Made by a program: the position numbers and the translations under genes | Origin: Calditrichia bacterium | GTDB lineage: Bacteria; Calditrichota; Calditrichia; RBG-13-44-9; J075 | Assembly (NCBI GenBank): GCA_028284905.1 | Contig: JANQQU010000083.1 | Span: forward strand, 1-64,000 | Direction of reading: 5' to 3' | DNA: 64,000 bases | The notes under the pieces: model-generated | The model's database searches: none | The model's input: only the letters and a program-made list of their open reading frames with translations | Told to the model about the DNA's origin: nothing | Shown here: in pieces, positions 1 to 64,000 of the stretch | Position numbering within the stretch: position 1 is the stretch's first letter | Layout of the letters: every line of letters starts with the position of its first letter

Positions 1-231
1 TCGCTTAATTGATCGATATATCTTTTTTTTCGGCTCATAATCAAAAATAATAGCTAAAACTTTTATTCAAAACTTATTTTTGTCCAAGCACTTACTTAAA
101 TAAAATAATTTGAACTTTAACTGGAAATTGTAAATTAAACAGTCTGTATCTGGATAATGTTGACTAATTGAAATAACCCGTTTTCGGGTGAATTTTCCAA
201 CGGCTCGCCGAATATTACATGAAAGGTTGCT

Positions 232-1473
232 ATGGAACCACTATTTACCAATGATGCGATAGTACTGGGGATTTTACTGGCGATACTCGCCTTTGTTTTC
301 ACCACAGAATCCAGCGATAATCCCTTCTGGAAAAAGTTCTACAAATATATACCGGGGTTGTTAATGTGCTATTTCCTGCCCTCGGTGTTTAATTCTCTGG
401 GCATTATTTCCGGAGATGTTTCCCAGCTTTATTATATCTCTTCGCGCTATCTGTTGCCGGCGAGCCTGGTGTTGTTAACGATTAGTATCGATCTGAAAGC
501 GATTTTGAATTTGGGGCCGAAAGCGATCATTATGTTTATAACAGGTACCTTTGGCATCGTTATCGGCGGTCCGATCGCTTTGTTGGTTTTTGCTTCTTTC
601 TTCCCCGATGTCGTTGCCGGGGATGATGTTTGGCGCGGGATGACCACAGTTGCCGGTAGCTGGATCGGCGGCGGCGCTAACCAGGCAGCAATGAAGGAAG
701 TGTTTGAAGTAGGGGATGAGGCTTTTTCTGCATTGGTGGCAGTTGATGTGATCGTGGCGAATATCTGGATGGCTTTCCTGCTCTATGGCGCCGGTAATGC
801 GGAAAAGTTTGATAAATGGCTCGGTGGCGATACAACCGCGATTACCGCCGTGCGGGATAAAGTTGAAGAATACCGCGCCAGCATCTCTAAAATCCCTAAC
901 CTGACTGATGCTGTTCAAGTGGTTGCTGTTGGTTTTGGGGTTACAGCAGTCGGACACTTTGGGGCAGACTTGATTGCGCCTTTTATTGAAAACAATTTTC
1001 CAATCCTGGAGCGATTTAGCTTAACGTCTAAATTCTTCTGGTTAATCGTTATTGCAACAACTGGGGGACTGATTCTCTCTTTCACACCCGTGCGTCGTCT
1101 GGAAGGCGTTGGGGCTTCGCGAATGGGAAGTCTTCTCCTTTATGTATTAATTGCCAGCATTGGAATGAAGATGAATGTCCTGGCTATTTTTGATAACCCC
1201 GGCCTGTTTTTTGTCGGGTTGCTCTGGATGGCCATTCACGCCACTTTGATGATCACCGTTGCTAAGCTGATTAAAGCACCGCTATTTTTTATGGCGGTCG
1301 GTAGCCAGGCAAATGTCGGTGGAGCGGCATCGGCACCGGTTGTTGCTTCGGCGTTTCACCCAGCATTGGCACCGGTTGGCGTGCTATTGGCTGTGCTGGG
1401 ATATGCTGTGGGTACGTATGGCGCCTGGCTTTGCGGGATCACAATGCGTTACCTGCATGCATGGGCTTTCTAA
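232..1473 (+). CDS. DUF819 family integral membrane protein
   Basis: A 413-residue, strongly hydrophobic protein with about ten predicted membrane helices and no signal peptide. The glycine-rich stretch GSWIGGGANQAAM near residues 140-152 and a similar GSQANVGGAASAP near residues 362-374 are the paired half-site motifs I associate with the DUF819 (YjcL-like) family, so the fold is probably an inverted repeat transporter. Substrate is unknown. Start chosen at the ATG that follows an AAGG-type ribosome site (catgaaaggttgct). The gene stands alone: 231 bases of AT-rich DNA upstream hold only a small ACCCG/CGGGT hairpin (176-189), and a strong inverted repeat follows the stop. The family call is from remembered motifs and is fairly secure; the transport role is inference. 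Confidence 0.85.
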   Translation: MEPLFTNDAIVLGILLAILAFVFTTESSDNPFWKKFYKYIPGLLMCYFLPSVFNSLGIISGDVSQLYYISSRYLLPASLVLLTISIDLKAILNLGPKAIIMFITGTFGIVIGGPIALLVFASFFPDVVAGDDVWRGMTTVAGSWIGGGANQAAMKEVFEVGDEAFSALVAVDVIVANIWMAFLLYGAGNAEKFDKWLGGDTTAITAVRDKVEEYRASISKIPNLTDAVQVVAVGFGVTAVGHFGADLIAPFIENNFPILERFSLTSKFFWLIVIATTGGLILSFTPVRRLEGVGASRMGSLLLYVLIASIGMKMNVLAIFDNPGLFFVGLLWMAIHATLMITVAKLIKAPLFFMAVGSQANVGGAASAPVVASAFHPALAPVGVLLAVLGYAVGTYGAWLCGITMRYLHAWAF

Positions 1474-1482
1474 AATTTAAAT

Positions 1483-1554
1483 GAACGTCGTTAATAGCTG
1501 GTCGTTCTCTAAGCTCTTATAAGATTTAGCTATTAACGACGTTCGCATTTTTTT
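1483..1554 (+). terminator. Rho-independent terminator-like inverted repeat after the DUF819 gene
   Basis: A perfect 17-bp inverted repeat (arms 1483-1499 and 1528-1544) separated by 28 nt and followed by a T-rich run. It starts 9 bases after the DUF819 stop codon. The loop is long for a classical terminator, so it could also be a dispersed palindrome reused as one. Confidence 0.6.
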
Positions 1555-1761
1555 CTTCGCGAAATTTTCCATCCATTCATTTCCTCGAAAACATCTTTTC
1601 GGATTAAGATTTATAATTTTGTCAGATTCGACATCTCTGAATTCTCAATTTTTTATTTAAATGGTAAGGTTTTTGACGGGTGCAAAACAACGCTCCGGCG
1701 CATGTTGGTTAACAAATTGCCGGAAGATTATCTGTTGATTAAACCTACGGAGAAATTGGGA

Positions 1762-3816
1762 ATGAGTGATGAGCAACATTCACATATTCAGGATGAAAGC
1801 TTCTTTTTAAACGCCCTGTTTGAATTGGAAAACATTTTACTCGGGGACGGCGATTTTAATACCATCTGCACCAAATTTTTGGAGCAGCTAATGGGCACCC
1901 TGCTGGTAAGCAAGGGTGGTATCCTTCTCTTAGATCCGAACAGCTACGAATTAAAGCTACATCTACATAGCGGACTCCCTCAGGACCAACTTGCCGTTGA
2001 AGTCACCCAAAGCCTGTTTGAAACCATGGTAATGCAGGGCGAAGAAATATATATCATCGAAAACCCGCCGGCTCAGCTCACTCATTTTTTCCAAAAGAAC
2101 GATAATAAACTAAAAATCCTCGATTCCCATATTTGGGTACCGCTCTTTCTGCGGGGCAGCGTTTTCGGTTTTATCAGCCTGGGCAAAAAATACATGGATC
2201 AGGAATATACCGCCAATGATCTGAAAATTTTGAATATTACTGCCCGGATTATTGCCCTGTCCTTTCAAAACCAGGTGTTGTTTGATAGTATGAGACGTCA
2301 GCAAACAGATCAGACGAAGCTTACCCGGGAGATACAGGCAATTCAGGCAATGTCTTTTGTGCTGAAAATTATTCCCGGCCTAGATGAATTGCTTGATACA
2401 GTGTTGACCCAGGCATTAAAACTGCTGAATGTGCAATCCGGTTTGATCTTTCAAATCCAGCCGCATAACCCCCTGTTAAAAGTTGCTGTTTCTGAAGGGA
2501 TTTCCGATGAAAATCTGCAAAATTCCCGGGTATCCCGCAATAATAGTGCTTTGTTGACCTGTTTCCAGCATCGGCGTGGGGTTATTTTAAATAACCATAA
2601 CGACCGCCGCTTGAACAAGCTTACCAAGGCAGACCATCTACTGGCGGCGCCAATATTTTCCGGCAAAGAACTTTTCGCCATCATTGTAATGGCCGAACGG
2701 GATGCGGCTTTTGAAAAAGAGCAGTATGAAGAATTAGACTTGCAATTGTTGTCGTTGCTTTGCCGCCAGGCCGGCTTGGCAATTGAAAATTACAATTCCT
2801 ATCAGGATGTTTCCAAACACGCACACCGGCAGCAATTTTTGATCGATAATATGGCGACCGGCATCCTCACTACAACTGTTCTGGGAGAAATTGACAGTGT
2901 GAACGATGCGATGCTTTCCCTGCTTTCCTGTGAGAAAGAAGATATCCTGAATAGTCATTTCCATACAATCTTTAGTGAAGACCCGCATATCCTCGACCTG
3001 ATTCAGCAAGCCCAAATTTCCGAGAAATCTTTACATGAGCATTTTACCATCTGTCATGCGATTTCCCACGATACCCCGGTGAATATTTCCGCATCCCCTT
3101 TAAGGAATGGAGATAATAATGTCCATGGCGTTGTGGTTACTCTGGATGAAGTTCGCAATGAAAATAATCTCAAGGAAATTTTTCGGAATAAAGTGCACAG
3201 CGAAGCATTGCACGAGCTGGTCGAGGGGGAAATTCCTGTCAAACTGGATGGTGCTGCCGGGAAAGCGACGATTCTCTACTGCCAGATGAATAACCTGCCG
3301 GAGATTATCGAAGCATTAAATGCCGATGCGACTTTTCGATATGTTAATCATTTTCTTGAGAAGGCAAACCGGATTATTCTCGATGCAAAAGGCATGTGGA
3401 ATAAAACAGACCCAGAGGCAATGATGGCTGCATTTGGCATGCCTTTTACCCGGGATGACGATGCTGAACGGGCGTTGCGTACTGCTATCGAAATAATGGC
3501 CATGGTAACTGCTGAAAATGAGCTGTTGGAGCAACAAGGAATTCCATTACTCGATGTTTCTATCGGTGTTGCAACCGGGGAGGTTGTGGCCGGAGGTGCG
3601 GGCGCTTCTGTTAAAAATCAGTACCTGGTATTAGGAGATACTGTTAGTATTAGCCGTCATCTCTGCGAAACTGCCAAGGCTGATGAGATATTGGTTTGCC
3701 CCTCCACCCGTGGCCGCCTGCAAGGCAATTTCAAGTTTGACCGCCTGCGAAAAACCCGGGTGCGTCAACTGGGCACCCAGATCGAAATTTATCGATATAG
3801 TGGTGAGAAACAATAG
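1762..3816 (+). CDS. GAF-GAF-PAS protein with degenerate class III cyclase homology domain
   Basis: A 684-residue cytosolic sensor-like protein. Order of domains: GAF about 25-180, second GAF about 205-355, PAS-like about 360-470, then an adenylate/guanylate cyclase homology domain about 490-680 (signature fragments AAFGMPFTRDDDAERAL, GVATGEVVAGG, YLVLGDTV). All the positions that normally do chemistry look altered: the first metal Asp is Gln508, the second is Glu552, the transition-state Asn is Ser629 and the Arg is His633. It is therefore probably not a working cyclase but a binding or regulatory module. An in-frame ATG at 1702 would add 20 residues; I prefer 1762 because GGAG lies 9 nt upstream, while 1702 has no ribosome site. 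Stands alone. Domain identities are motif-based; loss of activity is inference. Confidence 0.85.
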   Translation: MSDEQHSHIQDESFFLNALFELENILLGDGDFNTICTKFLEQLMGTLLVSKGGILLLDPNSYELKLHLHSGLPQDQLAVEVTQSLFETMVMQGEEIYIIENPPAQLTHFFQKNDNKLKILDSHIWVPLFLRGSVFGFISLGKKYMDQEYTANDLKILNITARIIALSFQNQVLFDSMRRQQTDQTKLTREIQAIQAMSFVLKIIPGLDELLDTVLTQALKLLNVQSGLIFQIQPHNPLLKVAVSEGISDENLQNSRVSRNNSALLTCFQHRRGVILNNHNDRRLNKLTKADHLLAAPIFSGKELFAIIVMAERDAAFEKEQYEELDLQLLSLLCRQAGLAIENYNSYQDVSKHAHRQQFLIDNMATGILTTTVLGEIDSVNDAMLSLLSCEKEDILNSHFHTIFSEDPHILDLIQQAQISEKSLHEHFTICHAISHDTPVNISASPLRNGDNNVHGVVVTLDEVRNENNLKEIFRNKVHSEALHELVEGEIPVKLDGAAGKATILYCQMNNLPEIIEALNADATFRYVNHFLEKANRIILDAKGMWNKTDPEAMMAAFGMPFTRDDDAERALRTAIEIMAMVTAENELLEQQGIPLLDVSIGVATGEVVAGGAGASVKNQYLVLGDTVSISRHLCETAKADEILVCPSTRGRLQGNFKFDRLRKTRVRQLGTQIEIYRYSGEKQ

Positions 3817-3961
3817 AAAATAGAAGAGGGGGCTTCGCTTTCCTTAACTATTTACCATGATTATTCTATTGTATTCCTTCCTTTCCTTGGACTATATTCA
3901 AGATAATATTCAAGCTATCTATCACTGACTCCTCATTTTGGGGGAAATTAAGGAGGTCATT

Positions 3962-4333
3962 GTGAAAATATATTATCATCCGCGCTTAAAGCAGTTCTCT
4001 CGCCACCTGCGGAATAATAGCACACTCAGTGAAATCAAGTACTGGAAAGCCGTAAAAGGTCGAAAAATTTATGGATATCAATTTTTGCGACAAAAACCAA
4101 TCGGGCATTATATCGTTGATTTTTACTGCAGTAAATTAAAATTGGTGGTCGAAATAGATGGAAGCAGTCATATTGGTAAAGAAGAATATGATCTTAAGCG
4201 ACAGAATTATCTGGAAAATCTCGGATTAACAGTTATGCGTTTTGATAATCGTGATGTTCGAGACAACCTGAATGATGTAATCCGCCAGATTGAAGAATAT
4301 ATTCAATCTTTTGAGGAGGGGAAAGCGGATTGA
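3962..4333 (+). CDS. DUF559 endonuclease-fold protein
   Basis: A 123-residue protein of the DUF559 family, which has the Vsr/PD-(D/E)XK-like restriction endonuclease fold. Recognisable pieces are the N-terminal ARR-type region (LRNNSTLSEIKYWKAVKGRK), YQFLRQKPIGHYIVDFYC, and the likely metal-binding VEIDGSSH. The start is GTG at 3962, five bases after a perfect AGGAGG; the upstream in-frame TTG at 3938 lies before that site and is rejected. Family members are usually solitary and of unknown biological role. The gene is followed within 30 bases by a large inverted repeat, which may be linked to it. Confidence 0.88.
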   Translation: MKIYYHPRLKQFSRHLRNNSTLSEIKYWKAVKGRKIYGYQFLRQKPIGHYIVDFYCSKLKLVVEIDGSSHIGKEEYDLKRQNYLENLGLTVMRFDNRDVRDNLNDVIRQIEEYIQSFEEGKAD

Positions 4334-4362
4334 TGTTGGTGATTACTTGAGTTTCGCGATTT

Positions 4363-4457
4363 TGTACATTCCCCTTTCCCCCTTTTCTAAGGGGAAACAT
4401 TGCATAAACATGGCACGGACTTCCCCCTTAGAAAAGGGGGAGCGAGGGGGATGTACC
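4363..4457. repeat. Large imperfect palindrome between convergent DUF559 gene and metH
   Basis: Arms of about 32 bases at 4363-4394 and 4422-4457, built on tgtaca, runs of C or G and CTTTTCTAAGGGG / CCCCTTAGAAAAG. The right arm carries a short insertion (agcg). It lies between the stops of two convergent genes and could terminate both, but its C-run/G-run composition is that of dispersed intergenic palindromes seen in many genomes. Confidence 0.65.
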
Positions 4458-4501
4458 ATTACTTAGTACCAAGCAAATCACCAGAATGCTTTCCTAATCA
4501 A

Positions 4502-7500
4502 TCAATACCCCAAAATCGGCGATAACCAGCGCTCGGCGACAGACAGTTCCATCCCTTTACGACGGGCGTAGTCTGCAACTTGGTCCCGGTCGATTCTGCC
4601 AATACCAAAATAACGTGATTCCGGATGCGCAAAATAAAAGCCACTCACAGAAGCTGCCGGCAGCATCGCAAATGATTCCGTTAAACTGACGCCGGTGCTG
4701 TCCGTTGCTTTTAGCAGCTCAAACAGAATGCCCTTCTCAGTATGATCCGGGCAGGCCGGATAGCCGGGCGCGGGACGTATCCCCCGGTAGGATTCCGCAA
4801 TTAATGCTTCATTCTCAAAGTTTTCATCGGGCGCATATCCCCAATGTTCCTTCCGTGTTTTCTCATGCAGCAATTCTGCGAATGCTTCTGCCAGACGATC
4901 AGCCAGTGCCTTGGTAAGAATGGCGTTATAATCATCATGATCGGCTTCAAATTGCTGCACAAGTGCATCGATGCCAACACCGGCGGTAACAACAAATCCA
5001 CCAATGTAATCCGCAACGCCACTGCTTTTCGGAGCGATAAAATCCGATAAAGCCATGTTGGCGCGGCCTTCAGCTTTTTGGCTTTGTTGGCGCAGGGTAT
5101 GCAGTACGGTCAATACAGTTTCCCGCTGATCATCCGTATAAACCTCGATATCATCGCCCACGCTATTGGCCGGGTAAAATCCGATGACCGCTTTTGCTGT
5201 TAGCAGTTTTTCCGCGATGATTTTATCCAGTAATTGCTGGGCATCATCAAACAGCTTTTTAGCCTCTTTGCCATATTTCGGGCTTTCAAAGATGTTTGGA
5301 TACTTCCCTTTCATTTCCCAGGCGTGGAAGAATGGGCCCCAGTCGATCCGGGAACGGATTTCTGCCAGAGAGAAGTCGTCCCAAACTTTTGTTCCCATGA
5401 ATCCCGGACGAGCGATATTGGCAGCTGCCCAGTCCGTTTTGAAGTGCTGCTCGCGCGCGCGTGAGATCGGCAACAGTGCTTTTGAGCCATGACGGTTCTT
5501 GTGCGCTGCACGCAGCTGCTCATATTCCTGGCTTAACTCGGCAACATATCCCGGTTTCTGGGAGTCATTCAAGAGATTACTGACAACATTAACACAGCGG
5601 GAAGCATCCAATACGTGGATTGACGGTCCGGAATATTCCGGGTCAATTTTCACCGCGGTATGTGCCCGGGATGTTGTTGCACCGCCGATAAGCAGCGGAA
5701 GATTAAAATCCTGCCGCTCCATCTCTTTCGCGATGTAAACCATTTCATCCAGTGATGGGGTGATTAAGCCGCTAATACCAATGACGTCAACATCTTCCTC
5801 CTGGGCAGCCTTCAGAATTTTATCTGCGGGCACCATCACCCCAAGGTCGACGATTTCGTAATTGTTACAGCCGAGCACGACGCCAACGATGTTCTTCCCG
5901 ATATCATGCACATCGCCTTTTGCGGTAGCGAGCAATACTTTACCAGCACTGCTTTTATCGCCGGATGCTGCCTTTTCTGCTTCCATATACGGGGTTAGCT
6001 GAGCAACGGATTTTTTCATCACCCGGGCGCTTTTCACGACCTGAGGGAGAAACATTTTCCCGGAACCGAAGAGATCACCAACAACGTTCATTCCATCCAT
6101 CAAAGGGCCTTCGATGACAAGCAGCGGGCGCTCATATTTCTGGCGGGCTTCCTCGGTATCTGCTTCGATGTAATCGACAATGCCTTTAACCAGCGCATGC
6201 TTTAATCTTTCTTCCACACTGCCGTTACGCCAGGCTTCGTCGGCTGTTGTCTTTTTGTCTACGGCTTTTACCGTTTCGGCAAAATCAACCAGTGTCTCCG
6301 TGGCTTCCGGATTTCGGTTGAGCAGCACATCTTCCACATAAGTAAGCAGTTGATCAGGAATCTCTTCGTAAACGGTAATCTGCCCGGCATTTACGATGCC
6401 CATATCCATACCAGCCTTAATGGCATGGTAAAGAAAGGCGGAGTGCATAGCTTCCCGCAGTGCATTGTTCCCCCGGAAGGAGAAGGAAATATTACTAACG
6501 CCGCCACTGACTTGTGCGCCCGGTAAGGTTGCCTTGATTTGCCGGGTTGCTTCGATAAAATTAACGGCATAGTTGTTATGTTCTTCGATGCCGGTGGCGA
6601 CGGCAAAAATGTTTGGATCAAAGATGATATCATTAGGAGAGAAGCCGATTTCTTTTGTAAGAATGTTGTAAGCGCGGGTGCAAATTTCCACCTTACGTTC
6701 GGTGGTATCCGCCTGACCGACTTCATCAAATGCCATCACAATAACGGCAGCACCATAGCGGCGAGCAAGTGTTGCCTGATGTTTAAAGACTTCTTCGCCT
6801 TCCTTCAGGCTGATAGAATTGACAATACATTTCCCCTGGGCGCATTTCAACCCTTCCTCAATGACCGACCATTTCGAAGAGTCCAGCATTAGCGGAACAC
6901 GAGAAATATCCGGCTCGGAGCCGATGAGATTGACAAACTTTTTCATCGCCGCTTCGGAATCGAGCATGCCTTCATCCATATTGATATCGATAACTTGTGC
7001 GCCGTCCTCCACTTGTTTACGGGCAACGGAGAGGGCTTCTTCGTATTTCTCCTCCAGGATCAGGCGGGCAAAGCGGCGGGAGCCGGTAACATTGCATCGC
7101 TCGCCGACATTAACAAAGTTGGAATCCGGGCGAATAACCAACGGTTCCAAACCACTAAAGGAGGGATATTCGGCTACTTCCGGTACCTGGCGAGGTTGTT
7201 TACCTTCCATCACTTTTACGAGCTCCCGGGTGAATTCCGGGGTGCTGCCGCAACAGCTGCCGATGACGTTGATAAACCCACTGTCAGCAAATTCACTAAG
7301 CAATTCGCCCATCTCCTGAGCGGTTTGATCGTAGGCGCCAAATTCGTTTGGCAAGCCGGCGTTGGGATAGCAGCTAACATACAACGGGGCAATTTTCGAA
7401 AGCGTTTCAATATAAGGGCGCATTTCGGTTGCTCCCAGGGCACAGTTGATGCCGATGCTAAGCAGCGGGAATTGTTTAACGGAAATCCAGAATGCTTCCA

Positions 7501-8188
7501 GTGTCTGTCCGGAAAGGGTGCGCCCACTGGCATCGACGATGGTAACGGAAAGCATTACAGGAATAAATTTGCCGGTCTCGCTAAATAGCTGATCGATGGC
7601 AAACAATGCCGCTTTACAATTAAGTGTATCAAAAACAGTCTCGACGAGCAGAATGTCGACCCCGCCATCAAGCAGACCGCGTGCTTGCTCATAATAGCCA
7701 TGGCGAATTTCTTCAAAGGTAACATTGCGCAGGCCTGGTTCATTGACATCAGGGGAAAGAGAGGCCGTACGATTTGTTGGCCCAAGGGCACCGGCAATGT
7801 AACGGGGCTTTCCGGGATGCTCTTTTGCATAAGCCTCGCAGGCCTCGCGGGCAATTTGGGCGGCCTTCAGGTTCATTTCATAAACCAGATCGACCATATT
7901 GTAATCTGCCAGAGATATACCGTTGGCATTAAAGGTATTGGTTTCGATGATGTCCGCACCTGCCTCCAGGTAAGCGGTGTGGATTTCCTTGATGACATCC
8001 GGGCGGGTAATCGACAATAAATCGTTGTTCCCTTTTTGGTCGCCCGGATGATCGGCAAATCGTTCGCCACGAAAATCTTCTTCCTCAAGGCGATAGCCCT
8101 GAATCATAGTGCCCATGGCGCCATCGAGTACTAAAATGCGTTTTTTTAATTCCTGATATATTGGATGACTGTCAAATTTATTGGTCAT
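4502..8188 (-). CDS. metH: Cobalamin-dependent methionine synthase
   Basis: Transfers the methyl group of 5-methyltetrahydrofolate to homocysteine through cobalamin; cytosolic. Full length at 1228 residues with all four modules in order: homocysteine-binding barrel (GAMGTMIQ near the N-terminus, zinc-site GSCCGST near residue 315), pterin-binding domain ([13 protein letters not shown] about 360), cobalamin-binding domain ([20 protein letters not shown] about 765, containing the DxHxxG histidine that ligates cobalt) and the AdoMet reactivation domain ([14 protein letters not shown] about 1150). Start ATG has GGGAGC about 9 nt upstream. Monocistronic by spacing, convergent with the DUF559 gene and divergent from the VWA gene. 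I looked for a cobalamin or SAM riboswitch upstream and did not see one. Confidence 0.98.
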
Positions 8189-8287
8189 TTTTCAGATGCT
8201 CCCGGTTAAATCATGTGATTGATAGGGAGTAATTTAATGCATGAAAACAGAAAGTCAGCATTTTTTTTTGCCGGTCGTTATTTGCGT

Positions 8288-8306
8288 CCGTGCATGCTGT
8301 GCACGG
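8288..8306. other. Small perfect hairpin in the metH / VWA divergent spacer
   Basis: CCGTGCA and TGCACGG form a 7-bp stem with a 5-nt loop, about 100 bases upstream of the metH start and 160 bases upstream of the VWA-gene start. No T-run. It could be part of a leader or an operator; the role is not known. The rest of the 278-base spacer shows nothing I can support. Confidence 0.35.
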
Positions 8307-8466
8307 CGCTGTGCAGGAATTGAGATGAAGGCGGATGTTTAGCAATTTCCGGGGATATGTGCACGTTGTTTAAGTCCTTGTTTATTATAGACTTTTGTTT
8401 TTGTAGTAGAGTGGCATCATTCTTGATTTAGCTACCATAAATCATAAAATAAATGAGGAGGATTCT

Positions 8467-10554
8467 ATGCGTGCTTTACTACAACTATTATTCGTTTTAT
8501 TCCTGAGTAACATCATTTGGGCCAATGGGGTTTGCATTAAAGATGCTTCGGAGAATGTTAATCTTCGTTTAACATCGAGTGCTGTGGAAGTATCTGTGGA
8601 AAGTCAGATTGCCATAGTGAAAACGACACAGGCATTCCTGAATGATCTCAATCAGGATGCAATCGTCAAATACGGCTTTCCGCTGCCGGAGGGCGCCAGT
8701 GCAATCGCACTTCGCTGGCATCAGGAGGGCATTTGGTACGAGGCAAATATGAGTGCGGCCGCTCAGGATACGACACTTCCCGGCTCCGGGTCAACTGTGT
8801 CTCAAAATCTGGTTGATTATCTCGGTGTAGTGCCGCTGTATTTTCCGATTGAAGATGCTGTAAAAAGAGATTCTACAATAATGGTCGAACTAACTTACGT
8901 ACAACTGTTGCCGTATGAGTTTGGCAATGTCGACTTTACTTATCCATCAGATTATTCACTGATTCAAGCAGAAACAGTGACGGAACAGACGCTGGATTTT
9001 CAGCTGAACTCTTTGCGAACAATTGAAAGTATTTCCTTATTAAGTGATCATAATCTGATTGAATTACTGAATTCCGGTAATAGCGCCTCGCTAAAGACAA
9101 AAGATGAAAATGATACGGCTGATGAAAATTATGTGCTGCGTTATTCACTGGCACTGGATCAGCTTGGGTTGTTCGGTTACAGCACTCAAATTCCCGACTC
9201 ATTGGTGCCGGATAACGGTGGCAGTGGTTTTCTCTCTTTTATTGCTGAACCGGATCCGGGCAATACTGTTGATGTTATAGACAAAGTTTTTACCCTCATA
9301 ATTGATCGTTCCGGCAGTATGAGTGGTAATAAAATTGTTCAGGCCCGGAATGCGGCCAGTTTTATCGTTGAGAATTTGAATGAAGGGGACAGGTTCAATA
9401 TTGTCGACTTTTCCAGTAACATTACCAGCTTTTCATCAGAACATCTTCCCTATAATAGTACCAGCCGTAACCAGGCGCTAAATTATATCGCGAGCATCAA
9501 TGCCGGCGGGGGCACCAATATATCCGGCGCCTTTGATGTTGCCGTGCCCCAATTTTCCACTGCAAACGATTCCACTGCAAATATTATTATCTTTTTTACA
9601 GATGGAGAGGCGACATCCGGAATTACCAATACAACCTCCCTGCTTAACCATGTGCAAAATCTTATTGCGATTGAGGAAAGTAATATCATGGTTTTTACAT
9701 TTGGGATTGGTGCGAATGCCAATCGACAGTTACTAACACTGCTTGCCTCGCAGAATTCGGGTCTTTCCGTTTTTCTGGATGACAACGACCTTTTCGATGT
9801 TATATCCGAATTCTATCTACAAATTCGTAACCCGGTAATGCTTAATACCTCTATTAATTTTACGCCTGCGATCGTCAATGAAGTTTACCCGGAACAATTA
9901 CCCAATTTGTATAAAGGACAGCAATTGATTATTAGCGGACGATATAATAGTGCGCAGCCAATTACCGTTACTTTGAGCGGCGAAGCCTTTGGGCAGTCAG
10001 TAAGTTATGATTACAATCTTGATTTATCCGGTGAAGATAATGATAACTACCGCTTCCTGACAAAGCTCTGGGCAAAGCAGAAAATTGAACATTTATTGGT
10101 TCAGTACTACAGCCTCGATCCCAATTCTGTTGCTGCGCAATTGTTGAAGGAAGAAATTGTCGGTATTAGTCTGGCTTATGGCGTGGTTAGTCCGTTTACC
10201 CGTTTTAGCGGTGGAGATCCGGTCGGTATCGAGGATGAAGAAACACTTGAGCAGCCAATTACGATTGCCCGGGATATCGAATTACTCGGTAATTATCCCA
10301 ACCCGTTCAATCCCTCAACGACAATTCGCGTGCAGGTAAAAGGTGTACAAACCGGCTTGATGAAAATTAAAATCTATAATACTCTTGGACAGTTGGTGCG
10401 TGTGCTTTTCCTGAATGTAACTGGCAACGGACTTTACGAAATCACCTGGGATGGAATGACTTCAGGCGGACTACCAGCAGCTTCCGGGAATTACGTCTAC
10501 ATTGTCGAGTTTGAAAATTATATACTGGCGAAAAAGATGACCTTAATGAAGTAA
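8467..10554 (+). CDS. Secreted VIT-VWA domain protein with T9SS sorting tail
   Basis: 695 residues. A signal peptide (about 1-20, ending WANG) is followed by a VIT domain (about 25-180), a von Willebrand A domain (about 270-450) and a C-terminal T9SS type A sorting domain (about 610-695, beginning NYPNPFNPSTTIR and ending in KKMTLMK). The VWA metal site is complete: DRSGS, the Thr of GGGTNISGAF and the Asp of FFTDGEAT. VIT plus VWA is the architecture of inter-alpha-trypsin inhibitor heavy chains; in bacteria such proteins are surface proteins of unknown ligand. The start has a clear GAGGAGG 5 nt upstream. Monocistronic, ended by a strong terminator. Secretion by T9SS is inferred from the tail. 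Confidence 0.93.
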   Translation: MRALLQLLFVLFLSNIIWANGVCIKDASENVNLRLTSSAVEVSVESQIAIVKTTQAFLNDLNQDAIVKYGFPLPEGASAIALRWHQEGIWYEANMSAAAQDTTLPGSGSTVSQNLVDYLGVVPLYFPIEDAVKRDSTIMVELTYVQLLPYEFGNVDFTYPSDYSLIQAETVTEQTLDFQLNSLRTIESISLLSDHNLIELLNSGNSASLKTKDENDTADENYVLRYSLALDQLGLFGYSTQIPDSLVPDNGGSGFLSFIAEPDPGNTVDVIDKVFTLIIDRSGSMSGNKIVQARNAASFIVENLNEGDRFNIVDFSSNITSFSSEHLPYNSTSRNQALNYIASINAGGGTNISGAFDVAVPQFSTANDSTANIIIFFTDGEATSGITNTTSLLNHVQNLIAIEESNIMVFTFGIGANANRQLLTLLASQNSGLSVFLDDNDLFDVISEFYLQIRNPVMLNTSINFTPAIVNEVYPEQLPNLYKGQQLIISGRYNSAQPITVTLSGEAFGQSVSYDYNLDLSGEDNDNYRFLTKLWAKQKIEHLLVQYYSLDPNSVAAQLLKEEIVGISLAYGVVSPFTRFSGGDPVGIEDEETLEQPITIARDIELLGNYPNPFNPSTTIRVQVKGVQTGLMKIKIYNTLGQLVRVLFLNVTGNGLYEITWDGMTSGGLPAASGNYVYIVEFENYILAKKMTLMK

Positions 10555-10591
10555 TTACGTCTGCTGGCTTAATAGCAGCAATACTTTAGTT

Positions 10592-10648
10592 ATCCTGAAT
10601 GTTGGAGACCGCCAATTCGCTTCCAGCATTCAGGATTTTATTTTTTTA
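10592..10648 (+). terminator. Rho-independent terminator of the VIT-VWA gene
   Basis: A 15-bp stem with one G-T pair (10592-10606 / 10622-10636), 15-nt loop, followed by TTTATTTTTTT. It begins 38 bases after the stop codon. Confidence 0.85.
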
Positions 10649-10649
10649 C

Positions 10650-11083
10650 CATTGATAGGAATTGATAGTGCTTTTATCAGTTCCCGGTTAAAAACTTTAA
10701 ATATTTGTTTATTATTGATTTTCCTGAATTAGGATAGCTTTTCCCCCAAATTGATTCAATTTTATACGGATTAATTCCCGCACTGGCGCACAATTTTCTT
10801 CCCTTTTTCACTTATGATTTAGATGAAGCAGACGATGATAAATAAGAACTGAACGAATTTTTTCTTTTTAGCAATCAGTCAGTTTGTTGTTTGCTCGTAA
10901 TGCCGAATTGAGAGGGGAGGGAGCCCTCATTGTTCGATTCTCACCGCAGTTAAATATCGTTTTACCGGAAGTTCATAGGCGACAAACAGGTGGTAATGGC
11001 AATTCATTCTGTCGATTACCTGAGCACCTTATTACCTAATTGAACTTTTCCAGGGATTAATTTCAAGTACAGGGGATGTAGCA
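10650..11083. other. Intergenic region without recognised gene
   Basis: About 430 bases, AT-rich in its first half. No open frame with a ribosome site, no tRNA and no clear promoter pair were found. It should contain the promoter of the downstream GWxTD gene. Confidence 0.5.
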
Positions 11084-12424
11084 ATGAAAAAGCAAGTATG
11101 CCATAATGATGCTGGTTATTTTCCAGCTTGCCGGAGAAGAGATCAGAGAAATTTAATTTTAACCAGTATTTTTATCGTTCTGTTTACGATGCAAGGTTAT
11201 GGGCAGATAACGCCATCGATAACCGATATACCGTCTACGCGGGATATTATGATCGACCTATATTCAGTCAAAAATCAAAATGATGGTGTTTTTAATACTC
11301 AGTTCATTTTAACGATTTTTCCCGCACAGTTAATCTTCATAAGCGACCGGGAGCAGTTTATTGCCAATTATGAAATCGAACTGGCAATAAAAGATGATAG
11401 CGGTGAACAGGCGGCAATACAGATCGTCCGGGACAGCATTGCCGTAGAGAATTATGATGATACGCGGTCGGATCGTTGGAAAAAATTGTATCAGTTTCCA
11501 ACGACGTTGCCGGATGGGGAATACATCGCAGTGCTAATGGTCTCCGATTTGAACAGCAGGAAATCGATGCAGCGGAAGTTCTCTTTTACACTGAATAATA
11601 ATCAACAACTGGTTAACTACAGCAGTGATATTCAATTAGGTTGCCGGGAGTGGATCCGAAACGAAAATGGCGGTAATTATGCTATTATGCCGGATCCTCA
11701 GCGGGTCTACGGCATTGGAAACAATAAACTGTATAGTCAATTTGATCTCTATCCATCCGAAGGGGATTCATCTTTAAATGGTTATCGTCTGATTTGTTAT
11801 AACCCATCTGGAAAAGCTTCTGTATTGGCCGAAGAAAAAAACATCCCGGTTCGAAAAAAATTACCGATTATGCATACTTTCGCTACGGATACTTTGCCGC
11901 CGGGGAAATATCATCTGGCCCTGGAAGTAGCTGTAAATCAGGGAGAATATCAGGAAATTCGCCGAAAGAATTTCAGAGTATTCCAGAATCCACTCGATTT
12001 GCGCTTCCGGGAATATGCAGCCATCCTGGCGGAACTAAAATTAATTATGCCAAAGGATGATTGGCGAGCGATGAAAAAACTGCCGCAAGCCTTACGACAA
12101 AACGCATTAGATGAATTCTGGAAAGAAAAAGATCCTTCACCGGAAACAGCAAAAAATGAAGTGATGACAGAGTTCTATCGCCGGTTGAATTATGCCCGGG
12201 AAACGTTTGATAGGAAACAATCTGATGAAAAATTAAGCGATCGTAGTAAAGTGTTTGTTCGGTATGGCATGCCGGATAATATCACTCGCCAGGAAGACCG
12301 TGTTTACGGGCGATTCCTTGAGCTTTGGCAATACCAGGAAGAAAAGCTCAACGTCCTCTTTCAGGATATTATGGGATTCGGCGAATATCGTCTGCTACGC
12401 CCATATCGCCTGCTCCAGGATTAA
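11084..12424 (+). CDS. GWxTD domain-containing exported protein (divergent motif)
   Basis: 446 residues with a basic N-terminus followed by a hydrophobic segment (about 26-42, ending GYGQ), so likely exported. The C-terminal 130 residues match the GWxTD domain of FCB and Acidobacteria proteins: FWKEKDPSPET, the FYRRLNYA helix, VFVRYGMPDNI, ELWQYQ and the final FQDIMGFGEYRLL. The motif that names the domain is eroded here (EKLSDRSK in place of GW-TDRG). The middle is beta-rich without a name I can give. Start has AGGGG about 8 nt upstream. Function of the family is not established. Confidence 0.8.
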   Translation: MKKQVCHNDAGYFPACRRRDQRNLILTSIFIVLFTMQGYGQITPSITDIPSTRDIMIDLYSVKNQNDGVFNTQFILTIFPAQLIFISDREQFIANYEIELAIKDDSGEQAAIQIVRDSIAVENYDDTRSDRWKKLYQFPTTLPDGEYIAVLMVSDLNSRKSMQRKFSFTLNNNQQLVNYSSDIQLGCREWIRNENGGNYAIMPDPQRVYGIGNNKLYSQFDLYPSEGDSSLNGYRLICYNPSGKASVLAEEKNIPVRKKLPIMHTFATDTLPPGKYHLALEVAVNQGEYQEIRRKNFRVFQNPLDLRFREYAAILAELKLIMPKDDWRAMKKLPQALRQNALDEFWKEKDPSPETAKNEVMTEFYRRLNYARETFDRKQSDEKLSDRSKVFVRYGMPDNITRQEDRVYGRFLELWQYQEEKLNVLFQDIMGFGEYRLLRPYRLLQD

Positions 12425-12467
12425 CCAACTCGTTCGTTAACTCACATTATCGTCGTACAGGAACTAG

Positions 12468-12517
12468 TTCCCAAAGTCCCTTTGGGAATGCAATTAGCGG
12501 CGAAACTCCAGTTTCGC
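12468..12517. repeat. Pair of palindromes between convergent genes
   Basis: Two perfect hairpins in tandem: TTCCCAAAG / CTTTGGGAA (12468-12488) and GCGAAACT / AGTTTCGC (12500-12517). They lie between the GWxTD gene and the convergent nfo gene. Neither has a T-run next to it, though they may stop transcription. The style is that of a REP-like dispersed intergenic repeat. Confidence 0.55.
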
Positions 12518-12551
12518 GAAAAACAAATCCTAACGATTAAGCTACTGCCAT

Positions 12552-13421
12552 TCAGGTCTCTCTATCAGCCACCAAACTACGCAATAAGGCAATATCTTCC
12601 CGGTAGCCATCCAAACCACCAGGCACCTCCAAAATCATCGGAAGATGAGAAACTCGTACATCGTTCATCAATGCCCGAAATCCTTCAATGCCAATTTCTC
12701 CCTGCCCAATACGGCTGTGCCGATCCCGCCGACTGTCAAATGGTTTCGCCGAATCATTCAGATGAAACAGGCGCAGCTTGTCCAGTCCAATAATTTCATC
12801 AAACGTTGTAATGGTCTTTTCCCAGTCTTCAGCCGTGCGCATGTCATATCCCGCAGCAAAAATATGACAGGTATCAATGCAAACCCCGAGATGGCTGGCA
12901 ATGCCGCTTTGATCAAGCATATCCCGGATATGTTCGAATCGATTTCCGAGATTGGTGCCTTGCCCGGCAGTCGCCTCAAGAAGAATTTTCACATCCGGAA
13001 CGGCGGAACGCTCCCACGTTTCCTTTAAACTCTTCGCGATTGTTTCAACACCGGCTGCTTCGCCACTACCAAGGTGGGATCCGGGATGGGTGAGCAGGTA
13101 CGGCACTTTTAAAATGCCTGCCCGGCGCATCTCATCGCAGAAAGCAGCAATCGATTTTTCTCTTTTTGCTGGATCCGGATTGGCAAGATTGATCAAGTAT
13201 GAATTATGAATAACCACGGGCTTGATTCCGGTTTCTATCTGTAATTGGAAAAATTCCGCCAATTCTTCATCTGTATATTCCCGGCCTTCCCATTGACGCT
13301 GGCTTTTTGAAAAAATCTGTACTACGTCAGCATCGATTTTTTCCCCGTTACTGATGGCGTTAAATACACCACCGGCGATGGACGTGTGTGCGCCGATCAT
13401 TGTTTTGGGTTGTTTTTTCAT
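12552..13421 (-). CDS. nfo: Deoxyribonuclease IV (endonuclease IV, AP endonuclease)
   Basis: 289 residues, the normal length of the family. It cuts the backbone 5' of abasic sites in base excision repair, using three zinc ions. Signature pieces are GAHTSIAGG (first His), LLEATAGQG (Glu), GVCIDTCHIFAAGYD (Asp and His), and FHLNDSAKPFDSRRDRH (AP endonuclease family 2 signature). Two starts are possible, 13421 and the ATG seven codons on (13400); neither has a good ribosome site. Convergent with the GWxTD gene; 139 bases upstream of it ends of the dehydrogenase gene's stop on the same strand. Confidence 0.96.
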   Translation of the reverse strand: MKKQPKTMIGAHTSIAGGVFNAISNGEKIDADVVQIFSKSQRQWEGREYTDEELAEFFQLQIETGIKPVVIHNSYLINLANPDPAKREKSIAAFCDEMRRAGILKVPYLLTHPGSHLGSGEAAGVETIAKSLKETWERSAVPDVKILLEATAGQGTNLGNRFEHIRDMLDQSGIASHLGVCIDTCHIFAAGYDMRTAEDWEKTITTFDEIIGLDKLRLFHLNDSAKPFDSRRDRHSRIGQGEIGIEGFRALMNDVRVSHLPMILEVPGGLDGYREDIALLRSLVADRET

Positions 13422-13492
13422 TTTTTTGTTTTTTGCCGTTTTTGGTTTTCATCCGTAGAGAAAATTCATGAATTTTCTCTACGGAATATCAT

Positions 13493-14353
13493 TCATTTTT
13501 TCATAAAACCAAAAATTGCGGAAAAATCATTTTCCCCAAATCCATCCTGAACGGCCATTCGGTAAATTTCCTTGCTGAGATTCGCCAACGGCATTGCAGT
13601 CCCGGATTCATAAGCGGCGATTGCGGCCATGTGCAAATCTTTCTGCATCCATTGCAGGGGAAATTCCACCGGATAGGTATCGTTGAGCAAATTCTCTTTT
13701 TTCATCGCCAGGTATGGAGGCGCCACCGGACCACCGATCAATGCATTTAAAAGCATCTCCCGGGAGAGGCCAAGGGATTCACCCAAGGCAATGCCTTCAC
13801 TGAAAGCGGCCATAGAGGTCGCCAGTTGCAGGTTAACAACCATCTTTAACGCAGTACCCATCCCCTGGTTGCCAACATGGACGGTCTTCTGCCCCATCGC
13901 GGCAAACACGGGCGCAGCGGTTTCCATATCTGCTGCCTTACCTCCGGCAAAGAAAACCAATTGCGCGCCTGCTGCCTGGTTTTTCGAACCGGCAACCGGT
14001 GCATCGATGTATTGAATGTTCCGCTTGCTCGCCATTGCTGCCATCTCCCGCGCAAAGGAAGGATGAACGGTACTGCAATCGATCCATAAACTACCGGCTT
14101 TTAGCGTCGGTAGAAAGCCGTTTTCTCCTTCTGATATTTCCCTAACTGCTTCGGGATGTGCGAGCATTGTAATAAGAATATCTGCCTGCCTGGCGACTTC
14201 TGCAGGTGTGTCTGCCCAAACTGCACCAGCGGAGATAAGCGCTTCTGCTTTTTCCTTGCTACGATTATGTATGATCAAAGAATAATCATTTTTTAACAAA
14301 TTGGCTGCCATCCGGCTGCCCATAATTCCCAAACCAATAAATCCGATTTTCAT
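13493..14353 (-). CDS. NAD(P)-dependent beta-hydroxyacid dehydrogenase (3-hydroxyisobutyrate / GLYR1 type)
   Basis: 286 residues. The N-terminal Rossmann motif GFIGLGIMGSRMA binds NAD(P); DAPVAGSKNQAAGAQLVFFAGG contributes to substrate binding; the catalytic Lys lies in GTALKMVVNLQLA. The SKNQAA variant resembles glyoxylate/succinic semialdehyde reductases rather than 3-hydroxyisobutyrate dehydrogenase proper, but the exact substrate cannot be read from sequence. Start 14353 is chosen because GGGAG lies 7 nt upstream and the Rossmann motif starts at residue 3; the longer reading to 14410 adds an unlikely leader. Follows the Crp/Fnr gene on the same strand at 112 bases. Confidence 0.92.
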   Translation of the reverse strand: MKIGFIGLGIMGSRMAANLLKNDYSLIIHNRSKEKAEALISAGAVWADTPAEVARQADILITMLAHPEAVREISEGENGFLPTLKAGSLWIDCSTVHPSFAREMAAMASKRNIQYIDAPVAGSKNQAAGAQLVFFAGGKAADMETAAPVFAAMGQKTVHVGNQGMGTALKMVVNLQLATSMAAFSEGIALGESLGLSREMLLNALIGGPVAPPYLAMKKENLLNDTYPVEFPLQWMQKDLHMAAIAAYESGTAMPLANLSKEIYRMAVQDGFGENDFSAIFGFMKK

Positions 14354-14465
14354 AGTTGGCTCCCTGATATTTTCAGATTTTAACAGATCATTATTTCTTA
14401 AAGTCATCAATATTTAATTTGATCTGAATATAAATCTGCGCCTATCAGGGATGCCTTATCATTTG

Positions 14466-15071
14466 TTAAGAAATCGGATTTTTCAGCAGATTTTTTTTCA
14501 GGCGGGAGAGGGATACTTCCGTTATGCCGAGAAACGAGGCGATATGATACTGGGGAATGCGTTGCAAAAGATCCGGGTGTTGCTCAACAAAATGAAGATA
14601 GCGTTCCGCAGCTGATTGTTGCAGTAAACTTCTCGCCCGTAATTCTTTTCGAACCAATAACCATTCGGCAAGCTTGCGTCCCAGCCGGTCATATAAAGGA
14701 TCCTGATCAAACAATTGGGAAAAATCCCGGTAGCTGGCGGCAAGTAATGTGGTTGGTTCAAGCGTTTCAATACCATACATTACCGGTAGTTCCAGCACGG
14801 ATGCAGCTAACGGACCGGCAAACATGTCCGCACTGATGAAGGCTTTATTGGATTCTCCCCCGTCCTCTGTGGGATAATAAAAACGGAGCAGTCCTTCGCT
14901 GACGAAAATCAAATCGTACACTTTATCGCCGGGCAGCAGGATGTGATGTTGCCGGGGGAGTTGACGAAGCTGGAATATCGCTGTTAGCTTCTCCCATTGC
15001 CCATCGTCAAATTCAACCCACTGTTTTAGTGCATCTCGCATTTGGCTATATTCATTTGAACTGTTTCTCAA
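14466..15071 (-). CDS. Crp/Fnr-family transcription regulator
   Basis: About 201 residues: an N-terminal cyclic-nucleotide-binding-type beta barrel (LPGDKVYDLIFVSEGLLRFY) and a short C-terminal helix-turn-helix (IPQYHIASFLGITEVSLSRL). It lacks the Cys residues of FNR-type iron-sulfur proteins and a full cAMP pocket, as do many Bacteroidota-type Crp proteins of unknown effector. Start is uncertain: a TTG at 15071 has GAGGA five bases upstream and is preferred; an ATG at 15041 has no visible ribosome site. Only 39 bases separate it from the upstream NmrA-type gene, so the two are probably co-transcribed, which suggests this regulator controls or senses with that reductase. Confidence 0.9.
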   Translation of the reverse strand: MRNSSNEYSQMRDALKQWVEFDDGQWEKLTAIFQLRQLPRQHHILLPGDKVYDLIFVSEGLLRFYYPTEDGGESNKAFISADMFAGPLAASVLELPVMYGIETLEPTTLLAASYRDFSQLFDQDPLYDRLGRKLAEWLLVRKELRARSLLQQSAAERYLHFVEQHPDLLQRIPQYHIASFLGITEVSLSRLKKNLLKNPIS

Positions 15072-15110
15072 TGTTATCCTCAAAATTTTTCGATCAAAGC
15101 GTGATATCCT

Positions 15111-15983
15111 TTAAGCATCCCCGGCGATGTGCCGGCCAATGAAATCACGAAAACCAGCTGGCGGCCTTCCCAGCAGCTGTGTTAAGATAAATGGATTTCC
15201 GGGAAAATGAAACTGCTCATAATAGCGAAACATGGCCAGCAATGTTTCCACCTGGTATTCCCCCAATCCGTTTTCCCGGGCAGAAGCTGCCCATTCTTCC
15301 CGATCTGTAAATTGATTTTTTACCGGACGATCAAGCATCTCGCTCAGAATCTGTACGATCTCTCGCTGGGAGAAATTCTCTTTGCCGCATAATTCATAAA
15401 CTGCCTGGAAATGATTTGCTTTGCCAATAATAATCGCAGCTGCTTCAGCAACATCAAGCAGGTCTACCATGTTAATGACCGTGTCGGGATTGTAGGGCAA
15501 GGGAAGGTGGCCATCCTGAAAGATCGAAGACCAATAGGCGAGGATATTCTGCATATAGGGCGCCGGTTGCAAAATGGTATAATTCAAGCCAGATTCGAAT
15601 AATAATTCCTCTACACGCATCTTCTGCCAATGATGCGGCATTTTTTCCACCTGCGGATGCAGCACGGAATGGTAAACAAAATGTTCTATGCCGGACTCTC
15701 GGGCGATTGCAATAACGCTTCTCCCAATCGAGAGTTCATCCGCTGCCATATTAGGGCAGATGTGATAAATTGCCTGGCACCCGTCCATTGCCGCTGCCAG
15801 ATGGGTTCTGTGTCGAATGTCGCCAATCGTTGCTTCCTTAGCGCCTGCACTATGAACCAATGGTGTATGCGCTTCCCGAAATATCATTGCACGAGTATGA
15901 TGTTGGCGACCGGCGAGCGCCTGGATAATGGCAAGACCGGTTTTTCCGGCAGCACCGGTAACGAGAACTTTTTTCGTTGTCAT
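15111..15983 (-). CDS. NmrA-like NAD(P)-binding protein (atypical SDR)
   Basis: 290 residues. N-terminal VLVTGAAGKTGLAIIQAL is the extended glycine motif of NmrA/HSCARG-type atypical short-chain dehydrogenases, followed by a redox-sensor-like strand-helix pattern (GDIRHRTHLAAAMDGCQAIY) and the C-terminal lid typical of quinone oxidoreductase QorB/AzoB relatives. No canonical YxxxK pair is evident (YHSVLHPQ instead), as usual for this group. Start 15983 has CGGAG six bases upstream; the longer ORF to 16007 does not. Likely heads a two-gene unit with the Crp/Fnr gene. Confidence 0.88.
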   Translation of the reverse strand: MTTKKVLVTGAAGKTGLAIIQALAGRQHHTRAMIFREAHTPLVHSAGAKEATIGDIRHRTHLAAAMDGCQAIYHICPNMAADELSIGRSVIAIARESGIEHFVYHSVLHPQVEKMPHHWQKMRVEELLFESGLNYTILQPAPYMQNILAYWSSIFQDGHLPLPYNPDTVINMVDLLDVAEAAAIIIGKANHFQAVYELCGKENFSQREIVQILSEMLDRPVKNQFTDREEWAASARENGLGEYQVETLLAMFRYYEQFHFPGNPFILTQLLGRPPAGFRDFIGRHIAGDA

Positions 15984-16094
15984 CAAATCTCCGCTTACCA
16001 CCCACATTTTTATTGATTCGCAAACCCTTCTTCAGGTCAGATTGTCATAGATATAACTAATTCAACAATTAATGACAAATTAAAGGTCTGTAGG

Positions 16095-16682
16095 ATGAAT
16101 AAAATTTTAACGATGATTGTCTTTACTGCTATGCTTATCAGCAGCCTTCATTCCCAGGAAGTCGTTCTGGCAGTAGGCTCGGCGGCGCCGGAGATTCAAT
16201 TCTCCGAATACGGTAATAATACTTCCGGACTAATTAACTGGGAGAATTTCGAGGAAGATGTTGTATTGATTGATTTTTGGGCTACCTGGTGTGCCCCATG
16301 TATTAAATCAATTCCTCATCTCAATGAACTTTCAGAAACTTTTGCGGACAGTTCCGTTGCATTTATTTCGCTCACATACGAACCACCGCATATGATTGCG
16401 CCTTTTCTAAAAAAACATCCCCTGAAAACCATTGTTGCCAGCGATGCGGATTTTACAACCTTTAAAGCATATAATGCCTGGGGAATACCAATGGTTGCGA
16501 TGATAAATAAAGCGCGTAAGATCGCCGGCGTTGTTCATCCAAGTGAGTTAACCGCGGATATGGTTCGGGATGTTTTGGCGGGAAAGATACCTGCAACGCC
16601 ACAAGCGAAACCCTGGCCGGATCCCGCTGGTGCGGAAGAATACTTTCGATCCCTGATAAAGCCTGAACCAGACAAGGAATAA
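16095..16682 (+). CDS. Exported thioredoxin-like (TlpA/ResA-type) protein
   Basis: 195 residues with a signal peptide (about 1-20) and a thioredoxin fold containing the redox motif WCAPC (about residues 63-67, in DFWATWCAPCIKS). The cis-proline loop is WGIPMV. Such proteins reduce or isomerise disulfides in the envelope. The C-terminal 30 residues after the fold (PATPQAKPWPD...) are an extension without known role. Convergent with the ALDH gene, 15 bases between stops. Confidence 0.92.
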   Translation: MNKILTMIVFTAMLISSLHSQEVVLAVGSAAPEIQFSEYGNNTSGLINWENFEEDVVLIDFWATWCAPCIKSIPHLNELSETFADSSVAFISLTYEPPHMIAPFLKKHPLKTIVASDADFTTFKAYNAWGIPMVAMINKARKIAGVVHPSELTADMVRDVLAGKIPATPQAKPWPDPAGAEEYFRSLIKPEPDKE

Positions 16683-16697
16683 TTCGGAAGCGTTATG

Positions 16698-18152
16698 CTA
16701 CGCCAGGTATTTTACAATAATATCAATTAACTTCTGAACGCGATTATTATAAGGCGGTGCTAACAATTTAAGCGGAGAGTGCTTTACTTGTTTCAGTACC
16801 GCCCGTTCGTTGGAAAAAGCTTTAAATCCGTATACACCATGGGATTTGCCAAAGCCGCTGTTGTTTACGCCACCAAAAGGTAGATGAGGGTGGAGGTAGT
16901 GGGTAAGAATATCATTGATGCCAGTACCGCCTGCGCTGGTATTGGCAAACACTTTCTTGATGTTTTTCTTATTCCGGCTAAATATATAAAGCGCCAATGG
17001 TTTTTCACCGGATTGTATATCTGCAAATACCTGATCCATATTTTGATAAGTAAAAATAGGGAGGATCGGGCCAAAAATTTCATCCTGCATGATTAAGGAC
17101 TGTGGAGAAACTTTGCTGAGCAGCGTAGGTGAGATGTAATTATCTGCCGGGTTGCTTTTGCCGCCAAACTCGACATTGGCCCCTTTGTCTACGGCATCCT
17201 TTAACATCTCAGTTAAGCGCTTGTGATGGGTGCTGTGCGCAACCCGGGCAAGATGCGGCGATTGCTCCCGCGCCTCTTCACTTTCCCCATAATATTTGAT
17301 GAGCATCTGTTTAGAAGCCTCCAGGAAAGCCGGATACTTTTTCTGATGGACGTAGATATAATCGGCTGTGATACAGGTCTGGCCGCAATTGGCAAATTTC
17401 CCCCACATTATTTTCTCAGCGGCGTCTTTTGCATCAGCGGTTTCGTCAATAATGACCGGGGATTTTCCGCCTAATTCCAAAGTTACTGAAGTCAGATGTT
17501 CCGCGGCAGCTTTCATCACGATTTTACCAACTGCCGGGCTGCCGGTAAAAAAGATATGATGGAACGGCTTGGCAAGCAATGCCTGGCTGACAGTCTTATC
17601 CCCTTCAAAGATTGCTACTTCTTTTTCCGGGAAAAGGGTTTCTACCATTTCCTTGATCAAAGCTGAAGTGTGTGGGACATGTTCCGAGGGTTTCAGAATC
17701 GCACAATTACCGGCAGCGATGGCGGAAGCGAGTGGGCCGAATGTCAGATTAAAGGGATAATTCCAGGGAGAAATGATCAGGATAACCCCTTTCGGTTCGT
17801 ATTGCACATAGGAACGCGTGGTCATCATTGCCAGGGTCGGCTTTACCTTCTGCGGCTTCATCCATTGTTTTAAATGCTTGATCGCATGTTTGATTTCCGT
17901 GTTGACATGCAGAATTTCAGAAAGGTCTACTTCAGCCCGCGGTTTTTTGAAATCGGCATACATCGCCTTGTAGAGATCTTCCTTTCGCCGCTCTACCATC
18001 TCCAGTAGCCGTTTTAATTTGGCAATACGCTCTTTTCGCGTCGTCTGTGCTACTGCAAAACGGTGTTGCATTTGTAGCTCAAATACCCGATCTATATCGC
18101 TTTGATAATTTTTTTGAGGGGTGGCTTTTTTCTGGGCAGCGGTTGTTGCCAT
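16698..18152 (-). CDS. NAD(P)-dependent aldehyde dehydrogenase (class 3 type)
   Basis: 484 residues. Oxidises aldehydes to acids in the cytosol or at the membrane. Motifs: SPWNYPFNLTFGPL, coenzyme loop FFTGSPAVGKIVM, the general-base Glu in LELGGKSP, and nucleophile Cys in NCGQTCITADY. The compact length, the lack of an N-terminal extension and PFGGVNNSGFGKSHG near the end place it with class 3 / fatty-aldehyde (YwdH-like) enzymes. Start 18152 has CGGAGAA about 8 nt upstream; the longer form to 18179 does not. Monocistronic by spacing to ytxJ (82 bases, with a hairpin). Confidence 0.95.
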   Translation of the reverse strand: MATTAAQKKATPQKNYQSDIDRVFELQMQHRFAVAQTTRKERIAKLKRLLEMVERRKEDLYKAMYADFKKPRAEVDLSEILHVNTEIKHAIKHLKQWMKPQKVKPTLAMMTTRSYVQYEPKGVILIISPWNYPFNLTFGPLASAIAAGNCAILKPSEHVPHTSALIKEMVETLFPEKEVAIFEGDKTVSQALLAKPFHHIFFTGSPAVGKIVMKAAAEHLTSVTLELGGKSPVIIDETADAKDAAEKIMWGKFANCGQTCITADYIYVHQKKYPAFLEASKQMLIKYYGESEEAREQSPHLARVAHSTHHKRLTEMLKDAVDKGANVEFGGKSNPADNYISPTLLSKVSPQSLIMQDEIFGPILPIFTYQNMDQVFADIQSGEKPLALYIFSRNKKNIKKVFANTSAGGTGINDILTHYLHPHLPFGGVNNSGFGKSHGVYGFKAFSNERAVLKQVKHSPLKLLAPPYNNRVQKLIDIIVKYLA

Positions 18153-18191
18153 GGGAATTCTCCGGCTTGATGTTAACATCTAATGCAATTT

Positions 18192-18218
18192 TCCGGCATT
18201 GGGATATGCAATGCCGGA
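18192..18218 (-). terminator. Hairpin downstream of ytxJ
   Basis: TCCGGCATTG / CAATGCCGGA, a perfect 10-bp stem with a 7-nt loop. It falls between the ytxJ stop and the aldehyde dehydrogenase start on the minus strand. The run after the stem on that strand is AAAATT rather than T-rich, so termination is plausible but not proven. Confidence 0.4.
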
Positions 18219-18234
18219 TTAAAGGAATATATCA

Positions 18235-18576
18235 CTAAGCGATATATTCTGCCAGTGATTCGTTGAGATTGTTGTGATTGATGGCGAAATGAGAGTCGTC
18301 CCAAATTGCTTCGCCATCGTTAAAGAAGATCACCTGCGGGGATTGATGACGGATGCCGGTGCGATTTTGAATATCCAGCGATAACGGACGATCTTCGATG
18401 ACATATACATGCCAATATTCAAATTGATCATTCTCGTTGGCAAATTCATTAAAAACACGCCAGGCGCGGGCGGAAACCGGGCAGGCAGTAGAATGCTTGA
18501 AGAGCATCACCGGGCGGTCCTGACTGGCGTTTAAAATCTTATCCAGATCTTCTCTGGATTTATATCTATGAATCAT
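18235..18576 (-). CDS. ytxJ: Bacillithiol system redox-active protein YtxJ
   Basis: 113 residues, the full family length. Thioredoxin-fold protein of the YtxJ (DUF2847) family, thought to remove bacillithiol from protein mixed disulfides (a monothiol bacilliredoxin). The active-site stretch is FKHSTACPVSARAW (single Cys at about residue 32), and the fold ends QSPQVIFFNDGEAIW. Start ATG is preceded by GGAGATAGGAA. Its presence suggests that the organism makes bacillithiol, although none of the bshABC genes lies in this window. Confidence 0.92.
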   Translation of the reverse strand: MIHRYKSREDLDKILNASQDRPVMLFKHSTACPVSARAWRVFNEFANENDQFEYWHVYVIEDRPLSLDIQNRTGIRHQSPQVIFFNDGEAIWDDSHFAINHNNLNESLAEYIA

Positions 18577-18664
18577 TTTCCTATCTCCAAATTTTTCAAT
18601 ACCGAAGCTTGCTGCATTAGAACGTAAATAGATTGATGCTGAAAATTACTGCTATCGAAGCTGA

Positions 18665-19258
18665 TTAGATTTCACTCCGGGTTTGCAATGCTTTACCCAA
18701 AGTCAATTCATCCACAAACTCCAGAGAACCACCGAGGGGAATACCTCTGGCCAGGCGGGTGATTTTCACTCCCTGTGGCTTTATCAAGCGGGAGAGATAA
18801 ATGGTCGTGGCTTCTCCTTCGGTGCTGGGATTCAGCGCGATGATAACTTCCTCGACACCTTCCAGCCGCTGCAGCAGTTCCTTGATATGCAATTCCTCCG
18901 GACCAATACCATCCAGTGGGGAAATGATGCCGCCGAGGACGTGATAGAGTCCTTTATATTCATTGGTCTTTTCCAGAAGCAGAATATTTTGAGAATCTTC
19001 CACAACGCAGATCACCTTCTGATTACGCCGGTCATCTCCGCAAATGAGGCATAACTCATCTTCCGTAAAATTAAAGCAACGGGGACAAAGCCGGATGTCT
19101 GCTTTTACCTTCATGATCGCCCGGGCCAGTTCTTCGCCTTCCTGGGGGGCAGCGTTGAGAATGTGAAATGCCAGACGGGTAGCGGTTTTCCGGCCAATAC
19201 CAGGCAGTTTGCCCAATGCAGCAGCCAATTGTTGTAAAGCAGGAGGAAGTGTAATCAT
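18665..19258 (-). CDS. recR: Recombination protein RecR
   Basis: 197 residues. Part of the RecFOR pathway that loads RecA on gapped DNA. Helix-hairpin-helix KLPGIGRKTATRLAFH is followed by a four-cysteine zinc finger (Cys58, Cys61, Cys70, Cys73 in CPRCFNFTEDELCLIC) and a Toprim domain (VICVVEDSQN ... ALNPSTEGEATTIYL). Start: ATG 19258 rather than GTG 19270; both have weak ribosome sites and the family normally begins close to the hydrophobic first helix. Last gene of the SRP RNA-dnaX-ebfC-recR series, but a terminator lies between ebfC and recR, so recR probably has some transcription of its own. Confidence 0.96.
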   Translation of the reverse strand: MITLPPALQQLAAALGKLPGIGRKTATRLAFHILNAAPQEGEELARAIMKVKADIRLCPRCFNFTEDELCLICGDDRRNQKVICVVEDSQNILLLEKTNEYKGLYHVLGGIISPLDGIGPEELHIKELLQRLEGVEEVIIALNPSTEGEATTIYLSRLIKPQGVKITRLARGIPLGGSLEFVDELTLGKALQTRSEI

Positions 19259-19357
19259 GATTATTTCCACACTTTAAGGTTTAGTCCGCAGCTTCTTGAT
19301 TAGCTGATAGTCAGATTTTTCAGCCAGGTGAATTTTTCTCGGCAGAAAGGCCGCTAT

Positions 19358-19394
19358 CAAAAAGCGCTGTTAATATAATGCAATCAACAGCGCT
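19358..19394 (-). terminator. Terminator after ebfC
   Basis: On the minus strand a perfect 9-bp stem (AGCGCTGTT / AACAGCGCT; plus coordinates 19363-19371 and 19386-19394) is followed by TTTTTG. It lies 50 bases after the ebfC stop. Confidence 0.75.
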
Positions 19395-19443
19395 GATGTT
19401 ACAAATTGAATAATCGAAAAAATTTGGAGCAGGTTAAAAATGA

Positions 19444-19770
19444 TTAGAAGCCGGGAAGATTAAAGCCGGGAGGCAACAGGTTCATCATCGGTCCCATTAC
19501 TTTCTGCATTTCCTGCTGAGAACGATTTATCGCGTTTTCCAGCGCCTGATTTGTTGCAGCAACGATAAGATCTTCCAGCATTTCTTTGTCTTCCGGATCG
19601 ATAACTTCCGTTTCGATATCCACCCGAAGAATTTTGTTTTGACAATTGGCGGTTACCTTTACCATACCACCACCGGCTGTACCTTCTACGGTGATCGTCG
19701 CCAGGGACTCTTTCGCCCGTTGCATGTCGTCCTGCATTTTTTTCATCATTTCATTGATGTTCGGTAACAT
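19444..19770 (-). CDS. ebfC: YbaB/EbfC nucleoid-associated protein
   Basis: 108 residues, typical of the family. Small dimeric DNA-binding protein. Recognisable parts: MMKKMQDDMQRAKESL at the N-terminus, VEGTAGGGMVKVTANC in the central sheet, DPEDKEMLEDLIVAATNQAL, and a glycine/proline-rich end (NLLPPGFNLPGF). Only 8 bases separate it from the dnaX stop, so it is translated from the same transcript, as in most bacteria. Confidence 0.96.
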   Translation of the reverse strand: MLPNINEMMKKMQDDMQRAKESLATITVEGTAGGGMVKVTANCQNKILRVDIETEVIDPEDKEMLEDLIVAATNQALENAINRSQQEMQKVMGPMMNLLPPGFNLPGF

Positions 19771-19778
19771 ATATTCTC

Positions 19779-21566
19779 CTAATCCATGTTCTCACAATCA
19801 AAAAGTTCTATTATTTTCTTTAGCACCGGCTCTTTATCTTTCATGCTTTCAAAAACATCTTCCGGTGTTAACATCTGTTTCTCGATGCCTTTTTCTTCAA
19901 AATCTACTTTGACACAATCGATTTTAACCGCAGCCTGCATGGTGCTGCCAAGTGCGTTTTCGATCAGCTTAACATTCTTCATGATATGCCCGATATGAAA
20001 GGATGTTTTCGGATCGAAGGCAATCTGCAATTGACCATTCTCTAATTTGTAGGGAACGCCATCCTGTAAAAAAGAAGCCAACGCGATCTTTTCTTTGCGA
20101 ACTGCCTCGACAACCGTTGTCCAATTTTCGGAAATATTTTCCAGGGAAAGATTGAGGGCAGGTGGCAGGTTATTCGTCTCAACCGGTGCCGGGGCTTCTA
20201 CAACCGCCGTCTCTACAGCTTTTTCCGGCTGCACTGGCACTTTTTTCGGCTGCAGGTTTTTTAAGCCGGCAAATTGGTTTGCTGATATCGATGCTTTTGT
20301 TTCCTTGTCGGATTTCCCTGCGGGGGCAGCAGAGGGAAAGAGGCTCCCCTGTGGTTTACCGCTGTTGTCTACGGGAGGTGTATACCCACCGGCAGATGGT
20401 CCGCCACCGGAGGGCTTTCCGGAACCCGGTGCCGCCGGTGCACTGCCTGCGGGAGGAAGATTCTTCAGTAATTCGAGAAGCTCTTCCATGTCAACACTTA
20501 AAGGTTTATGGGCAATTTTCAGCAAAAGCAATTCCAGGATTAACTGTGGATTTTCACTGAACTTTAGAATGCTCTCATTTTGTGTCAAAATTTCCAAATA
20601 CTGAATTAAATCGGCGGTTTCGAATTCAGCTGCTTTTTCCTGGTAGCGTCCTTTGATATAATCGGAGGTTTCCAGTAAGCTGGTGCCGCCAGTGGCCCGG
20701 GTCAGCATTAGGTTACGAAAATGTGCTTCCAGTCCCTGGACGAAATTCATCAAATCATGCCCTTGTTGGGAGACGCGGCCGACAAAGAGGATAATTTCGC
20801 CATCCTTTTTCTCCTTGAGCAAGTCAGTATATTCGAAATATAATTCTTCCCCGATAATCCCCAGCGAACTCTGCACTTGCTCGACAGTAATTTTTCCAGC
20901 ACTAAAGGATGATAATTGATCGAGAATACTGGTCGCATCGCGCATCCCGCCATCGGCTTTGCGGGCAATGAGCGTTAAGCTTTCCGAGTCGATGTCAATT
21001 TTTTCCTGGGTCGCAATTTTTTCCAGTTGGGCGGCAATTGCTGCTGTCGGTATCCTTTTAAAATCGAAGCGCTGGCAACGGGAGAGAATTGTTAAGGGGA
21101 CCCGATGAATTTCCGTTGTCGCAAAAATAAACAGCGCATGTGGCGGAGGTTCTTCCAATGTTTTCAGCAAGGCATTAAATGCTTCTTTGCTGAGCATATG
21201 GAATTCATCGATGATGTACACTTTATAAGCAGAAGAGGCCGGGGCAATGCGAACGTTCTCGCGCAGATTGCGGATTTCATCTATCCCGCGGTTACTGGCA
21301 CCATCTATTTCTATAACATCGAGTTTCTGAGGATCGTCTTCTGCCGCGCCGAGCCCAAAATCCGCTTTATCCTGATTATTTACCGCTCTGGCTAACAGTC
21401 TGGCTGTAGTCGTTTTACCAACACCACGCGGACCTGCAAAAATAAAAGCATGTCCCAGGCGCCCTTCCTGCAAAGCGTTGACCAGCGTCCGGGAAACATG
21501 TTCCTGACCGACAACATCTTCGAATTTCATGGGGCGCCATTTTCTGGCCAGAACGATATAGCTCAT
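19779..21566 (-). CDS. dnaX: DNA polymerase III subunit gamma/tau
   Basis: 595 residues. Clamp-loader ATPase. N-terminal YIVLARKWRPMKFEDVVGQ, Walker A GPRGVGKT (residues 45-52), Walker B IIDEFHMLS, sensor TILSRCQRFDF, then a Pro/Gly/Ala-rich linker (about 380-470) and a C-terminal tau-like region. Odd: the four-cysteine zinc module normally found between Walker A and LDVIEIDxASNRG is absent; residues 61-80 there contain no Cys. Start 21566 has GAGG seven bases upstream and the family N-terminus; the longer reading to 21611 is rejected. I did not find an obvious slippage heptamer for making gamma. The SRP RNA gene lies 88 bases upstream on the same strand. Confidence 0.97.
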   Translation of the reverse strand: MSYIVLARKWRPMKFEDVVGQEHVSRTLVNALQEGRLGHAFIFAGPRGVGKTTTARLLARAVNNQDKADFGLGAAEDDPQKLDVIEIDGASNRGIDEIRNLRENVRIAPASSAYKVYIIDEFHMLSKEAFNALLKTLEEPPPHALFIFATTEIHRVPLTILSRCQRFDFKRIPTAAIAAQLEKIATQEKIDIDSESLTLIARKADGGMRDATSILDQLSSFSAGKITVEQVQSSLGIIGEELYFEYTDLLKEKKDGEIILFVGRVSQQGHDLMNFVQGLEAHFRNLMLTRATGGTSLLETSDYIKGRYQEKAAEFETADLIQYLEILTQNESILKFSENPQLILELLLLKIAHKPLSVDMEELLELLKNLPPAGSAPAAPGSGKPSGGGPSAGGYTPPVDNSGKPQGSLFPSAAPAGKSDKETKASISANQFAGLKNLQPKKVPVQPEKAVETAVVEAPAPVETNNLPPALNLSLENISENWTTVVEAVRKEKIALASFLQDGVPYKLENGQLQIAFDPKTSFHIGHIMKNVKLIENALGSTMQAAVKIDCVKVDFEEKGIEKQMLTPEDVFESMKDKEPVLKKIIELFDCENMD

Positions 21567-21653
21567 AGAATTGCCTCGGAAATGATTTGCAGCTTCTGGC
21601 AAAATATTCAAATGCCAATCAACTTAAAATGTCAGATTGCTACTAATAATAAA

Positions 21654-21750
21654 AGCCAGGTAACCCCACGGCACATAGACTGACCACCTACCGTTGCTTC
21701 CTTCCGGACCTGGCGGGGTTCGGCGGGGTACTATTGCGTGGGACCTGGCT
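21654..21750 (-). ncRNA. ffs: Signal recognition particle RNA, small bacterial type (4.5S)
   Basis: The minus strand contains the invariant SRP domain IV motif CAGGTCCGGAAGGAAGCA, here within a stem-loop, and the ends AGCCAGGT / ACCTGGCT pair to close one long hairpin of about 97 nt; TTTT follows as a terminator. It lacks the Alu domain of the long Bacillus form. It lies just upstream of dnaX, the same place as in Bacillus subtilis. End points are set from the closing stem and are good to a few bases. Confidence 0.95.
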
Positions 21751-21754
21751 TTTA

Positions 21755-21783
21755 TTAATATTTGAAATATCTCATTCAAACAA
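21755..21783 (-). promoter_or_regulatory. Probable sigma-70-type promoter of the SRP RNA
   Basis: On the minus strand, TTGTTT (21778-21783) and TATTAA (21755-21760) are spaced by exactly 17 bases, and the -10 ends 4 bases before the first base of the SRP RNA stem. Position and spacing are good; the -35 has two or three mismatches to TTGACA. Confidence 0.55.
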
Positions 21784-22063
21784 CCTTTGAAAGTGGGAAA
21801 TGTTAAGTTGATTCCCTTAATTTCAAGACTTAAAATTTAAAGCAATGCGATTCGAAAGTCAAACTGAAAAAGATTATTGAGCGAATCGTTTAGAGGAAGA
21901 ACATTAATTTCTCTTTGTAATTTATATAGAAAGTATGTAAAATTCGCCCTTGTAAAACAAGTGCATTTTTTAACAATGAAAACTTGTTATACAATAGGGG
22001 ATGTGTTGAGAATAAAACTGAGATCGAAAAGTTAAATTATTTTAAAATTGCAGGAGGAGTATC
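21784..22063. other. AT-rich spacer between SRP RNA and aldolase gene
   Basis: About 280 bases with no gene. It must hold the aldolase promoter; a TACAAT at about 22000 could be a -10 but has no convincing -35. A strong aggaggag ribosome site ends it. Confidence 0.4.
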
Positions 22064-23116
22064 ATGATTAACAAGATTACAGAATTACTCGGGAGTGAAG
22101 CGGATAGTCTGCTGAATCATAAATGTAAAACAATCGCCAGCGATGATTTACATCTTCCCGGTCCGGATTTTATCGATCGCGTAATGGCCGATACCGACCG
22201 GACACCGACTGTCTTAAGAAATATGCAAACGCTGTTCAACCATGGCCGTATGGGCGGCTCCGGTTATATTTCCATCTTACCGGTAGATCAGGGTATTGAG
22301 CACACCGCCGGTGCTTCCTTTGCACCAAACCCGATTTATTTTGACCCGGAAAATATTGTTAAACTCGCTATCGAAGGTGGATGTAATGCTGTTGCCTCCA
22401 CATTAGGTGTTCTCGGCGCAGTTAGCCGTAAATATGCGCACAAGATTCCTTTTATTCTTAAACTCAACCACAACGAGTTATTGACATATCCGAATAAATA
22501 TGATCAAATTCTTTTTGCCAACATCGATCAGGCTTTTGAAATGGGCGCGATCGCAGTTGGTGCGACAATCTACTTCGGCTCCGAGGAGAGCAGTCGTCAG
22601 ATTGTAGAAATTTCCGAAGCATTCAAACATGCACATGATCTTGGTCTGGTAACCATTCTTTGGGCGTATACTCGTAATTCCGGCTTCAAGAAAGATGGCA
22701 AAGATTATCACGTCGCTGCAGACCTTACCGGTCAGGCAAACCATCTGGCAGCAACAATTGAAGCTGATATCGTGAAGCAGAAACAAGCTGAAAACAATGG
22801 TGGATTCACCGCAGTAAATTTTGCAAAATCCCACCCGAATATGTATAGCGAATTAAGCAGCGATCATCCGATTGACTTAACCCGCTACCAGGTAGCTAAC
22901 TGCTACATGGGCCGGGCTGGATTGATTAATTCCGGTGGCGCTTCCGGCGATAACGATCTGGCGCAGGCGGTGAAGACTGCTGTGATTAACAAGCGTGCCG
23001 GTGGTATGGGATTAATTTCCGGACGTAAAGCATTCCAGCGTCCCATGAAAGAAGGCGCCAGCCTCCTTCATGCGATTCAGGATGTATATCTGGAAGATGC
23101 AGTAACAATTGCCTAA
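22064..23116 (+). CDS. fbaB: Class I fructose-bisphosphate aldolase (FbaB/DhnA type)
   Basis: 350 residues. Cleaves fructose 1,6-bisphosphate to the two triose phosphates through a Schiff-base lysine; cytosolic, glycolysis and gluconeogenesis. The sequence has [25 protein letters not shown] (likely contributing the active-site Lys region), [16 protein letters not shown] and the phosphate loop [17 protein letters not shown], all features of the archaeal-type class I family used by many bacteria. Ribosome site aggaggag is strong. Monocistronic, followed by a terminator. High expression would be expected. Confidence 0.94.
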
Positions 23117-23136
23117 GGGCTTTATGGGCTTAACGC

Positions 23137-23175
23137 AAAAGGCCGCGGGGAAACCCTCGCGGCCTTTTCGTTTTT
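23137..23175 (+). terminator. Rho-independent terminator of the aldolase gene
   Basis: AAAAGGCCGCG / CGCGGCCTTTT stem with a short loop, followed by CGTTTTT; begins 20 bases after the stop codon. Confidence 0.9.
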
Positions 23176-23186
23176 ATGGGATGGGT

Positions 23187-23978
23187 TCACTGTTCTGTTA
23201 CAAATTGAGCGGCGCCAAGAATTTTCATGTTACTGCTATGTTGTGCATAAGCAATGACGGTTACATCATCCGGGCCGAGGTCTGTTGGTAAATTGAGTGT
23301 CAAATTGCCTGTGCCGCTTTTTGACGGCGATATGGTGCGGAATACCCGAACTATATTTACATGGCTAAGCTGCCGCCCACCGTTTTCTCCCCGCCTTACC
23401 GCAGTACTGGCATCTTTCTCTACAACCGCAATGTTCAATTCAATATCTTGCAAATTCTTCGCTAATTGATAGCTGACAGCCAGAGACGTTTTATCCGGCG
23501 CTGGCTTCAGGGCTAAATTGATATCAATGCTTTGCTGATTGGTTAAAGCCTGTTGAACTTCCCGGCGCGCTGTACTTTCCCGGGAGCCGACAAACTCGTT
23601 GCTGCCATTGATAATCATTTGCGGTGTATAAATTCGACTGGCGCGAAACTGCCGGGCATAACGGCGTTGCCGGTCAGAATAAACGGCGCTGCTATATGGA
23701 TCCTTCCAGCCGAGATAATCCCAATAATCGACATGAAAAGAGAGCGCAAACACCGCCTGTTCTTTCTCTTCCGCTTCGGAAACGAGTTTTGCTAATACCC
23801 GATCTGCCGGTGGGCAGCTGGAGCAGCCCTGGGAGGTGAATAGCTCTACAACGGCAAATCCCTCAGTGGATTGGCTATAAGCTGTTGTTGTAGTAAAAGC
23901 AAAGATCAGGAAAAGCCCTGGGAATAGGAATAATCCTGACTGAAAGTTTAAAAATGTGTTTAAAAAGCTGGTTTTCAA
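23187..23978 (-). CDS. Exported DUF1223 thioredoxin-fold protein
   Basis: 263 residues with an N-terminal signal segment (about 10-38, ending AYSQ). The conserved part begins VVELFTSQGCSSCPPADRVL, with a CSSC redox-like motif, then FHVDYWDYLGWKDP and YTPQMIINGSNEFVGS, all diagnostic of DUF1223 (thioredoxin-like) proteins. Likely an envelope redox protein; partner unknown. Start: a TTG at 23978 with a perfect GGAGG four bases upstream on the minus strand; the longer ORF from 24053 has no such site. Convergent with the aldolase gene. Confidence 0.88.
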   Translation of the reverse strand: MKTSFLNTFLNFQSGLFLFPGLFLIFAFTTTTAYSQSTEGFAVVELFTSQGCSSCPPADRVLAKLVSEAEEKEQAVFALSFHVDYWDYLGWKDPYSSAVYSDRQRRYARQFRASRIYTPQMIINGSNEFVGSRESTARREVQQALTNQQSIDINLALKPAPDKTSLAVSYQLAKNLQDIELNIAVVEKDASTAVRRGENGGRQLSHVNIVRVFRTISPSKSGTGNLTLNLPTDLGPDDVTVIAYAQHSSNMKILGAAQFVTEQ

Positions 23979-24142
23979 GTGTCCTCCACGCTGATGTTGA
24001 TAAAACATATGCTTCAGTATGAAAATAAAAAAGCTGCAGCGAGAAATCCTCATAAAGAGTTCACAGGATTTTCATTTTTTGATGAATTGAAGGTTGATAG
24101 TTCTTAACAGGTATGATCAGAAAAGATAGGGGAGACAAACTT

Positions 24143-24703
24143 CTAGTCGGAAAATAAAGAGGCGCTGGGGAGCGGAATCCAAAGTTCGGCGGTATAGGTT
24201 TTGCCGGTTTCCGGAATGCTTTCATCCTCTATCAAACGAACAACGATGGTCGAGTGATCCGGAAAATTACTGGCTTTGGCAAACTCAATCAACTCCTGGT
24301 GTAAGTTGGGGACGGAAGGATTAATATCAAGATGCTGCCCTTCAAAAACAACCGGGTAGCGCCATTCACCAAGAAATAATGGTGATTTTACCATGGTGTT
24401 TTCTGCAACCGGAGAGGCAATTTCCAGGGATGGATTGCCCTTGCTTCGGAATATCATTAGCAAGGGACCGGTCGGCTGTAAGTGCTGATTGGAGAGCTCT
24501 TGCCGGAAAGATTGTAAGGCACTCTGAGATGTTTTTGTTTCAGCATCAAAATACATTGATACCAATGGAAAGGTATTCACTTCCTGCAAAGCAATTTTGA
24601 ATTCAGCGTTTTCGCTTTCAATTGCTTGCTGTTCGGAATTATTGCAGCCAGCTAATAAAAGACTTATTAACAGCGCCGCGAGTACGGTTAAGAATCTCTT
24701 CAT
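24143..24703 (-). CDS. Lipoprotein with GyrI-like effector-binding domain
   Basis: 186 residues. An N-terminal lipoprotein signal with lipobox LAGC (Cys about residue 19) is followed by an alpha/beta domain with the tell-tale ending YTAELWIPL, an earlier FPLVSMYFDAET strand and GPLLMIFRSKGNP, which resembles the GyrI/AraC-type effector-binding (SOUL-like) domain. If so it would bind a small hydrophobic ligand in the envelope rather than act as a gyrase inhibitor. Start 24703 is chosen because it begins the signal peptide; the ORF to 24913 would overlap the divergent gene. Divergent from the PorD-like gene. Domain call is moderate. Confidence 0.65.
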   Translation of the reverse strand: MKRFLTVLAALLISLLLAGCNNSEQQAIESENAEFKIALQEVNTFPLVSMYFDAETKTSQSALQSFRQELSNQHLQPTGPLLMIFRSKGNPSLEIASPVAENTMVKSPLFLGEWRYPVVFEGQHLDINPSVPNLHQELIEFAKASNFPDHSTIVVRLIEDESIPETGKTYTAELWIPLPSASLFSD

Positions 24704-24897
24704 TTTTCCAATCGTTTTATTTCCAATTATTATTATACATAAATCATTTCGGGGAGGCAAAGGGTAAAATGATTCGGGCGAATGGAACTTATCCCCTGAA
24801 AAAACATGCAATAGTACCGTGAATAGCGCTTGAAAATGCCTGCGAATCATATTACCTTTTTGTCTAGCATTAGCATTTTGAATGAAGAAGTTACTTA

Positions 24898-25788
24898 ATG
24901 AAAGGCTTTCCAATGCCGGCAGTTTTTAGATTCCTTTATGTTCCGTTTTTAATTCTCCTGTTCAGTTTACCGGGTTTTGGGCAAGAGATTGAGTTCCAGG
25001 CGAATTTGCAGGCGGATCGTTTGCAACCGCAGGATCAAAATATTCTGGCCGAAATTCCCCGCCGTTTGGAAGATTACGTCAATTCTTACCAATGGGCCGA
25101 TGAGTATGATGAAATGCGCTTGAAGATGCGTATGAATATTGTCGTTACTACGGTTAGAACGCGTGGCTCTGAAAAAATCTTCCGGGCGCAATTCCTGGTG
25201 CAATCCAGCGCTGGCGGAAACTTTCTGGATCAAGCCTGTGAATTTCCCTACATCGAAGGGCAGAGTATGGATCATCAACGCCCGATTTTTAATTCACTGC
25301 TTTCTATCGTGGATTATTACATCTATATGCTACTCGGGGTGGAGTTGGACACATATCTCTTAAAAGGGGGCACCCGCTATTATGATCAGGCCCGAAACAT
25401 TGCCGATGAAGGGCTGATTAGTCAGTATGCAACCGGATGGAAATCCCGCCTGGAAGATCAGCAGCTGATCACTGACGCAGACCACAGCTTCCTTCGCGAT
25501 GCATTATTTTATTTCTACGAAGGTCTGTTTTATATTGAAGAAAAGCAGGATGATAAAAAAGCGGTAGATTACTCTGGCAAGGTTGTAGAACTCTTAAAGC
25601 AGATGAGCAGCCGCCGTCCGAATAGTAAAATTTTGAAACGGTTTCTGGATGCCCATCATAAGGAGTTCTGTGTGCTCTTTACTTATGATCAGGGCTTAAA
25701 TAATTATCGGGAAATGATGCGCATTGATAACCGCCACAGTGAAGTATATGCGGAATGTATGTCAAAAGGAAAAGAGCGAACTTTTTAG
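24898..25788 (+). CDS. DUF4835 / PorD-like exported protein
   Basis: 296 residues with a signal peptide (about 1-25, ending GFGQ). The rest fits the DUF4835 family, members of which are now called T9SS protein PorD: VNSYQW in the first helix, FLVQSSAGG, then the membrane-proximal helix IVDYYIYMLLGVELDTYLLKGG, followed by a helical region with YYDQARNIADEG. This fits the many T9SS tails in the window. Two starts are possible (24898, and 24913 with AAGG upstream); both give a signal peptide. Function in secretion is inference. A terminator follows. Confidence 0.68.
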   Translation: MKGFPMPAVFRFLYVPFLILLFSLPGFGQEIEFQANLQADRLQPQDQNILAEIPRRLEDYVNSYQWADEYDEMRLKMRMNIVVTTVRTRGSEKIFRAQFLVQSSAGGNFLDQACEFPYIEGQSMDHQRPIFNSLLSIVDYYIYMLLGVELDTYLLKGGTRYYDQARNIADEGLISQYATGWKSRLEDQQLITDADHSFLRDALFYFYEGLFYIEEKQDDKKAVDYSGKVVELLKQMSSRRPNSKILKRFLDAHHKEFCVLFTYDQGLNNYREMMRIDNRHSEVYAECMSKGKERTF

Positions 25789-25812
25789 TATAAAGATTAT
25801 CAATCGGATTTG

Positions 25813-25843
25813 AAGGGAAGTTTCCGGGAAACTTCCCTTTTTT
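25813..25843 (+). terminator. Rho-independent terminator of the PorD-like gene
   Basis: AAGGGAAGTTTC / GAAACTTCCCTT, a perfect 12-bp stem with a 3-nt loop followed by TTTT. It lies between two convergent genes, 24 bases after the stop. Confidence 0.88.
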
Positions 25844-25847
25844 GTTG

Positions 25848-26918
25848 CTAAACGTTAAAACGAATCGACATAATATCCCCATCCTTGACGACATAGCTTT
25901 TGCCTTCCAGACGAAATACGCCATTGTCTTTACACTTTGCTAATGATTTGTGCGTCATAAAATCACTATAGGAAACCACCTCTGCACGAATGAAGCCGCG
26001 TTCCATATCGCTGTGGATAACCCCAGCGGCTTTTGGTGCTTCGGCGCCACTACGAACTGTCCAGGCCCGGCATTCATCTTCTCCAACAGTAAAGAAAGCG
26101 ATAAGACCAAGCAAGTCGTAGGAAATGCGAATCAATTTATGGAATGCTGGCTCGACAATCCCCATCTCTTCCAGAAACATTTCCCGATCCTCTTCTGCCA
26201 GTTGCGAGATTTCTTCTTCCGCCTTCGCACAAAGCGTGAGAATCTTTACATTCTTTTTTGTCGGGAATTGTGCAGCGATTTCTTTTTCGCGGGAGATGTC
26301 CGTCTCATTAATGTTGATGGCGAAAACCACCGGTTTCAGTGAAAGGAACTGGTAACCGCGTAGCATAGTTCTTTCCTCATCACCCAGATCCAGCTCTCGC
26401 AACGGCAACTCTTCCTCCAGGGTTGCCTGGCAGCGTTCCAGCAGGGCGAGCTCTTTGGCGTGGTGGTCTTCCTTGATTTTTTTCATCTGCTTTTTCAGGC
26501 GCTCGATCCGGTTTTCAACAATGGCTAAATCCGAGAGAAGAAATTCAGCTTCAACGATTTGGATATCGCGGGTAGGATCCACGCTTTCCATCGGATGGGG
26601 GTAGAATTCATTTTCAAAAGCACGGATGATCACGCAAAGTGCGTCGGTGTTTTTTAATACCTGCAGGAACTGGGGATCAAAACCTTTGGATTGATCACCC
26701 TCCATGCCACCAACTTCAATATATTCGATTGTCGCCGGCACTTTCTTCTTCGGATTAAAAATGTCCGTCAATTCATCCAAACGGGGGTCGGGCACTTTGA
26801 CAATACCGCGATGCACTTCTACTTTTCCGCCACCAAAGGCGCCGGCACTCTGACCGGTTAAGGTAGAGAATAAGGTCGTTTTTCCTGATACCGGTAATCC
26901 TACGATACCGACTTCCAT
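25848..26918 (-). CDS. ychF: Redox-regulated ATPase YchF (Obg-like)
   Basis: 356 residues. Universal translation-associated P-loop ATPase. P-loop GLPVSGKTTLFSTLTGQ at the N-terminus (GLPNVGKS in most members, so the loop is variant), a coiled-coil domain (about 130-200), and a C-terminal TGS domain ending KDGDIMSIRFNV. The usual G4 motif is NINE here (AININETDIS), which favours ATP over GTP as in the family. Convergent with the PorD-like gene; 190 bases from rnhB, which is divergent. Confidence 0.95.
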   Translation of the reverse strand: MEVGIVGLPVSGKTTLFSTLTGQSAGAFGGGKVEVHRGIVKVPDPRLDELTDIFNPKKKVPATIEYIEVGGMEGDQSKGFDPQFLQVLKNTDALCVIIRAFENEFYPHPMESVDPTRDIQIVEAEFLLSDLAIVENRIERLKKQMKKIKEDHHAKELALLERCQATLEEELPLRELDLGDEERTMLRGYQFLSLKPVVFAININETDISREKEIAAQFPTKKNVKILTLCAKAEEEISQLAEEDREMFLEEMGIVEPAFHKLIRISYDLLGLIAFFTVGEDECRAWTVRSGAEAPKAAGVIHSDMERGFIRAEVVSYSDFMTHKSLAKCKDNGVFRLEGKSYVVKDGDIMSIRFNV

Positions 26919-27108
26919 GGCATTTCTCCTAAAATTTAAAATCTGTTTACACTTTCCGCCAGTGCAAAAATCACCGGATAATTCTCAGCCGCCCAATATA
27001 GAAATCTTAGGGGCAAATTCCAAACCTATTTCCTTGTCTAATTCCCGGCAGACGGCTATATTCGCAACCTGACAATCAAGCGAATATTAAGAGAAACAGG
27101 CATATCCC

Positions 27109-27726
27109 GTGGAAATTCCGGAAAGACTATTATTTGAGCATCATATCTGGCAAAGCGGTGTGAAAGTGCTGGCCGGTGTGGACGAAGTGGGACGCGGGCC
27201 ATTGGCCGGTCCTGTCGTCGCTGCCGCTGTTGTATTTACCCCTTACGAATATGTGGAGGGTGTTCGGGATTCGAAAAAACTGTCGGAAAAAAAACGGGAT
27301 GCGCTCTCCGCAGAAATTATCGAGAAGGCCCATGCTTATGCTTTTGGTATTGTCGATCATACGGAGATAGACCGGATAAATATCCGCCAGGCAACATTCA
27401 AAGCGATGCGCATTGCAATTGGCTCTTTAGGGGTAAATCCCGAATACCTGCTAATAGACGGGGAAGGATTGCCGGATAAAATCTATCCACAGGAAGCCCT
27501 GGTAAAAGGCGATGACCGCAGTTTCTCTATCGGCGCGGCTTCAATACTTGCCAAAGTGAAAAGGGATCAGATGATGAAGGAATATCATGAAGAATTCCCG
27601 CTGTATGGCTTTGATCGCCATAAAGGATACGGCACTGCCGAGCATCGCAAAATGATTCAAACGCATGGTCCCTGCACGATACACAGAAGATCTTTTTTGA
27701 CGAAAATTTTAGGGGGTAAGGGGTGA
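27109..27726 (+). CDS. rnhB: Ribonuclease HII
   Basis: 205 residues. Removes ribonucleotides from RNA-DNA hybrids and single rNMPs from DNA. VLAGVDEVGRGPLAGPVV holds the first catalytic Asp-Glu pair; LLIDGEG and GDDRSFSIGAASILAKVKRD the other acidic residues; GYGTAEHRKMIQTHGPC near the end is typical. The start is GTG; no better ATG lies near. Stop is 11 bases from the convergent YkgJ-type gene. Confidence 0.96.
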   Translation: MEIPERLLFEHHIWQSGVKVLAGVDEVGRGPLAGPVVAAAVVFTPYEYVEGVRDSKKLSEKKRDALSAEIIEKAHAYAFGIVDHTEIDRINIRQATFKAMRIAIGSLGVNPEYLLIDGEGLPDKIYPQEALVKGDDRSFSIGAASILAKVKRDQMMKEYHEEFPLYGFDRHKGYGTAEHRKMIQTHGPCTIHRRSFLTKILGGKG

Positions 27727-27737
27727 TCCGTGTGGGG

Positions 27738-28154
27738 CTACTCTTTCATCGACTTCAGAATTTCATCGATCTCTTCGGCAGTATACAGCCGCCCTTCTCC
27801 AATACCCGGACAGTCTTCCGCGGTTAGTTTCCAGCGATATGCCGATTTTACATTTTCCGGCCAAAATGGAAAGGTGCGGCATTGCGTCGGGCGCACCGGA
27901 TACACTGTACACTGATCATCCTTGAGAAGGATGCAGCCTCCATCGGAAAATGATTTCAGGCGAAAACCCTCATCTTCATCGACCAGCTCAATGTATTTCT
28001 CCAGAAATTCATCTTCATCCATCCCGAGGTAATCGGCAATGTTGCTCGCCTCCTGTTCGGTTAGCTGAACATAGCCGCCCGGGTGAGAACAGCATTTTCC
28101 GCAAAATGTGCATCCAAAGTGCAGACCGTCTTTATAAAACTTACCTTTTTTCAT
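27738..28154 (-). CDS. YkgJ-family cysteine cluster protein
   Basis: 138 residues. CTFCGKCCSHPGGYVQLTE at the N-terminus, a single later Cys in GGCILLKDDQCTVYPVRPTQCRTFPFWP: this set of about eight cysteines is the zinc- or iron-sulfur-binding pattern of the YkgJ (CxxCxxCC) family. The role of the family is not established. Only 6 bases after the stop of the T9SS TlpA-like gene, so translated from the same transcript. Confidence 0.9.
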   Translation of the reverse strand: MKKGKFYKDGLHFGCTFCGKCCSHPGGYVQLTEQEASNIADYLGMDEDEFLEKYIELVDEDEGFRLKSFSDGGCILLKDDQCTVYPVRPTQCRTFPFWPENVKSAYRWKLTAEDCPGIGEGRLYTAEEIDEILKSMKE

Positions 28155-28160
28155 GCTTAC

Positions 28161-28952
28161 TTATTTTTGAAGTATAAATCTCCCGAAGCGCGTCGCCCGG
28201 CCATCTGTAATTTTAAAGATATAGATGCCGCTGGCATGATCCAACATATTTACGGGGAAATTATGCAGGCCACTATTGTAATTTTCATTTAGATTGATAA
28301 TCGATTGACCGGTAATATCGTAGACAGAAAGCGTCACGTTTGCCGGAGCGTTCAGGCGAAATTGAATATTGACAGCACCGTTAAACGGATTAGGGTAGGG
28401 GCCGATTAGCTGAAAAGAAGCGAGATTCTCCAGTGGGGCATTATCATCTTGAATGCCGGTAGGAATTGCCCGTAAACTATCGATGACCTCCCGAAAAACC
28501 GCTATATCGAAGCCACCGGCAAGATATTCGACAATGCCATCCCGACCAAGAATAAGGTTCACCGGGTAATTGCTGAATCCATAATCGGCGAAAAGGCTGC
28601 CATCCCTGTCGCGTAAAATCGGATAAGTAATGCCGGTATTGTTAACAAAATTGTCGATCTGCCAGATGGAGTCCTGCACACTAATTGAGAGCACATTGAC
28701 ATCATCCTGCGGATAGTGTTGCCAGATCGAATCTTCCAGCAAAGGCGCTTCCTGAATACATGGGACACACCACGAGGCAAAAAAAGTGAGTAAAACAATT
28801 TTATCGGAAAAATCATCCAGGGTAAAAAGCGTACCGGTTGTATCCGGAATAGTGAAGTTCTGTGCGGGCTGGCCAACAGCTGCCTGACTATGCAGGGATT
28901 GGCCAGCAATGATGAAAAATAACAGAATTGAAAGCAGTGACGGTAATTTCAT
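28161..28952 (-). CDS. TlpA-like thioredoxin-fold protein with T9SS sorting tail
   Basis: 263 residues: signal peptide (about 1-24), a peroxiredoxin/TlpA thioredoxin fold with redox motif WCVPC (LLTFFASWCVPCIQEAPL, about residues 62-66), and a C-terminal T9SS sorting domain (from about 180, with GPYPNPFNGAVNIQFRL and ending FGRFILQK). A thioredoxin fused to a secretion tail would place the redox activity at the cell surface or outside. Start ATG has GGAGAGTTT close upstream. Leads a two-gene unit with the YkgJ-type gene. Confidence 0.92.
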   Translation of the reverse strand: MKLPSLLSILLFFIIAGQSLHSQAAVGQPAQNFTIPDTTGTLFTLDDFSDKIVLLTFFASWCVPCIQEAPLLEDSIWQHYPQDDVNVLSISVQDSIWQIDNFVNNTGITYPILRDRDGSLFADYGFSNYPVNLILGRDGIVEYLAGGFDIAVFREVIDSLRAIPTGIQDDNAPLENLASFQLIGPYPNPFNGAVNIQFRLNAPANVTLSVYDITGQSIINLNENYNSGLHNFPVNMLDHASGIYIFKITDGRATRFGRFILQK

Positions 28953-29143
28953 AAACTCTCCGCAGGGTAAATTTTTAAGAAAAATTAATTATGTCGGAGA
29001 GCTTTTGCCAAAGAGATAAATTACAATTTTCAACTTTTTGTGTTGTTTCTTTTCTGCTAAGGCAATATAATTAACTACTTAAGGTATGCCGTTATCATTG
29101 CTAGAAAGAATTATCCTGCAAGCAAATAGCGGCTTTTGCAGTT

Positions 29144-29551
29144 TTACAGCGATTGTTCCGGGAGCGTATCCAGATACGTTTTGAATTCGTTCAACTCTTC
29201 CCGAAGTGCTTCGACGATAAACCCGATGATCGCAGCATCGTCTATGTAGCCAAAAACTGCAAAGAAGTCCGGGATAATATCAAAGGGGTTGAGGAAGTAG
29301 ATAATACCGGCCAGGGCCATAACAATGGCTCTCCAGGGGATTTTTCGATATGTGCCGGATTTATACGCCCTAACCATTGTTAACAGTAATTCCAGCTCGG
29401 CGAGAAATTTCTGTAACCGTTCCCGATGCGTACGTGCCTTTTTTTGTGCATCTTCGAGAATCTCGGATACTTTTGAATCCTCTTCGAATACCGCTTTGGC
29501 TTTCTCCTGCGCGGATTCGAAACCGGGAGGTGGCTGATTATTTTTTTCCAT
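29144..29551 (-). CDS. DUF1232 (YkvA-like) membrane protein
   Basis: 135 residues. After a charged, coiled-coil-like N-terminus (about 15-50) comes the DUF1232 core: PWRAIVMALAGIIYFLNPFDIIPDF, with the diagnostic NPFDIIPD, then GYIDDAAIIGFIVEALREEL. One or two short membrane segments. Function unknown. Stands alone; the 191 bases towards the TlpA-like gene hold nothing recognised. Confidence 0.9.
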   Translation of the reverse strand: MEKNNQPPPGFESAQEKAKAVFEEDSKVSEILEDAQKKARTHRERLQKFLAELELLLTMVRAYKSGTYRKIPWRAIVMALAGIIYFLNPFDIIPDFFAVFGYIDDAAIIGFIVEALREELNEFKTYLDTLPEQSL

Positions 29552-29691
29552 TTAGAGACAGTCCTTGTTTTTTTAAAAAGATGTTTCTAATACCAATAGA
29601 TCTAACATAATTGAATTTTTGCGGAAAGGAAATGGTAGTTTTTAAATTTTAACTCATTTCCTGTTTAAATTTTACCTGGACACTGCTTGAT

Positions 29692-30375
29692 ATGGTTACG
29701 GTTCTTCGCGTTCTGGTTATGATTCTTTGTGCGATTGTTTCGTTTGGATATTTACGGGCAATCGTTTACTACTCCGGCGTATTCATGAAAACGCCGCAAA
29801 TCCTTAGCTGGTTCGGATTTGGTGCATTGATATACCTGGTGTTTTGGCTTTTCTTCTTCTCGAAACGAGATAAATTCTGGAGCGTTTTTGAGCATGAATT
29901 GACCCACGTTTTGTTTGCAATTCTCTTTTTTCGGCAGGTGCATACTTTTAAAGTAGAACGGGGTAAAGGCGGGGAAGTTAAGATCACCGGCAGCAATTTT
30001 ATCGTTGGATTATCGCCTTATTTTTTCCCCTTGATGGCCCTGCCGGTCGTTTTACTAAAACCATCTATCGCAATTCAGCACCAATGGATCTTAAATGGCG
30101 TATTGGGATTTACAGTGATGTTTCATGTCATCAGCTTGATGCAGGAGCTTAACCCGAAACAACCGGATATCAGCAACTACGGCTTACTGTTTTCCCTGTT
30201 TGTCATTATTGCTTTTAATATCTTCTTTCTGGGGATCTGCTATTCCTCCATGCGGGGCCTTTGGGGAGATATGAGTGGATTTCTCCAGATGGGCTATATG
30301 GAAAGTCAGCGCCTGGTAGAAAATGCCTGGCGGGTTTTTTATCATCAGTCAGTCGGCAGGTATTTCGGCGGCTAA
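29692..30375 (+). CDS. M50-like membrane metalloprotease homologue
   Basis: 227 residues, five or six membrane helices. FEHELTHVLFAILFF carries the zinc motif HExxH (HELTH, about residues 67-71). A second motif QPDISNYG near residue 160 could supply the third metal ligand (Asp) as in site-2-type proteases. The fold is that of small M50-like proteins without a PDZ domain. Substrate unknown. Start chosen at the first ATG; its ribosome site is weak. Convergent with the phosphatase gene. Confidence 0.75.
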   Translation: MVTVLRVLVMILCAIVSFGYLRAIVYYSGVFMKTPQILSWFGFGALIYLVFWLFFFSKRDKFWSVFEHELTHVLFAILFFRQVHTFKVERGKGGEVKITGSNFIVGLSPYFFPLMALPVVLLKPSIAIQHQWILNGVLGFTVMFHVISLMQELNPKQPDISNYGLLFSLFVIIAFNIFFLGICYSSMRGLWGDMSGFLQMGYMESQRLVENAWRVFYHQSVGRYFGG

Positions 30376-30394
30376 AATTTACCTCATACCAATT

Positions 30395-30886
30395 TTATTC
30401 CACAGACGATTTTTCCCGTGCATAAGAAATAAGCGTGGGCAACATTCGTTCTATCTCAGCACCGATGATGTCATATGTCTTTTCGTATTCACCAATACGC
30501 TTACCATAAGGATCGCTGATACTTGCGGAAGAAATCGGGGGCGTTGCGGCGAATTCTTTCAACGTAAATATCTTATCTGCAAAATGCGGAAACACAAGCC
30601 GGATATCCAACTTGTGCTGTTCTGCCATACAGAGGACCAGATCCGCCCCATTCATTAAGTGACTGGAAATTGGTTGGGAGCGATGCGCGGATATATTCAG
30701 CCCATGGTCCGCACAGACCTGTTGACTGAATTTTGCCGCCGGAATATTTTTTTCTGCCCAGGTGCCGCAGGATGATACCGAAATAAGCCCGGAAAGGCCC
30801 TTCTGATCAATTAAATACGCCAATCGATACTCTGCCATCGGCGTACGGCATATATTTGCTGTGCAGACAAATAATACATTATACAT
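30395..30886 (-). CDS. Low molecular weight protein-tyrosine phosphatase
   Basis: 163 residues. Active-site P-loop VLFVCTANICRT gives C(X)5R with Cys8 and Arg14, and the general acid lies in SDPYGKRIGEY (Asp-Pro). Full catalytic set, in contrast to the related pseudoenzyme at 32742. Such enzymes in Gram-negative bacteria often regulate tyrosine kinases of exopolysaccharide export. A heptosyltransferase gene lies upstream on the same strand at 146 bases. Confidence 0.93.
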   Translation of the reverse strand: MYNVLFVCTANICRTPMAEYRLAYLIDQKGLSGLISVSSCGTWAEKNIPAAKFSQQVCADHGLNISAHRSQPISSHLMNGADLVLCMAEQHKLDIRLVFPHFADKIFTLKEFAATPPISSASISDPYGKRIGEYEKTYDIIGAEIERMLPTLISYAREKSSVE

Positions 30887-31032
30887 AATCTTACCGTAGA
30901 AGATATATGAGCGTAATGTTCAGAAAGAATTCACGTTGTTATTCTTACTATAGTATAAGGACTCTGAGGAAAAAAAACAATCGGTGAACGTTTTTGCAGA
31001 GATACAGTGTTGATGGGCGACTTGCTGACAGG

Positions 31033-32082
31033 CTAGTGTTTCGCAGATAACTGAGCTTCCAATTCCTTTTCAATCCGTTCCGGAGTAATCTTTACCATAC
31101 AGTCGAAGGTTTTGATAGGGCAGCTATTTCCACCATGGATGCCACAGGGGCGGCAGGAGAGGCCATCTATTTCGACTACGCGATCATTCTCTCCATAGGG
31201 ATAAAAGCCGAAAGCCGGGATCGTCGCACCAAATATTGCGATGACCGGGGTACGTACTGAAACCGCGAGGTGTAATGGCGAACTGTCGTTTGTTACCAGG
31301 GCACGGCATTGTTTAATCAGTAAAGCAGATTGGCGCAGGGTGAATTGACCGGCGGCATCATGAACATGTGAATTATCCGCGGCGATCTTTGCAGTTGTCT
31401 CCCGGTCCTGCGCACTGCCGATGAGAATAATGTGAAAACCCTTTTTGGTCAGGCGTTCGGCTAATCCGGCAAAATGTTCCGGCAGCCAACGCTTGGTTGC
31501 CCACACTGAACCGGGCGCAAAAGCAATGCATTTTTGATCTCCGCCCAGTTTCTTCTCTGCCAACCAGTGCTGAACAGCGGTTTCATCTTCCCGGGAGAAA
31601 TGCATCTCTGGAAATACCTTTTTTTCTGCATCAATGCCAAGCGGTGTTAATAAGCGGAGATTGCGGTTGATTTCATGGACATTCCTGGGATAGGGGAGTA
31701 GCGTATTAAAAAGAAAGCGACCGCTGCTTTTGTCGAACCCAATTCGCCGGGGAATTTTAGCTGCGTATACCAATCCGGCACTGCGGATAGACCGATGCGG
31801 CACCAAAGCCAGGTCGTAACGGCGGCCGCGCAGGCGCTTTATCAGGCGCAAGTAAGGTGCTATCCCTTTGTCCCGTTGACGTTTATCATAAATATACAAA
31901 TTATCGATTAAGGGATTGTTTTCCAGGATGTTTTTGGATGAAGGAATCGCAATAAAATCAACTTCTGCATCCGGAAAATGCGTTTTAACCTCCTGTAGCA
32001 GCGGAAGGGTAAGAATAACATCGCCAATAAATGCGGTTTGAACGATTAATATTCGCTTTGGGGGTGATTTTTGCGCTTTCAT
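31033..32082 (-). CDS. GT9 family glycosyltransferase, heptosyltransferase II-like
   Basis: 349 residues. Begins RILIVQTAFIGDVILTLPLL, a GT9 nucleotide-sugar enzyme start, with the C-terminal nucleotide-binding half VTNDSSPLHLAVSVRTPVIA and a cysteine-containing end (CRPCGIHGGNSCPIKTFDC) usual in heptosyltransferases. Adds heptose to the LPS core on the cytoplasmic face of the inner membrane, so supports a diderm cell. Sugar specificity is inference. The region 5' of it (416 bases) has no gene. Confidence 0.9.
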   Translation of the reverse strand: MKAQKSPPKRILIVQTAFIGDVILTLPLLQEVKTHFPDAEVDFIAIPSSKNILENNPLIDNLYIYDKRQRDKGIAPYLRLIKRLRGRRYDLALVPHRSIRSAGLVYAAKIPRRIGFDKSSGRFLFNTLLPYPRNVHEINRNLRLLTPLGIDAEKKVFPEMHFSREDETAVQHWLAEKKLGGDQKCIAFAPGSVWATKRWLPEHFAGLAERLTKKGFHIILIGSAQDRETTAKIAADNSHVHDAAGQFTLRQSALLIKQCRALVTNDSSPLHLAVSVRTPVIAIFGATIPAFGFYPYGENDRVVEIDGLSCRPCGIHGGNSCPIKTFDCMVKITPERIEKELEAQLSAKH

Positions 32083-32498
32083 TCGGAAAACTGGATATTT
32101 TTACGCAAAAGATTAGCAGTTTTTACCGGGTTTGCAGGAACACATACCAGTAGCAAAATAGCTGAAAACGTTGATAAATCTAGCTTTTTAAACACCTTGT
32201 GACTGCAGTCAAGAGATATTGCCATAATCACTTCTTGCATAATCTTTCTAATTTATTGTGATTTCTTAACTTAAAGGCAGTAATCATTCTTTGGGTGTTT
32301 AAGTGTATGTTATTTCTGCGTTTAAGTTCTTGTTTGCCTTGCTCTTTTTTGAGCACCATTTAAGTAAATTGGAAATATTAAAAGAGGCAAATTATTAATA
32401 ATTGTTAAGTTGTCCCTAAAAAATGTTAATCCAATCAATTCTCGGTAATTGAAAAGGTATTATAATCTTCCAACACATTAATTACAGGAGGTAAGTTT
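32083..32498. other. AT-rich intergenic region without gene
   Basis: 416 bases between divergent genes. No open frame with a ribosome site and no RNA gene recognised. It should hold promoters for both the heptosyltransferase (minus) and the small 70-residue gene (plus). The last 20 bases carry the ribosome site AGGAGG. Confidence 0.5.
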
Positions 32499-32711
32499 AT
32501 GAAATCATTGTCACAGATACGACAGGCATATGAGGAAAATTATCAAAGAATGTTAGACATTATCCAGGAAATGGGCGGCGACGAATGTATCAAACAACAT
32601 CGTAAGAAGCAGTCCCAGCTATATCGCAGACTGAAAGATTTACAGCGCCACGAGCATTATCTGGATGAATTAGAGAATCGCATGATGACCCATCAAACAA
32701 TGATTCACTAA
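32499..32711 (+). CDS. Small hydrophilic helical protein, unknown
   Basis: 70 residues, all helical and highly charged, with no family I recognise. Sequence features: amphipathic heptad-like helices QAYEENYQRMLDIIQEMGG and LYRRLKDLQRHEHYLDELEN, one Cys, several His near the end (RMMTHQTMIH). A perfect AGGAGG lies 8 bases upstream of the ATG, which argues that it is a true gene. It may form a coiled coil or bind another protein. Confidence 0.7.
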   Translation: MKSLSQIRQAYEENYQRMLDIIQEMGGDECIKQHRKKQSQLYRRLKDLQRHEHYLDELENRMMTHQTMIH

Positions 32712-32741
32712 TCCTAAGTTTTACTGTGTTTTACCGTCCAA

Positions 32742-33167
32742 TCAGGACTTGTATTTAGAAATAAACGTTTTAACCTGATCTTCGATTTTATCGCAGAGTG
32801 TATTTACGTCTTTGAGAAGTTGTCCTTCGTCATCTCCATCAAGCGCGAGCTTCGGAATGTCCCACCCTACCAATTCATGGTCATAATTAATTGCGGGTAA
32901 TTCTTTTTTTAGTTCCTGGTTCATGAGGACGAAATAATCGAATTTTTGATTTTCGATCACCTCATATACTTTGGAAAAAGAATAGTTGGGATCTTGCCCA
33001 CGTTGTTTTAACACGTCGGCAACAAGGTAGTTGACACGATCAGCTTTCAAACCAAAACTATGCACTTCAAAATGCTCACGGGCGAGTGAACGTAAGTAAA
33101 CTTCGGCAATAATGCTGCGGCAAGTATTGTTGTCAGAAATAAAGCAGACGCTTTTTCTGTTACCCAT
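32742..33167 (-). CDS. LMW phosphatase / ArsC-like pseudoenzyme (catalytic Cys replaced by Ser)
   Basis: 141 residues. The fold is that of low-molecular-weight phosphatase/arsenate reductase: CFISDNNTCRSIIAEVYLRS at the N-terminus and FDYFVLMNQELKKELP in the middle. Aligned with VLFVCTGNICRS, the nucleophile Cys is Ser11 (S-DNNTC-R17). The second and third redox Cys of arsenate reductases are also missing (LMNQELKKELP). So it probably cannot act as a phosphatase or reductase. Start 33167 has GGAGG six bases upstream; the ORF to 33242 is longer but has no site. Convergent with the small 70-residue gene. Confidence 0.8.
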   Translation of the reverse strand: MGNRKSVCFISDNNTCRSIIAEVYLRSLAREHFEVHSFGLKADRVNYLVADVLKQRGQDPNYSFSKVYEVIENQKFDYFVLMNQELKKELPAINYDHELVGWDIPKLALDGDDEGQLLKDVNTLCDKIEDQVKTFISKYKS

Positions 33168-33252
33168 TCGGGCCTCCACGGTTCTGAATGATTCGAGTTG
33201 TAACATACCTGTTTTGCGGGTGCGCAGGAATCGGCATCCCATCCAAATTTTG

Positions 33253-33290
33253 ACGCCGGAATCGGTTATACGATTTCGGCGTTATTTTTT
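33253..33290 (+). terminator. Orphan plus-strand terminator-like hairpin
   Basis: ACGCCGGAATCG / CGATTTCGGCGT, a 12-bp stem with one G-T pair and a 6-nt loop, followed by TATTTTTT on the plus strand. No plus-strand gene ends here; the nearest, at 32711, is more than 500 bases away. Confidence 0.6.
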
Positions 33291-33386
33291 CAAGCCACTT
33301 ACCTGACCTGCTTCTGTATCTAATTCTTCCACCGGTAAATTTCAAGTAAAAAATATCGAAAGCTGCTTTCATTTCTCATATCTCTG

Positions 33387-33424
33387 AAAAAAAGCAACCT
33401 GAGCGTCAAAATAACACCCAGGTT
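33387..33424 (-). terminator. Terminator of the hslV-hslU-argF operon
   Basis: On the minus strand AACCTGGGTGT / ACGCTCAGGTT form a stem with two mismatches and a 7-nt loop, followed by GCTTTTTTT. It starts 38 bases after the argF stop. Confidence 0.8.
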
Positions 33425-33461
33425 GGTAATTTTTAAAAGCAGTGCTGGATAATTTCAGGCA

Positions 33462-34385
33462 TTATCCATTGAGATGCCTGGCGAGGGTAACCATAATCGC
33501 CTTCTGAACATGCATACGGTTTTCGGCTTCATCGAATACAATTGAATGTTTGCTCTCAATTGCTTCGTCGGTAATTTCCTCACCGCGATGCGCCGGCAGG
33601 CAGTGCATAATCAGGGCATCCGAAGTGGCATGAGAAAGCAGTTCCATGTTCAACTGATAGGGCATGAAAATCTTTTTGCGGGCTTCCGCTTCTTCTTCCT
33701 GCCCCATACTCGCCCATACGTCTGTATAAAGCACGTCTGCATCGGTTACTGCTGCAACAGGATCACTAATCAGTTCAATTTTGCTCAGGCCTTTATCCCG
33801 TGCATCCTTCAATGTTTTCGGATCCGGCTGATAATTCTGTGGACTACAGATGACCAGATGAATCGGCACCTGTCCGGCAAAGTTGATCCAGGAATGGGCA
33901 ATGTTGTTGCCATCCCCGATATATACGATCTTCATGCCGTCCAGGGAGCCACGATGTTCAAGAATGGTAAAGGCATCGGCCATAATTTGGCAGGGGTGGT
34001 TATAGTCAGTCAGTCCGTTTACGACCGGCACAGAAGAATACTCAGCTAGCTCGAGGATGTCTGAATGGGCAAAGAGCCGCGCCATGATAATGTCATTATA
34101 GCGGGAAATTACCCGGCCAACATCTTTCACGGCCTCACGGGTGCCGATGCCGATATCCTGCGGTGACAGGTATAAAGCCATCCCGCCCAGTTGATAAATG
34201 CCGGTCTCGAATGAAATCCGGGTTCTGGCGCTTGGCTTAGCGAAAATCATTGCCAGGGAATAACCATCAAGAATATGATGCTTTTCACGGCGCTTCGTTT
34301 TCGCTTTCAGATCTGCGGTTAAATCAAAAATATCATTAATCTCGTCCCGGCTCCAATCGGCGATAGAAAGAAAGTCTTTCTGCAT
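33462..34385 (-). CDS. argF: Ornithine carbamoyltransferase
   Basis: 307 residues, full length. Makes citrulline from ornithine and carbamoyl phosphate in arginine synthesis. Carbamoyl-phosphate loop SARTR (usually STRTR), HPCQIMADA, and ornithine-site HCLPAHRGEEITDE are present. Start 34385 has AGGAGG about 6 bases upstream; the longer reading to 34403 does not. Lies 28 bases after hslU and is probably in its operon, an unusual partner for a protease. Confidence 0.95.
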   Translation of the reverse strand: MQKDFLSIADWSRDEINDIFDLTADLKAKTKRREKHHILDGYSLAMIFAKPSARTRISFETGIYQLGGMALYLSPQDIGIGTREAVKDVGRVISRYNDIIMARLFAHSDILELAEYSSVPVVNGLTDYNHPCQIMADAFTILEHRGSLDGMKIVYIGDGNNIAHSWINFAGQVPIHLVICSPQNYQPDPKTLKDARDKGLSKIELISDPVAAVTDADVLYTDVWASMGQEEEAEARKKIFMPYQLNMELLSHATSDALIMHCLPAHRGEEITDEAIESKHSIVFDEAENRMHVQKAIMVTLARHLNG

Positions 34386-34413
34386 AACTACCTCCTGCTT
34401 CACATGTGCTGTA

Positions 34414-35787
34414 TTAAAGAATAAATTTACGTAAATCTTCGTCTTCGACGATATTTTTCAAAGTTTCCCGGACAAACTCGCCGGTAATATTGATTTTATT
34501 GTCCAGCTCCGGTGCATCAAAGAGCATGTCTTCCAATAAGGTGGACATGATGGTATGCAAGCGGCGTGCACCAATATTTTCCGCTTTGCTGTTGACATAA
34601 CTGGCAGTTTCGGCGATGGCGCGAATTGCATCATCCGTGAATGTAAGTTCAATATTTTCCGTCTCCATTAAGGCACTATATTGCTTGATGAGAGCGTTTT
34701 GCGGCTCAGAAAGAATCTGGATAAAATCATCTGTGGAGAGGCTGCCCAATTCTACGCGGATCGGGAAACGGCCCTGCAATTCCGGTATAAGGTCGGAGGG
34801 TTTCGCGACATGAAAAGCGCCGGAAGCGATAAACAAGATATGGTCGGTTTTGATCATGCCATACTTGGTGGCAACCGTTGTGCCTTCAACAACCGGGAGC
34901 AAATCCCGCTGAACGCCTTCCCGGGAAACATCCGGACCATGCTTGGCGCTGCCGCTGGCAATTTTGTCAATTTCATCGAGGAATACGATACCACTATTCT
35001 GCACCCGGGTAATCGCTTCCTGAACCACTTCTTCCATATCAATCAGCTTTTGTGCTTCCTGCTGGGTGAGGATCGTCAGTGCTTCCGGTATATCAACCCG
35101 GCGTTTTTTCATTTTCTTCGGCATGAAGTTTCCGAATAACTCCTGCAAGTTGATCCCCATTTCTTCCATTCCGCCCGGGGAAAAAATCTGCATTGTCGGG
35201 GAAGTATCTGCCGGCGTATCAATCTCGACAGTGCGATTATCCAGCTCACCCTTTAGCAGTTTCTGGCGAAATTTGCTGCGGGTTTGCTGATACTGGCTTT
35301 CTTTACCATCATTCTCTTCCGTGGGTGAGGTAGAGAAACCGGTTTGGGAGATCGGCGGGGGAGGTATGAGGATATCCAGTAAACGTTCCACGGCCTGCTC
35401 GTTCGCTTTCTCCTGAACGGCCTGCTGTTTTTCTTCCCGGACCATGTTGATGCCGATGTCGACCAGATCCCGCACCATACTTTCGACATCTCTGCCGACG
35501 TAGCCGACTTCCGTAAATTTGGAGGCTTCCACCTTCACAAATGGCGCGCTTGCCAGACGGGCGAGGCGACGTGAAATTTCTGTTTTACCAACACCGGTGG
35601 GGCCGATCAGGATAATATTGTTGGGCATAATTTCATCTCTAAGATTGCCTTCTACCTGCTGACGGCGCCAACGATTTCTCAGTGCAATGGCGACCGAGCG
35701 CTTGGCATTGTGTTGGCCGATAATGTATTTGTCCAGTGCTTCGACAATTTCTTTTGGGGTTAAATCTTTAAGGTCTGTTTTTCCCAT
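34414..35787 (-). CDS. hslU: HslU, ATPase subunit of the HslVU protease
   Basis: 457 residues. AAA+ unfoldase that feeds HslV. Walker [16 protein letters not shown], Walker [10 protein letters not shown], a long intermediate I-domain (about 110-245), sensor [12 protein letters not shown], and the conserved C-terminal tail [10 protein letters not shown] that docks into Hsl[19 protein letters not shown] at the start. 29 bases after hslV. Cytosolic. Confidence 0.98.
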
Positions 35788-35816
35788 GCTTTTTTACTCC
35801 GTTTCGCTAAAGTGCC

Positions 35817-36362
35817 CTACAAGGTTTCAATCGTAATGTGGCGGTTGGTATAGATGCAAATATCACCGGCAATTTCCAGAGACTTCCGGGTTAACTCCTC
35901 GGCATTCAGATCGGATTCAAACTTTAACGCCCGGGCAGCGGCAAGTGCGTAAGGGCCACCGGAACCAATTGCCAGGATTTGATCATCCGGCTGTAATACA
36001 TCGCCGGTACCGGAAACGATCAGTGCCGTATCCTTATTAACCACTGCCAGCATTGCTTCCAGGCGACGCAGAAAGCGATCAGTGCGCCAATCTTTTGCCA
36101 ATTCTACCGCAGCCTTGGTAAGATTGCCATTGTATTGTTCCAGTTTCTCTTCGAACCGTTCGAATAATGTAAATGCATCGGCGGCAGCGCCGGCAAAGCC
36201 TGCCAGAACCTGGTCGCGATACAGGCGACGGACTTTGTTGCCCTGTTGCTTCATTACCATATTACCGAAAGTTACCTGGCCATCTCCACCGAGGGCGACC
36301 TGGCCATCTTTAATGACACCGAGAATTGTTGTTGCATGAAATTTGGGAAATGAATCTGACAT
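35817..36362 (-). CDS. hslV: HslV, proteolytic subunit of the HslVU protease
   Basis: 181 residues. Threonine protease related to proteasome beta subunits. FHATTILGV contains the catalytic Thr (about residue 11 or 12) after a short propeptide; [10 protein letters not shown] and the [18 protein letters not shown] loop are family marks. Start 36362 has AGGAG five bases upstream; a GTG at 36368 overlaps that site and is rejected. First gene of hslV-hslU-argF. Confidence 0.97.
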
Positions 36363-36546
36363 TGACACTCCTATGTTCCTTGAATCTTAAATTGCTCGCA
36401 AATTTACGTATTATCGCCAGTGATTACAAACAAAAGTCAAAATTTAAATCTAGCGATTTCTACCAAATTAAGTGTGAATAATGTCTAACATTTACGGGAA
36501 GATAATTGAAATGTTTTCGGGGGTAGGGGAGAAGAAGCGTGATAAT

Positions 36547-36619
36547 GAAGCTAATACCGAATAAGTCTAATAGATGCTGGATGAAAAACGTTCTCATCCA
36601 GCATCAAGTCCTTAGCTTC
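36547..36619. terminator. Two-tier palindrome downstream of rpoN
   Basis: An inner 12-bp perfect stem (36573-36584 / 36594-36605) is nested in an outer 8-bp perfect stem (GAAGCTAA 36547-36554 / TTAGCTTC 36612-36619). It touches the rpoN stop codon. No good T-run, so termination or mRNA stabilisation is possible. Confidence 0.55.
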
Positions 36620-36620
36620 G

Positions 36621-38120
36621 TTAAATACTGCGGCGCAGACGAGCAACGGGAATATCGAGCTGCTCGCGGTATTTGGCAACGGTCCGGCGTGCGATGGGAA
36701 TACCTTCCTCATTAAGCATTTTCGCCAGCTTATCGTCGCTAAAGGGTTTCCGCGGCGGTTCGCCTTCGATGATCTCTTTCAGGCGGTCTTTGATGCGCAA
36801 GGTGCTTAATGCATCACCATCTTCGGTTTCCATACCTTCGTTAAAAAAGTATTTCAGTTCGAAGACGCCATAGTCGGTTTCGACATATTTGCCTTTGCAA
36901 ACCCGGCTGACTGTGGAAATATCCATTTCGATAACTTCAGCAATATCTTTCATAATCATCGGCTTGATGTGTTCCGGCCCTTTACGAAAGAAATTCTCCT
37001 GACGTTCAACAATCGCTTCCATGGTCTTTTGCATGGTAACCTGCCGCTGACGAATTGCCTTAATAAACCATTTGGCAGAATCAATTTTGTCTTTGAGAAA
37101 CTTTCGGACTTCCCGATCCACCAGTTTCTTCGGTTGGCGGAGCATCTTTTTGTAATAGTTACTGATGCGTAAACCGGGCGTTTTGTATTCATTGAGGGAA
37201 ATTACCAACTCATCGTCGACCAGTTCTACGAAAAAATCCGGTATGATGTAGTTAGAACGCGCATCGCCAAAATCTCCGCCGGGTTTAGGGTTGAGTTTAG
37301 CGATTACCTCCAGCGCTGCTTTGATCTCGTCCAGGGAAATATCCAGAATATCGCCCACTTTTTCGAAACGGCGATTTACGAAATCTGTGTAAGCCTCCTT
37401 GAGGATGCGCAGGGGGATTTCATAGTCGCCTTCATTGGCCTCATGTTTTACCGCTAATTGGACCAATAAGCATTCTTGTAAGTTACGGGCGGCGATCCCC
37501 ACCGGATCCAGGCGCTGGATTTGGGCCAAAATGTCTTCGACTGCTTCTGGAGAAATTTCAAAAATTTCACCGATGGATTCGACGCTAACTTCCGCGTCCA
37601 GCCAGCCATCATCGCGTAAATTATAGATGATATATTCACCGACCTGGAATTCGGACTCATCCAGCTTTAGCATATGCAATTGATTGAGAAGATGTTCTGA
37701 CATCGACTCCCGATAAACTTCCGGAATATCCCGATCCTCTTCGTTCGGATCTTTCGGCAGGCGTGGTTCCGGGGGATCTTCATCGTTTGGCAGCAGGTCC
37801 TCAACGTCGATTTCTTTTTCTACTTCATCATTCAGCTTATCTTCATCACTTTTATTATTTTCTTCCAGAGTATCGAATTCTTCCTGAATCTTCTCGCTTT
37901 CTTCCTTGTTCTCATTAATCTCGACTTCTTCATCTTCTTCCTGAATATCTTCCCATTCTTCAGATTCTTCCAGGACGGGGTTCTTTTCCAATTCCATCTT
38001 GATTTTCTGTTCGAGCATGAGCATAGGTAACTGCAGCAGGGTAGATACCAGGATCTGCTGCGGTTTTAGCACCTGAGACTGTGTTTGGTATAATCCGTAC
38101 CCAAGACCGGGCTTAGCCAT
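36621..38120 (-). CDS. rpoN: RNA polymerase sigma-54 factor
   Basis: 499 residues. Alternative sigma factor for -24/-12 promoters that need enhancer-binding ATPases. Region I is Gln/Leu-rich (QTQSQVLKPQQILVSTLLQL); region II is a very acidic stretch (about 55-130); the core-binding part follows (LDPVGIAARNLQECL); the RpoN box ARRTVAKYRE is at about residue 478. Start ATG has GGAGG upstream at a slightly long spacing. Stands alone. No convincing -24/-12 promoter was found within the window. Confidence 0.97.
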   Translation of the reverse strand: MAKPGLGYGLYQTQSQVLKPQQILVSTLLQLPMLMLEQKIKMELEKNPVLEESEEWEDIQEEDEEVEINENKEESEKIQEEFDTLEENNKSDEDKLNDEVEKEIDVEDLLPNDEDPPEPRLPKDPNEEDRDIPEVYRESMSEHLLNQLHMLKLDESEFQVGEYIIYNLRDDGWLDAEVSVESIGEIFEISPEAVEDILAQIQRLDPVGIAARNLQECLLVQLAVKHEANEGDYEIPLRILKEAYTDFVNRRFEKVGDILDISLDEIKAALEVIAKLNPKPGGDFGDARSNYIIPDFFVELVDDELVISLNEYKTPGLRISNYYKKMLRQPKKLVDREVRKFLKDKIDSAKWFIKAIRQRQVTMQKTMEAIVERQENFFRKGPEHIKPMIMKDIAEVIEMDISTVSRVCKGKYVETDYGVFELKYFFNEGMETEDGDALSTLRIKDRLKEIIEGEPPRKPFSDDKLAKMLNEEGIPIARRTVAKYREQLDIPVARLRRSI

Positions 38121-38478
38121 AACCGTAAAACCTCCGTAAAATTACTTCTGTCATCAAAACTGGCACAATTTCTGTAATAGAAAAATAAACACTTCAAATA
38201 GCGCGAGTCAAGCAAAATCTCGCCAATAAAAATCTATTTTTAAAGCATCAAAGAATAAAAGGCTTAAATTTTTGTTTTTAATAGAAATATGAAAACAGGC
38301 AGAGGCGGATTTATCCGCCGCCTTCTTGATAGTTAACGCTAGAAGGAGATGTGAGGGAAGTCCAAAATCCTTAAAAAAGAAAGTGTAATCCAACTCGTTT
38401 CTATTAATCAATTAAACTTTTTTATTTTTTCATGCAAGCCTTTATTTTATTATCTCATTTAAAACTGAACGGAACTGT
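38121..38478. other. Intergenic region between rpoN and the TauE-type gene
   Basis: 358 bases without a gene. It holds one small hairpin (GGCGGA / TCCGCC, 38304-38319, 4-nt loop). Promoters for both divergent genes must lie here; none is clear. Confidence 0.45.
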
Positions 38479-39219
38479 ATGGATTGGTTGATTCCTTTTT
38501 GGCCTGTTTTGCCTATTATATTTATTTCGGCTTTTATTCGCTCGGCTTTAGGTTTTGGAGATGCATTAGTTGCCATGCCGTTGTTGGCAATGACAATTAG
38601 CATGACCGTAGCTACCCCATTGGTGGCAATTATCGCCAGCACCAGCGCGATGTTAATACTACTAAAAGATTGGCAAAAAGCGGATTGGCGCTCCGCCGGC
38701 CGATTAATTTTTGCTGCATTCTTTGGCACCATCGCCGGTCTTTATTCCCTGAAACATTTTCCAGAAATTTACATGAAATTTGTGTTGGGGGTGGTAATTG
38801 CAGTCTACGGCATATATAACCTGATCCGCCCAACATTTCAACCAATAAGCGGAAAGCCGCAATTAACCATGTTTTTCGGGTTTTTGTCCGGATTGCTGGG
38901 AGGGGCATATAATACCAACGGACCGCCGATTGTTATCTATGGGCGCCTCCGGGGCTGGCAACCGGAACATTTTCGGGCAACATTGCAGGGGTATTTTCTG
39001 CCTGCTGGAATGATGATTACCCTTGGGCATGGACTTTCCGGGCTTTGGACGGAAACAGTGTTCATGCTTTACCTGACATGTTTACCATTAGTGGCATTGG
39101 CTATTTGGATTGGTGGCGTTGTCAATCGACGACTGCCATATGGAAAATTCGATCGCTATCTAAACATAGCCCTGGTGATTATGGGGGTATTGCTGATATA
39201 TAAAGCGTGGACTGGTTAA
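38479..39219 (+). CDS. Sulfite exporter TauE/SafE family membrane protein
   Basis: 246 residues with about eight membrane helices. Typical TauE/SafE marks: SALGFGDALVAMPLL in the first half and GFLSGLLGGAYNTNGPPIVIYG in the second, the two related glycine-rich half-repeats. Family members export organosulfonates, sulfite or other small acids; substrate here unknown. Convergent with the ligase gene, 35 bases between stops. Confidence 0.88.
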   Translation: MDWLIPFWPVLPIIFISAFIRSALGFGDALVAMPLLAMTISMTVATPLVAIIASTSAMLILLKDWQKADWRSAGRLIFAAFFGTIAGLYSLKHFPEIYMKFVLGVVIAVYGIYNLIRPTFQPISGKPQLTMFFGFLSGLLGGAYNTNGPPIVIYGRLRGWQPEHFRATLQGYFLPAGMMITLGHGLSGLWTETVFMLYLTCLPLVALAIWIGGVVNRRLPYGKFDRYLNIALVIMGVLLIYKAWTG

Positions 39220-39254
39220 GTGGCTATGAGGTATGGCGATTAAAAAAGATTCGT

Positions 39255-40544
39255 TTATTCATATATCCAGCGTTTTGCCTTCATTTCAAAACGGGGTAGG
39301 GAGCCGGCAGAAACTGCAGCAACAGGTATGCGTAAATTTAATAAGCTTTGCAATTCGTTCTGCAACTGCCGGGCAAGATCTTCAGATGATTGACAGTCCG
39401 GAACAGGTTCAATCCGAATACTAAGCTCTTCCATCCCCTTAACGTTGCTAACGTTTACCTGGTATTCAGCAACTTCATCGAAGCGTCGGATTATTTCGCC
39501 TATCGCTGAGGGGAAGATATTTACACCGCGAATAAATAGCATGTCATCGGCACGCCCGAGTATGCCGCCCGCCAATGCGAAATCGGGGTTGGCGGAGGTG
39601 TCGGGAGAAATTAGCGCTTCCCGAACAATATCCCCGGTGCGATAACGAATTAACGGCGAGGCATTTCTGCGTAAAGTAGTAAGCACCAACTCACCACTTT
39701 CACCGGGGGATACCGGTTGATCGCCATCCAGTTCAATTATTTCCGCCAGGTATGCGTTGCCGATGATCCGCAGCCGTTCCCGTTTTTCCGGGCATTCGTA
39801 GCTAACCGGACCGACCTCTGTCATCCCATGATGATCATACACCTTTGCGCCGGGCCATAATGCTTCAATCTTTTTGTAAATGCCCGGTAAACTGCCGCCC
39901 GGCTCACCGGCAACGACGATGCGTTTAATCGATTGCTTCGAGAGATCGATGCCTGCTTCCCGGGCAACTTCTCCCAGGCGAATCGCATATGTGGGGGTGC
40001 AGCAAAGCACTGAAACCGGATTTTCCTGGATCAGTCGTAAACGAGCCAGACTACCGATGCCACCACCGGGAATGCAGAGGCAGCCCATAGCAGCGGCTGC
40101 TTCGAAAGCGGTCCAAAATCCGAGAAAGGGGCCAAAGGAAAAGGCAAAAAGAACCGTATCCCGATTTGTTACACCGCTCATCCTGTAAATTGTTTGCCAG
40201 TTTTCCAGTAAATGCTGCCAGCTTTCAGCAGTATCCAGCCAGCGGAGGGGAATGCCGGAAGTACCGCTGGTTTGGTGATAACGAATATATTCTTCCCGGG
40301 AAAAAGTAAGATTGCTGCCATAAGGAGGATGTTGCCGGAAATCTTCACTAAGCTCTGATTTGACAGTAAAAGGAATCTTCTCAAAGAATGATTGAAAATT
40401 CTTAAACTGTATGCCCGGCTGGATATTGTGATGAGAATACTTTGCGCTGTAAAAAGCATTATCGGGAAGCAATAAAGAAAAAAGAGAATTCAATTGCGAT
40501 AATTGATACGCTGCTAATGCTTCCCGATTTTTAAAGTCTTTCAT
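39255..40544 (-). CDS. Phenylacetate-CoA ligase-like AMP-forming ligase
   Basis: 429 residues, the size of the PaaK group. Adenylation motif HQTSGTSGIPLRW, then FSFGPFLGFWTAFEAAAAMG, YDHHGMTEVGPVSYEC, and the C-terminal RADDMLFIRGVNIFP hinge plus lid. Such enzymes activate aryl or acyl acids as CoA thioesters, or load them onto carriers. Last of five same-strand genes starting with a chorismate lyase; the aryl acid 4-hydroxybenzoate is a natural candidate substrate, but that is inference. Starts 26 bases after the membrane-protein gene. Confidence 0.92.
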   Translation of the reverse strand: MKDFKNREALAAYQLSQLNSLFSLLLPDNAFYSAKYSHHNIQPGIQFKNFQSFFEKIPFTVKSELSEDFRQHPPYGSNLTFSREEYIRYHQTSGTSGIPLRWLDTAESWQHLLENWQTIYRMSGVTNRDTVLFAFSFGPFLGFWTAFEAAAAMGCLCIPGGGIGSLARLRLIQENPVSVLCCTPTYAIRLGEVAREAGIDLSKQSIKRIVVAGEPGGSLPGIYKKIEALWPGAKVYDHHGMTEVGPVSYECPEKRERLRIIGNAYLAEIIELDGDQPVSPGESGELVLTTLRRNASPLIRYRTGDIVREALISPDTSANPDFALAGGILGRADDMLFIRGVNIFPSAIGEIIRRFDEVAEYQVNVSNVKGMEELSIRIEPVPDCQSSEDLARQLQNELQSLLNLRIPVAAVSAGSLPRFEMKAKRWIYE

Positions 40545-40570
40545 AATGCTAAAAAAGAATGCTAATCATT

Positions 40571-41143
40571 TCAATTATGATGAGTATCCCCGGACATCGC
40601 CTGTGGTGGCGCCGGTTGCTCGATCACTGTTTTTTGAGGAGGTGCCGGGTTTGGTTTGTATGCTACAACCATATATCCACCAATCGCTGCCAGTAAAATT
40701 CCTGCAATAAACTGCCAGCGCAGGCTGGCAAATCCACCTGCCGGAGGATGCATGGAAAGCGCGACAACCGCATTAACGATTGGTGCACCGGAAAATACAA
40801 GAGACATTACGACTGCCGGTGTTCCCCTGGCGCCAAATGCCAGCAGGACGCAGAATGCACCCAGTGCCCCGACAAAGCCAGCTAATAAGGACATCCACAT
40901 GCCTTTGGCGGGAAACGTCCAGGTTGCACCATTGAAAATCATGATTAAAATTGGTCCAAGCACTGCGGTTAACAGATATGCGATACCTACAAAAAGAAAT
41001 GCCTTATATCTGCCATTAACTGCATCTCCCATGGCGATCTGCCCACTGTGGAGGAAAATGCCGTAAAGTCCCCAGGAAATAATTGTCATAAAAACAAAAA
41101 TTAACCAGGTCATACCTTGCGGACTTGTATTTTCTGCACCCAT
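40571..41143 (-). CDS. Small multi-pass membrane protein, EamA/DMT-like
   Basis: 190 residues with five hydrophobic helices (about 12-30, 50-70, 84-106, 112-130, 145-165) and a Pro-rich cytosolic tail (KPNPAPPQ...QPAPPQ). The patterns WGLYGIFLHSG and GALGAFCVLLAFGARG resemble a single half of a drug/metabolite (EamA-type) transporter, but at this size it would have to pair. Start has AGGAGC about 7 nt upstream. Between the thioesterase (54-base gap) and the ligase (26-base gap), so likely co-transcribed. Could export the product or take part in a membrane step. Confidence 0.65.
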   Translation of the reverse strand: MGAENTSPQGMTWLIFVFMTIISWGLYGIFLHSGQIAMGDAVNGRYKAFLFVGIAYLLTAVLGPILIMIFNGATWTFPAKGMWMSLLAGFVGALGAFCVLLAFGARGTPAVVMSLVFSGAPIVNAVVALSMHPPAGGFASLRWQFIAGILLAAIGGYMVVAYKPNPAPPQKTVIEQPAPPQAMSGDTHHN

Positions 41144-41197
41144 TCTATCGCTCCTTTATACCACTACTTTTATTGTTCCATTTGCCTTCTATTCTGC

Positions 41198-41650
41198 TCA
41201 GGAAGCAGATTTCTGCAACTCCGGGGCGACGGCTAATTTGTTGGAAATCGCATCCGGAATCTCTGCAGCTTTCATATTGCCGCTGAGCGGATCCCGCGCT
41301 ACACATACCACTGCAATGCTTCCCCGGGCAACAGCCTTGTTTTTGTCGCCGCTAATTTTCCGAATATTGAACTGATAAACAAGCGATCTTTTACTTTTTT
41401 TTCGTATCTGCAGGTGAACTTCAATTTCATCTTCGAAGCGTAAAGGACCGAGAAATTCACAGTGTGCATCAATTCTCGGCCAGCCGATTGTGGATTTCGG
41501 ATCTCTGGGATGGATCGAAAGTCCCAGTGAGCGGAAAAAGGCATGTTCTGTCATTTCCATGTAACGAAAGTAATTGGAAAAGTGCACAATACCAGCGGTG
41601 TCTGTCTCGGCAAACTCGACAATTTTGCGGAGTTTATATTCATGCGCCAT
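41198..41650 (-). CDS. Hotdog-fold acyl-CoA thioesterase, 4-hydroxybenzoyl-CoA thioesterase-like
   Basis: 150 residues. The signature FAETDTAGIVHFSNYFRYME gives the catalytic Asp at residue 17, the number and context of the Pseudomonas 4-hydroxybenzoyl-CoA thioesterase. YbgC-type family members otherwise act on short acyl-CoA. In this neighbourhood, with a chorismate lyase that makes 4-hydroxybenzoate and an aryl-CoA-type ligase, an aromatic thioester is the likely substrate (inference). Confidence 0.9.
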   Translation of the reverse strand: MAHEYKLRKIVEFAETDTAGIVHFSNYFRYMEMTEHAFFRSLGLSIHPRDPKSTIGWPRIDAHCEFLGPLRFEDEIEVHLQIRKKSKRSLVYQFNIRKISGDKNKAVARGSIAVVCVARDPLSGNMKAAEIPDAISNKLAVAPELQKSAS

Positions 41651-41729
41651 TTATGAAAAAATCCTTATCGAAATTAATTGCTGTCAAAAATAGGTGTAAT
41701 ATTTTAATGCTTCTGTGTCTTGTAAAGAT

Positions 41730-41830
41730 GCCCGCGAAATACGCTAAACACGCGAATTAGTATCAAACTTTAACGATTATTGGTGATCTGCAGAACAGTT
41801 AATTATGCGTGTTTGGCGTATTTCGCGGGC
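41730..41830. repeat. Long inverted repeat between halogenase-like and thioesterase genes
   Basis: Left arm 41730-41759 (starts GCCCGCGAAATACGC) and right arm 41799-41830 (ends GCGTATTTCGCGGGC), each about 30 bases with only two or three differences, and a 39-base AT-rich loop. Looks like a dispersed palindromic element. It splits the five-gene series and may lower expression of the downstream three genes. Confidence 0.7.
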
Positions 41831-41866
41831 AAATTAAAATTCCCGGAAAGGAGCTAAAAGCAATGA

Positions 41867-43129
41867 CTAAGCAACGGGTTGGGATTCATGCTGATAAGGC
41901 ATGCCATAATCCAAATCCGCCGGGACATCTGCAAACTCTCCAATTGCTTCGAAAAGCCGGGTGTAATCTTTTTCGGAGTTACCAATCAGACAGTCGGTAA
42001 CATCACTGGCCAGATCAGGATATTTCTTTAATAAAACCCCAAAGTTGAAAGTATCATCATAAAATGCATAGACCAGCTTGCGCATCGATTCAATTGCGTT
42101 GCGAAATTTATGGCTGTAATCTACAAACTGACCGGCAGTGTAATCTTTGACTTTTAGCGCGCCATCGACCGCTTCAGCAGCGAGTTGCCCGCCTAACAGG
42201 GCGAAATACATGCCCGATGAAAACACCGGATCGAGAAAAGCAAAAGCGTCGCCAGTTAACACCAGGCCATCCGCTGCACAGTAGCGGGAACGGTAGGAAA
42301 AATCGCCGGTAACATGATATTCTCCGAGGGATTCTCCTGTGCTGAGATGATCTTTAATCCATTGATTATTCTCAACTTCCTTCTCGAAAATCGCTTTGGC
42401 ATCGCGGGTATCACGATATAAATATTCCTTATCCGCTACCACCCCAACGCTGACAACATCATCTGCCAGGGGAATATACCAGAACCAGCCTTTTTCGGGA
42501 ATGTAAGCGACGGTAGTAGCACCTTCGTCATAACCTTCATCCCGCTTTGCGCCTTTGTAATAGGTCCAGATTGCTACTTTCTGCAGATTGGTATCCTTCA
42601 CGCGCCAACTGTTGCGCGTCATCGAAAAGCCATTTCGGCCGGTGGCATCAATGGTGATTGGTGCTTTAAATTCATGTACATCCCCCGATTGATCCTGCGC
42701 GGTAACTCCGGTAACAACATCGTCATCTTTCAACATACTTTTTGCCTGCATACCACTAAAGACATCGGCGCCTTTTTCCCGGGCATTTGCCAGCATCATC
42801 TGATCGAACTCACTGCGCTTTACCTGCCAGGTATTGGCAGCTTCATGGTCCATGTGATCGAAGAAATAGAAAGGTTGAGAAACTTTGCCGGAAGGACTGG
42901 CAAATTGAACACTATATTTTTTCTGGAATGAAGACGCTTTCATTTTATCAATCATGCCAATTGCTTTTAGGGGGAAGTAACAATAGGGGATCAATGATTC
43001 TCCGATATGATACCGGGGAAAATGTGATTTTTCCAACAGAGCGACCTGATGGCCATTTTTAGCAAGTAATGCAGCGGCAGTGCTACCAGCCGGGCCACCA
43101 CCTATAACAACAACATCATACGAAGCCAT
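41867..43129 (-). CDS. FAD-dependent halogenase-like oxidoreductase
   Basis: 420 residues. FAD-binding VVVIGGGPAGSTAAALLAKNG at the N-terminus; FPRYHIGESLIP; the halogenase-type motif GWFWYIP (residues 214-220, GWxWxIP); and the DAFAFLDPVFSSGMYFALLG loop, very close to the DPVFSSG of phenolic and carrier-bound pyrrole halogenases. A Lys pair (SFQKKYSVQF, 70-71) sits where the catalytic or structural Lys lies. Related to geranylgeranyl reductases too, so halogenation is likely but not certain. A flavin reductase would be needed; none is in the window. Lies 218 bases after the chorismate lyase. Confidence 0.85.
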   Translation of the reverse strand: MASYDVVVIGGGPAGSTAAALLAKNGHQVALLEKSHFPRYHIGESLIPYCYFPLKAIGMIDKMKASSFQKKYSVQFASPSGKVSQPFYFFDHMDHEAANTWQVKRSEFDQMMLANAREKGADVFSGMQAKSMLKDDDVVTGVTAQDQSGDVHEFKAPITIDATGRNGFSMTRNSWRVKDTNLQKVAIWTYYKGAKRDEGYDEGATTVAYIPEKGWFWYIPLADDVVSVGVVADKEYLYRDTRDAKAIFEKEVENNQWIKDHLSTGESLGEYHVTGDFSYRSRYCAADGLVLTGDAFAFLDPVFSSGMYFALLGGQLAAEAVDGALKVKDYTAGQFVDYSHKFRNAIESMRKLVYAFYDDTFNFGVLLKKYPDLASDVTDCLIGNSEKDYTRLFEAIGEFADVPADLDYGMPYQHESQPVA

Positions 43130-43347
43130 AAATCAAATCCTTTCCTTCGCTTGGTTCCAGCTTTTAGTTATGCCCCAGTTTTTCAACCTCTGTAAACCTC
43201 AAATTCTAAAATAACCGTTTTGTTAAAAATTCAAAGAAATAATAAGAAATAGTGCTGCTTTAAATTTAGTAAATATGCAAACCCCATAGGGGCAAGTGGG
43301 CAAATGAGCAAAAGTGCAGATTAACAATTCTTTTTGTTCGGGAGTCT

Positions 43348-43884
43348 TTACCTTTTTGGGGGTAGAATTTCCACGACTTTCACTAATATATTGCCATTTT
43401 CATGAACCAGCTGATTCACCCGCCCAAATAGCATTGGCGTTCCGTCTATCATCAGCGCCTGACGGGTTTTGTAATCCGCATTTACCCGAAAGAAAGCCCG
43501 TGGGGCACTGGTATGGGGAATATGGTTGACCTCAAGAATTTCACCGAGCGGCCGTTGGCAGGCCAGTATCTGTTCCTGGGCAGCTTGTGGATAATATTCC
43601 AGGTTGATGCGAATGGCACCAAAAAGCACCGGTAGATCATTGTTCGCCGTCAATACCACTTTGCGCAGCAAGTAATTATCCCGCAACACTTTCTTCTTCA
43701 GAGATAGATTAATTGGATGCTGATAGAACAGTTGCAGCGTGGGGGTCATATCATCATGATGAACCAACAGCGAATTTTGCGGTTCAGGTACTTCATCCCC
43801 GTCGACGCGCTCGAAGTGTGGGACCGGCTCGTTGTCCATTTTATAGAATTCATCCAGGGGGTAAGGGATTATCATCTTTTCCAT
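43348..43884 (-). CDS. Chorismate pyruvate-lyase of the DUF98 type
   Basis: 178 residues. Matches the DUF98 (UbiC-fold) family that turns chorismate into 4-hydroxybenzoate and pyruvate: SLLVHHDDMTPTLQLFYQHP, LLRKVVLTANNDLPVLFGAI (substrate Arg in the RKVVL strand) and CQRPLGEILEVNHI (the PLG loop). Start is uncertain by three codons (43884 or 43875). First gene of a five-gene minus-strand series and the likely source of the aryl acid. Ubiquinone genes are not near it, so a special product seems more probable than respiratory quinone (inference). Confidence 0.8.
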   Translation of the reverse strand: MEKMIIPYPLDEFYKMDNEPVPHFERVDGDEVPEPQNSLLVHHDDMTPTLQLFYQHPINLSLKKKVLRDNYLLRKVVLTANNDLPVLFGAIRINLEYYPQAAQEQILACQRPLGEILEVNHIPHTSAPRAFFRVNADYKTRQALMIDGTPMLFGRVNQLVHENGNILVKVVEILPPKR

Positions 43885-43971
43885 GGTCGCTGATACGACA
43901 GCTTGTAGGAGAGGTTCCGAAAATATTCAGGTAGTGCTGAATTTGGGAAAAAGCGGCAAAAATTAGCTGTC

Positions 43972-44940
43972 TTATTCTCCTTCCCGAGATTGTTTCAAAA
44001 GCTGCCCGATTTTTCGCCAGGTAATCATCTTTACATTGTTATTTTTCAATGCCTGGCGCATTTTTTCTCCAGTAAAAACATCAAAATCCCGCTGACGCCA
44101 TTTTGCCCCGTAATCGGGATGGTCGACCATTGCTGCCTGCATCTCTGCATCTTCATAGCCGAGGTGCAAAAGGATTTCCGTTACGCCCGGTTTTAGATTC
44201 TTGATGATTTCCAGATAAAAGTTCTCCCAATTTTCCTCCGTTACATCCGGTGAGGCCATTGCGAGATAATCGATGAATATATCCGATGGCCTAATCTGTG
44301 AGGTATATGTTTCCGGTAATTGATTGAATGTATCCCGCACTAACAAAACCGGCAAATTGTAATCTCGCCCCACACGTAAGTAAGCTCCAAATAAGGCCGG
44401 GGTCTGAAAAAGTGCGCCCATATGAGTATCCAGATGGGTGGGTTCAATGCCGAAAGCGAGTGCCCGTTCCACCTGAGCGCGAATCTCCTTTTCTGCTTCA
44501 ACCGGATCGACAACGCTGGCAATTTTTCCGAGATTGTTATGAAGATAATTGACGCTGTCCAGTAAGGAGGGCGTTTCCGAACTGGAGGTGACGCCTCGCC
44601 AGCGGTAATGCTTCCATTCGCTGTTCAAGGTAAGATGCAAGCCGAGATCAAGATCGGGATTTTCCCGGTAGTAAGCGGCGATCTCCGAAAACCAGGGGCA
44701 AGGTACCATAATACTGCCGGAGTTCACCATACCGGATTTTAGCGCATCAATGAAGGATTTATTTGCGCTGTGGGACATGCCGAGGTCATCGGCATGAATG
44801 ATTAATAATTTCGCGTCTGCGGAATAGCCGAGCCGTTCGGCGAGATTCGGTGCCTGAATGTTGTTTTTATTCTGAGCCAGTATTGAGCAGGGAATGATCA
44901 GGAAAATTAGCAGAAAAAGAATGCATAGCATAAGCTTCAT
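43972..44940 (-). CDS. ChbG/YdjC-family carbohydrate deacetylase, exported
   Basis: 322 residues with a signal peptide (about 1-23, ending ILAQ). LLIIHADDLGMSHSAN carries the paired Asp metal site, and THLDTHMGAL a His-rich one, both features of the YdjC/ChbG family of chito-oligosaccharide or diacetylsugar deacetylases. The family is often cytosolic, so export is notable. Start 44940 has GGAGAG five bases upstream; the longer ORF to 45000 is not needed. Divergent from the HAF-repeat gene. Confidence 0.88.
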   Translation of the reverse strand: MKLMLCILFLLIFLIIPCSILAQNKNNIQAPNLAERLGYSADAKLLIIHADDLGMSHSANKSFIDALKSGMVNSGSIMVPCPWFSEIAAYYRENPDLDLGLHLTLNSEWKHYRWRGVTSSSETPSLLDSVNYLHNNLGKIASVVDPVEAEKEIRAQVERALAFGIEPTHLDTHMGALFQTPALFGAYLRVGRDYNLPVLLVRDTFNQLPETYTSQIRPSDIFIDYLAMASPDVTEENWENFYLEIIKNLKPGVTEILLHLGYEDAEMQAAMVDHPDYGAKWRQRDFDVFTGEKMRQALKNNNVKMITWRKIGQLLKQSREGE

Positions 44941-45141
44941 CGTCTCTCCGGTCTGAATTGTTTTTCCACAAAGGTTATTCATTTGCGCAAAAATATGCAA
45001 ACATTGCCCGCCATTAAGTACAACTACTCATTAAATTTGAGCATTCCCCTCTATTGTCACGCCACTGGAGAAGTTTTAATTTTTAGTCAAAAATAATCGA
45101 AGTTTATCTGTAGTAAATATTCTCTGCTTTCGGGAGGTGTG

Positions 45142-48100
45142 ATGAGAAGCTGGATTTGTAAGAATTTTTATACCTTTGGTGTTTTGCTCTGTTTTTTAGG
45201 TTTTCACCTATCCCTTTTCGCCCAACCAATGCCGGCTGGCTATCGTTTGATTGATCTCGGGAAAGATGGTTTTGGTGACAGTCAGGCATTATCCATCAAT
45301 AATCATGGACAGATCGTGGGATGGATATTTGTCGGGCAGGGATTTAACAATCTGAGGGGATTTATTTGGGAGAATGGTGAGCGGCGGCTGATTTTAAATG
45401 ATGTCGAGTCGAGGGCGAGAGCGATCAATGATTCCGGTTGGGTCACCGGTATTTATGCACCAATCAGTTCGGATCAGGGTTTTTTATGGAAGGACAGTAC
45501 TCTCTACGACCTGGGGACCCTCGGCGGGTATGACACTCAGCCGGTAGATATAAATGATCATGGACAGATTGTTGGGACGGATCTAACCTTTAGCGGGAAA
45601 AAACTGCCGTTCATATATCAAAATGGGAGTATCGATACTCTGCCCATCCCAACGAATTGGAATGGCTCTCAATCGATTGAAGCAACCGCAATAAACAATA
45701 ACGGGCAGGTAACCGGTTATACCAGATTCAATGATGGCCTTTTCCATACATTTATTTGGGAAAACAATAATATAAACGAGCTGGGCATCGGTAATGCCCT
45801 GGTTCATGATATCAATGACCAGGGATATGCCATCGGTCGGTCCATCGAATTTGAAGGAGGGTTTCGCTGGAAAGATGGATTGATGCAGATGCTCTTTTCT
45901 GACAATGTCGGCGCATACCGAATAAATAACCATAACCGGATTATTGCTTTATATGATTTAATCTGGCAGGACGGAGTCGTTTATAATATCAATAACCTTT
46001 TGGATGAAAGCGCTAATGGCTGGTCCAGTTTGTGGCTTTATGATGTAAACGATCATGGGATGATTGTCGGCTCCGGATTTCACGATGGCAAACGAAAAGC
46101 GATAATGCTAGATCCGACGCCCATTAAGGTAAACAGCCCGAAAACGGACGACCTCTGGATCGTTGGTAAAAAAGACACGATTCGCTGGGAAGCATTGTCG
46201 AGCATTAGCACGGTTGATATTTGGTATAGTACCGATGGGGGAGAGACGCAATTTCGCCTGGCAGAAAGTTACCCGGCGGATTCCGGCTACTACGTCTGGC
46301 AAATACCGGATGAACTCTCACGTAATTGTAATATCGAAATTAATGCCAGTCTGGATTTATTGCAAAATGGGGTCAGCGGTAAATTTAGTATCAAAGATTA
46401 TGAAATGACCCGGATTGTCAACGATAATTATGAAGAATTTCTACCCCAGGAAGACGGTTGGAATTTTGCTAATACCAGAGGGAACATGTGGCCGCATAGC
46501 TGGTGGGTCCAATATAATTATTTTAGCGGAGACGATCCCTACACTAACGAGCCTTATCCCGGCAATTGGGTGCTCCCGGATATTAATGCCAGACCTTTCG
46601 ATTTTCCCGCCTGGCCGACTTTCGTTCGTGCTTATGGCACTGAGCAACTCTATTTCTCTCTTCCGCAGGGCATTTACCGGCCATCTGCAGTGAAAAGATG
46701 GAGAGCCAGTGTCCGGAAAAACGGCTGGGGAGGGTCTTGTAGTGGATTTGCCATTAGTAGTATTCAGGTATTTAATAATGCCGATGCCTTTAATGCCGCC
46801 AATCCGGAAATTCCCCAGTTTGTCGATTTAACGGATGTTCCCTTGAGCGGCCCTCCCCGGGCGTTGTTAAATCAACTTTGGGAACACTGGAGTGGGAAAC
46901 AACATTTGCAATTCCAATTAACACAGAAAGATAAGACGCCCAGGGAAACGGTTCGGGAGATTGTCAAAATGTTTATGGATGATACTGACGATGATCAGTA
47001 TCTCTATATCGGTCAACCAAACGGGGCACATGCAGTGGTGCCTTATCGGATATCCCCATATGCCCGGGATTCTGTTGAAGTATTCATTTATGATCCTAAT
47101 GCCCCCGGAAATACGCAACGAAGTATTGTTGTCGATACCGTGGCAAATACCTGGCGCTACCGGCAGCGGCCGCTCTACAGCAATCCGCATAAATTTTTCC
47201 TGATGGACCCGGTGAGCAGTTATTACCAAAATGCCATATTTGAAACCAGCAATACCGGTTTGGCGGAAACAGCCGAGAACTATATGGAAATAAGTGCTGC
47301 TAGTGGAGCAAATATCTGGATCACTGATGAGAATGGTAATCAGATCGGTTATGCGGACAGCGCTAGTTTTAATGAAATCGATGATGCATTGTTATTAATC
47401 CCACCCACCGGCTATGATTCCTCCCCGGCGGGATATTATTTACCGAGTGACAGCTATTCGATTACAATGCGTAACTTTACTGACTCAAGCAGCTATCTGA
47501 CGATTGTGGAAGATTCAATATTATACAGCATCTCCCGCTATAATGCGGATGTTGTTGAGAACGATGAAATCATCTATAACGATGGCCTCACAATCTATAA
47601 TCCGGATGGTATTAGCAAAACCATTTATCAGGAAACAATCTTTATAAATCCGGAAAACGAGCGAGTGTTCGATGTCTTTGAAATTACCCTCGCGGAAGGC
47701 GACTCTCTGCAATTTAAGAAAATGAATGAGGAGGAGTTCGTTATTCGCAATGCCGGTACTGCCAAAACTTACAACCTGAAAGTTAAGCAGGCCAGTGCGC
47801 AGCAGGAGGCGCAATTTCGCTATAACGACCTGACCCTTGCCGCCAACAGCACCCATTTCATTCAGCCGGTATGGAGCGATTTATTAAAAGATCCGGTAAC
47901 CATTCTGATTGATGAAGGCAATAATGGCACAATCGACGATTCTATAGCAATTCTTCATCAACCGGTGGGAATAGATGAACAACCGGATGATGCATTCACG
48001 CCACAGGCTTTCCAATTGTATCAAAACTATCCGAATCCCTTTAACCCGGCAACCACCATCCGTTATGATCTGCCGGAAAGAAGTGCGGTGAGGCTAGCTG

Positions 48101-48267
48101 TCTACAACGTCCTCGGCCAATTGGTCGCAACACTGGTGGATGATATCCAATCCGCCGGCACACACACAGTTCAATGGGACGGCAGCGAATGGGGGAGTGG
48201 GGTGTATTTCCTCCGCCTGGAAAGCGGCAAGTTTCAGGCAACCAAGAAGATGTTGTTGTTACGGTAA
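45142..48267 (+). CDS. HAF-repeat, cysteine-peptidase-like T9SS protein, copy 1
   Basis: 1041 residues. Signal peptide (about 1-29, ending LFAQ); about seven HAF-type repeats (about 30-330, cores such as INNHGQIVGW, INDSGWVTG, DINDHGQIVG); a beta domain that begins VGKKDTIRWEAL (about 335-420); a domain with CSGFAISS at Cys533, GAHAVVPYR at His630 and FIYDPN after it, which suggests a papain-like Cys-His-Asn/Asp triad (about 500-680); a beta region; and a T9SS sorting domain (NYPNPFNPATTIRYDLPERS ... KKMLLLR). Start ATG 45142 has GGGAGG four bases upstream. Paralogue of the next gene. The peptidase call is inference from motifs. Confidence 0.82.
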   Translation: MRSWICKNFYTFGVLLCFLGFHLSLFAQPMPAGYRLIDLGKDGFGDSQALSINNHGQIVGWIFVGQGFNNLRGFIWENGERRLILNDVESRARAINDSGWVTGIYAPISSDQGFLWKDSTLYDLGTLGGYDTQPVDINDHGQIVGTDLTFSGKKLPFIYQNGSIDTLPIPTNWNGSQSIEATAINNNGQVTGYTRFNDGLFHTFIWENNNINELGIGNALVHDINDQGYAIGRSIEFEGGFRWKDGLMQMLFSDNVGAYRINNHNRIIALYDLIWQDGVVYNINNLLDESANGWSSLWLYDVNDHGMIVGSGFHDGKRKAIMLDPTPIKVNSPKTDDLWIVGKKDTIRWEALSSISTVDIWYSTDGGETQFRLAESYPADSGYYVWQIPDELSRNCNIEINASLDLLQNGVSGKFSIKDYEMTRIVNDNYEEFLPQEDGWNFANTRGNMWPHSWWVQYNYFSGDDPYTNEPYPGNWVLPDINARPFDFPAWPTFVRAYGTEQLYFSLPQGIYRPSAVKRWRASVRKNGWGGSCSGFAISSIQVFNNADAFNAANPEIPQFVDLTDVPLSGPPRALLNQLWEHWSGKQHLQFQLTQKDKTPRETVREIVKMFMDDTDDDQYLYIGQPNGAHAVVPYRISPYARDSVEVFIYDPNAPGNTQRSIVVDTVANTWRYRQRPLYSNPHKFFLMDPVSSYYQNAIFETSNTGLAETAENYMEISAASGANIWITDENGNQIGYADSASFNEIDDALLLIPPTGYDSSPAGYYLPSDSYSITMRNFTDSSSYLTIVEDSILYSISRYNADVVENDEIIYNDGLTIYNPDGISKTIYQETIFINPENERVFDVFEITLAEGDSLQFKKMNEEEFVIRNAGTAKTYNLKVKQASAQQEAQFRYNDLTLAANSTHFIQPVWSDLLKDPVTILIDEGNNGTIDDSIAILHQPVGIDEQPDDAFTPQAFQLYQNYPNPFNPATTIRYDLPERSAVRLAVYNVLGQLVATLVDDIQSAGTHTVQWDGSEWGSGVYFLRLESGKFQATKKMLLLR

Positions 48268-48272
48268 GACCA

Positions 48273-48304
48273 GTGGCAGTAGCAGGATTAATTGCCACTG
48301 CCAC
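48273..48304. repeat. Hairpin repeat after HAF copy 1
   Basis: GTGGCAGT / ACTGCCAC stem extended by GCA / TGC. A longer and more degenerate relative follows the second copy, so the flank was probably duplicated with the gene. Lies directly after the stop. Confidence 0.6.
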
Positions 48305-48355
48305 CATTTAGTTTGTTAAAATTAATTACGCAAAAGCTTAAAAATAGGAGGTAAC

Positions 48356-51300
48356 ATGTCAAAAAGTTATCAAGGAATATTTCAGCTTTGTACTGTTTGC
48401 ATATGTTTGCTGTCATTAAGTTTGGCAATCTGGGCCCAGTCCGCACCGCTCGGGTATCGGGTGGTTGATCTTAGTAGACCGGGAGACCTCAGTAGTGAAG
48501 CCCGCTCGATCAATAATATGGGTCAGGTTGTCGGTACGGTTGATGTTGAAGGGACCGCTAATGGTAGCAGGGCTTTTGTTTGGGAAAATGGTGAAAGGCA
48601 CTTTATTCTCGACAACACCTGGATGCGGGCAGAAGCAATTAACGACTCTGGGTGGGTAACCGGTAGCTATCGGCCTGATGTTCAATATCAGGGATATCTA
48701 TGGAAGGATAGTTCCTTGTTCGATCTGGGACATTTAGGAGGATATGGCGTCGGTCCTACAGATATAAATGAACATGGTCAGATTGTTGGAATGGGATCCA
48801 CTTCGGCGGGCAAAGTAAAGGCCTTTCTTTGGGAAAATGGTAGTATCGATAGTCTGCCGGTTCCCGCAGGTTGGAACGGTATTACCCGAGTAAAGGCAGC
48901 TGGGATTAATAACAACGGACAAATAGCCGGTGATACCGGTTTTAATGATGGCTTAGTACATACATTTATTTGGGAGAATAATAGTATTACAATGCTGGGG
49001 CTTAGCAAAGCCGAATTGCATGATATTAGCAACGATGGTTATGTGAGCGGTACTTCCTATGACTTTGGGGTCGGTTTTCGCTGGAAAGACGGACTGATGG
49101 AATCTGTGTTTCAAGATAATGCACAAGCCTGGCGAATTAATGACAATGGCCAGATTGTCGGTTTCCGGGATTCTCTCTGGCAGAACGGAACGGTTTACAA
49201 TATCAATGATCTATTGGATGAATCTGCTGATGGATGGTCTAACTTAAATTTCTGGGATATTAATAACCAGGGACAGATCGTCGGCTATGGTTTACATGAT
49301 GGAAAATTCAAGGCAATGATGCTCGACCCTGCAGCGGTGCGGGTCACCAGTCCGCAAGCAGACGAACTTTGGGTGGTTGGCAGAAAAGATACCATTCGCT
49401 GGGAAGCACTTTCCAGCATCAATACGATGGATATCTGGTATTCTGCTGACAGCGGCACTGCTTTTACGCAAATCGTTGCAAATTATCCGGCAGATTCCGG
49501 TTATTACGTTTGGCAGGTACCGGATGAGCTTTCCCAAAAGTGCATCGTCCAGGTGCACGCCAGCAACAATGAAAGTCAAAAGGGGGAAAGCCAGCTGTTT
49601 CGCATCAAGGATTACGAAATGACTCGAATAACCAACGACGATTACGAGGCATTTCTACCGCAGGAAGACGGCTGGGCTTTCAGTAATACATTTGGCAATA
49701 TGTGGCCGCAGAGCTGGTGGCAGCAGTTCGACTATTTCAACGGGGACGATCCCTACACCAACGAGCCGTACCCGGATAGCTGGATTGGCCCGGATATTTA
49801 TGCCAGTCCTCCGGTCTTTCCTTCCTGGCCGGCCTATGTGCGCGCCTTTGGTACAGAGCAGCTCTACTTTTCATTACCACAAGGCATTTACCGACCCTCG
49901 GCGGTGCAGAAATGGAAAATTCATCATAGCGGTGGCACCGATACCTGGAGAGGGGCCTGCAGTGGTTTTGCGATTAGCAGTATTCAGGCCTTTAATGATA
50001 TTGATGCGTTTAGCACTGCTTACCCGGATATACCGTTGTTTTTCGATTTGCATGATGTCAATCTTGCCGGGCCACCCCGGGCATTGTTAAATCAACTTTG
50101 GATACACTGGCGGGGGCAGCAGCACAAGCAGTTTCAGCAGGGGCAACAGAATAAAACGCCCCGGGAAACAGTGCGGGAGATCGTCGATATGCTAATGGAT
50201 GATTCCGATGACGACCAATATCTCTATATGGCCAGCGCCACCGGCGCGCATGCCGTTGTGCCTTACAGAGTGCTGCCTTTTCCCAGCGATTCCGTCGCCG
50301 TTTTTATTTATGATCCCAATACGCCAAACGATACACAACGCTTTATCAAAGTTGATACTGTGGCGAATACCTGGCGTTATCAGCAACGGCCGGCATACAG
50401 CGGTACGGATAAATTATACCTGATGGATCCGGTGAGCAGCTATTACCAGACGCCGATTCTACAGGCGAACAGTTCCGGGTCGGAGCAAATCTCCAGCGGT
50501 TATCTGGAAATCAATGTCAGCACCGGGGCGAATATCTGGATTAGTGATGATAACGGAAACCAGGTTGGTTATGCGGATAGCGCCAATTTTAATCAAATCA
50601 GTGATGCATTGCTGTTAATTCCCCCAACAGGCTATGCTTCGCCTCCAGAAGGGTATTATCTGCCGGGGGATAGTTATTCGATTACTATGAACAATTTTAC
50701 CGATTCCACCAGTTATCTGACTATTGTCGAAGATTCGATCATCTACAGCGTCTCCCGTCAGAATGCCGATGGTGGAGAGAATGATAAATTGATTTATGAT
50801 GATGGATTGACAGTCTATAATCCTGACGGCATCAGTAAAACTATCTACCAGGAAACGATATTTATTAATCCGGATAACGAACGGGTGTTCGATGTCTTTG
50901 AAGTTACCCTGGCGGAGGGAGACTCCTTGCAATTCCAGAAAATGAATGACGATGAATTCGTTATTCGCAACGCTGGCACAGCGAAAGATTATAATTTGAA
51001 GGTGAAACAGGCCAGTGCTCAACAAGAGGAAGAGTTCCGTTATAACGATTTGGTCCTTGCTGCTAATAGCACTCAGTATATTCAACCGAACTGGGGTGAT
51101 CTTTTGAATGAACCGGTAACGATTCTCATAGATGAGGGCAGCGACGGCACTATTGACGATTCAATGACAATCGTCCATCAACCGGTCGGCGTGGCAGATG
51201 AGCCGGAAAACTCTGCTGTTCCCACAGCGTTTCACTTATACCAAAATTATCCCAACCCATTTAATCCGGTAACAGCTATTCGCTACGATTTACCGGAAAG

Positions 51301-51487
51301 AAGCATGGTAAAATTGGCGGTCTATAATTTATTGGGGCAACTAGTGACAACCCTTGTGGATGAAGCGCAGGCTGCCGGTACCCATACTGTGCAATGGGAT
51401 GGCAGTGAATGGGGGAGTGGGGTTTATTTCCTCCAACTGGAAAGTAACGGCTTCCGGGAAACGAGAAAAATGTTATTACTTCGCTAG
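48356..51487 (+). CDS. HAF-repeat, cysteine-peptidase-like T9SS protein, copy 2
   Basis: 1043 residues, collinear with copy 1 along its whole length and nearly identical over the region before the T9SS tail. Signal peptide (about 1-27), HAF repeats (SINNMGQVVGT, DINEHGQIVGM, DINNQGQIVGY), the same CSGFAISS (Cys535) and GAHAVVPYR (His632), and a T9SS tail ending RKMLLLR. Start has GGAGG four bases upstream. 88 bases after copy 1 with no promoter seen between, so possibly co-transcribed. The two copies differ most in the first 300 residues, where HAF repeats may define what is bound. Confidence 0.85.
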   Translation: MSKSYQGIFQLCTVCICLLSLSLAIWAQSAPLGYRVVDLSRPGDLSSEARSINNMGQVVGTVDVEGTANGSRAFVWENGERHFILDNTWMRAEAINDSGWVTGSYRPDVQYQGYLWKDSSLFDLGHLGGYGVGPTDINEHGQIVGMGSTSAGKVKAFLWENGSIDSLPVPAGWNGITRVKAAGINNNGQIAGDTGFNDGLVHTFIWENNSITMLGLSKAELHDISNDGYVSGTSYDFGVGFRWKDGLMESVFQDNAQAWRINDNGQIVGFRDSLWQNGTVYNINDLLDESADGWSNLNFWDINNQGQIVGYGLHDGKFKAMMLDPAAVRVTSPQADELWVVGRKDTIRWEALSSINTMDIWYSADSGTAFTQIVANYPADSGYYVWQVPDELSQKCIVQVHASNNESQKGESQLFRIKDYEMTRITNDDYEAFLPQEDGWAFSNTFGNMWPQSWWQQFDYFNGDDPYTNEPYPDSWIGPDIYASPPVFPSWPAYVRAFGTEQLYFSLPQGIYRPSAVQKWKIHHSGGTDTWRGACSGFAISSIQAFNDIDAFSTAYPDIPLFFDLHDVNLAGPPRALLNQLWIHWRGQQHKQFQQGQQNKTPRETVREIVDMLMDDSDDDQYLYMASATGAHAVVPYRVLPFPSDSVAVFIYDPNTPNDTQRFIKVDTVANTWRYQQRPAYSGTDKLYLMDPVSSYYQTPILQANSSGSEQISSGYLEINVSTGANIWISDDNGNQVGYADSANFNQISDALLLIPPTGYASPPEGYYLPGDSYSITMNNFTDSTSYLTIVEDSIIYSVSRQNADGGENDKLIYDDGLTVYNPDGISKTIYQETIFINPDNERVFDVFEVTLAEGDSLQFQKMNDDEFVIRNAGTAKDYNLKVKQASAQQEEEFRYNDLVLAANSTQYIQPNWGDLLNEPVTILIDEGSDGTIDDSMTIVHQPVGVADEPENSAVPTAFHLYQNYPNPFNPVTAIRYDLPERSMVKLAVYNLLGQLVTTLVDEAQAAGTHTVQWDGSEWGSGVYFLQLESNGFRETRKMLLLR

Positions 51488-51497
51488 TATAAAACAA

Positions 51498-51567
51498 GTG
51501 GCAGTAGCACTGGGCAGTTGCAGGATTAATTTCACTGCCACTGCCACTGCCACTACCACTGCCACTA
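51498..51567. repeat. Hairpin relic plus hexanucleotide tandem array after HAF copy 2
   Basis: GTGGCAGTAGCA as after copy 1, then about five and a half copies of the hexamer CACTGC, with one variant CACTAC (51533-51567). Suggests slippage expansion in a duplicated 3' flank. It lies between convergent genes. Confidence 0.75.
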
Positions 51568-51571
51568 AGTA

Positions 51572-52051
51572 CTACTTCTCGGTAATAGTAACCGATTCCA
51601 TCACATCGCCCTGCTGGATGGCATCAACAACATCCATACCTTCGGTAACTTTACCGAAAACGGTATGACGATTATTCAGGTGTGGCTGAGGGCCATGAGT
51701 AATGAAGAACTGGGAGCCATTGGTGCCCGGACCAGCATTGGCCATGGAAATAACGCCGCGTTCGTGGATTAATGGATTACCATCAAATTCATCGCGGAAT
51801 TTATAGCCGGGACCGCCGTTGCCACGCCCAAACGGACAACCGCCCTGAATCATAAAATTACTGATTACCCGGTGGAAATTAAGTCCATCATAAAAACCTT
51901 CGCGGGCAAGAAAGACAAAGTTGTTTACAGTTAATGGTGCATACTCAGGGCTTAGTTCGAGAACGATGTTACCCCTGTTCGTCTGAATCGTAGCGGTGTA
52001 GCTCTTGTCGGCGTCAACAGTCAAATCGGGAGGAGATTGCCATTGTTTCAT
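51572..52051 (-). CDS. Peptidyl-prolyl cis-trans isomerase, cyclophilin type
   Basis: 159 residues, no signal peptide, so cytosolic. Catalyses prolyl isomerisation. The active-site pieces are [39 protein letters not shown] and [11 protein letters not shown]. Starts with a short extension ([20 protein letters not shown]) before the core [14 protein letters not shown]. Ribosome site AAAGGAAA. Convergent with HAF copy 2. Confidence 0.95.
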
Positions 52052-52151
52052 AATAGGATTTCCTTTCTTTATGTAATCAATAATTTGAAGATAAGTAAGC
52101 GGACAAAGATTTTTATGTTATAAGCAGATAGCCTGTCTTTTCTCTGTATCA

Positions 52152-52213
52152 CTTGCCCACTTGTCCCTTTGGTATTTGCAAATCTACAAATCCCAAAGGG
52201 ACAAATGGGCAAG
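52152..52213. repeat. Inverted repeat upstream of the cyclophilin gene
   Basis: Arms 52152-52178 and 52187-52213, 27 bases each, with two mismatches, an 8-base loop, and a core CTTTGG / CCAAAG. A partial relative (aagtgggcaaatgagcaaaagtgc) lies at about 43290-43315, so it is likely a dispersed element. Confidence 0.7.
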
Positions 52214-52275
52214 AAAGCTGGGGAGGCAGTATTTTCAATTTTTTAAGTTCCAGCCTTAATATTCTGTTTAGTTTT

Positions 52276-53379
52276 TTAAAACACAATGATTTCAGTGAAA
52301 ACACCGAAGTGATCGCTCGCTTGAATGCCGTTTACCGGTTTATCGAGAACGACCCGGCTGCTTTTCAGTTTCAATTGGCCAAGATTGTATAACTTTTCCG
52401 GCCCCAGAAAAATATAATCGATTCGGTTGGGTAATTGTTTAGCCCAGCGTTGTAAATTTTCGTAAAGTGAAAAAGATTTATCAAAGCCTGTTTCTGGTTG
52501 ATAGTGGCGAAGAAAATGTTCATTTTGCTTCGGGTGCCAGGTATATCCATATTCACTGGAATGTAATTCCGCGTAAGAGTCGATCATTGGGAGCGCTGTC
52601 AATAGCTGGATTTCCCGGGAGGTTGGCGGAGCATTAAAATCACCCATTAATATAAACGCGTTATCCCCGGCGATTTCCTCGATAAAGGCCAGGGTTTGTT
52701 TTGCTTCACTCATTCGCCATTCGACCCCTTCCCGAACTTTTTTAACCGCATCAGAGTGATCTTCCCGTAAATATTCACCGGAACTTTGCAGTTTGCGAAG
52801 CTGTAATAACACTTCCGCGGAACCAGGAGGTGAGGCATGCCAGTGTGTTGCAAAGATATAAAAGTCCCTGTCCTGGAAAGTTATTTTCATGGCAATAATC
52901 TGGGTGGCATCGCTGGTATGAAAAGAGATCGTATTACCGACAAATCCCCCGGACAGTTGCTTTCTGCCGGCAAATTCCGGCTGCAATGCTGGCTTCGCGA
53001 GAATGACATCACCTTCCCGCAAATTAAGTGGTAGCCCCAGTGCACCGATACGAATCCCACTTAGCCCGATATGATATATCCCGGTCATTCCCAGATCACG
53101 CGCGATTCTATCGGCATAATCCGGTAAAGGGTTTGCTTCATGTAAACCGATAATATCTGCATCCAGTGCTTTTAACTGGCTAATTAATGACTGGTAGCGC
53201 TGTTCCCGAATTTCGGCCGATTCATATTCACCCATCTGCCAGATGCCTTCATAATTCAACCCGGACCATACATTGATATCAACAATTTTTAGGGTATTGC
53301 CGGCAACTGTCTCTGAGTTGGATTGTGCCGAAACGATGGCAGTTAGATTGAAGAAGAGCAACAAATAAATCAATCGCAT
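52276..53379 (-). CDS. Exported endonuclease/exonuclease/phosphatase (EEP) family hydrolase
   Basis: 367 residues with a signal peptide (about 1-19, ending VSAQ). EEP-fold motifs in order: VDINVWSG, IIGLHEANPLP (metal Glu), FATHWHAS (His), LMGDFNAPPTS (Asp-Asn), and QASDHFGVF (Asp-His). All catalytic positions are present. Substrate could be DNA, RNA, phospholipid or inositol phosphate; being exported fits a nutrient-scavenging nuclease or phosphodiesterase. Stands alone. Confidence 0.9.
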   Translation of the reverse strand: MRLIYLLLFFNLTAIVSAQSNSETVAGNTLKIVDINVWSGLNYEGIWQMGEYESAEIREQRYQSLISQLKALDADIIGLHEANPLPDYADRIARDLGMTGIYHIGLSGIRIGALGLPLNLREGDVILAKPALQPEFAGRKQLSGGFVGNTISFHTSDATQIIAMKITFQDRDFYIFATHWHASPPGSAEVLLQLRKLQSSGEYLREDHSDAVKKVREGVEWRMSEAKQTLAFIEEIAGDNAFILMGDFNAPPTSREIQLLTALPMIDSYAELHSSEYGYTWHPKQNEHFLRHYQPETGFDKSFSLYENLQRWAKQLPNRIDYIFLGPEKLYNLGQLKLKSSRVVLDKPVNGIQASDHFGVFTEIIVF

Positions 53380-53833
53380 TGATAAACTCCGAAAATCCAG
53401 AATAACTTTTTGTCCGCGAAAGAATAATACCTCTTTTTTTCGGATGCAAGTGGATTTCTGGAAGAGCGAACTGAAATAGTTTGAAAATGAGTTTTCCCCT
53501 GAGTTTGAGAGAGGAAGTTTTTAAAAGATTATGAATGTCCCATAGTTATAACTCTTTGTCTCAGGAGTGTAATGCTTTTCATCCTGAAGTTGGTAAATTG
53601 TTACTGTCGGTAAGAATGATTCTTTAATTAATTTAAGCACAATTGGCGGGAATGTAGTTTTAAGTAATTTTTGTTATGATTATAAATTAGAATTATTTAT
53701 AATTAGACATATTTACCCAAACTTATTCACCAGGGCCGGTTGTGTAAGTCGTTGTAAAGGAATACGTTAAAACAGAAAATGTTTTACCATTGTTCGCAAT
53801 GCATTTGCATAAAACGGAGGTTTTTTCGTTCTA
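53380..53833. other. AT-rich intergenic region without gene
   Basis: 454 bases between divergent genes, strongly AT-rich around 53620-53720. No RNA gene or open frame seen. A GGAGG at 53816-53820 lies 13 bases before the next start, a rather long spacing. Confidence 0.45.
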
Positions 53834-55009
53834 ATGTTAACGAATCGTTTATTTCACGTCCTGACAGCTCTTTTCCTTGTTTTTATTATTTTACCCGCAA
53901 CTGCACAGACTTTTGACCTGCAATTCGTTGAAGTTCAAAACGATGGTGTGAACGGGGGCGTTTACGCTGTTCGTGCAGAAATTCGTGCCCAATCCGGCAG
54001 TTTCAATGCCGGCAATGGAAACTTCGTAATGGAATATAATTCTGCTGCTTTAGATACAGGGCATGTGTCTGCAGAAGCATTAATACCCCTGTCTTTGAGT
54101 GGTTTTATTTCCGGTAGTCCTTTTATAGCATATCAAATAATGACGATTACAAAGCCATTTGGTAATACTGTTTCCCTAAATGTCGAGCTTGCTTCCGATC
54201 CACCGCTGGGGCAAGGCCTGAATATCGATACTAATTGGCTGGCTTTTGCGATTATTACTTTTACGATAACAGATGAAACCAGCACTAGTGGTATTACCTG
54301 GCGAACAGTTACACCAAGTGCGACAAATATGTTCCTCGATGACCCATTTACCCAAGCGGTTATATTGGGTAATCTAAATGGTATCGATAACGCCCTGCCG
54401 GTAGAATTGAGCGCGTTCCAGGCAACAACTGCTGAAAATGGTGTTCAGTTAAACTGGACCACCCAAAGCGAAGTGAACAATCTCGGATTTGAAGTCTATC
54501 GTTCGACAGCCGTTGATGGCGAATTTCAACAGCTGTCCAGCTATGAAACAAATACTGCCCTGGAAGGTGCCGGAAATTCCAGCAATGCCATTAACTACAG
54601 TTATTTGGATGCAACCGTTGCTGCCGGGGCCACCTACTGGTATCAGATCGCCGATGTTGACCTGCAGGGCATTCGGACTTTTCATGGGCCTATCGAAGTT
54701 CAGGCTGCGGACAATCTGCCCACCGAATATGCCTTACGGGCGAATTATCCCAACCCCTTTAATCCCAGTACAAAAATTCAGTATGAAATTCCCCAAAATC
54801 AGCTGAACAGTCGGGTGAAACTGGTGGTTTACAATACCCTCGGTATGCAGGTGAAAACACTGGTTTCCGGTAATGTTGCGCCTGGTATTCATATTGCAGA
54901 ATGGGATGGCACGAACAATAGTGGTGCATCAATGGCCTCCGGTATTTACTTTGTTAACTTGCAGGCCGGGCAGTTTTCCCAAACGCGTAAGATGGTGCTG
55001 CTCCGTTAA
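53834..55009 (+). CDS. Secreted protein with T9SS sorting tail
   Basis: 391 residues: signal peptide (about 1-24, ending ATAQ), a beta-sandwich region of about 160 residues (LQFVEVQNDGVNGGVYAVRA) that resembles a cohesin or other Ig-like binding fold, an LPVELSAFQATTAENGVQLNW motif (about 185-205, as in many FCB secreted proteins, start of a fibronectin-like domain), and a T9SS tail (NYPNPFNPSTKIQYEIPQ ... RKMVLLR). No catalytic motif. Monocistronic and ended by a terminator. The cohesin-like suggestion is a guess. Confidence 0.88.
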   Translation: MLTNRLFHVLTALFLVFIILPATAQTFDLQFVEVQNDGVNGGVYAVRAEIRAQSGSFNAGNGNFVMEYNSAALDTGHVSAEALIPLSLSGFISGSPFIAYQIMTITKPFGNTVSLNVELASDPPLGQGLNIDTNWLAFAIITFTITDETSTSGITWRTVTPSATNMFLDDPFTQAVILGNLNGIDNALPVELSAFQATTAENGVQLNWTTQSEVNNLGFEVYRSTAVDGEFQQLSSYETNTALEGAGNSSNAINYSYLDATVAAGATYWYQIADVDLQGIRTFHGPIEVQAADNLPTEYALRANYPNPFNPSTKIQYEIPQNQLNSRVKLVVYNTLGMQVKTLVSGNVAPGIHIAEWDGTNNSGASMASGIYFVNLQAGQFSQTRKMVLLR

Positions 55010-55036
55010 GCATAGTTGAAAATTATCCTCATTTAT

Positions 55037-55070
55037 AATCCCTTCGGATTTATCTGGAGGGATTTTTTTT
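55037..55070 (+). terminator. Rho-independent terminator of the short T9SS gene
   Basis: AATCCCT / AGGGATT stem (55037-55043 / 55058-55064) followed by TTTTTT; 28 bases after the stop. Confidence 0.75.
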
Positions 55071-55110
55071 ATTCAGCCTGATTATACAATCTTTAAGAGT
55101 TGTTTTACAG

Positions 55111-55182
55111 GCCACAGATATACACTGATGAACACAGATATTCTGGTTTTATTAATCTGTGAAAACCTGTTCCATCCGTGGC
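55111..55182. repeat. Dispersed-type inverted repeat (CCACAGAT ... ATCCGTGG)
   Basis: Outer arms GCCACAGAT (55111-55119) and ATCCGTGGC (55174-55182), one mismatch; inner arms CACAGAT (55133-55139) and ATCTGTG (55155-55161), perfect. A sequence style that recurs in intergenic DNA of many bacteria. No gene within it. Confidence 0.65.
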
Positions 55183-55555
55183 TATTTTTCTGTGCTGAAT
55201 ATTGAGCAGCGTTGTAAAAGAATTGCACATCCGCGAATCTAAACTTCTCGATAATAATATTTTTCTCCGCCCAAATGCCCATTTAACCGGCGTTTATTTT
55301 CAGAAATTGTCATTTGTGATCTGGTCTGTGCAAATATTTTACACTTCTGCTATCTTTTTCCCATGCGAGGCGCGGAGACGTGTTTATGGATAAATAATTA
55401 ACGTTTTCGGTCAAACGATTCATTCCAGCCCATTTTGAATCAGTTTCCAAATTTTGTGCGTCGTTTGTGATGCAGCAATGTCTGTGGCCGTCGGGAAGCG
55501 ATTCCCGGTTCGCCATGACAGGGATTGTCACAGGAAATTCAATAAGGAGATTGCC
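55183..55555. other. Intergenic region upstream of metzincin gene 1
   Basis: 373 bases. Contains a small hairpin TGACA / TGTCA (55516-55530) just before the ribosome site AAGGAG. An open frame runs back to 55454 but without a ribosome site, so I treat it as leader. No known RNA motif. Confidence 0.45.
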
Positions 55556-58291
55556 ATGTCTCGAAATGGGAAAATCTTAATCAATCATATCTACTCTCTG
55601 TTGTTAGTGCTCACCTGCATTTCCGCTAGCCTGGTTGCCCGGGAAAACATCTCCCTGATTGAACAGGAAATTGCCAGCGGGAAAACTGCCGATATTCTTA
55701 CATATCAAAAGCAACGTCGCTTAAATGCTGATATTGCTACCGGAAAAGTACTCCGCCACCGGTTTGTCACTATTAGTCCGCAATTGACTGCAGCGGCAGA
55801 TTTTCAGGGAAAAAATCTTGCACTGGCACTTTTTAGTGATGTCAATTTCCTCAGTGATACTATTTCCAGCAAGCGCCACTCCGCTAAGGAAATGACCCTG
55901 CAAGCGAATTTGAAATCCCAGCCGGGCAGCCTGGTGATCAATCTGCATAATGGGGTTTTGAATGGCGTCGTCCGCACTGCATCTGCGCTTTATCGAATCG
56001 AGCCGGCCGCAGAGGATGTCTATTTGGTAAAGGAAATTGCAATGTCTGCACTGGCCGGGGAATGTGATGCCCGGATAGTCGAGGGATTACCAAAAGGCGT
56101 AATTGAGAAAACCCGTGCGGGACAGTCAGCAAACGACAGCAGTACGATTGATATCATGGTTGTCTACACACCAGCGGCTGCTTTGACTGCGCCGGATATC
56201 GATTCGGAAATTCGTCTGGCAATCAGCGAGTTGAATATGACCTTTGCGCTTAGCGGCGTTCGTCATCGCGCCCGTTTGGTTTACAGCTCGGAAGTCAACT
56301 ACACTGAAAGTGGTGATTTGAATACTGATCTCGATCGCATTAAGGAATATGGCGATGGCCACATGGATGTGGTTCATGTGATGCGCGATGTTTTTGGGGC
56401 GGATGTGGTTAGTCTCTGGACCAATGGCGGCGGTAACGGGGCCGGATATGTTATGCAAACCCCCGATCCATCCTTCGAGAGTCTTGCTTTCCACGCGATT
56501 CGCTGGGATAATGCAGTTAATAATTTCACGTTTGCGCATGAGCTGGGGCATAATCTTGGCGCAGCGCATGACCGGGAAAATGCCGTTATCGCCGGCAGCG
56601 CTTCTTATGCACATGGATATCAGGATCCCGCCGGCAGCTGGCGAACGATTATGGCTTACAGCGATGGATGCAGCTGTTCCCGCATCAGCTATTGGTCCAA
56701 TCCGGAAAAATTCCACCCCGGCGATGGTAGTTTAATGGGTGTTGCCAGCAGCGATTCATTAGGAGCGGATAACCGACGGGTGCTTAACCAAAACGGATCG
56801 ATTGTCGCAGCATTTCGCAGTGGGGCGACGATTCCTTTTCTAGCGGTATCTCCGGAAAATGCGCAGATGGCCCATATCGCCGGCAGCAAAAACCTGGCTG
56901 TGCAGAACATCGGCGCCGGCAGTATGAATTGGAGCGCGGTAGTGACGAGTGGGGGAGAGTGGTTAACGATTTCCGCAGGTGCCAGTGGTGCAGACAGTGG
57001 TAACATCGTTATGGATTTCCCGGAGAATACGGCCTATACTCCGCGAACCGCAGCTGTCTCCATCAACGCGCCCGGCGTTGCCAACAGCCCGCAAACGATT
57101 TACGTGACGCAGCACGGCGTTATTGATTATGCCACCTTGCCATACACAAACGGATTTGAGTCCGGCACCTGGGAAAATTGCTGGCGCACCGATAGTGATC
57201 ACCCCAATGGCGATATTGCTATCGATGGCGAAATTAACCCATTTGCCGGTAATTACAGTTTGAAAATGGCCGCCAGTGTAATTGGACCGATGGTCACCAA
57301 TGATGCGCGCCTCCATTTGAATCTCGCCGGGGAGAAAAATGTTATCCTGGAATTTCAATGGATGCACAGTAATGAGGAAACACATCTTAAAGACGGCGTA
57401 TTCTTTTCTGATGATGCCGGGGAAAGCTTTCAACTGGTGCAGGATTTTCAGTCGCTTTCTTATCCAGCGAATAACTGGATTCCTTTCTCCCTGAATGTGG
57501 ACTCATTGGCAATTGTGCATGGCCTGACGCTTAGCGAACATTTCGTCGTTAAATTCCAACAATATGATAATTTCCCTTTTGGATCGGATGGATTTGCCAT
57601 AGACGATATTGCCGTTTACAGCAAATCGCTTCTGGTAGATGCGCAGGTCTGGCTCTCCGGTGCTTACAAGGCTGCCGGCGATAGCATGAGTACCACGCTT
57701 GCGGCAAAATCCGTGCTGCCATTAAACCAACCCTATGGCGATCCTTCCTGGGGATACAATGGTAGTGAAGCTGTTAGCGAAATTCCGGCTGATATCGTCG
57801 ATTGGGTGTTGCTGGAACTACGTAGCTCACCGGCGCCGGAAAGCATTGTTACCCGCCGGGCCGGATTGTTACGCAAGGATGGCCGCGTGGTAGATCTGGA
57901 CGGCGAATCTCCCTTATGTTTTAACGCTGATGCCGGCAATTATTATCTGGTTGTCTATCATTATAATCATCTGCCGGTGATGAGTAGTTCTTCCTTAATT
58001 TTATCCGCTGCTACAGCAGTTTTAGCAGATCTTTCCTCAGATACTGCAAGTGCTTACGGAACAAACGCTTTGCAACTATTGGAAACAGGCGTTTACGGGA
58101 TGATAACCGGAGATGCAAATGGTGACGGTATCGTTAACGTTGATGACCGGGAAGATGTCTGGCGCAGCGAAAACGGCATACCCTGGGAATATTTCAATAA
58201 TGCCGACTTTAACCTCGATGGCGGTGTCGATGCACTTGATATCAATATTCACTGGCGATCTGCCCTCGGGATGCAGCGACAAGTGCCTTAA
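55556..58291 (+). CDS. Secreted metzincin (reprolysin-like) protease with dockerin-like tail, copy 1
   Basis: 911 residues. Signal peptide (about 1-29), propeptide, then a zinc protease domain (about 195-420) with HELGHNLGAAHD (His328, 332, 338) and Met-turn TIMAYSD: the HExxHxxGxxHD pattern of M12B-like metzincins. Next a BACON-like domain (LAVSPENAQMAH, about 425-525), a jelly-roll/MAM-like segment (GFESGTWENCWRTD), a ~190-residue module beginning VDAQVWLSGAYK with VDWVLLELRS, and a dockerin-like Ca-binding pair (GDANGDGIVNVDDRED ... NLDGGVDALDINIHW). No T9SS tail. Start ATG has AAGGAG six bases upstream. Confidence 0.87.
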   Translation: MSRNGKILINHIYSLLLVLTCISASLVARENISLIEQEIASGKTADILTYQKQRRLNADIATGKVLRHRFVTISPQLTAAADFQGKNLALALFSDVNFLSDTISSKRHSAKEMTLQANLKSQPGSLVINLHNGVLNGVVRTASALYRIEPAAEDVYLVKEIAMSALAGECDARIVEGLPKGVIEKTRAGQSANDSSTIDIMVVYTPAAALTAPDIDSEIRLAISELNMTFALSGVRHRARLVYSSEVNYTESGDLNTDLDRIKEYGDGHMDVVHVMRDVFGADVVSLWTNGGGNGAGYVMQTPDPSFESLAFHAIRWDNAVNNFTFAHELGHNLGAAHDRENAVIAGSASYAHGYQDPAGSWRTIMAYSDGCSCSRISYWSNPEKFHPGDGSLMGVASSDSLGADNRRVLNQNGSIVAAFRSGATIPFLAVSPENAQMAHIAGSKNLAVQNIGAGSMNWSAVVTSGGEWLTISAGASGADSGNIVMDFPENTAYTPRTAAVSINAPGVANSPQTIYVTQHGVIDYATLPYTNGFESGTWENCWRTDSDHPNGDIAIDGEINPFAGNYSLKMAASVIGPMVTNDARLHLNLAGEKNVILEFQWMHSNEETHLKDGVFFSDDAGESFQLVQDFQSLSYPANNWIPFSLNVDSLAIVHGLTLSEHFVVKFQQYDNFPFGSDGFAIDDIAVYSKSLLVDAQVWLSGAYKAAGDSMSTTLAAKSVLPLNQPYGDPSWGYNGSEAVSEIPADIVDWVLLELRSSPAPESIVTRRAGLLRKDGRVVDLDGESPLCFNADAGNYYLVVYHYNHLPVMSSSSLILSAATAVLADLSSDTASAYGTNALQLLETGVYGMITGDANGDGIVNVDDREDVWRSENGIPWEYFNNADFNLDGGVDALDINIHWRSALGMQRQVP

Positions 58292-58648
58292 TCTTAGAAT
58301 AATGGCAATAGGTAGAAGCTGTTGGTAGAAAAGCAAATGTCGCCCGGAGGAACAGCTGAGGCTAATCGTTGATCTTTCTTCGAACAACGAACAACGAACA
58401 ACGAACAACGGCTTCTACATTGGCTATTTTTTACTTTTATAATTGGCCGATACTGTTTATAATGAAGCTCTACAGGTTGTTAAAATCCTGAAAATTTTAT
58501 CCACCGTCACAAACAATGCACTGTGTGAGTACACGCAACGCAATGGGTGGTAAAAATTGTAAAATGCTGATAGCCGGTGGCGGATATATGCATAAGAGCA
58601 GTTGCCGGACTAATAAATAGCATTGTTTAAGGAATTGGGAAAAGTTGT
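58292..58648. other. Intergenic region with heptamer tandem repeat
   Basis: 357 bases. Contains four exact tandem copies of GAACAAC (58382-58409), flanked by TTCGTTGATC-like sequence upstream. No gene or RNA motif recognised. The ribosome site before the next gene is weak. Confidence 0.55.
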
Positions 58649-61600
58649 ATGATTAATCGATTCAAAATTGGCTGCTGCCAACTACTGGTGCTGCTTCTGC
58701 TTTTTGCGGCGGATATCTATGCACAATCCCCACTGGTGGGAGAAAGTGTAAGCGTTTTGGAAGCGGAGTCGATCATGAAACCGGGGGTTTTTGATCGCAT
58801 GGAAATGGACCGGTCGAATGGTGTTATCATTCGGGAAAGATATGCCAGAATAAACCGGGCGCTTATTGATAAATCTAATATTATTATCAATTTATTTGAA
58901 GATTATTCTCCGGAAGGCGATTTTCGAAATATGACAGTGCGCAGCTTAAAAGATATTAGCTGGTCCGGAAAGCTTGCAGAAAACCCCCTGAGCAATATTG
59001 ATCTGGTGATCCGTGGCGAAAATATTACCGGTGATATTCGGGACGGCGCTAGTTATTTTCAAATTCGTCCTGTCGGGGACGGAATGCATTGGATTGGGGA
59101 AATCGATCCTTCCCAATTGCCCGATGTTTGTGAAACGGAAGACGTCGGTGAAAATGATTTTACACCGGACAAACATTTAAAACCTAACCGGGGATTAAAG
59201 CTGGATATTCCTTCTGAGAACATCCTGCCGACAGAAGGAGTGATAATCGATGTGCTGGTGGTTTATACCGATGATGCCGCTGCTGCCTCCAGTGATATTT
59301 CCGCAGAAGTTCAGCTGATGATCGATGTTACGAACAATGCCTTGGCCGCCAGTGGTATCTCTCCACGGGTGAGGCTTATCCATAGTGCGGAATTAGAATA
59401 TGCGGAAAGCAATAGCTCCGCGACGGATCTGGATCGCCTGGAAGATGACGATGATGGATTTATGGATCAGGCCCATACTTTACGGGAATCTTACGGGGCG
59501 GATCTGGTTACCCTGATAGTAGAAAGCCTTAGTGGCGGCGCCTGCGGACGGGCAAATCTTAGCGTAACATCATCCGGTAATTCAAACTGGGCGTTTGGCG
59601 TGGTGCGAAGAAGCTGTGCCGTCGGTAATTTAAGCTTTCCCCACGAAATTGGCCATAATCTCGGTTGCCGGCATGACTGGTATGTCGATGGCACAAACAA
59701 CAGCCCATTTACCTATAATCATGGATATAAGGTTGTTGCGGAAGGCTGGCGGACAATTATGTCCTATAATAACGAATGTACAGCCGGAGGCACCAGCTGT
59801 ACCCGCCTGGCTTATTTCTCCAATCCCGATACGCTTCATCCAACAACCAGCACACCAATGGGGATTGCCGAAGGAAATGCCAGCGCTGCTGATAATCGTA
59901 AAACCTGGAATAATATGGGGAGTGTCATCGCCGCTTATCGCAGTAATTCGGCCTCTCCAGTGATAAATATTGGAAATGCCAGTGTGCGGGAAGGAGATGC
60001 TGGCTCGGTTAATCTTGATTTCGAAGTATACCTTTCCGAAGCCCCAACCGTGCAGGTTAAAGTTGCCTATTACACGGCAGACAGCACAGCGACATCCAGC
60101 GGGGATTATACCGCCGTAAGTAGCGATACGGTAACCTTTGTAATTGGGGATTCCACAGAAACAGTTTCGATCAGCGTTAATGGCGATATTACCAACGAAT
60201 CAGACGAATATCTAAAAGTGATTTTGACAGATCCGACGAACGGGGTTATTTCCGATAGCCTGGGGGTTGGCACCATCATCGATGATGAGAATATCGGAGA
60301 AATTGCCGTAAACCCGGCATCTTTTTCGGTAAGTGTCCTGGCAGACAGCAGCCTGGTCGATTCGATAACGATCGAGAATATCGGCGATGCCAGCCTGACA
60401 TATACTATGAAAGAAAGGGCTGCTGCCACAAAGCAGAAAACCGGAAAAGTTAAATCTGCCGGCAGTCGCTCCTGGCGGCCGTTGCCCTTTGCAAAAGAGG
60501 GAGAAATGCCAGCACTTTCTGATGATAGAACCGACCTGATTACCGGCAATGCTGGCAGCTTGCCCCTGGAGACCACCCAGTTTACCGATTCACTGGTGTT
60601 TGAAGATTATACCAGCGGGGATTGGTATACTAGTGTAGGTTATGGCTCCCAAACCCCATTTTATGTCGGCGTAAAATTTACGACTTCCGGCCCATTCACC
60701 TTATCGCATGTTCATACCCGCTATCGCACTTACAACAGCACTTCGGATATTTATGTCAGTATTCGCGATGATAATAGCGGCGCTCCCGGTACGGAATTAC
60801 AGCGGGATACGCTCAGTGCGGCGGAATGGCGGCATTATTATTCCGAATGGGAATTGATTGCGCTTTCTTCAACAGTATCTTTTGGGAGCAGTGAAGATTT
60901 TTGGATTACCCTGGAATTTCAGGATGTTCAATGGCCAATGAACATCACAGATTCCCTGGTAAATGTTGATAGTCGAGCGTCTTTTTCCCCTAACGGCAGC
61001 ACCTGGTATGATATTCATGGCTCATATCCCGGTGATGTCTGGATTATCCGTGCATTGGAACAGTTTGATTTGGACTGGCTTTCTTTGGGAGGAAATGGTG
61101 GAAGCCTTTCTGCCGGCGATTCCACTAAGATCGCTGTAACATTCGATGCAAGCGGTTTGAATGTCGGTGCCTACAATGGAGAATTGAGTGTAAGCAGCAA
61201 TGATCCTTTTAATTCCGATATTACCGTGCCATTGACATTCAATGTTCTCGGGCCTTTGTCTGTAAATGCGAAGGTTATTCTTGAAGGGCCTTATGATAGC
61301 ACCGGTAGCAGTATGAATACTTATCTCGGGGAAAATGACCTACTGCCGCTCAGCCAGCCCTACAGCGGAGGTGATTGGAGCTACGGTGGTAGTGAAAGCG
61401 TTTCTACAATACCGACCGGTGTGGTAGATTGGGTCTTGCTGTCGCTGAGAAGTGAAAGTAATGCGGAATCACTCATCGCTTCCCGTGCTGCCTTTTTGAA
61501 GAATGACGGGAGTGTTGTGGATACCAATGGCGTTAGTACCGTTTCCTTTCCCGGAATTGCTCATGGCGACTATTACATCTGTGTATATCATCGCAATCAC

Positions 61601-61984
61601 CTGGGAGTGATGAGTAAAAACAAAGTGACTTTGAATAGCAGTAGTACGCTTTATGATTTCAGTTTATCCGGGAATGCTTATGGCACTGCACCCACAAAGC
61701 AGGTTGGCAGCAGTGGGCCTTACTGCCTGCGTTCCGGCGATGGCAACAGCGATGGAGGGGTGGATGCGCTGGATAAAAATTTGATCTGGCGTGACGAAAA
61801 CGGGTCGGTTTGGTCTTACAGTAAAAAGGGCGATCTTAATCTTGATGGTGGTATTGATGCCCTCGATCTGAATCTGCATTGGCGACCGGATAATGGCGCG
61901 GCCAGTCAAATTCCCGGTAACGCTTCGGAAAATACCGCCGGAAATGAAGGTTCCGGGCAGCAAAAAAATTTGAAACGAAATTGA
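58649..61984 (+). CDS. Secreted metzincin protease with Calx-beta and dockerin-like tail, copy 2
   Basis: 1111 residues. Signal peptide (about 1-25, ending IYAQ); propeptide; zinc protease domain (about 200-430) with HEIGHNLGCRHD (His332, 336, 342) and TIMSYNN; a Calx-beta domain (about 440-545, SVREGDAGSVNLDFEVYLSE); a long beta region with choice-of-anchor-like parts (about 640-800); an Ig-like piece; the same ~190-residue module as copy 1 (VNAKVILEGPYD, VDWVLLSLRSE, HRNHLGVMS); and a dockerin-like pair (GDGNSDGGVDALDKN ... NLDGGIDALDLNLHW). Protease domains of the two copies are clearly paralogous but linkers differ. No T9SS tail. Confidence 0.87.
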   Translation: MINRFKIGCCQLLVLLLLFAADIYAQSPLVGESVSVLEAESIMKPGVFDRMEMDRSNGVIIRERYARINRALIDKSNIIINLFEDYSPEGDFRNMTVRSLKDISWSGKLAENPLSNIDLVIRGENITGDIRDGASYFQIRPVGDGMHWIGEIDPSQLPDVCETEDVGENDFTPDKHLKPNRGLKLDIPSENILPTEGVIIDVLVVYTDDAAAASSDISAEVQLMIDVTNNALAASGISPRVRLIHSAELEYAESNSSATDLDRLEDDDDGFMDQAHTLRESYGADLVTLIVESLSGGACGRANLSVTSSGNSNWAFGVVRRSCAVGNLSFPHEIGHNLGCRHDWYVDGTNNSPFTYNHGYKVVAEGWRTIMSYNNECTAGGTSCTRLAYFSNPDTLHPTTSTPMGIAEGNASAADNRKTWNNMGSVIAAYRSNSASPVINIGNASVREGDAGSVNLDFEVYLSEAPTVQVKVAYYTADSTATSSGDYTAVSSDTVTFVIGDSTETVSISVNGDITNESDEYLKVILTDPTNGVISDSLGVGTIIDDENIGEIAVNPASFSVSVLADSSLVDSITIENIGDASLTYTMKERAAATKQKTGKVKSAGSRSWRPLPFAKEGEMPALSDDRTDLITGNAGSLPLETTQFTDSLVFEDYTSGDWYTSVGYGSQTPFYVGVKFTTSGPFTLSHVHTRYRTYNSTSDIYVSIRDDNSGAPGTELQRDTLSAAEWRHYYSEWELIALSSTVSFGSSEDFWITLEFQDVQWPMNITDSLVNVDSRASFSPNGSTWYDIHGSYPGDVWIIRALEQFDLDWLSLGGNGGSLSAGDSTKIAVTFDASGLNVGAYNGELSVSSNDPFNSDITVPLTFNVLGPLSVNAKVILEGPYDSTGSSMNTYLGENDLLPLSQPYSGGDWSYGGSESVSTIPTGVVDWVLLSLRSESNAESLIASRAAFLKNDGSVVDTNGVSTVSFPGIAHGDYYICVYHRNHLGVMSKNKVTLNSSSTLYDFSLSGNAYGTAPTKQVGSSGPYCLRSGDGNSDGGVDALDKNLIWRDENGSVWSYSKKGDLNLDGGIDALDLNLHWRPDNGAASQIPGNASENTAGNEGSGQQKNLKRN

Positions 61985-62156
61985 AAATGTACGACCTGGA
62001 TCACAGTAAGAAACGCTAAAAATGAAGAATATTCATTTTATTGCATAAAATTTAGTAAATATACACCCTGGGAGGGTTGGTCGGTATTTTTATTAATTGG
62101 CTAAACCCTATGTTCTAAATATTGAAATTTTGGTCGAATTATAGTATTTTTAATAC
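61985..62156. other. Spacer upstream of the structured leader
   Basis: 172 bases, AT-rich. Should carry the promoter of the subtilase-like gene. A run TAGTATTTTTAATACT at 62142-62157 is a small palindrome directly before the leader. Nothing else supported. Confidence 0.4.
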
Positions 62157-62306
62157 TGACAGTCGTCAGCTCATCTTAGTCCGATGAGTTGAAAGAGATA
62201 AACGGACTTGGTCTCTGACATCTGCCTATGGGGATAGGGTTAGTTCTTGGTGATACGGCTTTCGTATACCGGTACTACGAAGCGTGTAATATGCTTCGGC
62301 AAGAAC
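62157..62306 (+). promoter_or_regulatory. Candidate structured 5' leader RNA (kissing hairpins plus three-way junction)
   Basis: Read by eye. Part 1: hairpins CTCAT/ATGAG and AGAGA/TCTCT (62194-62198/62212-62216), whose loops carry AGTCCG (62178-62183) and CGGACT (62203-62208), which are perfectly complementary. Part 2: CCTAT/ATAGG with a GGGG loop. Part 3: GTTCTTG/CAAGAAC (62243-62249/62300-62306) closing a junction with ATACG/CGTAT (62253-62257/62263-62267) and CGAAGC/GCTTCG (62278-62283/62293-62298). AGGAGG follows at 62317 and ATG at 62327. I do not recognise a known riboswitch class. Covariation would be needed. Confidence 0.4.
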
Positions 62307-62326
62307 AATTATCGTAGGAGGCAATT

Positions 62327-64000
62327 ATGGAATCTCGTAAATGCACAGGCATTTGGATGACCATTGTTTTAGTTAGCGCACTCTGTTTTGGGAGTGTTTA
62401 TGGTCAGCAACTAAGTGATTCTAATCCCGCTAAGTTTCGTAGCAACCAGCATCCATCTCCAGCTCAGTTGCAATCTCAGCTCGCGGCAGCACAGCAAGTC
62501 AAATTGGCGCTGCAACCGTATCAGGAAAAGTTCAGCAGCGATTTACTGGGATTACTTTATCCTGAAACCCTTCCAATTGGTACTTCACTGGAAAATCATC
62601 TGCGCAGTATGCAGACCCTTGAGGATCTGCAATCTCCGGATGCATTAATAACGCAGGTTTCCCAAATACAAGATATCGCCGTCGATGTTTACGTTTATCT
62701 TCAGGATAACGTATCATTGGCATTGGTTGATGCTTATGCGGATGAAATCAGCCATCGGGTAGAAAACGATAATCTGGTTGTCGCCCGGGTGAAGATCGCC
62801 CGTCTGGAAAGCCTGGCCCAACGTGCCGAGGTGCGGCGAATCGAAACTGTTGCCTCACCAGTCCATGCAACTGGTTCCGTAACTTCGGAAGGAGATGCCA
62901 TTCACCGGGCAGATGTCGCTCGCAGCATTTATGGGCAGGGGGGCAGTGGTGTTACCGTCGGCATCATATCCGATGGAGTGGATAATCGGGCTTCTGCACA
63001 AAGTAGTGGCGACCTCCCCGCTGACGGCAGCGGCTTGACGGTACTTTCCAACAATCAGGGGGGCGACGAAGGAACTGCGATTCTGGAAATCGTTCATGAC
63101 CTCGCCCCGGATGCAAATTTACTTTTCCATGATAATGGCGGTAGTAACCCCGGTTTTCGCGATGCAGTGGATGAATTGGTTGCTGCCGGCGCGGATATTA
63201 TCATTGATGACGTTCAATGGCTTGGCCAACCACTGTTTGAAGACGGTGTCGTCGCATCCCACATTACTGATGTTGTCGCTAACAACGATGTGGTCTATGT
63301 AACCGCAGCGGGAAATGGCGGAAATACTCATTACCAGGGAGAATTTACGCCATTACTAGGCGCATCAAATATACACGATTTTAGTGGCGCTGGAATAGGG
63401 GAGCCATATCTATATATCAATTTGGACGATGGTGAGGGCATTCGCGTGGTTATGCAATGGGATGAACCATTTGGCGCTGCCGCCAGTGATTATGATGTCT
63501 ATCTCTACAGCTTTACTACGAATGAATTGGTTGCCAGCAGCACCAACCTCCAAAGTGGCAGCGAAAACCCCTTCGAACGATTCAGCTACCGCGCAAATGC
63601 AAGCACGGCTGGAGATTTTGCCGTTGTAGCGATGCAAACCTCCGGTGATGCGCATACACTTGAAGTAAACCTCTATGAAGTTTTTGGAGCGGCTGTTTAT
63701 ATCAACAATATCGTTCCCGGCGATGCGGTTTGGGGACACGCCGCTGTCGAAGACGTCGTTACCGTTGGGGCAATTGACGCTGCAGATCCCGGAAATGATA
63801 ATCTGCGCAGCTATTCTTCCCAGGGGCCCTCGACAATCATGTTCCCGCCAGCGGTTCGTAGTAAGCCGGATATCTCTGCTGTCGATGGTGTTTCGGTAAC
63901 CGGGGCCGGTGGATTTCCCAGCACTTTTATCGGCACCAGTGCTGCTGCCGCTCATATCGCTGCGATTGCAGCCCAACTACGCGGGCAGTTCCCCGATAGC
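62327..64000 (+). CDS. Exported subtilase-fold (S8/S53-like) protease, cut by window end
   Basis: 558 codons in frame without a stop; the gene runs off the window. AGGAGG five bases before the ATG. Signal peptide (about 1-30, ending VYGQ), an N-terminal region (about 35-190), then a subtilase fold: GVTVGIISDGVDN (Asp216), GGDEGTAILEIVHDLAPDA (Glu248 at the usual catalytic-His place), VVYVTAAGNGG (oxyanion-hole Asn), and GTSAAAAHIAAIAAQL (Ser538; Ala where GTSxAAPH has Pro). An inserted beta domain (about 350-470) resembles a PPC-type fold. The Glu-for-His change recalls sedolisins (Ser-Glu-Asp). A C-terminal sorting or dockerin domain may follow beyond the window. Confidence 0.88.
   Translation, partial: MESRKCTGIWMTIVLVSALCFGSVYGQQLSDSNPAKFRSNQHPSPAQLQSQLAAAQQVKLALQPYQEKFSSDLLGLLYPETLPIGTSLENHLRSMQTLEDLQSPDALITQVSQIQDIAVDVYVYLQDNVSLALVDAYADEISHRVENDNLVVARVKIARLESLAQRAEVRRIETVASPVHATGSVTSEGDAIHRADVARSIYGQGGSGVTVGIISDGVDNRASAQSSGDLPADGSGLTVLSNNQGGDEGTAILEIVHDLAPDANLLFHDNGGSNPGFRDAVDELVAAGADIIIDDVQWLGQPLFEDGVVASHITDVVANNDVVYVTAAGNGGNTHYQGEFTPLLGASNIHDFSGAGIGEPYLYINLDDGEGIRVVMQWDEPFGAAASDYDVYLYSFTTNELVASSTNLQSGSENPFERFSYRANASTAGDFAVVAMQTSGDAHTLEVNLYEVFGAAVYINNIVPGDAVWGHAAVEDVVTVGAIDAADPGNDNLRSYSSQGPSTIMFPPAVRSKPDISAVDGVSVTGAGGFPSTFIGTSAAAAHIAAIAAQLRGQFPDS

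Follow-up and report, generated by a model that had tools for sequence, protein, structure and literature searches.

The DNA analysed here, referred to as the window, takes up positions 1 to 64,000 of an 81-kb contig from a Calditrichia genome of 8.55 Mb. Near its start lies a forward-strand gene for a protein with a class III cyclase homology domain (CHD) in which all four catalytic positions are changed, hereafter the pseudo-cyclase. The longest open reading frame runs from 1702 to 3816 and encodes 704 aa, and a second ATG at 1762 gives a protein of 684 aa with the same stop at 3816. Because a GGAG sequence at 1749–1752 stands 9 bases 5′ of the second ATG and the N-terminus of the orthologue described below aligns at this position, 1762..3816 is the likelier gene, in agreement with the start chosen in an earlier note on this DNA. 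Residue numbers are counted from ATG 1702 throughout, and those of the earlier note are lower by 20. The domains recognised by Pfam are two GAF stretches, one PAS domain and Guanylate_cyc (PF00211), in the order GAF-GAF-PAS-CHD, which bears out the earlier statement that the fold marks and the GAF-GAF-PAS front are kept. All on the forward strand, GAF domain 1 covers 1807–2301 (about residues 36–200, with approximate borders), GAF domain 2 covers 2377–2793 (about 226–364), the PAS domain 2830–3153 (about 377–484), a linker 3154–3246 (485–515), and the CHD 3247–3798 (about 516–699). The Guanylate_cyc match reaches 51.5 bits, where the cut-off is 21.9, and that of the orthologue 31.1 bits.

The orthologue is encoded on contig JANQRS010000011.1 of the Calditrichia MAG IP29b_bin.73 (G003), a member of the same family; it is full-length, comprises 683 aa and shares 32% identity with the window protein. 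Together, the two account for the occurrence of the pseudo-cyclase in 2 of 40 class genomes, the same 40 being the whole phylum set. No third orthologue was present in seven family genomes, several of which are fragmentary (590–710 contigs), making this absence a soft one. Searches of genome contigs returned only the IP29b_bin.73 protein and those of viral contigs none, and no dead full-length relative beyond the two was found in 385 genomes of wider kin, where each of five other matches reads intact. Contigs of IMG/VR, which may be phage or mis-sorted bacterial DNA, are themselves rich in this domain, with at least 584 confirmed class III cyclase domains (including L168–L247), some of them on contigs longer than 100 kb.

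In each of the two genomes, the pseudo-cyclase converges with metH, the gene for B12-dependent methionine synthase (4502–8188 of the window, reverse strand). The upstream neighbours differ, being a DUF819 gene here and two POT-family transporters in the orthologue's locus. G005 shares with G003 a radical-SAM UPF0004 gene and a POT transporter ahead of metH, and has a NUDIX gene before metH; no pseudo-cyclase was seen near metH in G005 or G002. As the two genes are convergent and the pairing was not seen in G005 and G002, the adjacency looks like plain synteny and not function, and gene context, with its differing upstream genes, revealed neither an operon nor a partner. Between the pseudo-cyclase and metH lies a DUF559 gene (3938–4333), and the corresponding stretch of the orthologue's locus has no ORF of at least 150 aa. 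Just past the DUF819 gene, positions 1484–1543 hold a terminator-like inverted repeat with 16-base arms, a 28-base loop and a T run behind it, which is absent from a consensus terminator scan that takes loops of 3–8. Further along the window, a bacterial small SRP RNA is found at 21651–21750 on the reverse strand.

According to the earlier note, both metal-binding Asp residues and the transition-state Asn and Arg had been replaced (its Gln508, Glu552, Ser629 and His633), a claim with which both kinds of alignment agree. MAFFT alignment with 15 intact CHDs (eight from the same genome, seven from elsewhere) and phmmer comparison with four cyclase sequences of the PDB place the same residues on the catalytic positions, namely Gln528 (3283–3285) at metal Asp 1, Glu572 (3415–3417), a conservative change, at metal Asp 2, Ser649 (3646–3648) at the Asn and His653 (3658–3660) at the Arg. 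In neither alignment was a register shift seen that would restore the catalytic set, and misalignment is rejected as the cause of the apparent loss since the two give one register. Wherever these positions are visible in the class, they hold Asp in 124 of 127 and 127 of 129 domains, Asn in 125 of 128 and Arg in 126 of 128. The orthologue carries Arg, Tyr, Gln and His instead, so that the substitutions themselves are not retained and only His653 is held in common. The description of the protein as a conserved pseudo-cyclase thus stands in so far as the sole orthologue found is dead as well, and falls with respect to the substituted letters; judged from the alignments, deadness is conserved between the two proteins and the letters are not. 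In class III enzymes, both metal Asps are provided by one chain and the remaining residues, including the Asn and Arg, by the other (PMC12264004, PMC4886424). With both half-sites broken, a working site should arise neither when the protein pairs with itself nor when it pairs with an intact cyclase.

The rarity of this state emerges from a census of one class, which took in every PF00211 hit from its 40 genomes, 132 in number after removal of L032, a domain that does not belong to the class, and of six duplicate copies and two secondary fragments. The 15 intact domains supplied the profile used for scoring, and 'intact' was defined as Asp-Asp-Asn-Arg, so that retention of these four residues by intact domains is true by definition. 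The full set is present in 119 of the 132, and one domain each has a single change, with Glu at metal Asp 1 in L125 (G017) and Ile in place of the Asn in L075 (G018). All four residues are lost in two domains, which are those of the window protein and its orthologue, and a common catalytic loss across the class is rejected by these counts. The remaining nine are incomplete and intact where visible, six of them lying at a contig end and two (L133, L139) being interrupted by a stop or a break in the frame. The ninth, L162 (G025:C13), is a short frame inside a contig that keeps the Asn and Arg; it seems to be devoid of the hairpin bearing metal Asp 2 and is possibly a partly dead domain.

The assignment of the cyclase fold to the CHD rests on homology, because no confident model was obtained without other cyclase sequences: AlphaFold applied to the two dead sequences alone gave a mean pLDDT of 34.6 and no confident fold. 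With an input of 35 rows (the window protein, its orthologue and 33 viral-contig CHDs fetched with the intact profile), pLDDT per ten-residue block ranged from 72 to 96 over residues 521–704, except for a value of 43 at 631–640, and the full-length model was poor outside the CHD (pTM 0.36). A Foldseek search with the CHD model, whose alignment held other cyclase domains, retrieved class III cyclases, with TM-scores by target of 0.86–0.88 to Cya2 (2w01) and 0.90 to P. aeruginosa CyaB (3r5g).

With regard to ancestry, the two dead CHDs form one clade (support 100/99, stem 2.14) on long branches, which indicates that the catalytic loss is probably older than their split. The pair stands among intact CHDs at an open fork, also relative to the CyaB-type CHDs. 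Anabaena CyaB1 has the same domain order as the pseudo-cyclase. Anabaena CyaB2 shares this order and its GAF domains bind cAMP, NKFDE being the motif of cNMP-binding GAFs (PMC4411481). Whereas the CyaB cyclases are catalysts whose GAFs bind cAMP, the pseudo-cyclase has neither the four catalytic residues nor a full NKFDE motif, and the comparison is one of layout. NKFDE is incomplete in both GAFs of both dead proteins (one alignment, by eye). Outside the phylum, in genomes akin only at the rank of domain, Pfam identifies three intact GAF-GAF-PAS-CHD proteins, which match a two-row profile with E values of 6e-43 to 3e-38 across a large part of the profile. The best reading is that the pseudo-cyclase would be a CyaB-type cyclase turned non-catalytic, a descent for which architecture and the full-length profile match speak, and not the tree.

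The interpretation favoured here, with a probability of roughly 0.55, is that of a protein of CyaB layout whose CHD ceased to be catalytic, most likely ahead of the split between the two known members, and which now serves as a non-catalytic switch. The GAF and PAS domains would still sense a signal and, via the linker, move the paired CHDs, and the dead CHD dimer might be read out by a protein partner, by analogy with degenerate GGDEF proteins. The step from dead domain to switch is inferred, and its specific form, a nucleotide-free protein switch in one Calditrichia lineage in which GAF and PAS drive a dead dimer that contacts a partner protein, is put forward tentatively. Pseudokinases are well known, as are degenerate GGDEF proteins, and in the latter, which belong to c-di-GMP signalling, a cyclase domain that no longer catalyses persists as a receptor or interaction module. 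As these proteins represent another cyclase family and another messenger, their likeness to the pseudo-cyclase is one of analogy only.

Class III cyclase domains with impaired sites have been described. In M. tuberculosis, the CHD-LuxR proteins Mclx2 and Mclx3 have also lost catalytic residues and an allosteric role has been proposed for them, but only some of the residues are lost and their architecture, with AAA/NB-ARC and LuxR domains, is a different one (PMC4452763). The loss is likewise partial in Rv2561, with one Asp (PMC4886424). Degenerate cyclase sites serve regulation in the heterodimers of NeoR/RGC1 and of the mammalian tmACs (PMC12264004, PMC8815786), which retain one working site built from both chains, whereas in the pseudo-cyclase neither half is complete. 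The open-access literature, in the parts available, thus yields partial losses and regulatory heterodimers, and no case was found there of a class III CHD with all four catalytic residues lost in a GAF-GAF-PAS or plain sensor protein. If the dead domain is indeed a working switch, the cyclase fold itself could carry a signal without a messenger, and class III cyclases would have a pseudoenzyme class akin to the degenerate GGDEF proteins.

The earlier note had offered two functions, ligand sensor or protein switch, of which the latter is the better half. As a sensor, the dead site would still bind a nucleotide and the protein would report its level, for which Mclx2 and Mclx3 offer a proposed precedent (PMC4452763). 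The window protein keeps the base-selecting Lys568 (3403–3405) and Asp646 (3637–3639), together with the acidic Glu572. In the orthologue, however, these base-selecting positions are occupied by Arg and Lys, so that both the Lys and the Asp are lost, and Arg and Tyr stand at the two metal sites; the proteins thus show no pocket chemistry in common. The different letters and the lost base-selecting pair speak against a conserved nucleotide sensor, and a pocket conserved in both proteins is unlikely; the sensor is considered a rather improbable account.

Whether the CHD does any work at all can be approached through its conservation. Identity to the orthologue amounts to 39% in the linker (12/31), 38% in GAF domain 1, 37% in GAF domain 2, 29% in the PAS domain and 27% in the CHD, the least-kept domain. 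Four reciprocal-best pairs of intact CHDs from the same two genomes share 44, 56, 72 and 72%, and MetH shares 72%. Going by these identities, the dead CHD evolves faster than the intact pairs (27% vs 44–72%), and its constraint is therefore weaker or different. These values, the long branches of the pair and the loss in both proteins of 19 of the 43 columns shared by at least 75% of intact CHDs would suit a passenger, that is, a decaying remnant attached to sensors that do the work. Against this, the frame is open in both lineages, both proteins retain 10 of the 43 columns and the window protein alone a further 10 (4 are kept in the orthologue only), and the profile of intact domains scores the window CHD at 131 bits and that of the orthologue at 87.7 bits. 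By comparison, the best of 1000 intact domains neutrally mutated to 27% identity reached 50.9 bits, with a median of 9.4 and three free of stops, although one of the two starting domains sits in the profile itself, which favours the simulations. Because the CHD is open in both genomes and fits the profile far better than drifted copies, it does not resemble a decaying pseudogene; neither gene has stops or frameshifts, and the simulation argues against neutral drift. The frame and fold marks look selected and the catalytic site does not, on evidence from two sequences only 32% identical, and the passenger is considered unlikely. Segment 615–660 has 20 of 46 residues identical, vs 30 of 138 elsewhere in the CHD, and a gap as large occurs in 13 of 486 similarly diverged intact pairs; this better-kept segment was given no weight, having been chosen after the data were seen and the pairs not being independent.

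A further alternative to the non-catalytic switch is a dominant-negative or regulatory partner, which would join one of the cell's intact cyclases in a dimer and switch it off. Eight other CHDs are encoded in the genome, all intact, and regulation of heterodimeric cyclases by degenerate sites is known, for example from NeoR/RGC1 (PMC12264004). A matching GAF-GAF-PAS front is lacking in all eight, their front domains being CHASE2 in four, a receiver in one, a hybrid kinase with receiver in two and FHA in one, and the GAF-GAF-PAS part finds only weak matches in its own genome (23–28% identity over parts). Moreover, unlike NeoR or the tmACs, the pseudo-cyclase keeps no complete half-site, so that by the usual mechanism pairing could only inhibit; such a role appears quite unlikely.

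A still-active cyclase with a rebuilt site, for example from Glu572 and Asp570, is very improbable, for while Asp570 is common to both dead proteins and occurs in 0 of 120 intact domains, and atypical cyclases without the Asn are known (PMC4886424), the metal positions of the orthologue are taken by Arg and Tyr, and the alignment of both proteins offers no shared substitute acid for position 528.

Among the intact cyclases of the genome, L022 and L023 are hybrid sensor kinases that combine a receiver with an intact CHD on the C-terminal side and thus represent two-component/cAMP fusions. About 10 kb from the pseudo-cyclase, the window also encodes a protein with a cyclic-nucleotide-binding domain (14466–15083, reverse strand), which may serve the intact cyclases as a reader of cAMP.

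Follow-up and report, generated by a model that had tools for sequence, protein, structure and literature searches.

The protease locus and its upstream gap

The window that we have analyzed, a stretch of 64,000 nucleotides from a Calditrichia bacterium, ends within a gene for a subtilisin-like (S8) secreted protease, which starts with the ATG at 62327 on the plus strand, runs through 64000 and continues beyond the window end. The product, of 901 amino acids, comprises an S8 subtilase domain, a CHB_HEX_C/Fn3-associated region and a dockerin-like C-terminal end. A first-pass annotation had correctly called it a secreted protease: the S8 domain has been identified, and the signal peptide was judged by eye. 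The gene is one of three consecutive secreted protease genes, two M12B reprolysin-like and one S8, that lie head to tail at 55454-64000. The three proteins have a common C-terminal module with the dockerin-like end, and this module is found in about 20 proteins of the same genome, at 42-54% identity. The S8 gene is preceded by the Shine-Dalgarno (SD) sequence AGGAGG (62316-62321, plus strand), 5 nt ahead of the ATG.

The intergenic gap between this gene and the protease gene upstream extends from 61985 to 62326. Its left part is AT-rich (29.1% GC), and its right part, at 62157-62306 on the plus strand, has 46.7% GC; it is this segment that was claimed to form a structured leader, and the jump from 29% to 47% GC coincides with its left edge, at 62157. 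The best 150-nt stretch of the gap is second in the window for GC enrichment, behind the bacterial small SRP RNA (Rfam RF00169, 75.9 bits; 21651-21750, minus strand). Structured RNAs are enriched in long, GC-rich intergenic gaps, and the gap-sorting approach that exploits this also returns many such gaps without homology even in close species (PMC8632094). The GC enrichment of the segment is the best independent hint of a possible structured RNA.

A weak sigma-70-like promoter, TTGAAA and TATTTT separated by 17 nt, matches at 62122-62150 on the plus strand. Since one such site was found and 1.6 are expected in shuffled sequence, the match is no evidence by itself; if it is used, transcription probably starts near 62157. 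The same region carries a 12-nt near-repeat, GTATTTTTATTA and GTATTTTTAATA, with the copies 60 nt apart at 62084-62095 and 62143-62157. The second copy sits within the palindrome AGTATTTTTAATACT, which was read directly from the sequence and which overlaps the presumed -10 element. Near-repeat and palindrome together are a possible operator.

Predicted fold of the leader

The segment had been described as five or six short perfect helices nested without conflict. Six helices, H1 to H6, and a 3-bp closing stem are indeed present and mutually compatible, so that they can be written in one structure; they are not all perfect, however, because H1, H2 and H6 contain G-U pairs. In the minimum-free-energy fold the 3-bp stem (62162-62164/62217-62219) closes a first domain, at 62162-62219, that consists of the 10-bp hairpin H1 (62166-62175/62183-62192, loop TTAGTCC) and the 6-bp hairpin H2 (62194-62199/62211-62216, loop AAACGGACTTG). 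H3 is a 5-bp hairpin (62225-62229/62234-62238). The second domain, at 62243-62306, is context-dependent; in it the 7-bp stem H4 (62243-62249/62300-62306) closes a three-way junction with H5, a 5-bp hairpin (62253-62257/62263-62267), and H6, a 9-bp hairpin with a triloop (62278-62286/62290-62298). All these elements are on the plus strand.

Partition-function calculations with varied transcript ends separate the helices into robust and sensitive ones. H1 (median pair probability 0.86-1.0), H2 (0.81-0.98), H5 (0.95-0.99) and H6 (0.97-1.0) keep high values in all contexts, and those of H3 and H4 shift with the transcript ends chosen. H3 reaches 0.86 only in transcripts without the SD and otherwise falls to 0-0.06, a range that leaves out the longest transcript. 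In transcripts that contain the SD it disappears, since TCGTAGG (62312-62318) is then available to CCTATGG (62225-62231), and further competing pairings displace it as well. H4 is absent from the minimum-free-energy fold of the segment, where its median pair probability is 0.12; it reaches 0.87 with the SD, 0.50 with the start codon and only 0.05 with 107 nt more of upstream sequence, being displaced either by pairings of the SD or by the upstream sequence. The 7-bp stem said to close a three-way junction just before the ribosome site can form, but its probability ranges from 0.05 to 0.87, and together with the loss of H3 this makes the junction one among several near-equal folds.

The first domain also offers a possible pairing between its two hairpin loops, predicted from complementarity: AGTCC(G) at 62178-62183 with CGGACT at 62203-62208, on the plus strand. 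The loops had been reported as complementary over 6 nt. Five nucleotides lie in both loops, but the final G of AGTCCG is half of the C-G pair that closes H1, so that only five loop nucleotides are free to pair. The computed energy of the bare loop-loop duplex is -5.4 kcal/mol for 5 bp and -7.8 kcal/mol for 6 bp. Under a strict definition of such a kissing-hairpin pair, 2 of 20,000 shuffles of the leader contain one; shuffled sequence gives 0.025 cases per 64-kb strand and the actual genome 3 in 864 kb, counting both strands, for a chance expectation of about 0.05-0.13 per 64-kb window. Moreover, the protease leader is the sole case among 213 leaders of the genome, the others lacking even a loose one. 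Under the loose definition (stems of at least 6 bp, gap of at most 20), the window has four pairs on the plus strand and none on the minus strand, compared with 2.1 per strand in shuffles. The strict definition was fitted to the leader after the case had been seen, and because it was set post hoc the rarity of the pair is suggestive at most.

Stability and occlusion of the SD against background

The stability of the segment does not stand clearly beyond that of dinucleotide shuffles or of other leaders (z of -1.66 to -2.0). At z = -1.66, 13 of 200 shuffles were equally good; at z of about -2.0, the leader ranks 7 among the 30 that were compared in the window. Of 213 leaders taken from 864 kb of the same genome, 22% do as well or better in z. 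Our positive control, the SRP RNA of this window, gives a z of about -4.7 to -4.8. By absolute folding energy the leader is in the top 4% of the 213. Hairpins of at least 10 bp number 27 on the plus strand, against 14-29 in shuffles. Elsewhere in the window, a near-perfect 21-bp hairpin (52153-52213, minus strand) has a z of -5.5; partial copies of one of its arms occur at 43266-43307 and on two other contigs (C59 and C37), and the whole resembles a small, dispersed element of the inverted-repeat type.

The SD has a mean unpaired probability of 0.24, and folds in which it is open or closed differ by 0.5-4 kcal/mol. Alternation of the SD between paired and free states did not exceed what is seen in shuffled leaders. 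In 33% of these the SD is occluded to the same degree or more, so that support for a translational switch does not exceed chance.

Search for relatives

A DNA similarity search with the leader found no match in its own 8.55-Mb genome, in 98 relatives, or in phages and plasmids, and patterns of the loop region, matched exactly against viral contigs and allowing 3 mismatches in the genome itself, returned only the leader. Covariance models were built from the single leader sequence for the whole element (R1), the first domain (R2) and the second (R3). In 40 genomes of the phylum, 39 besides its own, all three recovered only the leader itself, and the whole-element model found no homolog in about 385 genomes across the domain. 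Models of this kind are weak detectors, so that distant structural relatives could escape them. No second genome of the same genus surfaced in any of the searches.

The best match to the first-domain model (L038; E 0.0013 for a single genome) falls within a protein-coding ORF and has no counterpart of the H1 tip, two weak covariance matches (L098 and L099) are likewise within protein-coding ORFs, and a third (L046) falls in a repetitive intergenic stretch; we attribute all four to chance. The other matches to the two domain models reached at best an E of about 1 per genome and were judged from the alignment alone.

The nearest relatives of the protease, subtilases of other families with 38-42% identity, have AT-rich leaders, which gave no match to the segment even with filters off. 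None of the genes for the roughly 20 other proteins of the genome that carry the C-terminal module is preceded by the element. A different leader is common to two genomes, upstream of related protease ORFs (L024 in G039, 1047-1092, and L025 in G024, 601-750). It has a strong SD, a 5-codon ORF (MLAVK followed by a stop) and the hairpins CCCGAAG...CTTCGGG and GGGGCAAAA...TTTTGCCCC; as a candidate conserved leader it is preferable to 62157-62306.

The segment had also been said to match no nameable class, and this holds: the SRP RNA is the one match that Rfam 15 yields across the window. With relaxed thresholds, 62000-62400 gave chance matches only, the best being to a sequence-only lncRNA model (E 0.097; 17.9 bits, where the cut-off is 50), and the purine riboswitch (RF00167) did not match the leader at any threshold used. 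A hammerhead, suggested by the letters GATGAG...GAAA, was rejected, since the order of the core is wrong for it and Rfam gives no match.

Interpretation

We favor the view, with a probability of about 0.65, that the segment belongs to the 5' UTR of the mRNA for one secreted subtilisin-like protease, a leader of an ordinary kind, rather long and with a moderate amount of structure. This is the most likely reading because the stability of the fold is nothing unusual in this genome and no relative was found. We count for it the z-score, unexceptional next to the SRP control, the occlusion of the SD within the range of shuffles, the dependence of H3 and H4 on transcript ends, the lack of a genomic copy, the unrelated leaders of the nearest proteases and the lack of an Rfam match; against it stand the jump in GC at the left edge, the only kissing pair in 213 leaders and the folding energy in the top 4%. 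The models indicate that the helices can form and that the SD is partly pairable. The hairpins would form as in many GC-richer leaders; base-paired 5' hairpins would be expected to slow mRNA decay, a generic effect, and partial pairing around the SD may mildly tune translation. The data can be explained in this way with neither a ligand pocket nor a dedicated switch.

The strongest competitor, which we nevertheless hold to be unlikely, is a lineage-specific cis-regulatory leader RNA through which some signal controls translation of the protease. The first domain would then be a compact fold of H1 and H2 held by the loop-loop pairing, and the second a junction beside the ribosome site, with the 5' arm of H3 toggling between its own hairpin, leaving the SD open, and the SD region, closing it. 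The rarity of the kissing pair in the genome, the GC-rich island inside an AT-rich gap, the small difference between SD-open and SD-closed folds (0.5-4 kcal/mol) and the mutual exclusion of H3 and SD pairing all point this way. However, there being no homolog, there is no covariation; the z-score is ordinary, closure of the SD is no better than in shuffles, and the test for kissing pairs was defined post hoc. Moreover, the linkers of the first domain, at 0-1 nt, would leave scant space for a pocket, and the stems of H1 and H2 (10 and 6 bp) seem too unequal to pack side by side. The more specific version, a leader restricted to the species or genus in which the two hairpins, locked by 5-6 nt of loop pairing, feed a junction/SD switch controlling the dockerin-bearing protease, is more doubtful still. 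If there is a true regulatory RNA here, this sparsely sampled phylum (40 genomes) would gain an orphan element controlling secreted protein breakdown.

Equally doubtful is that the segment is not transcribed as a leader, transcription starting inside it or coming through from upstream, or that it is a remnant of lost coding sequence, with hairpins formed by chance. Its GC content is near the window mean of 45%, as expected of a decayed coding segment; the promoter match does not exceed chance, and the three protease genes are head to tail. On the other hand, the short ORFs of the segment have no protein-family match beyond chance, and the good SD and the AT-rich stretch before 62157 resemble an ordinary promoter followed by a leader. 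That the segment is a divergent representative of some known class of riboswitch or ribozyme is very improbable: loop-loop pairing above a junction recalls the layout of the purine riboswitch, but relaxed searches of Rfam 15 gave nothing meaningful (best E 0.097, 17.9 bits against 50).

Overall, the evidence from this single sequence is mixed: it does not back a ligand-binding RNA, and it does not allow a lineage-specific leader to be firmly rejected. The case also illustrates that helices and loop complementarity found by eye can support a new class only once they are joined by relatives and by an empirical background.

Comparison with known systems

The aptamer of the purine riboswitch has two adjacent hairpins above a closing stem, with complementary loops. 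The leader resembles it in having neighboring hairpins over a closing stem and complementary loops; it differs in that the closing stem is only 3 bp, the linkers are 0-1 nt and the hairpin stems are unequal, and in preceding a protease gene rather than purine genes, with no match to RF00167. With the orphan candidates from GC-rich intergenic regions (PMC8632094) it has in common a long gap, a GC-rich segment and no homologs, and unlike motifs named on comparative support from other sequences it is a single sequence. It departs from most leaders of its genome in its higher GC content, its lower absolute folding energy and its one kissing-hairpin pair. Like ordinary bacterial structured 5' UTRs, it is without conservation beyond the species, is about 170 nt long, has an SD 5 nt before the ATG and forms hairpins of typical stability.
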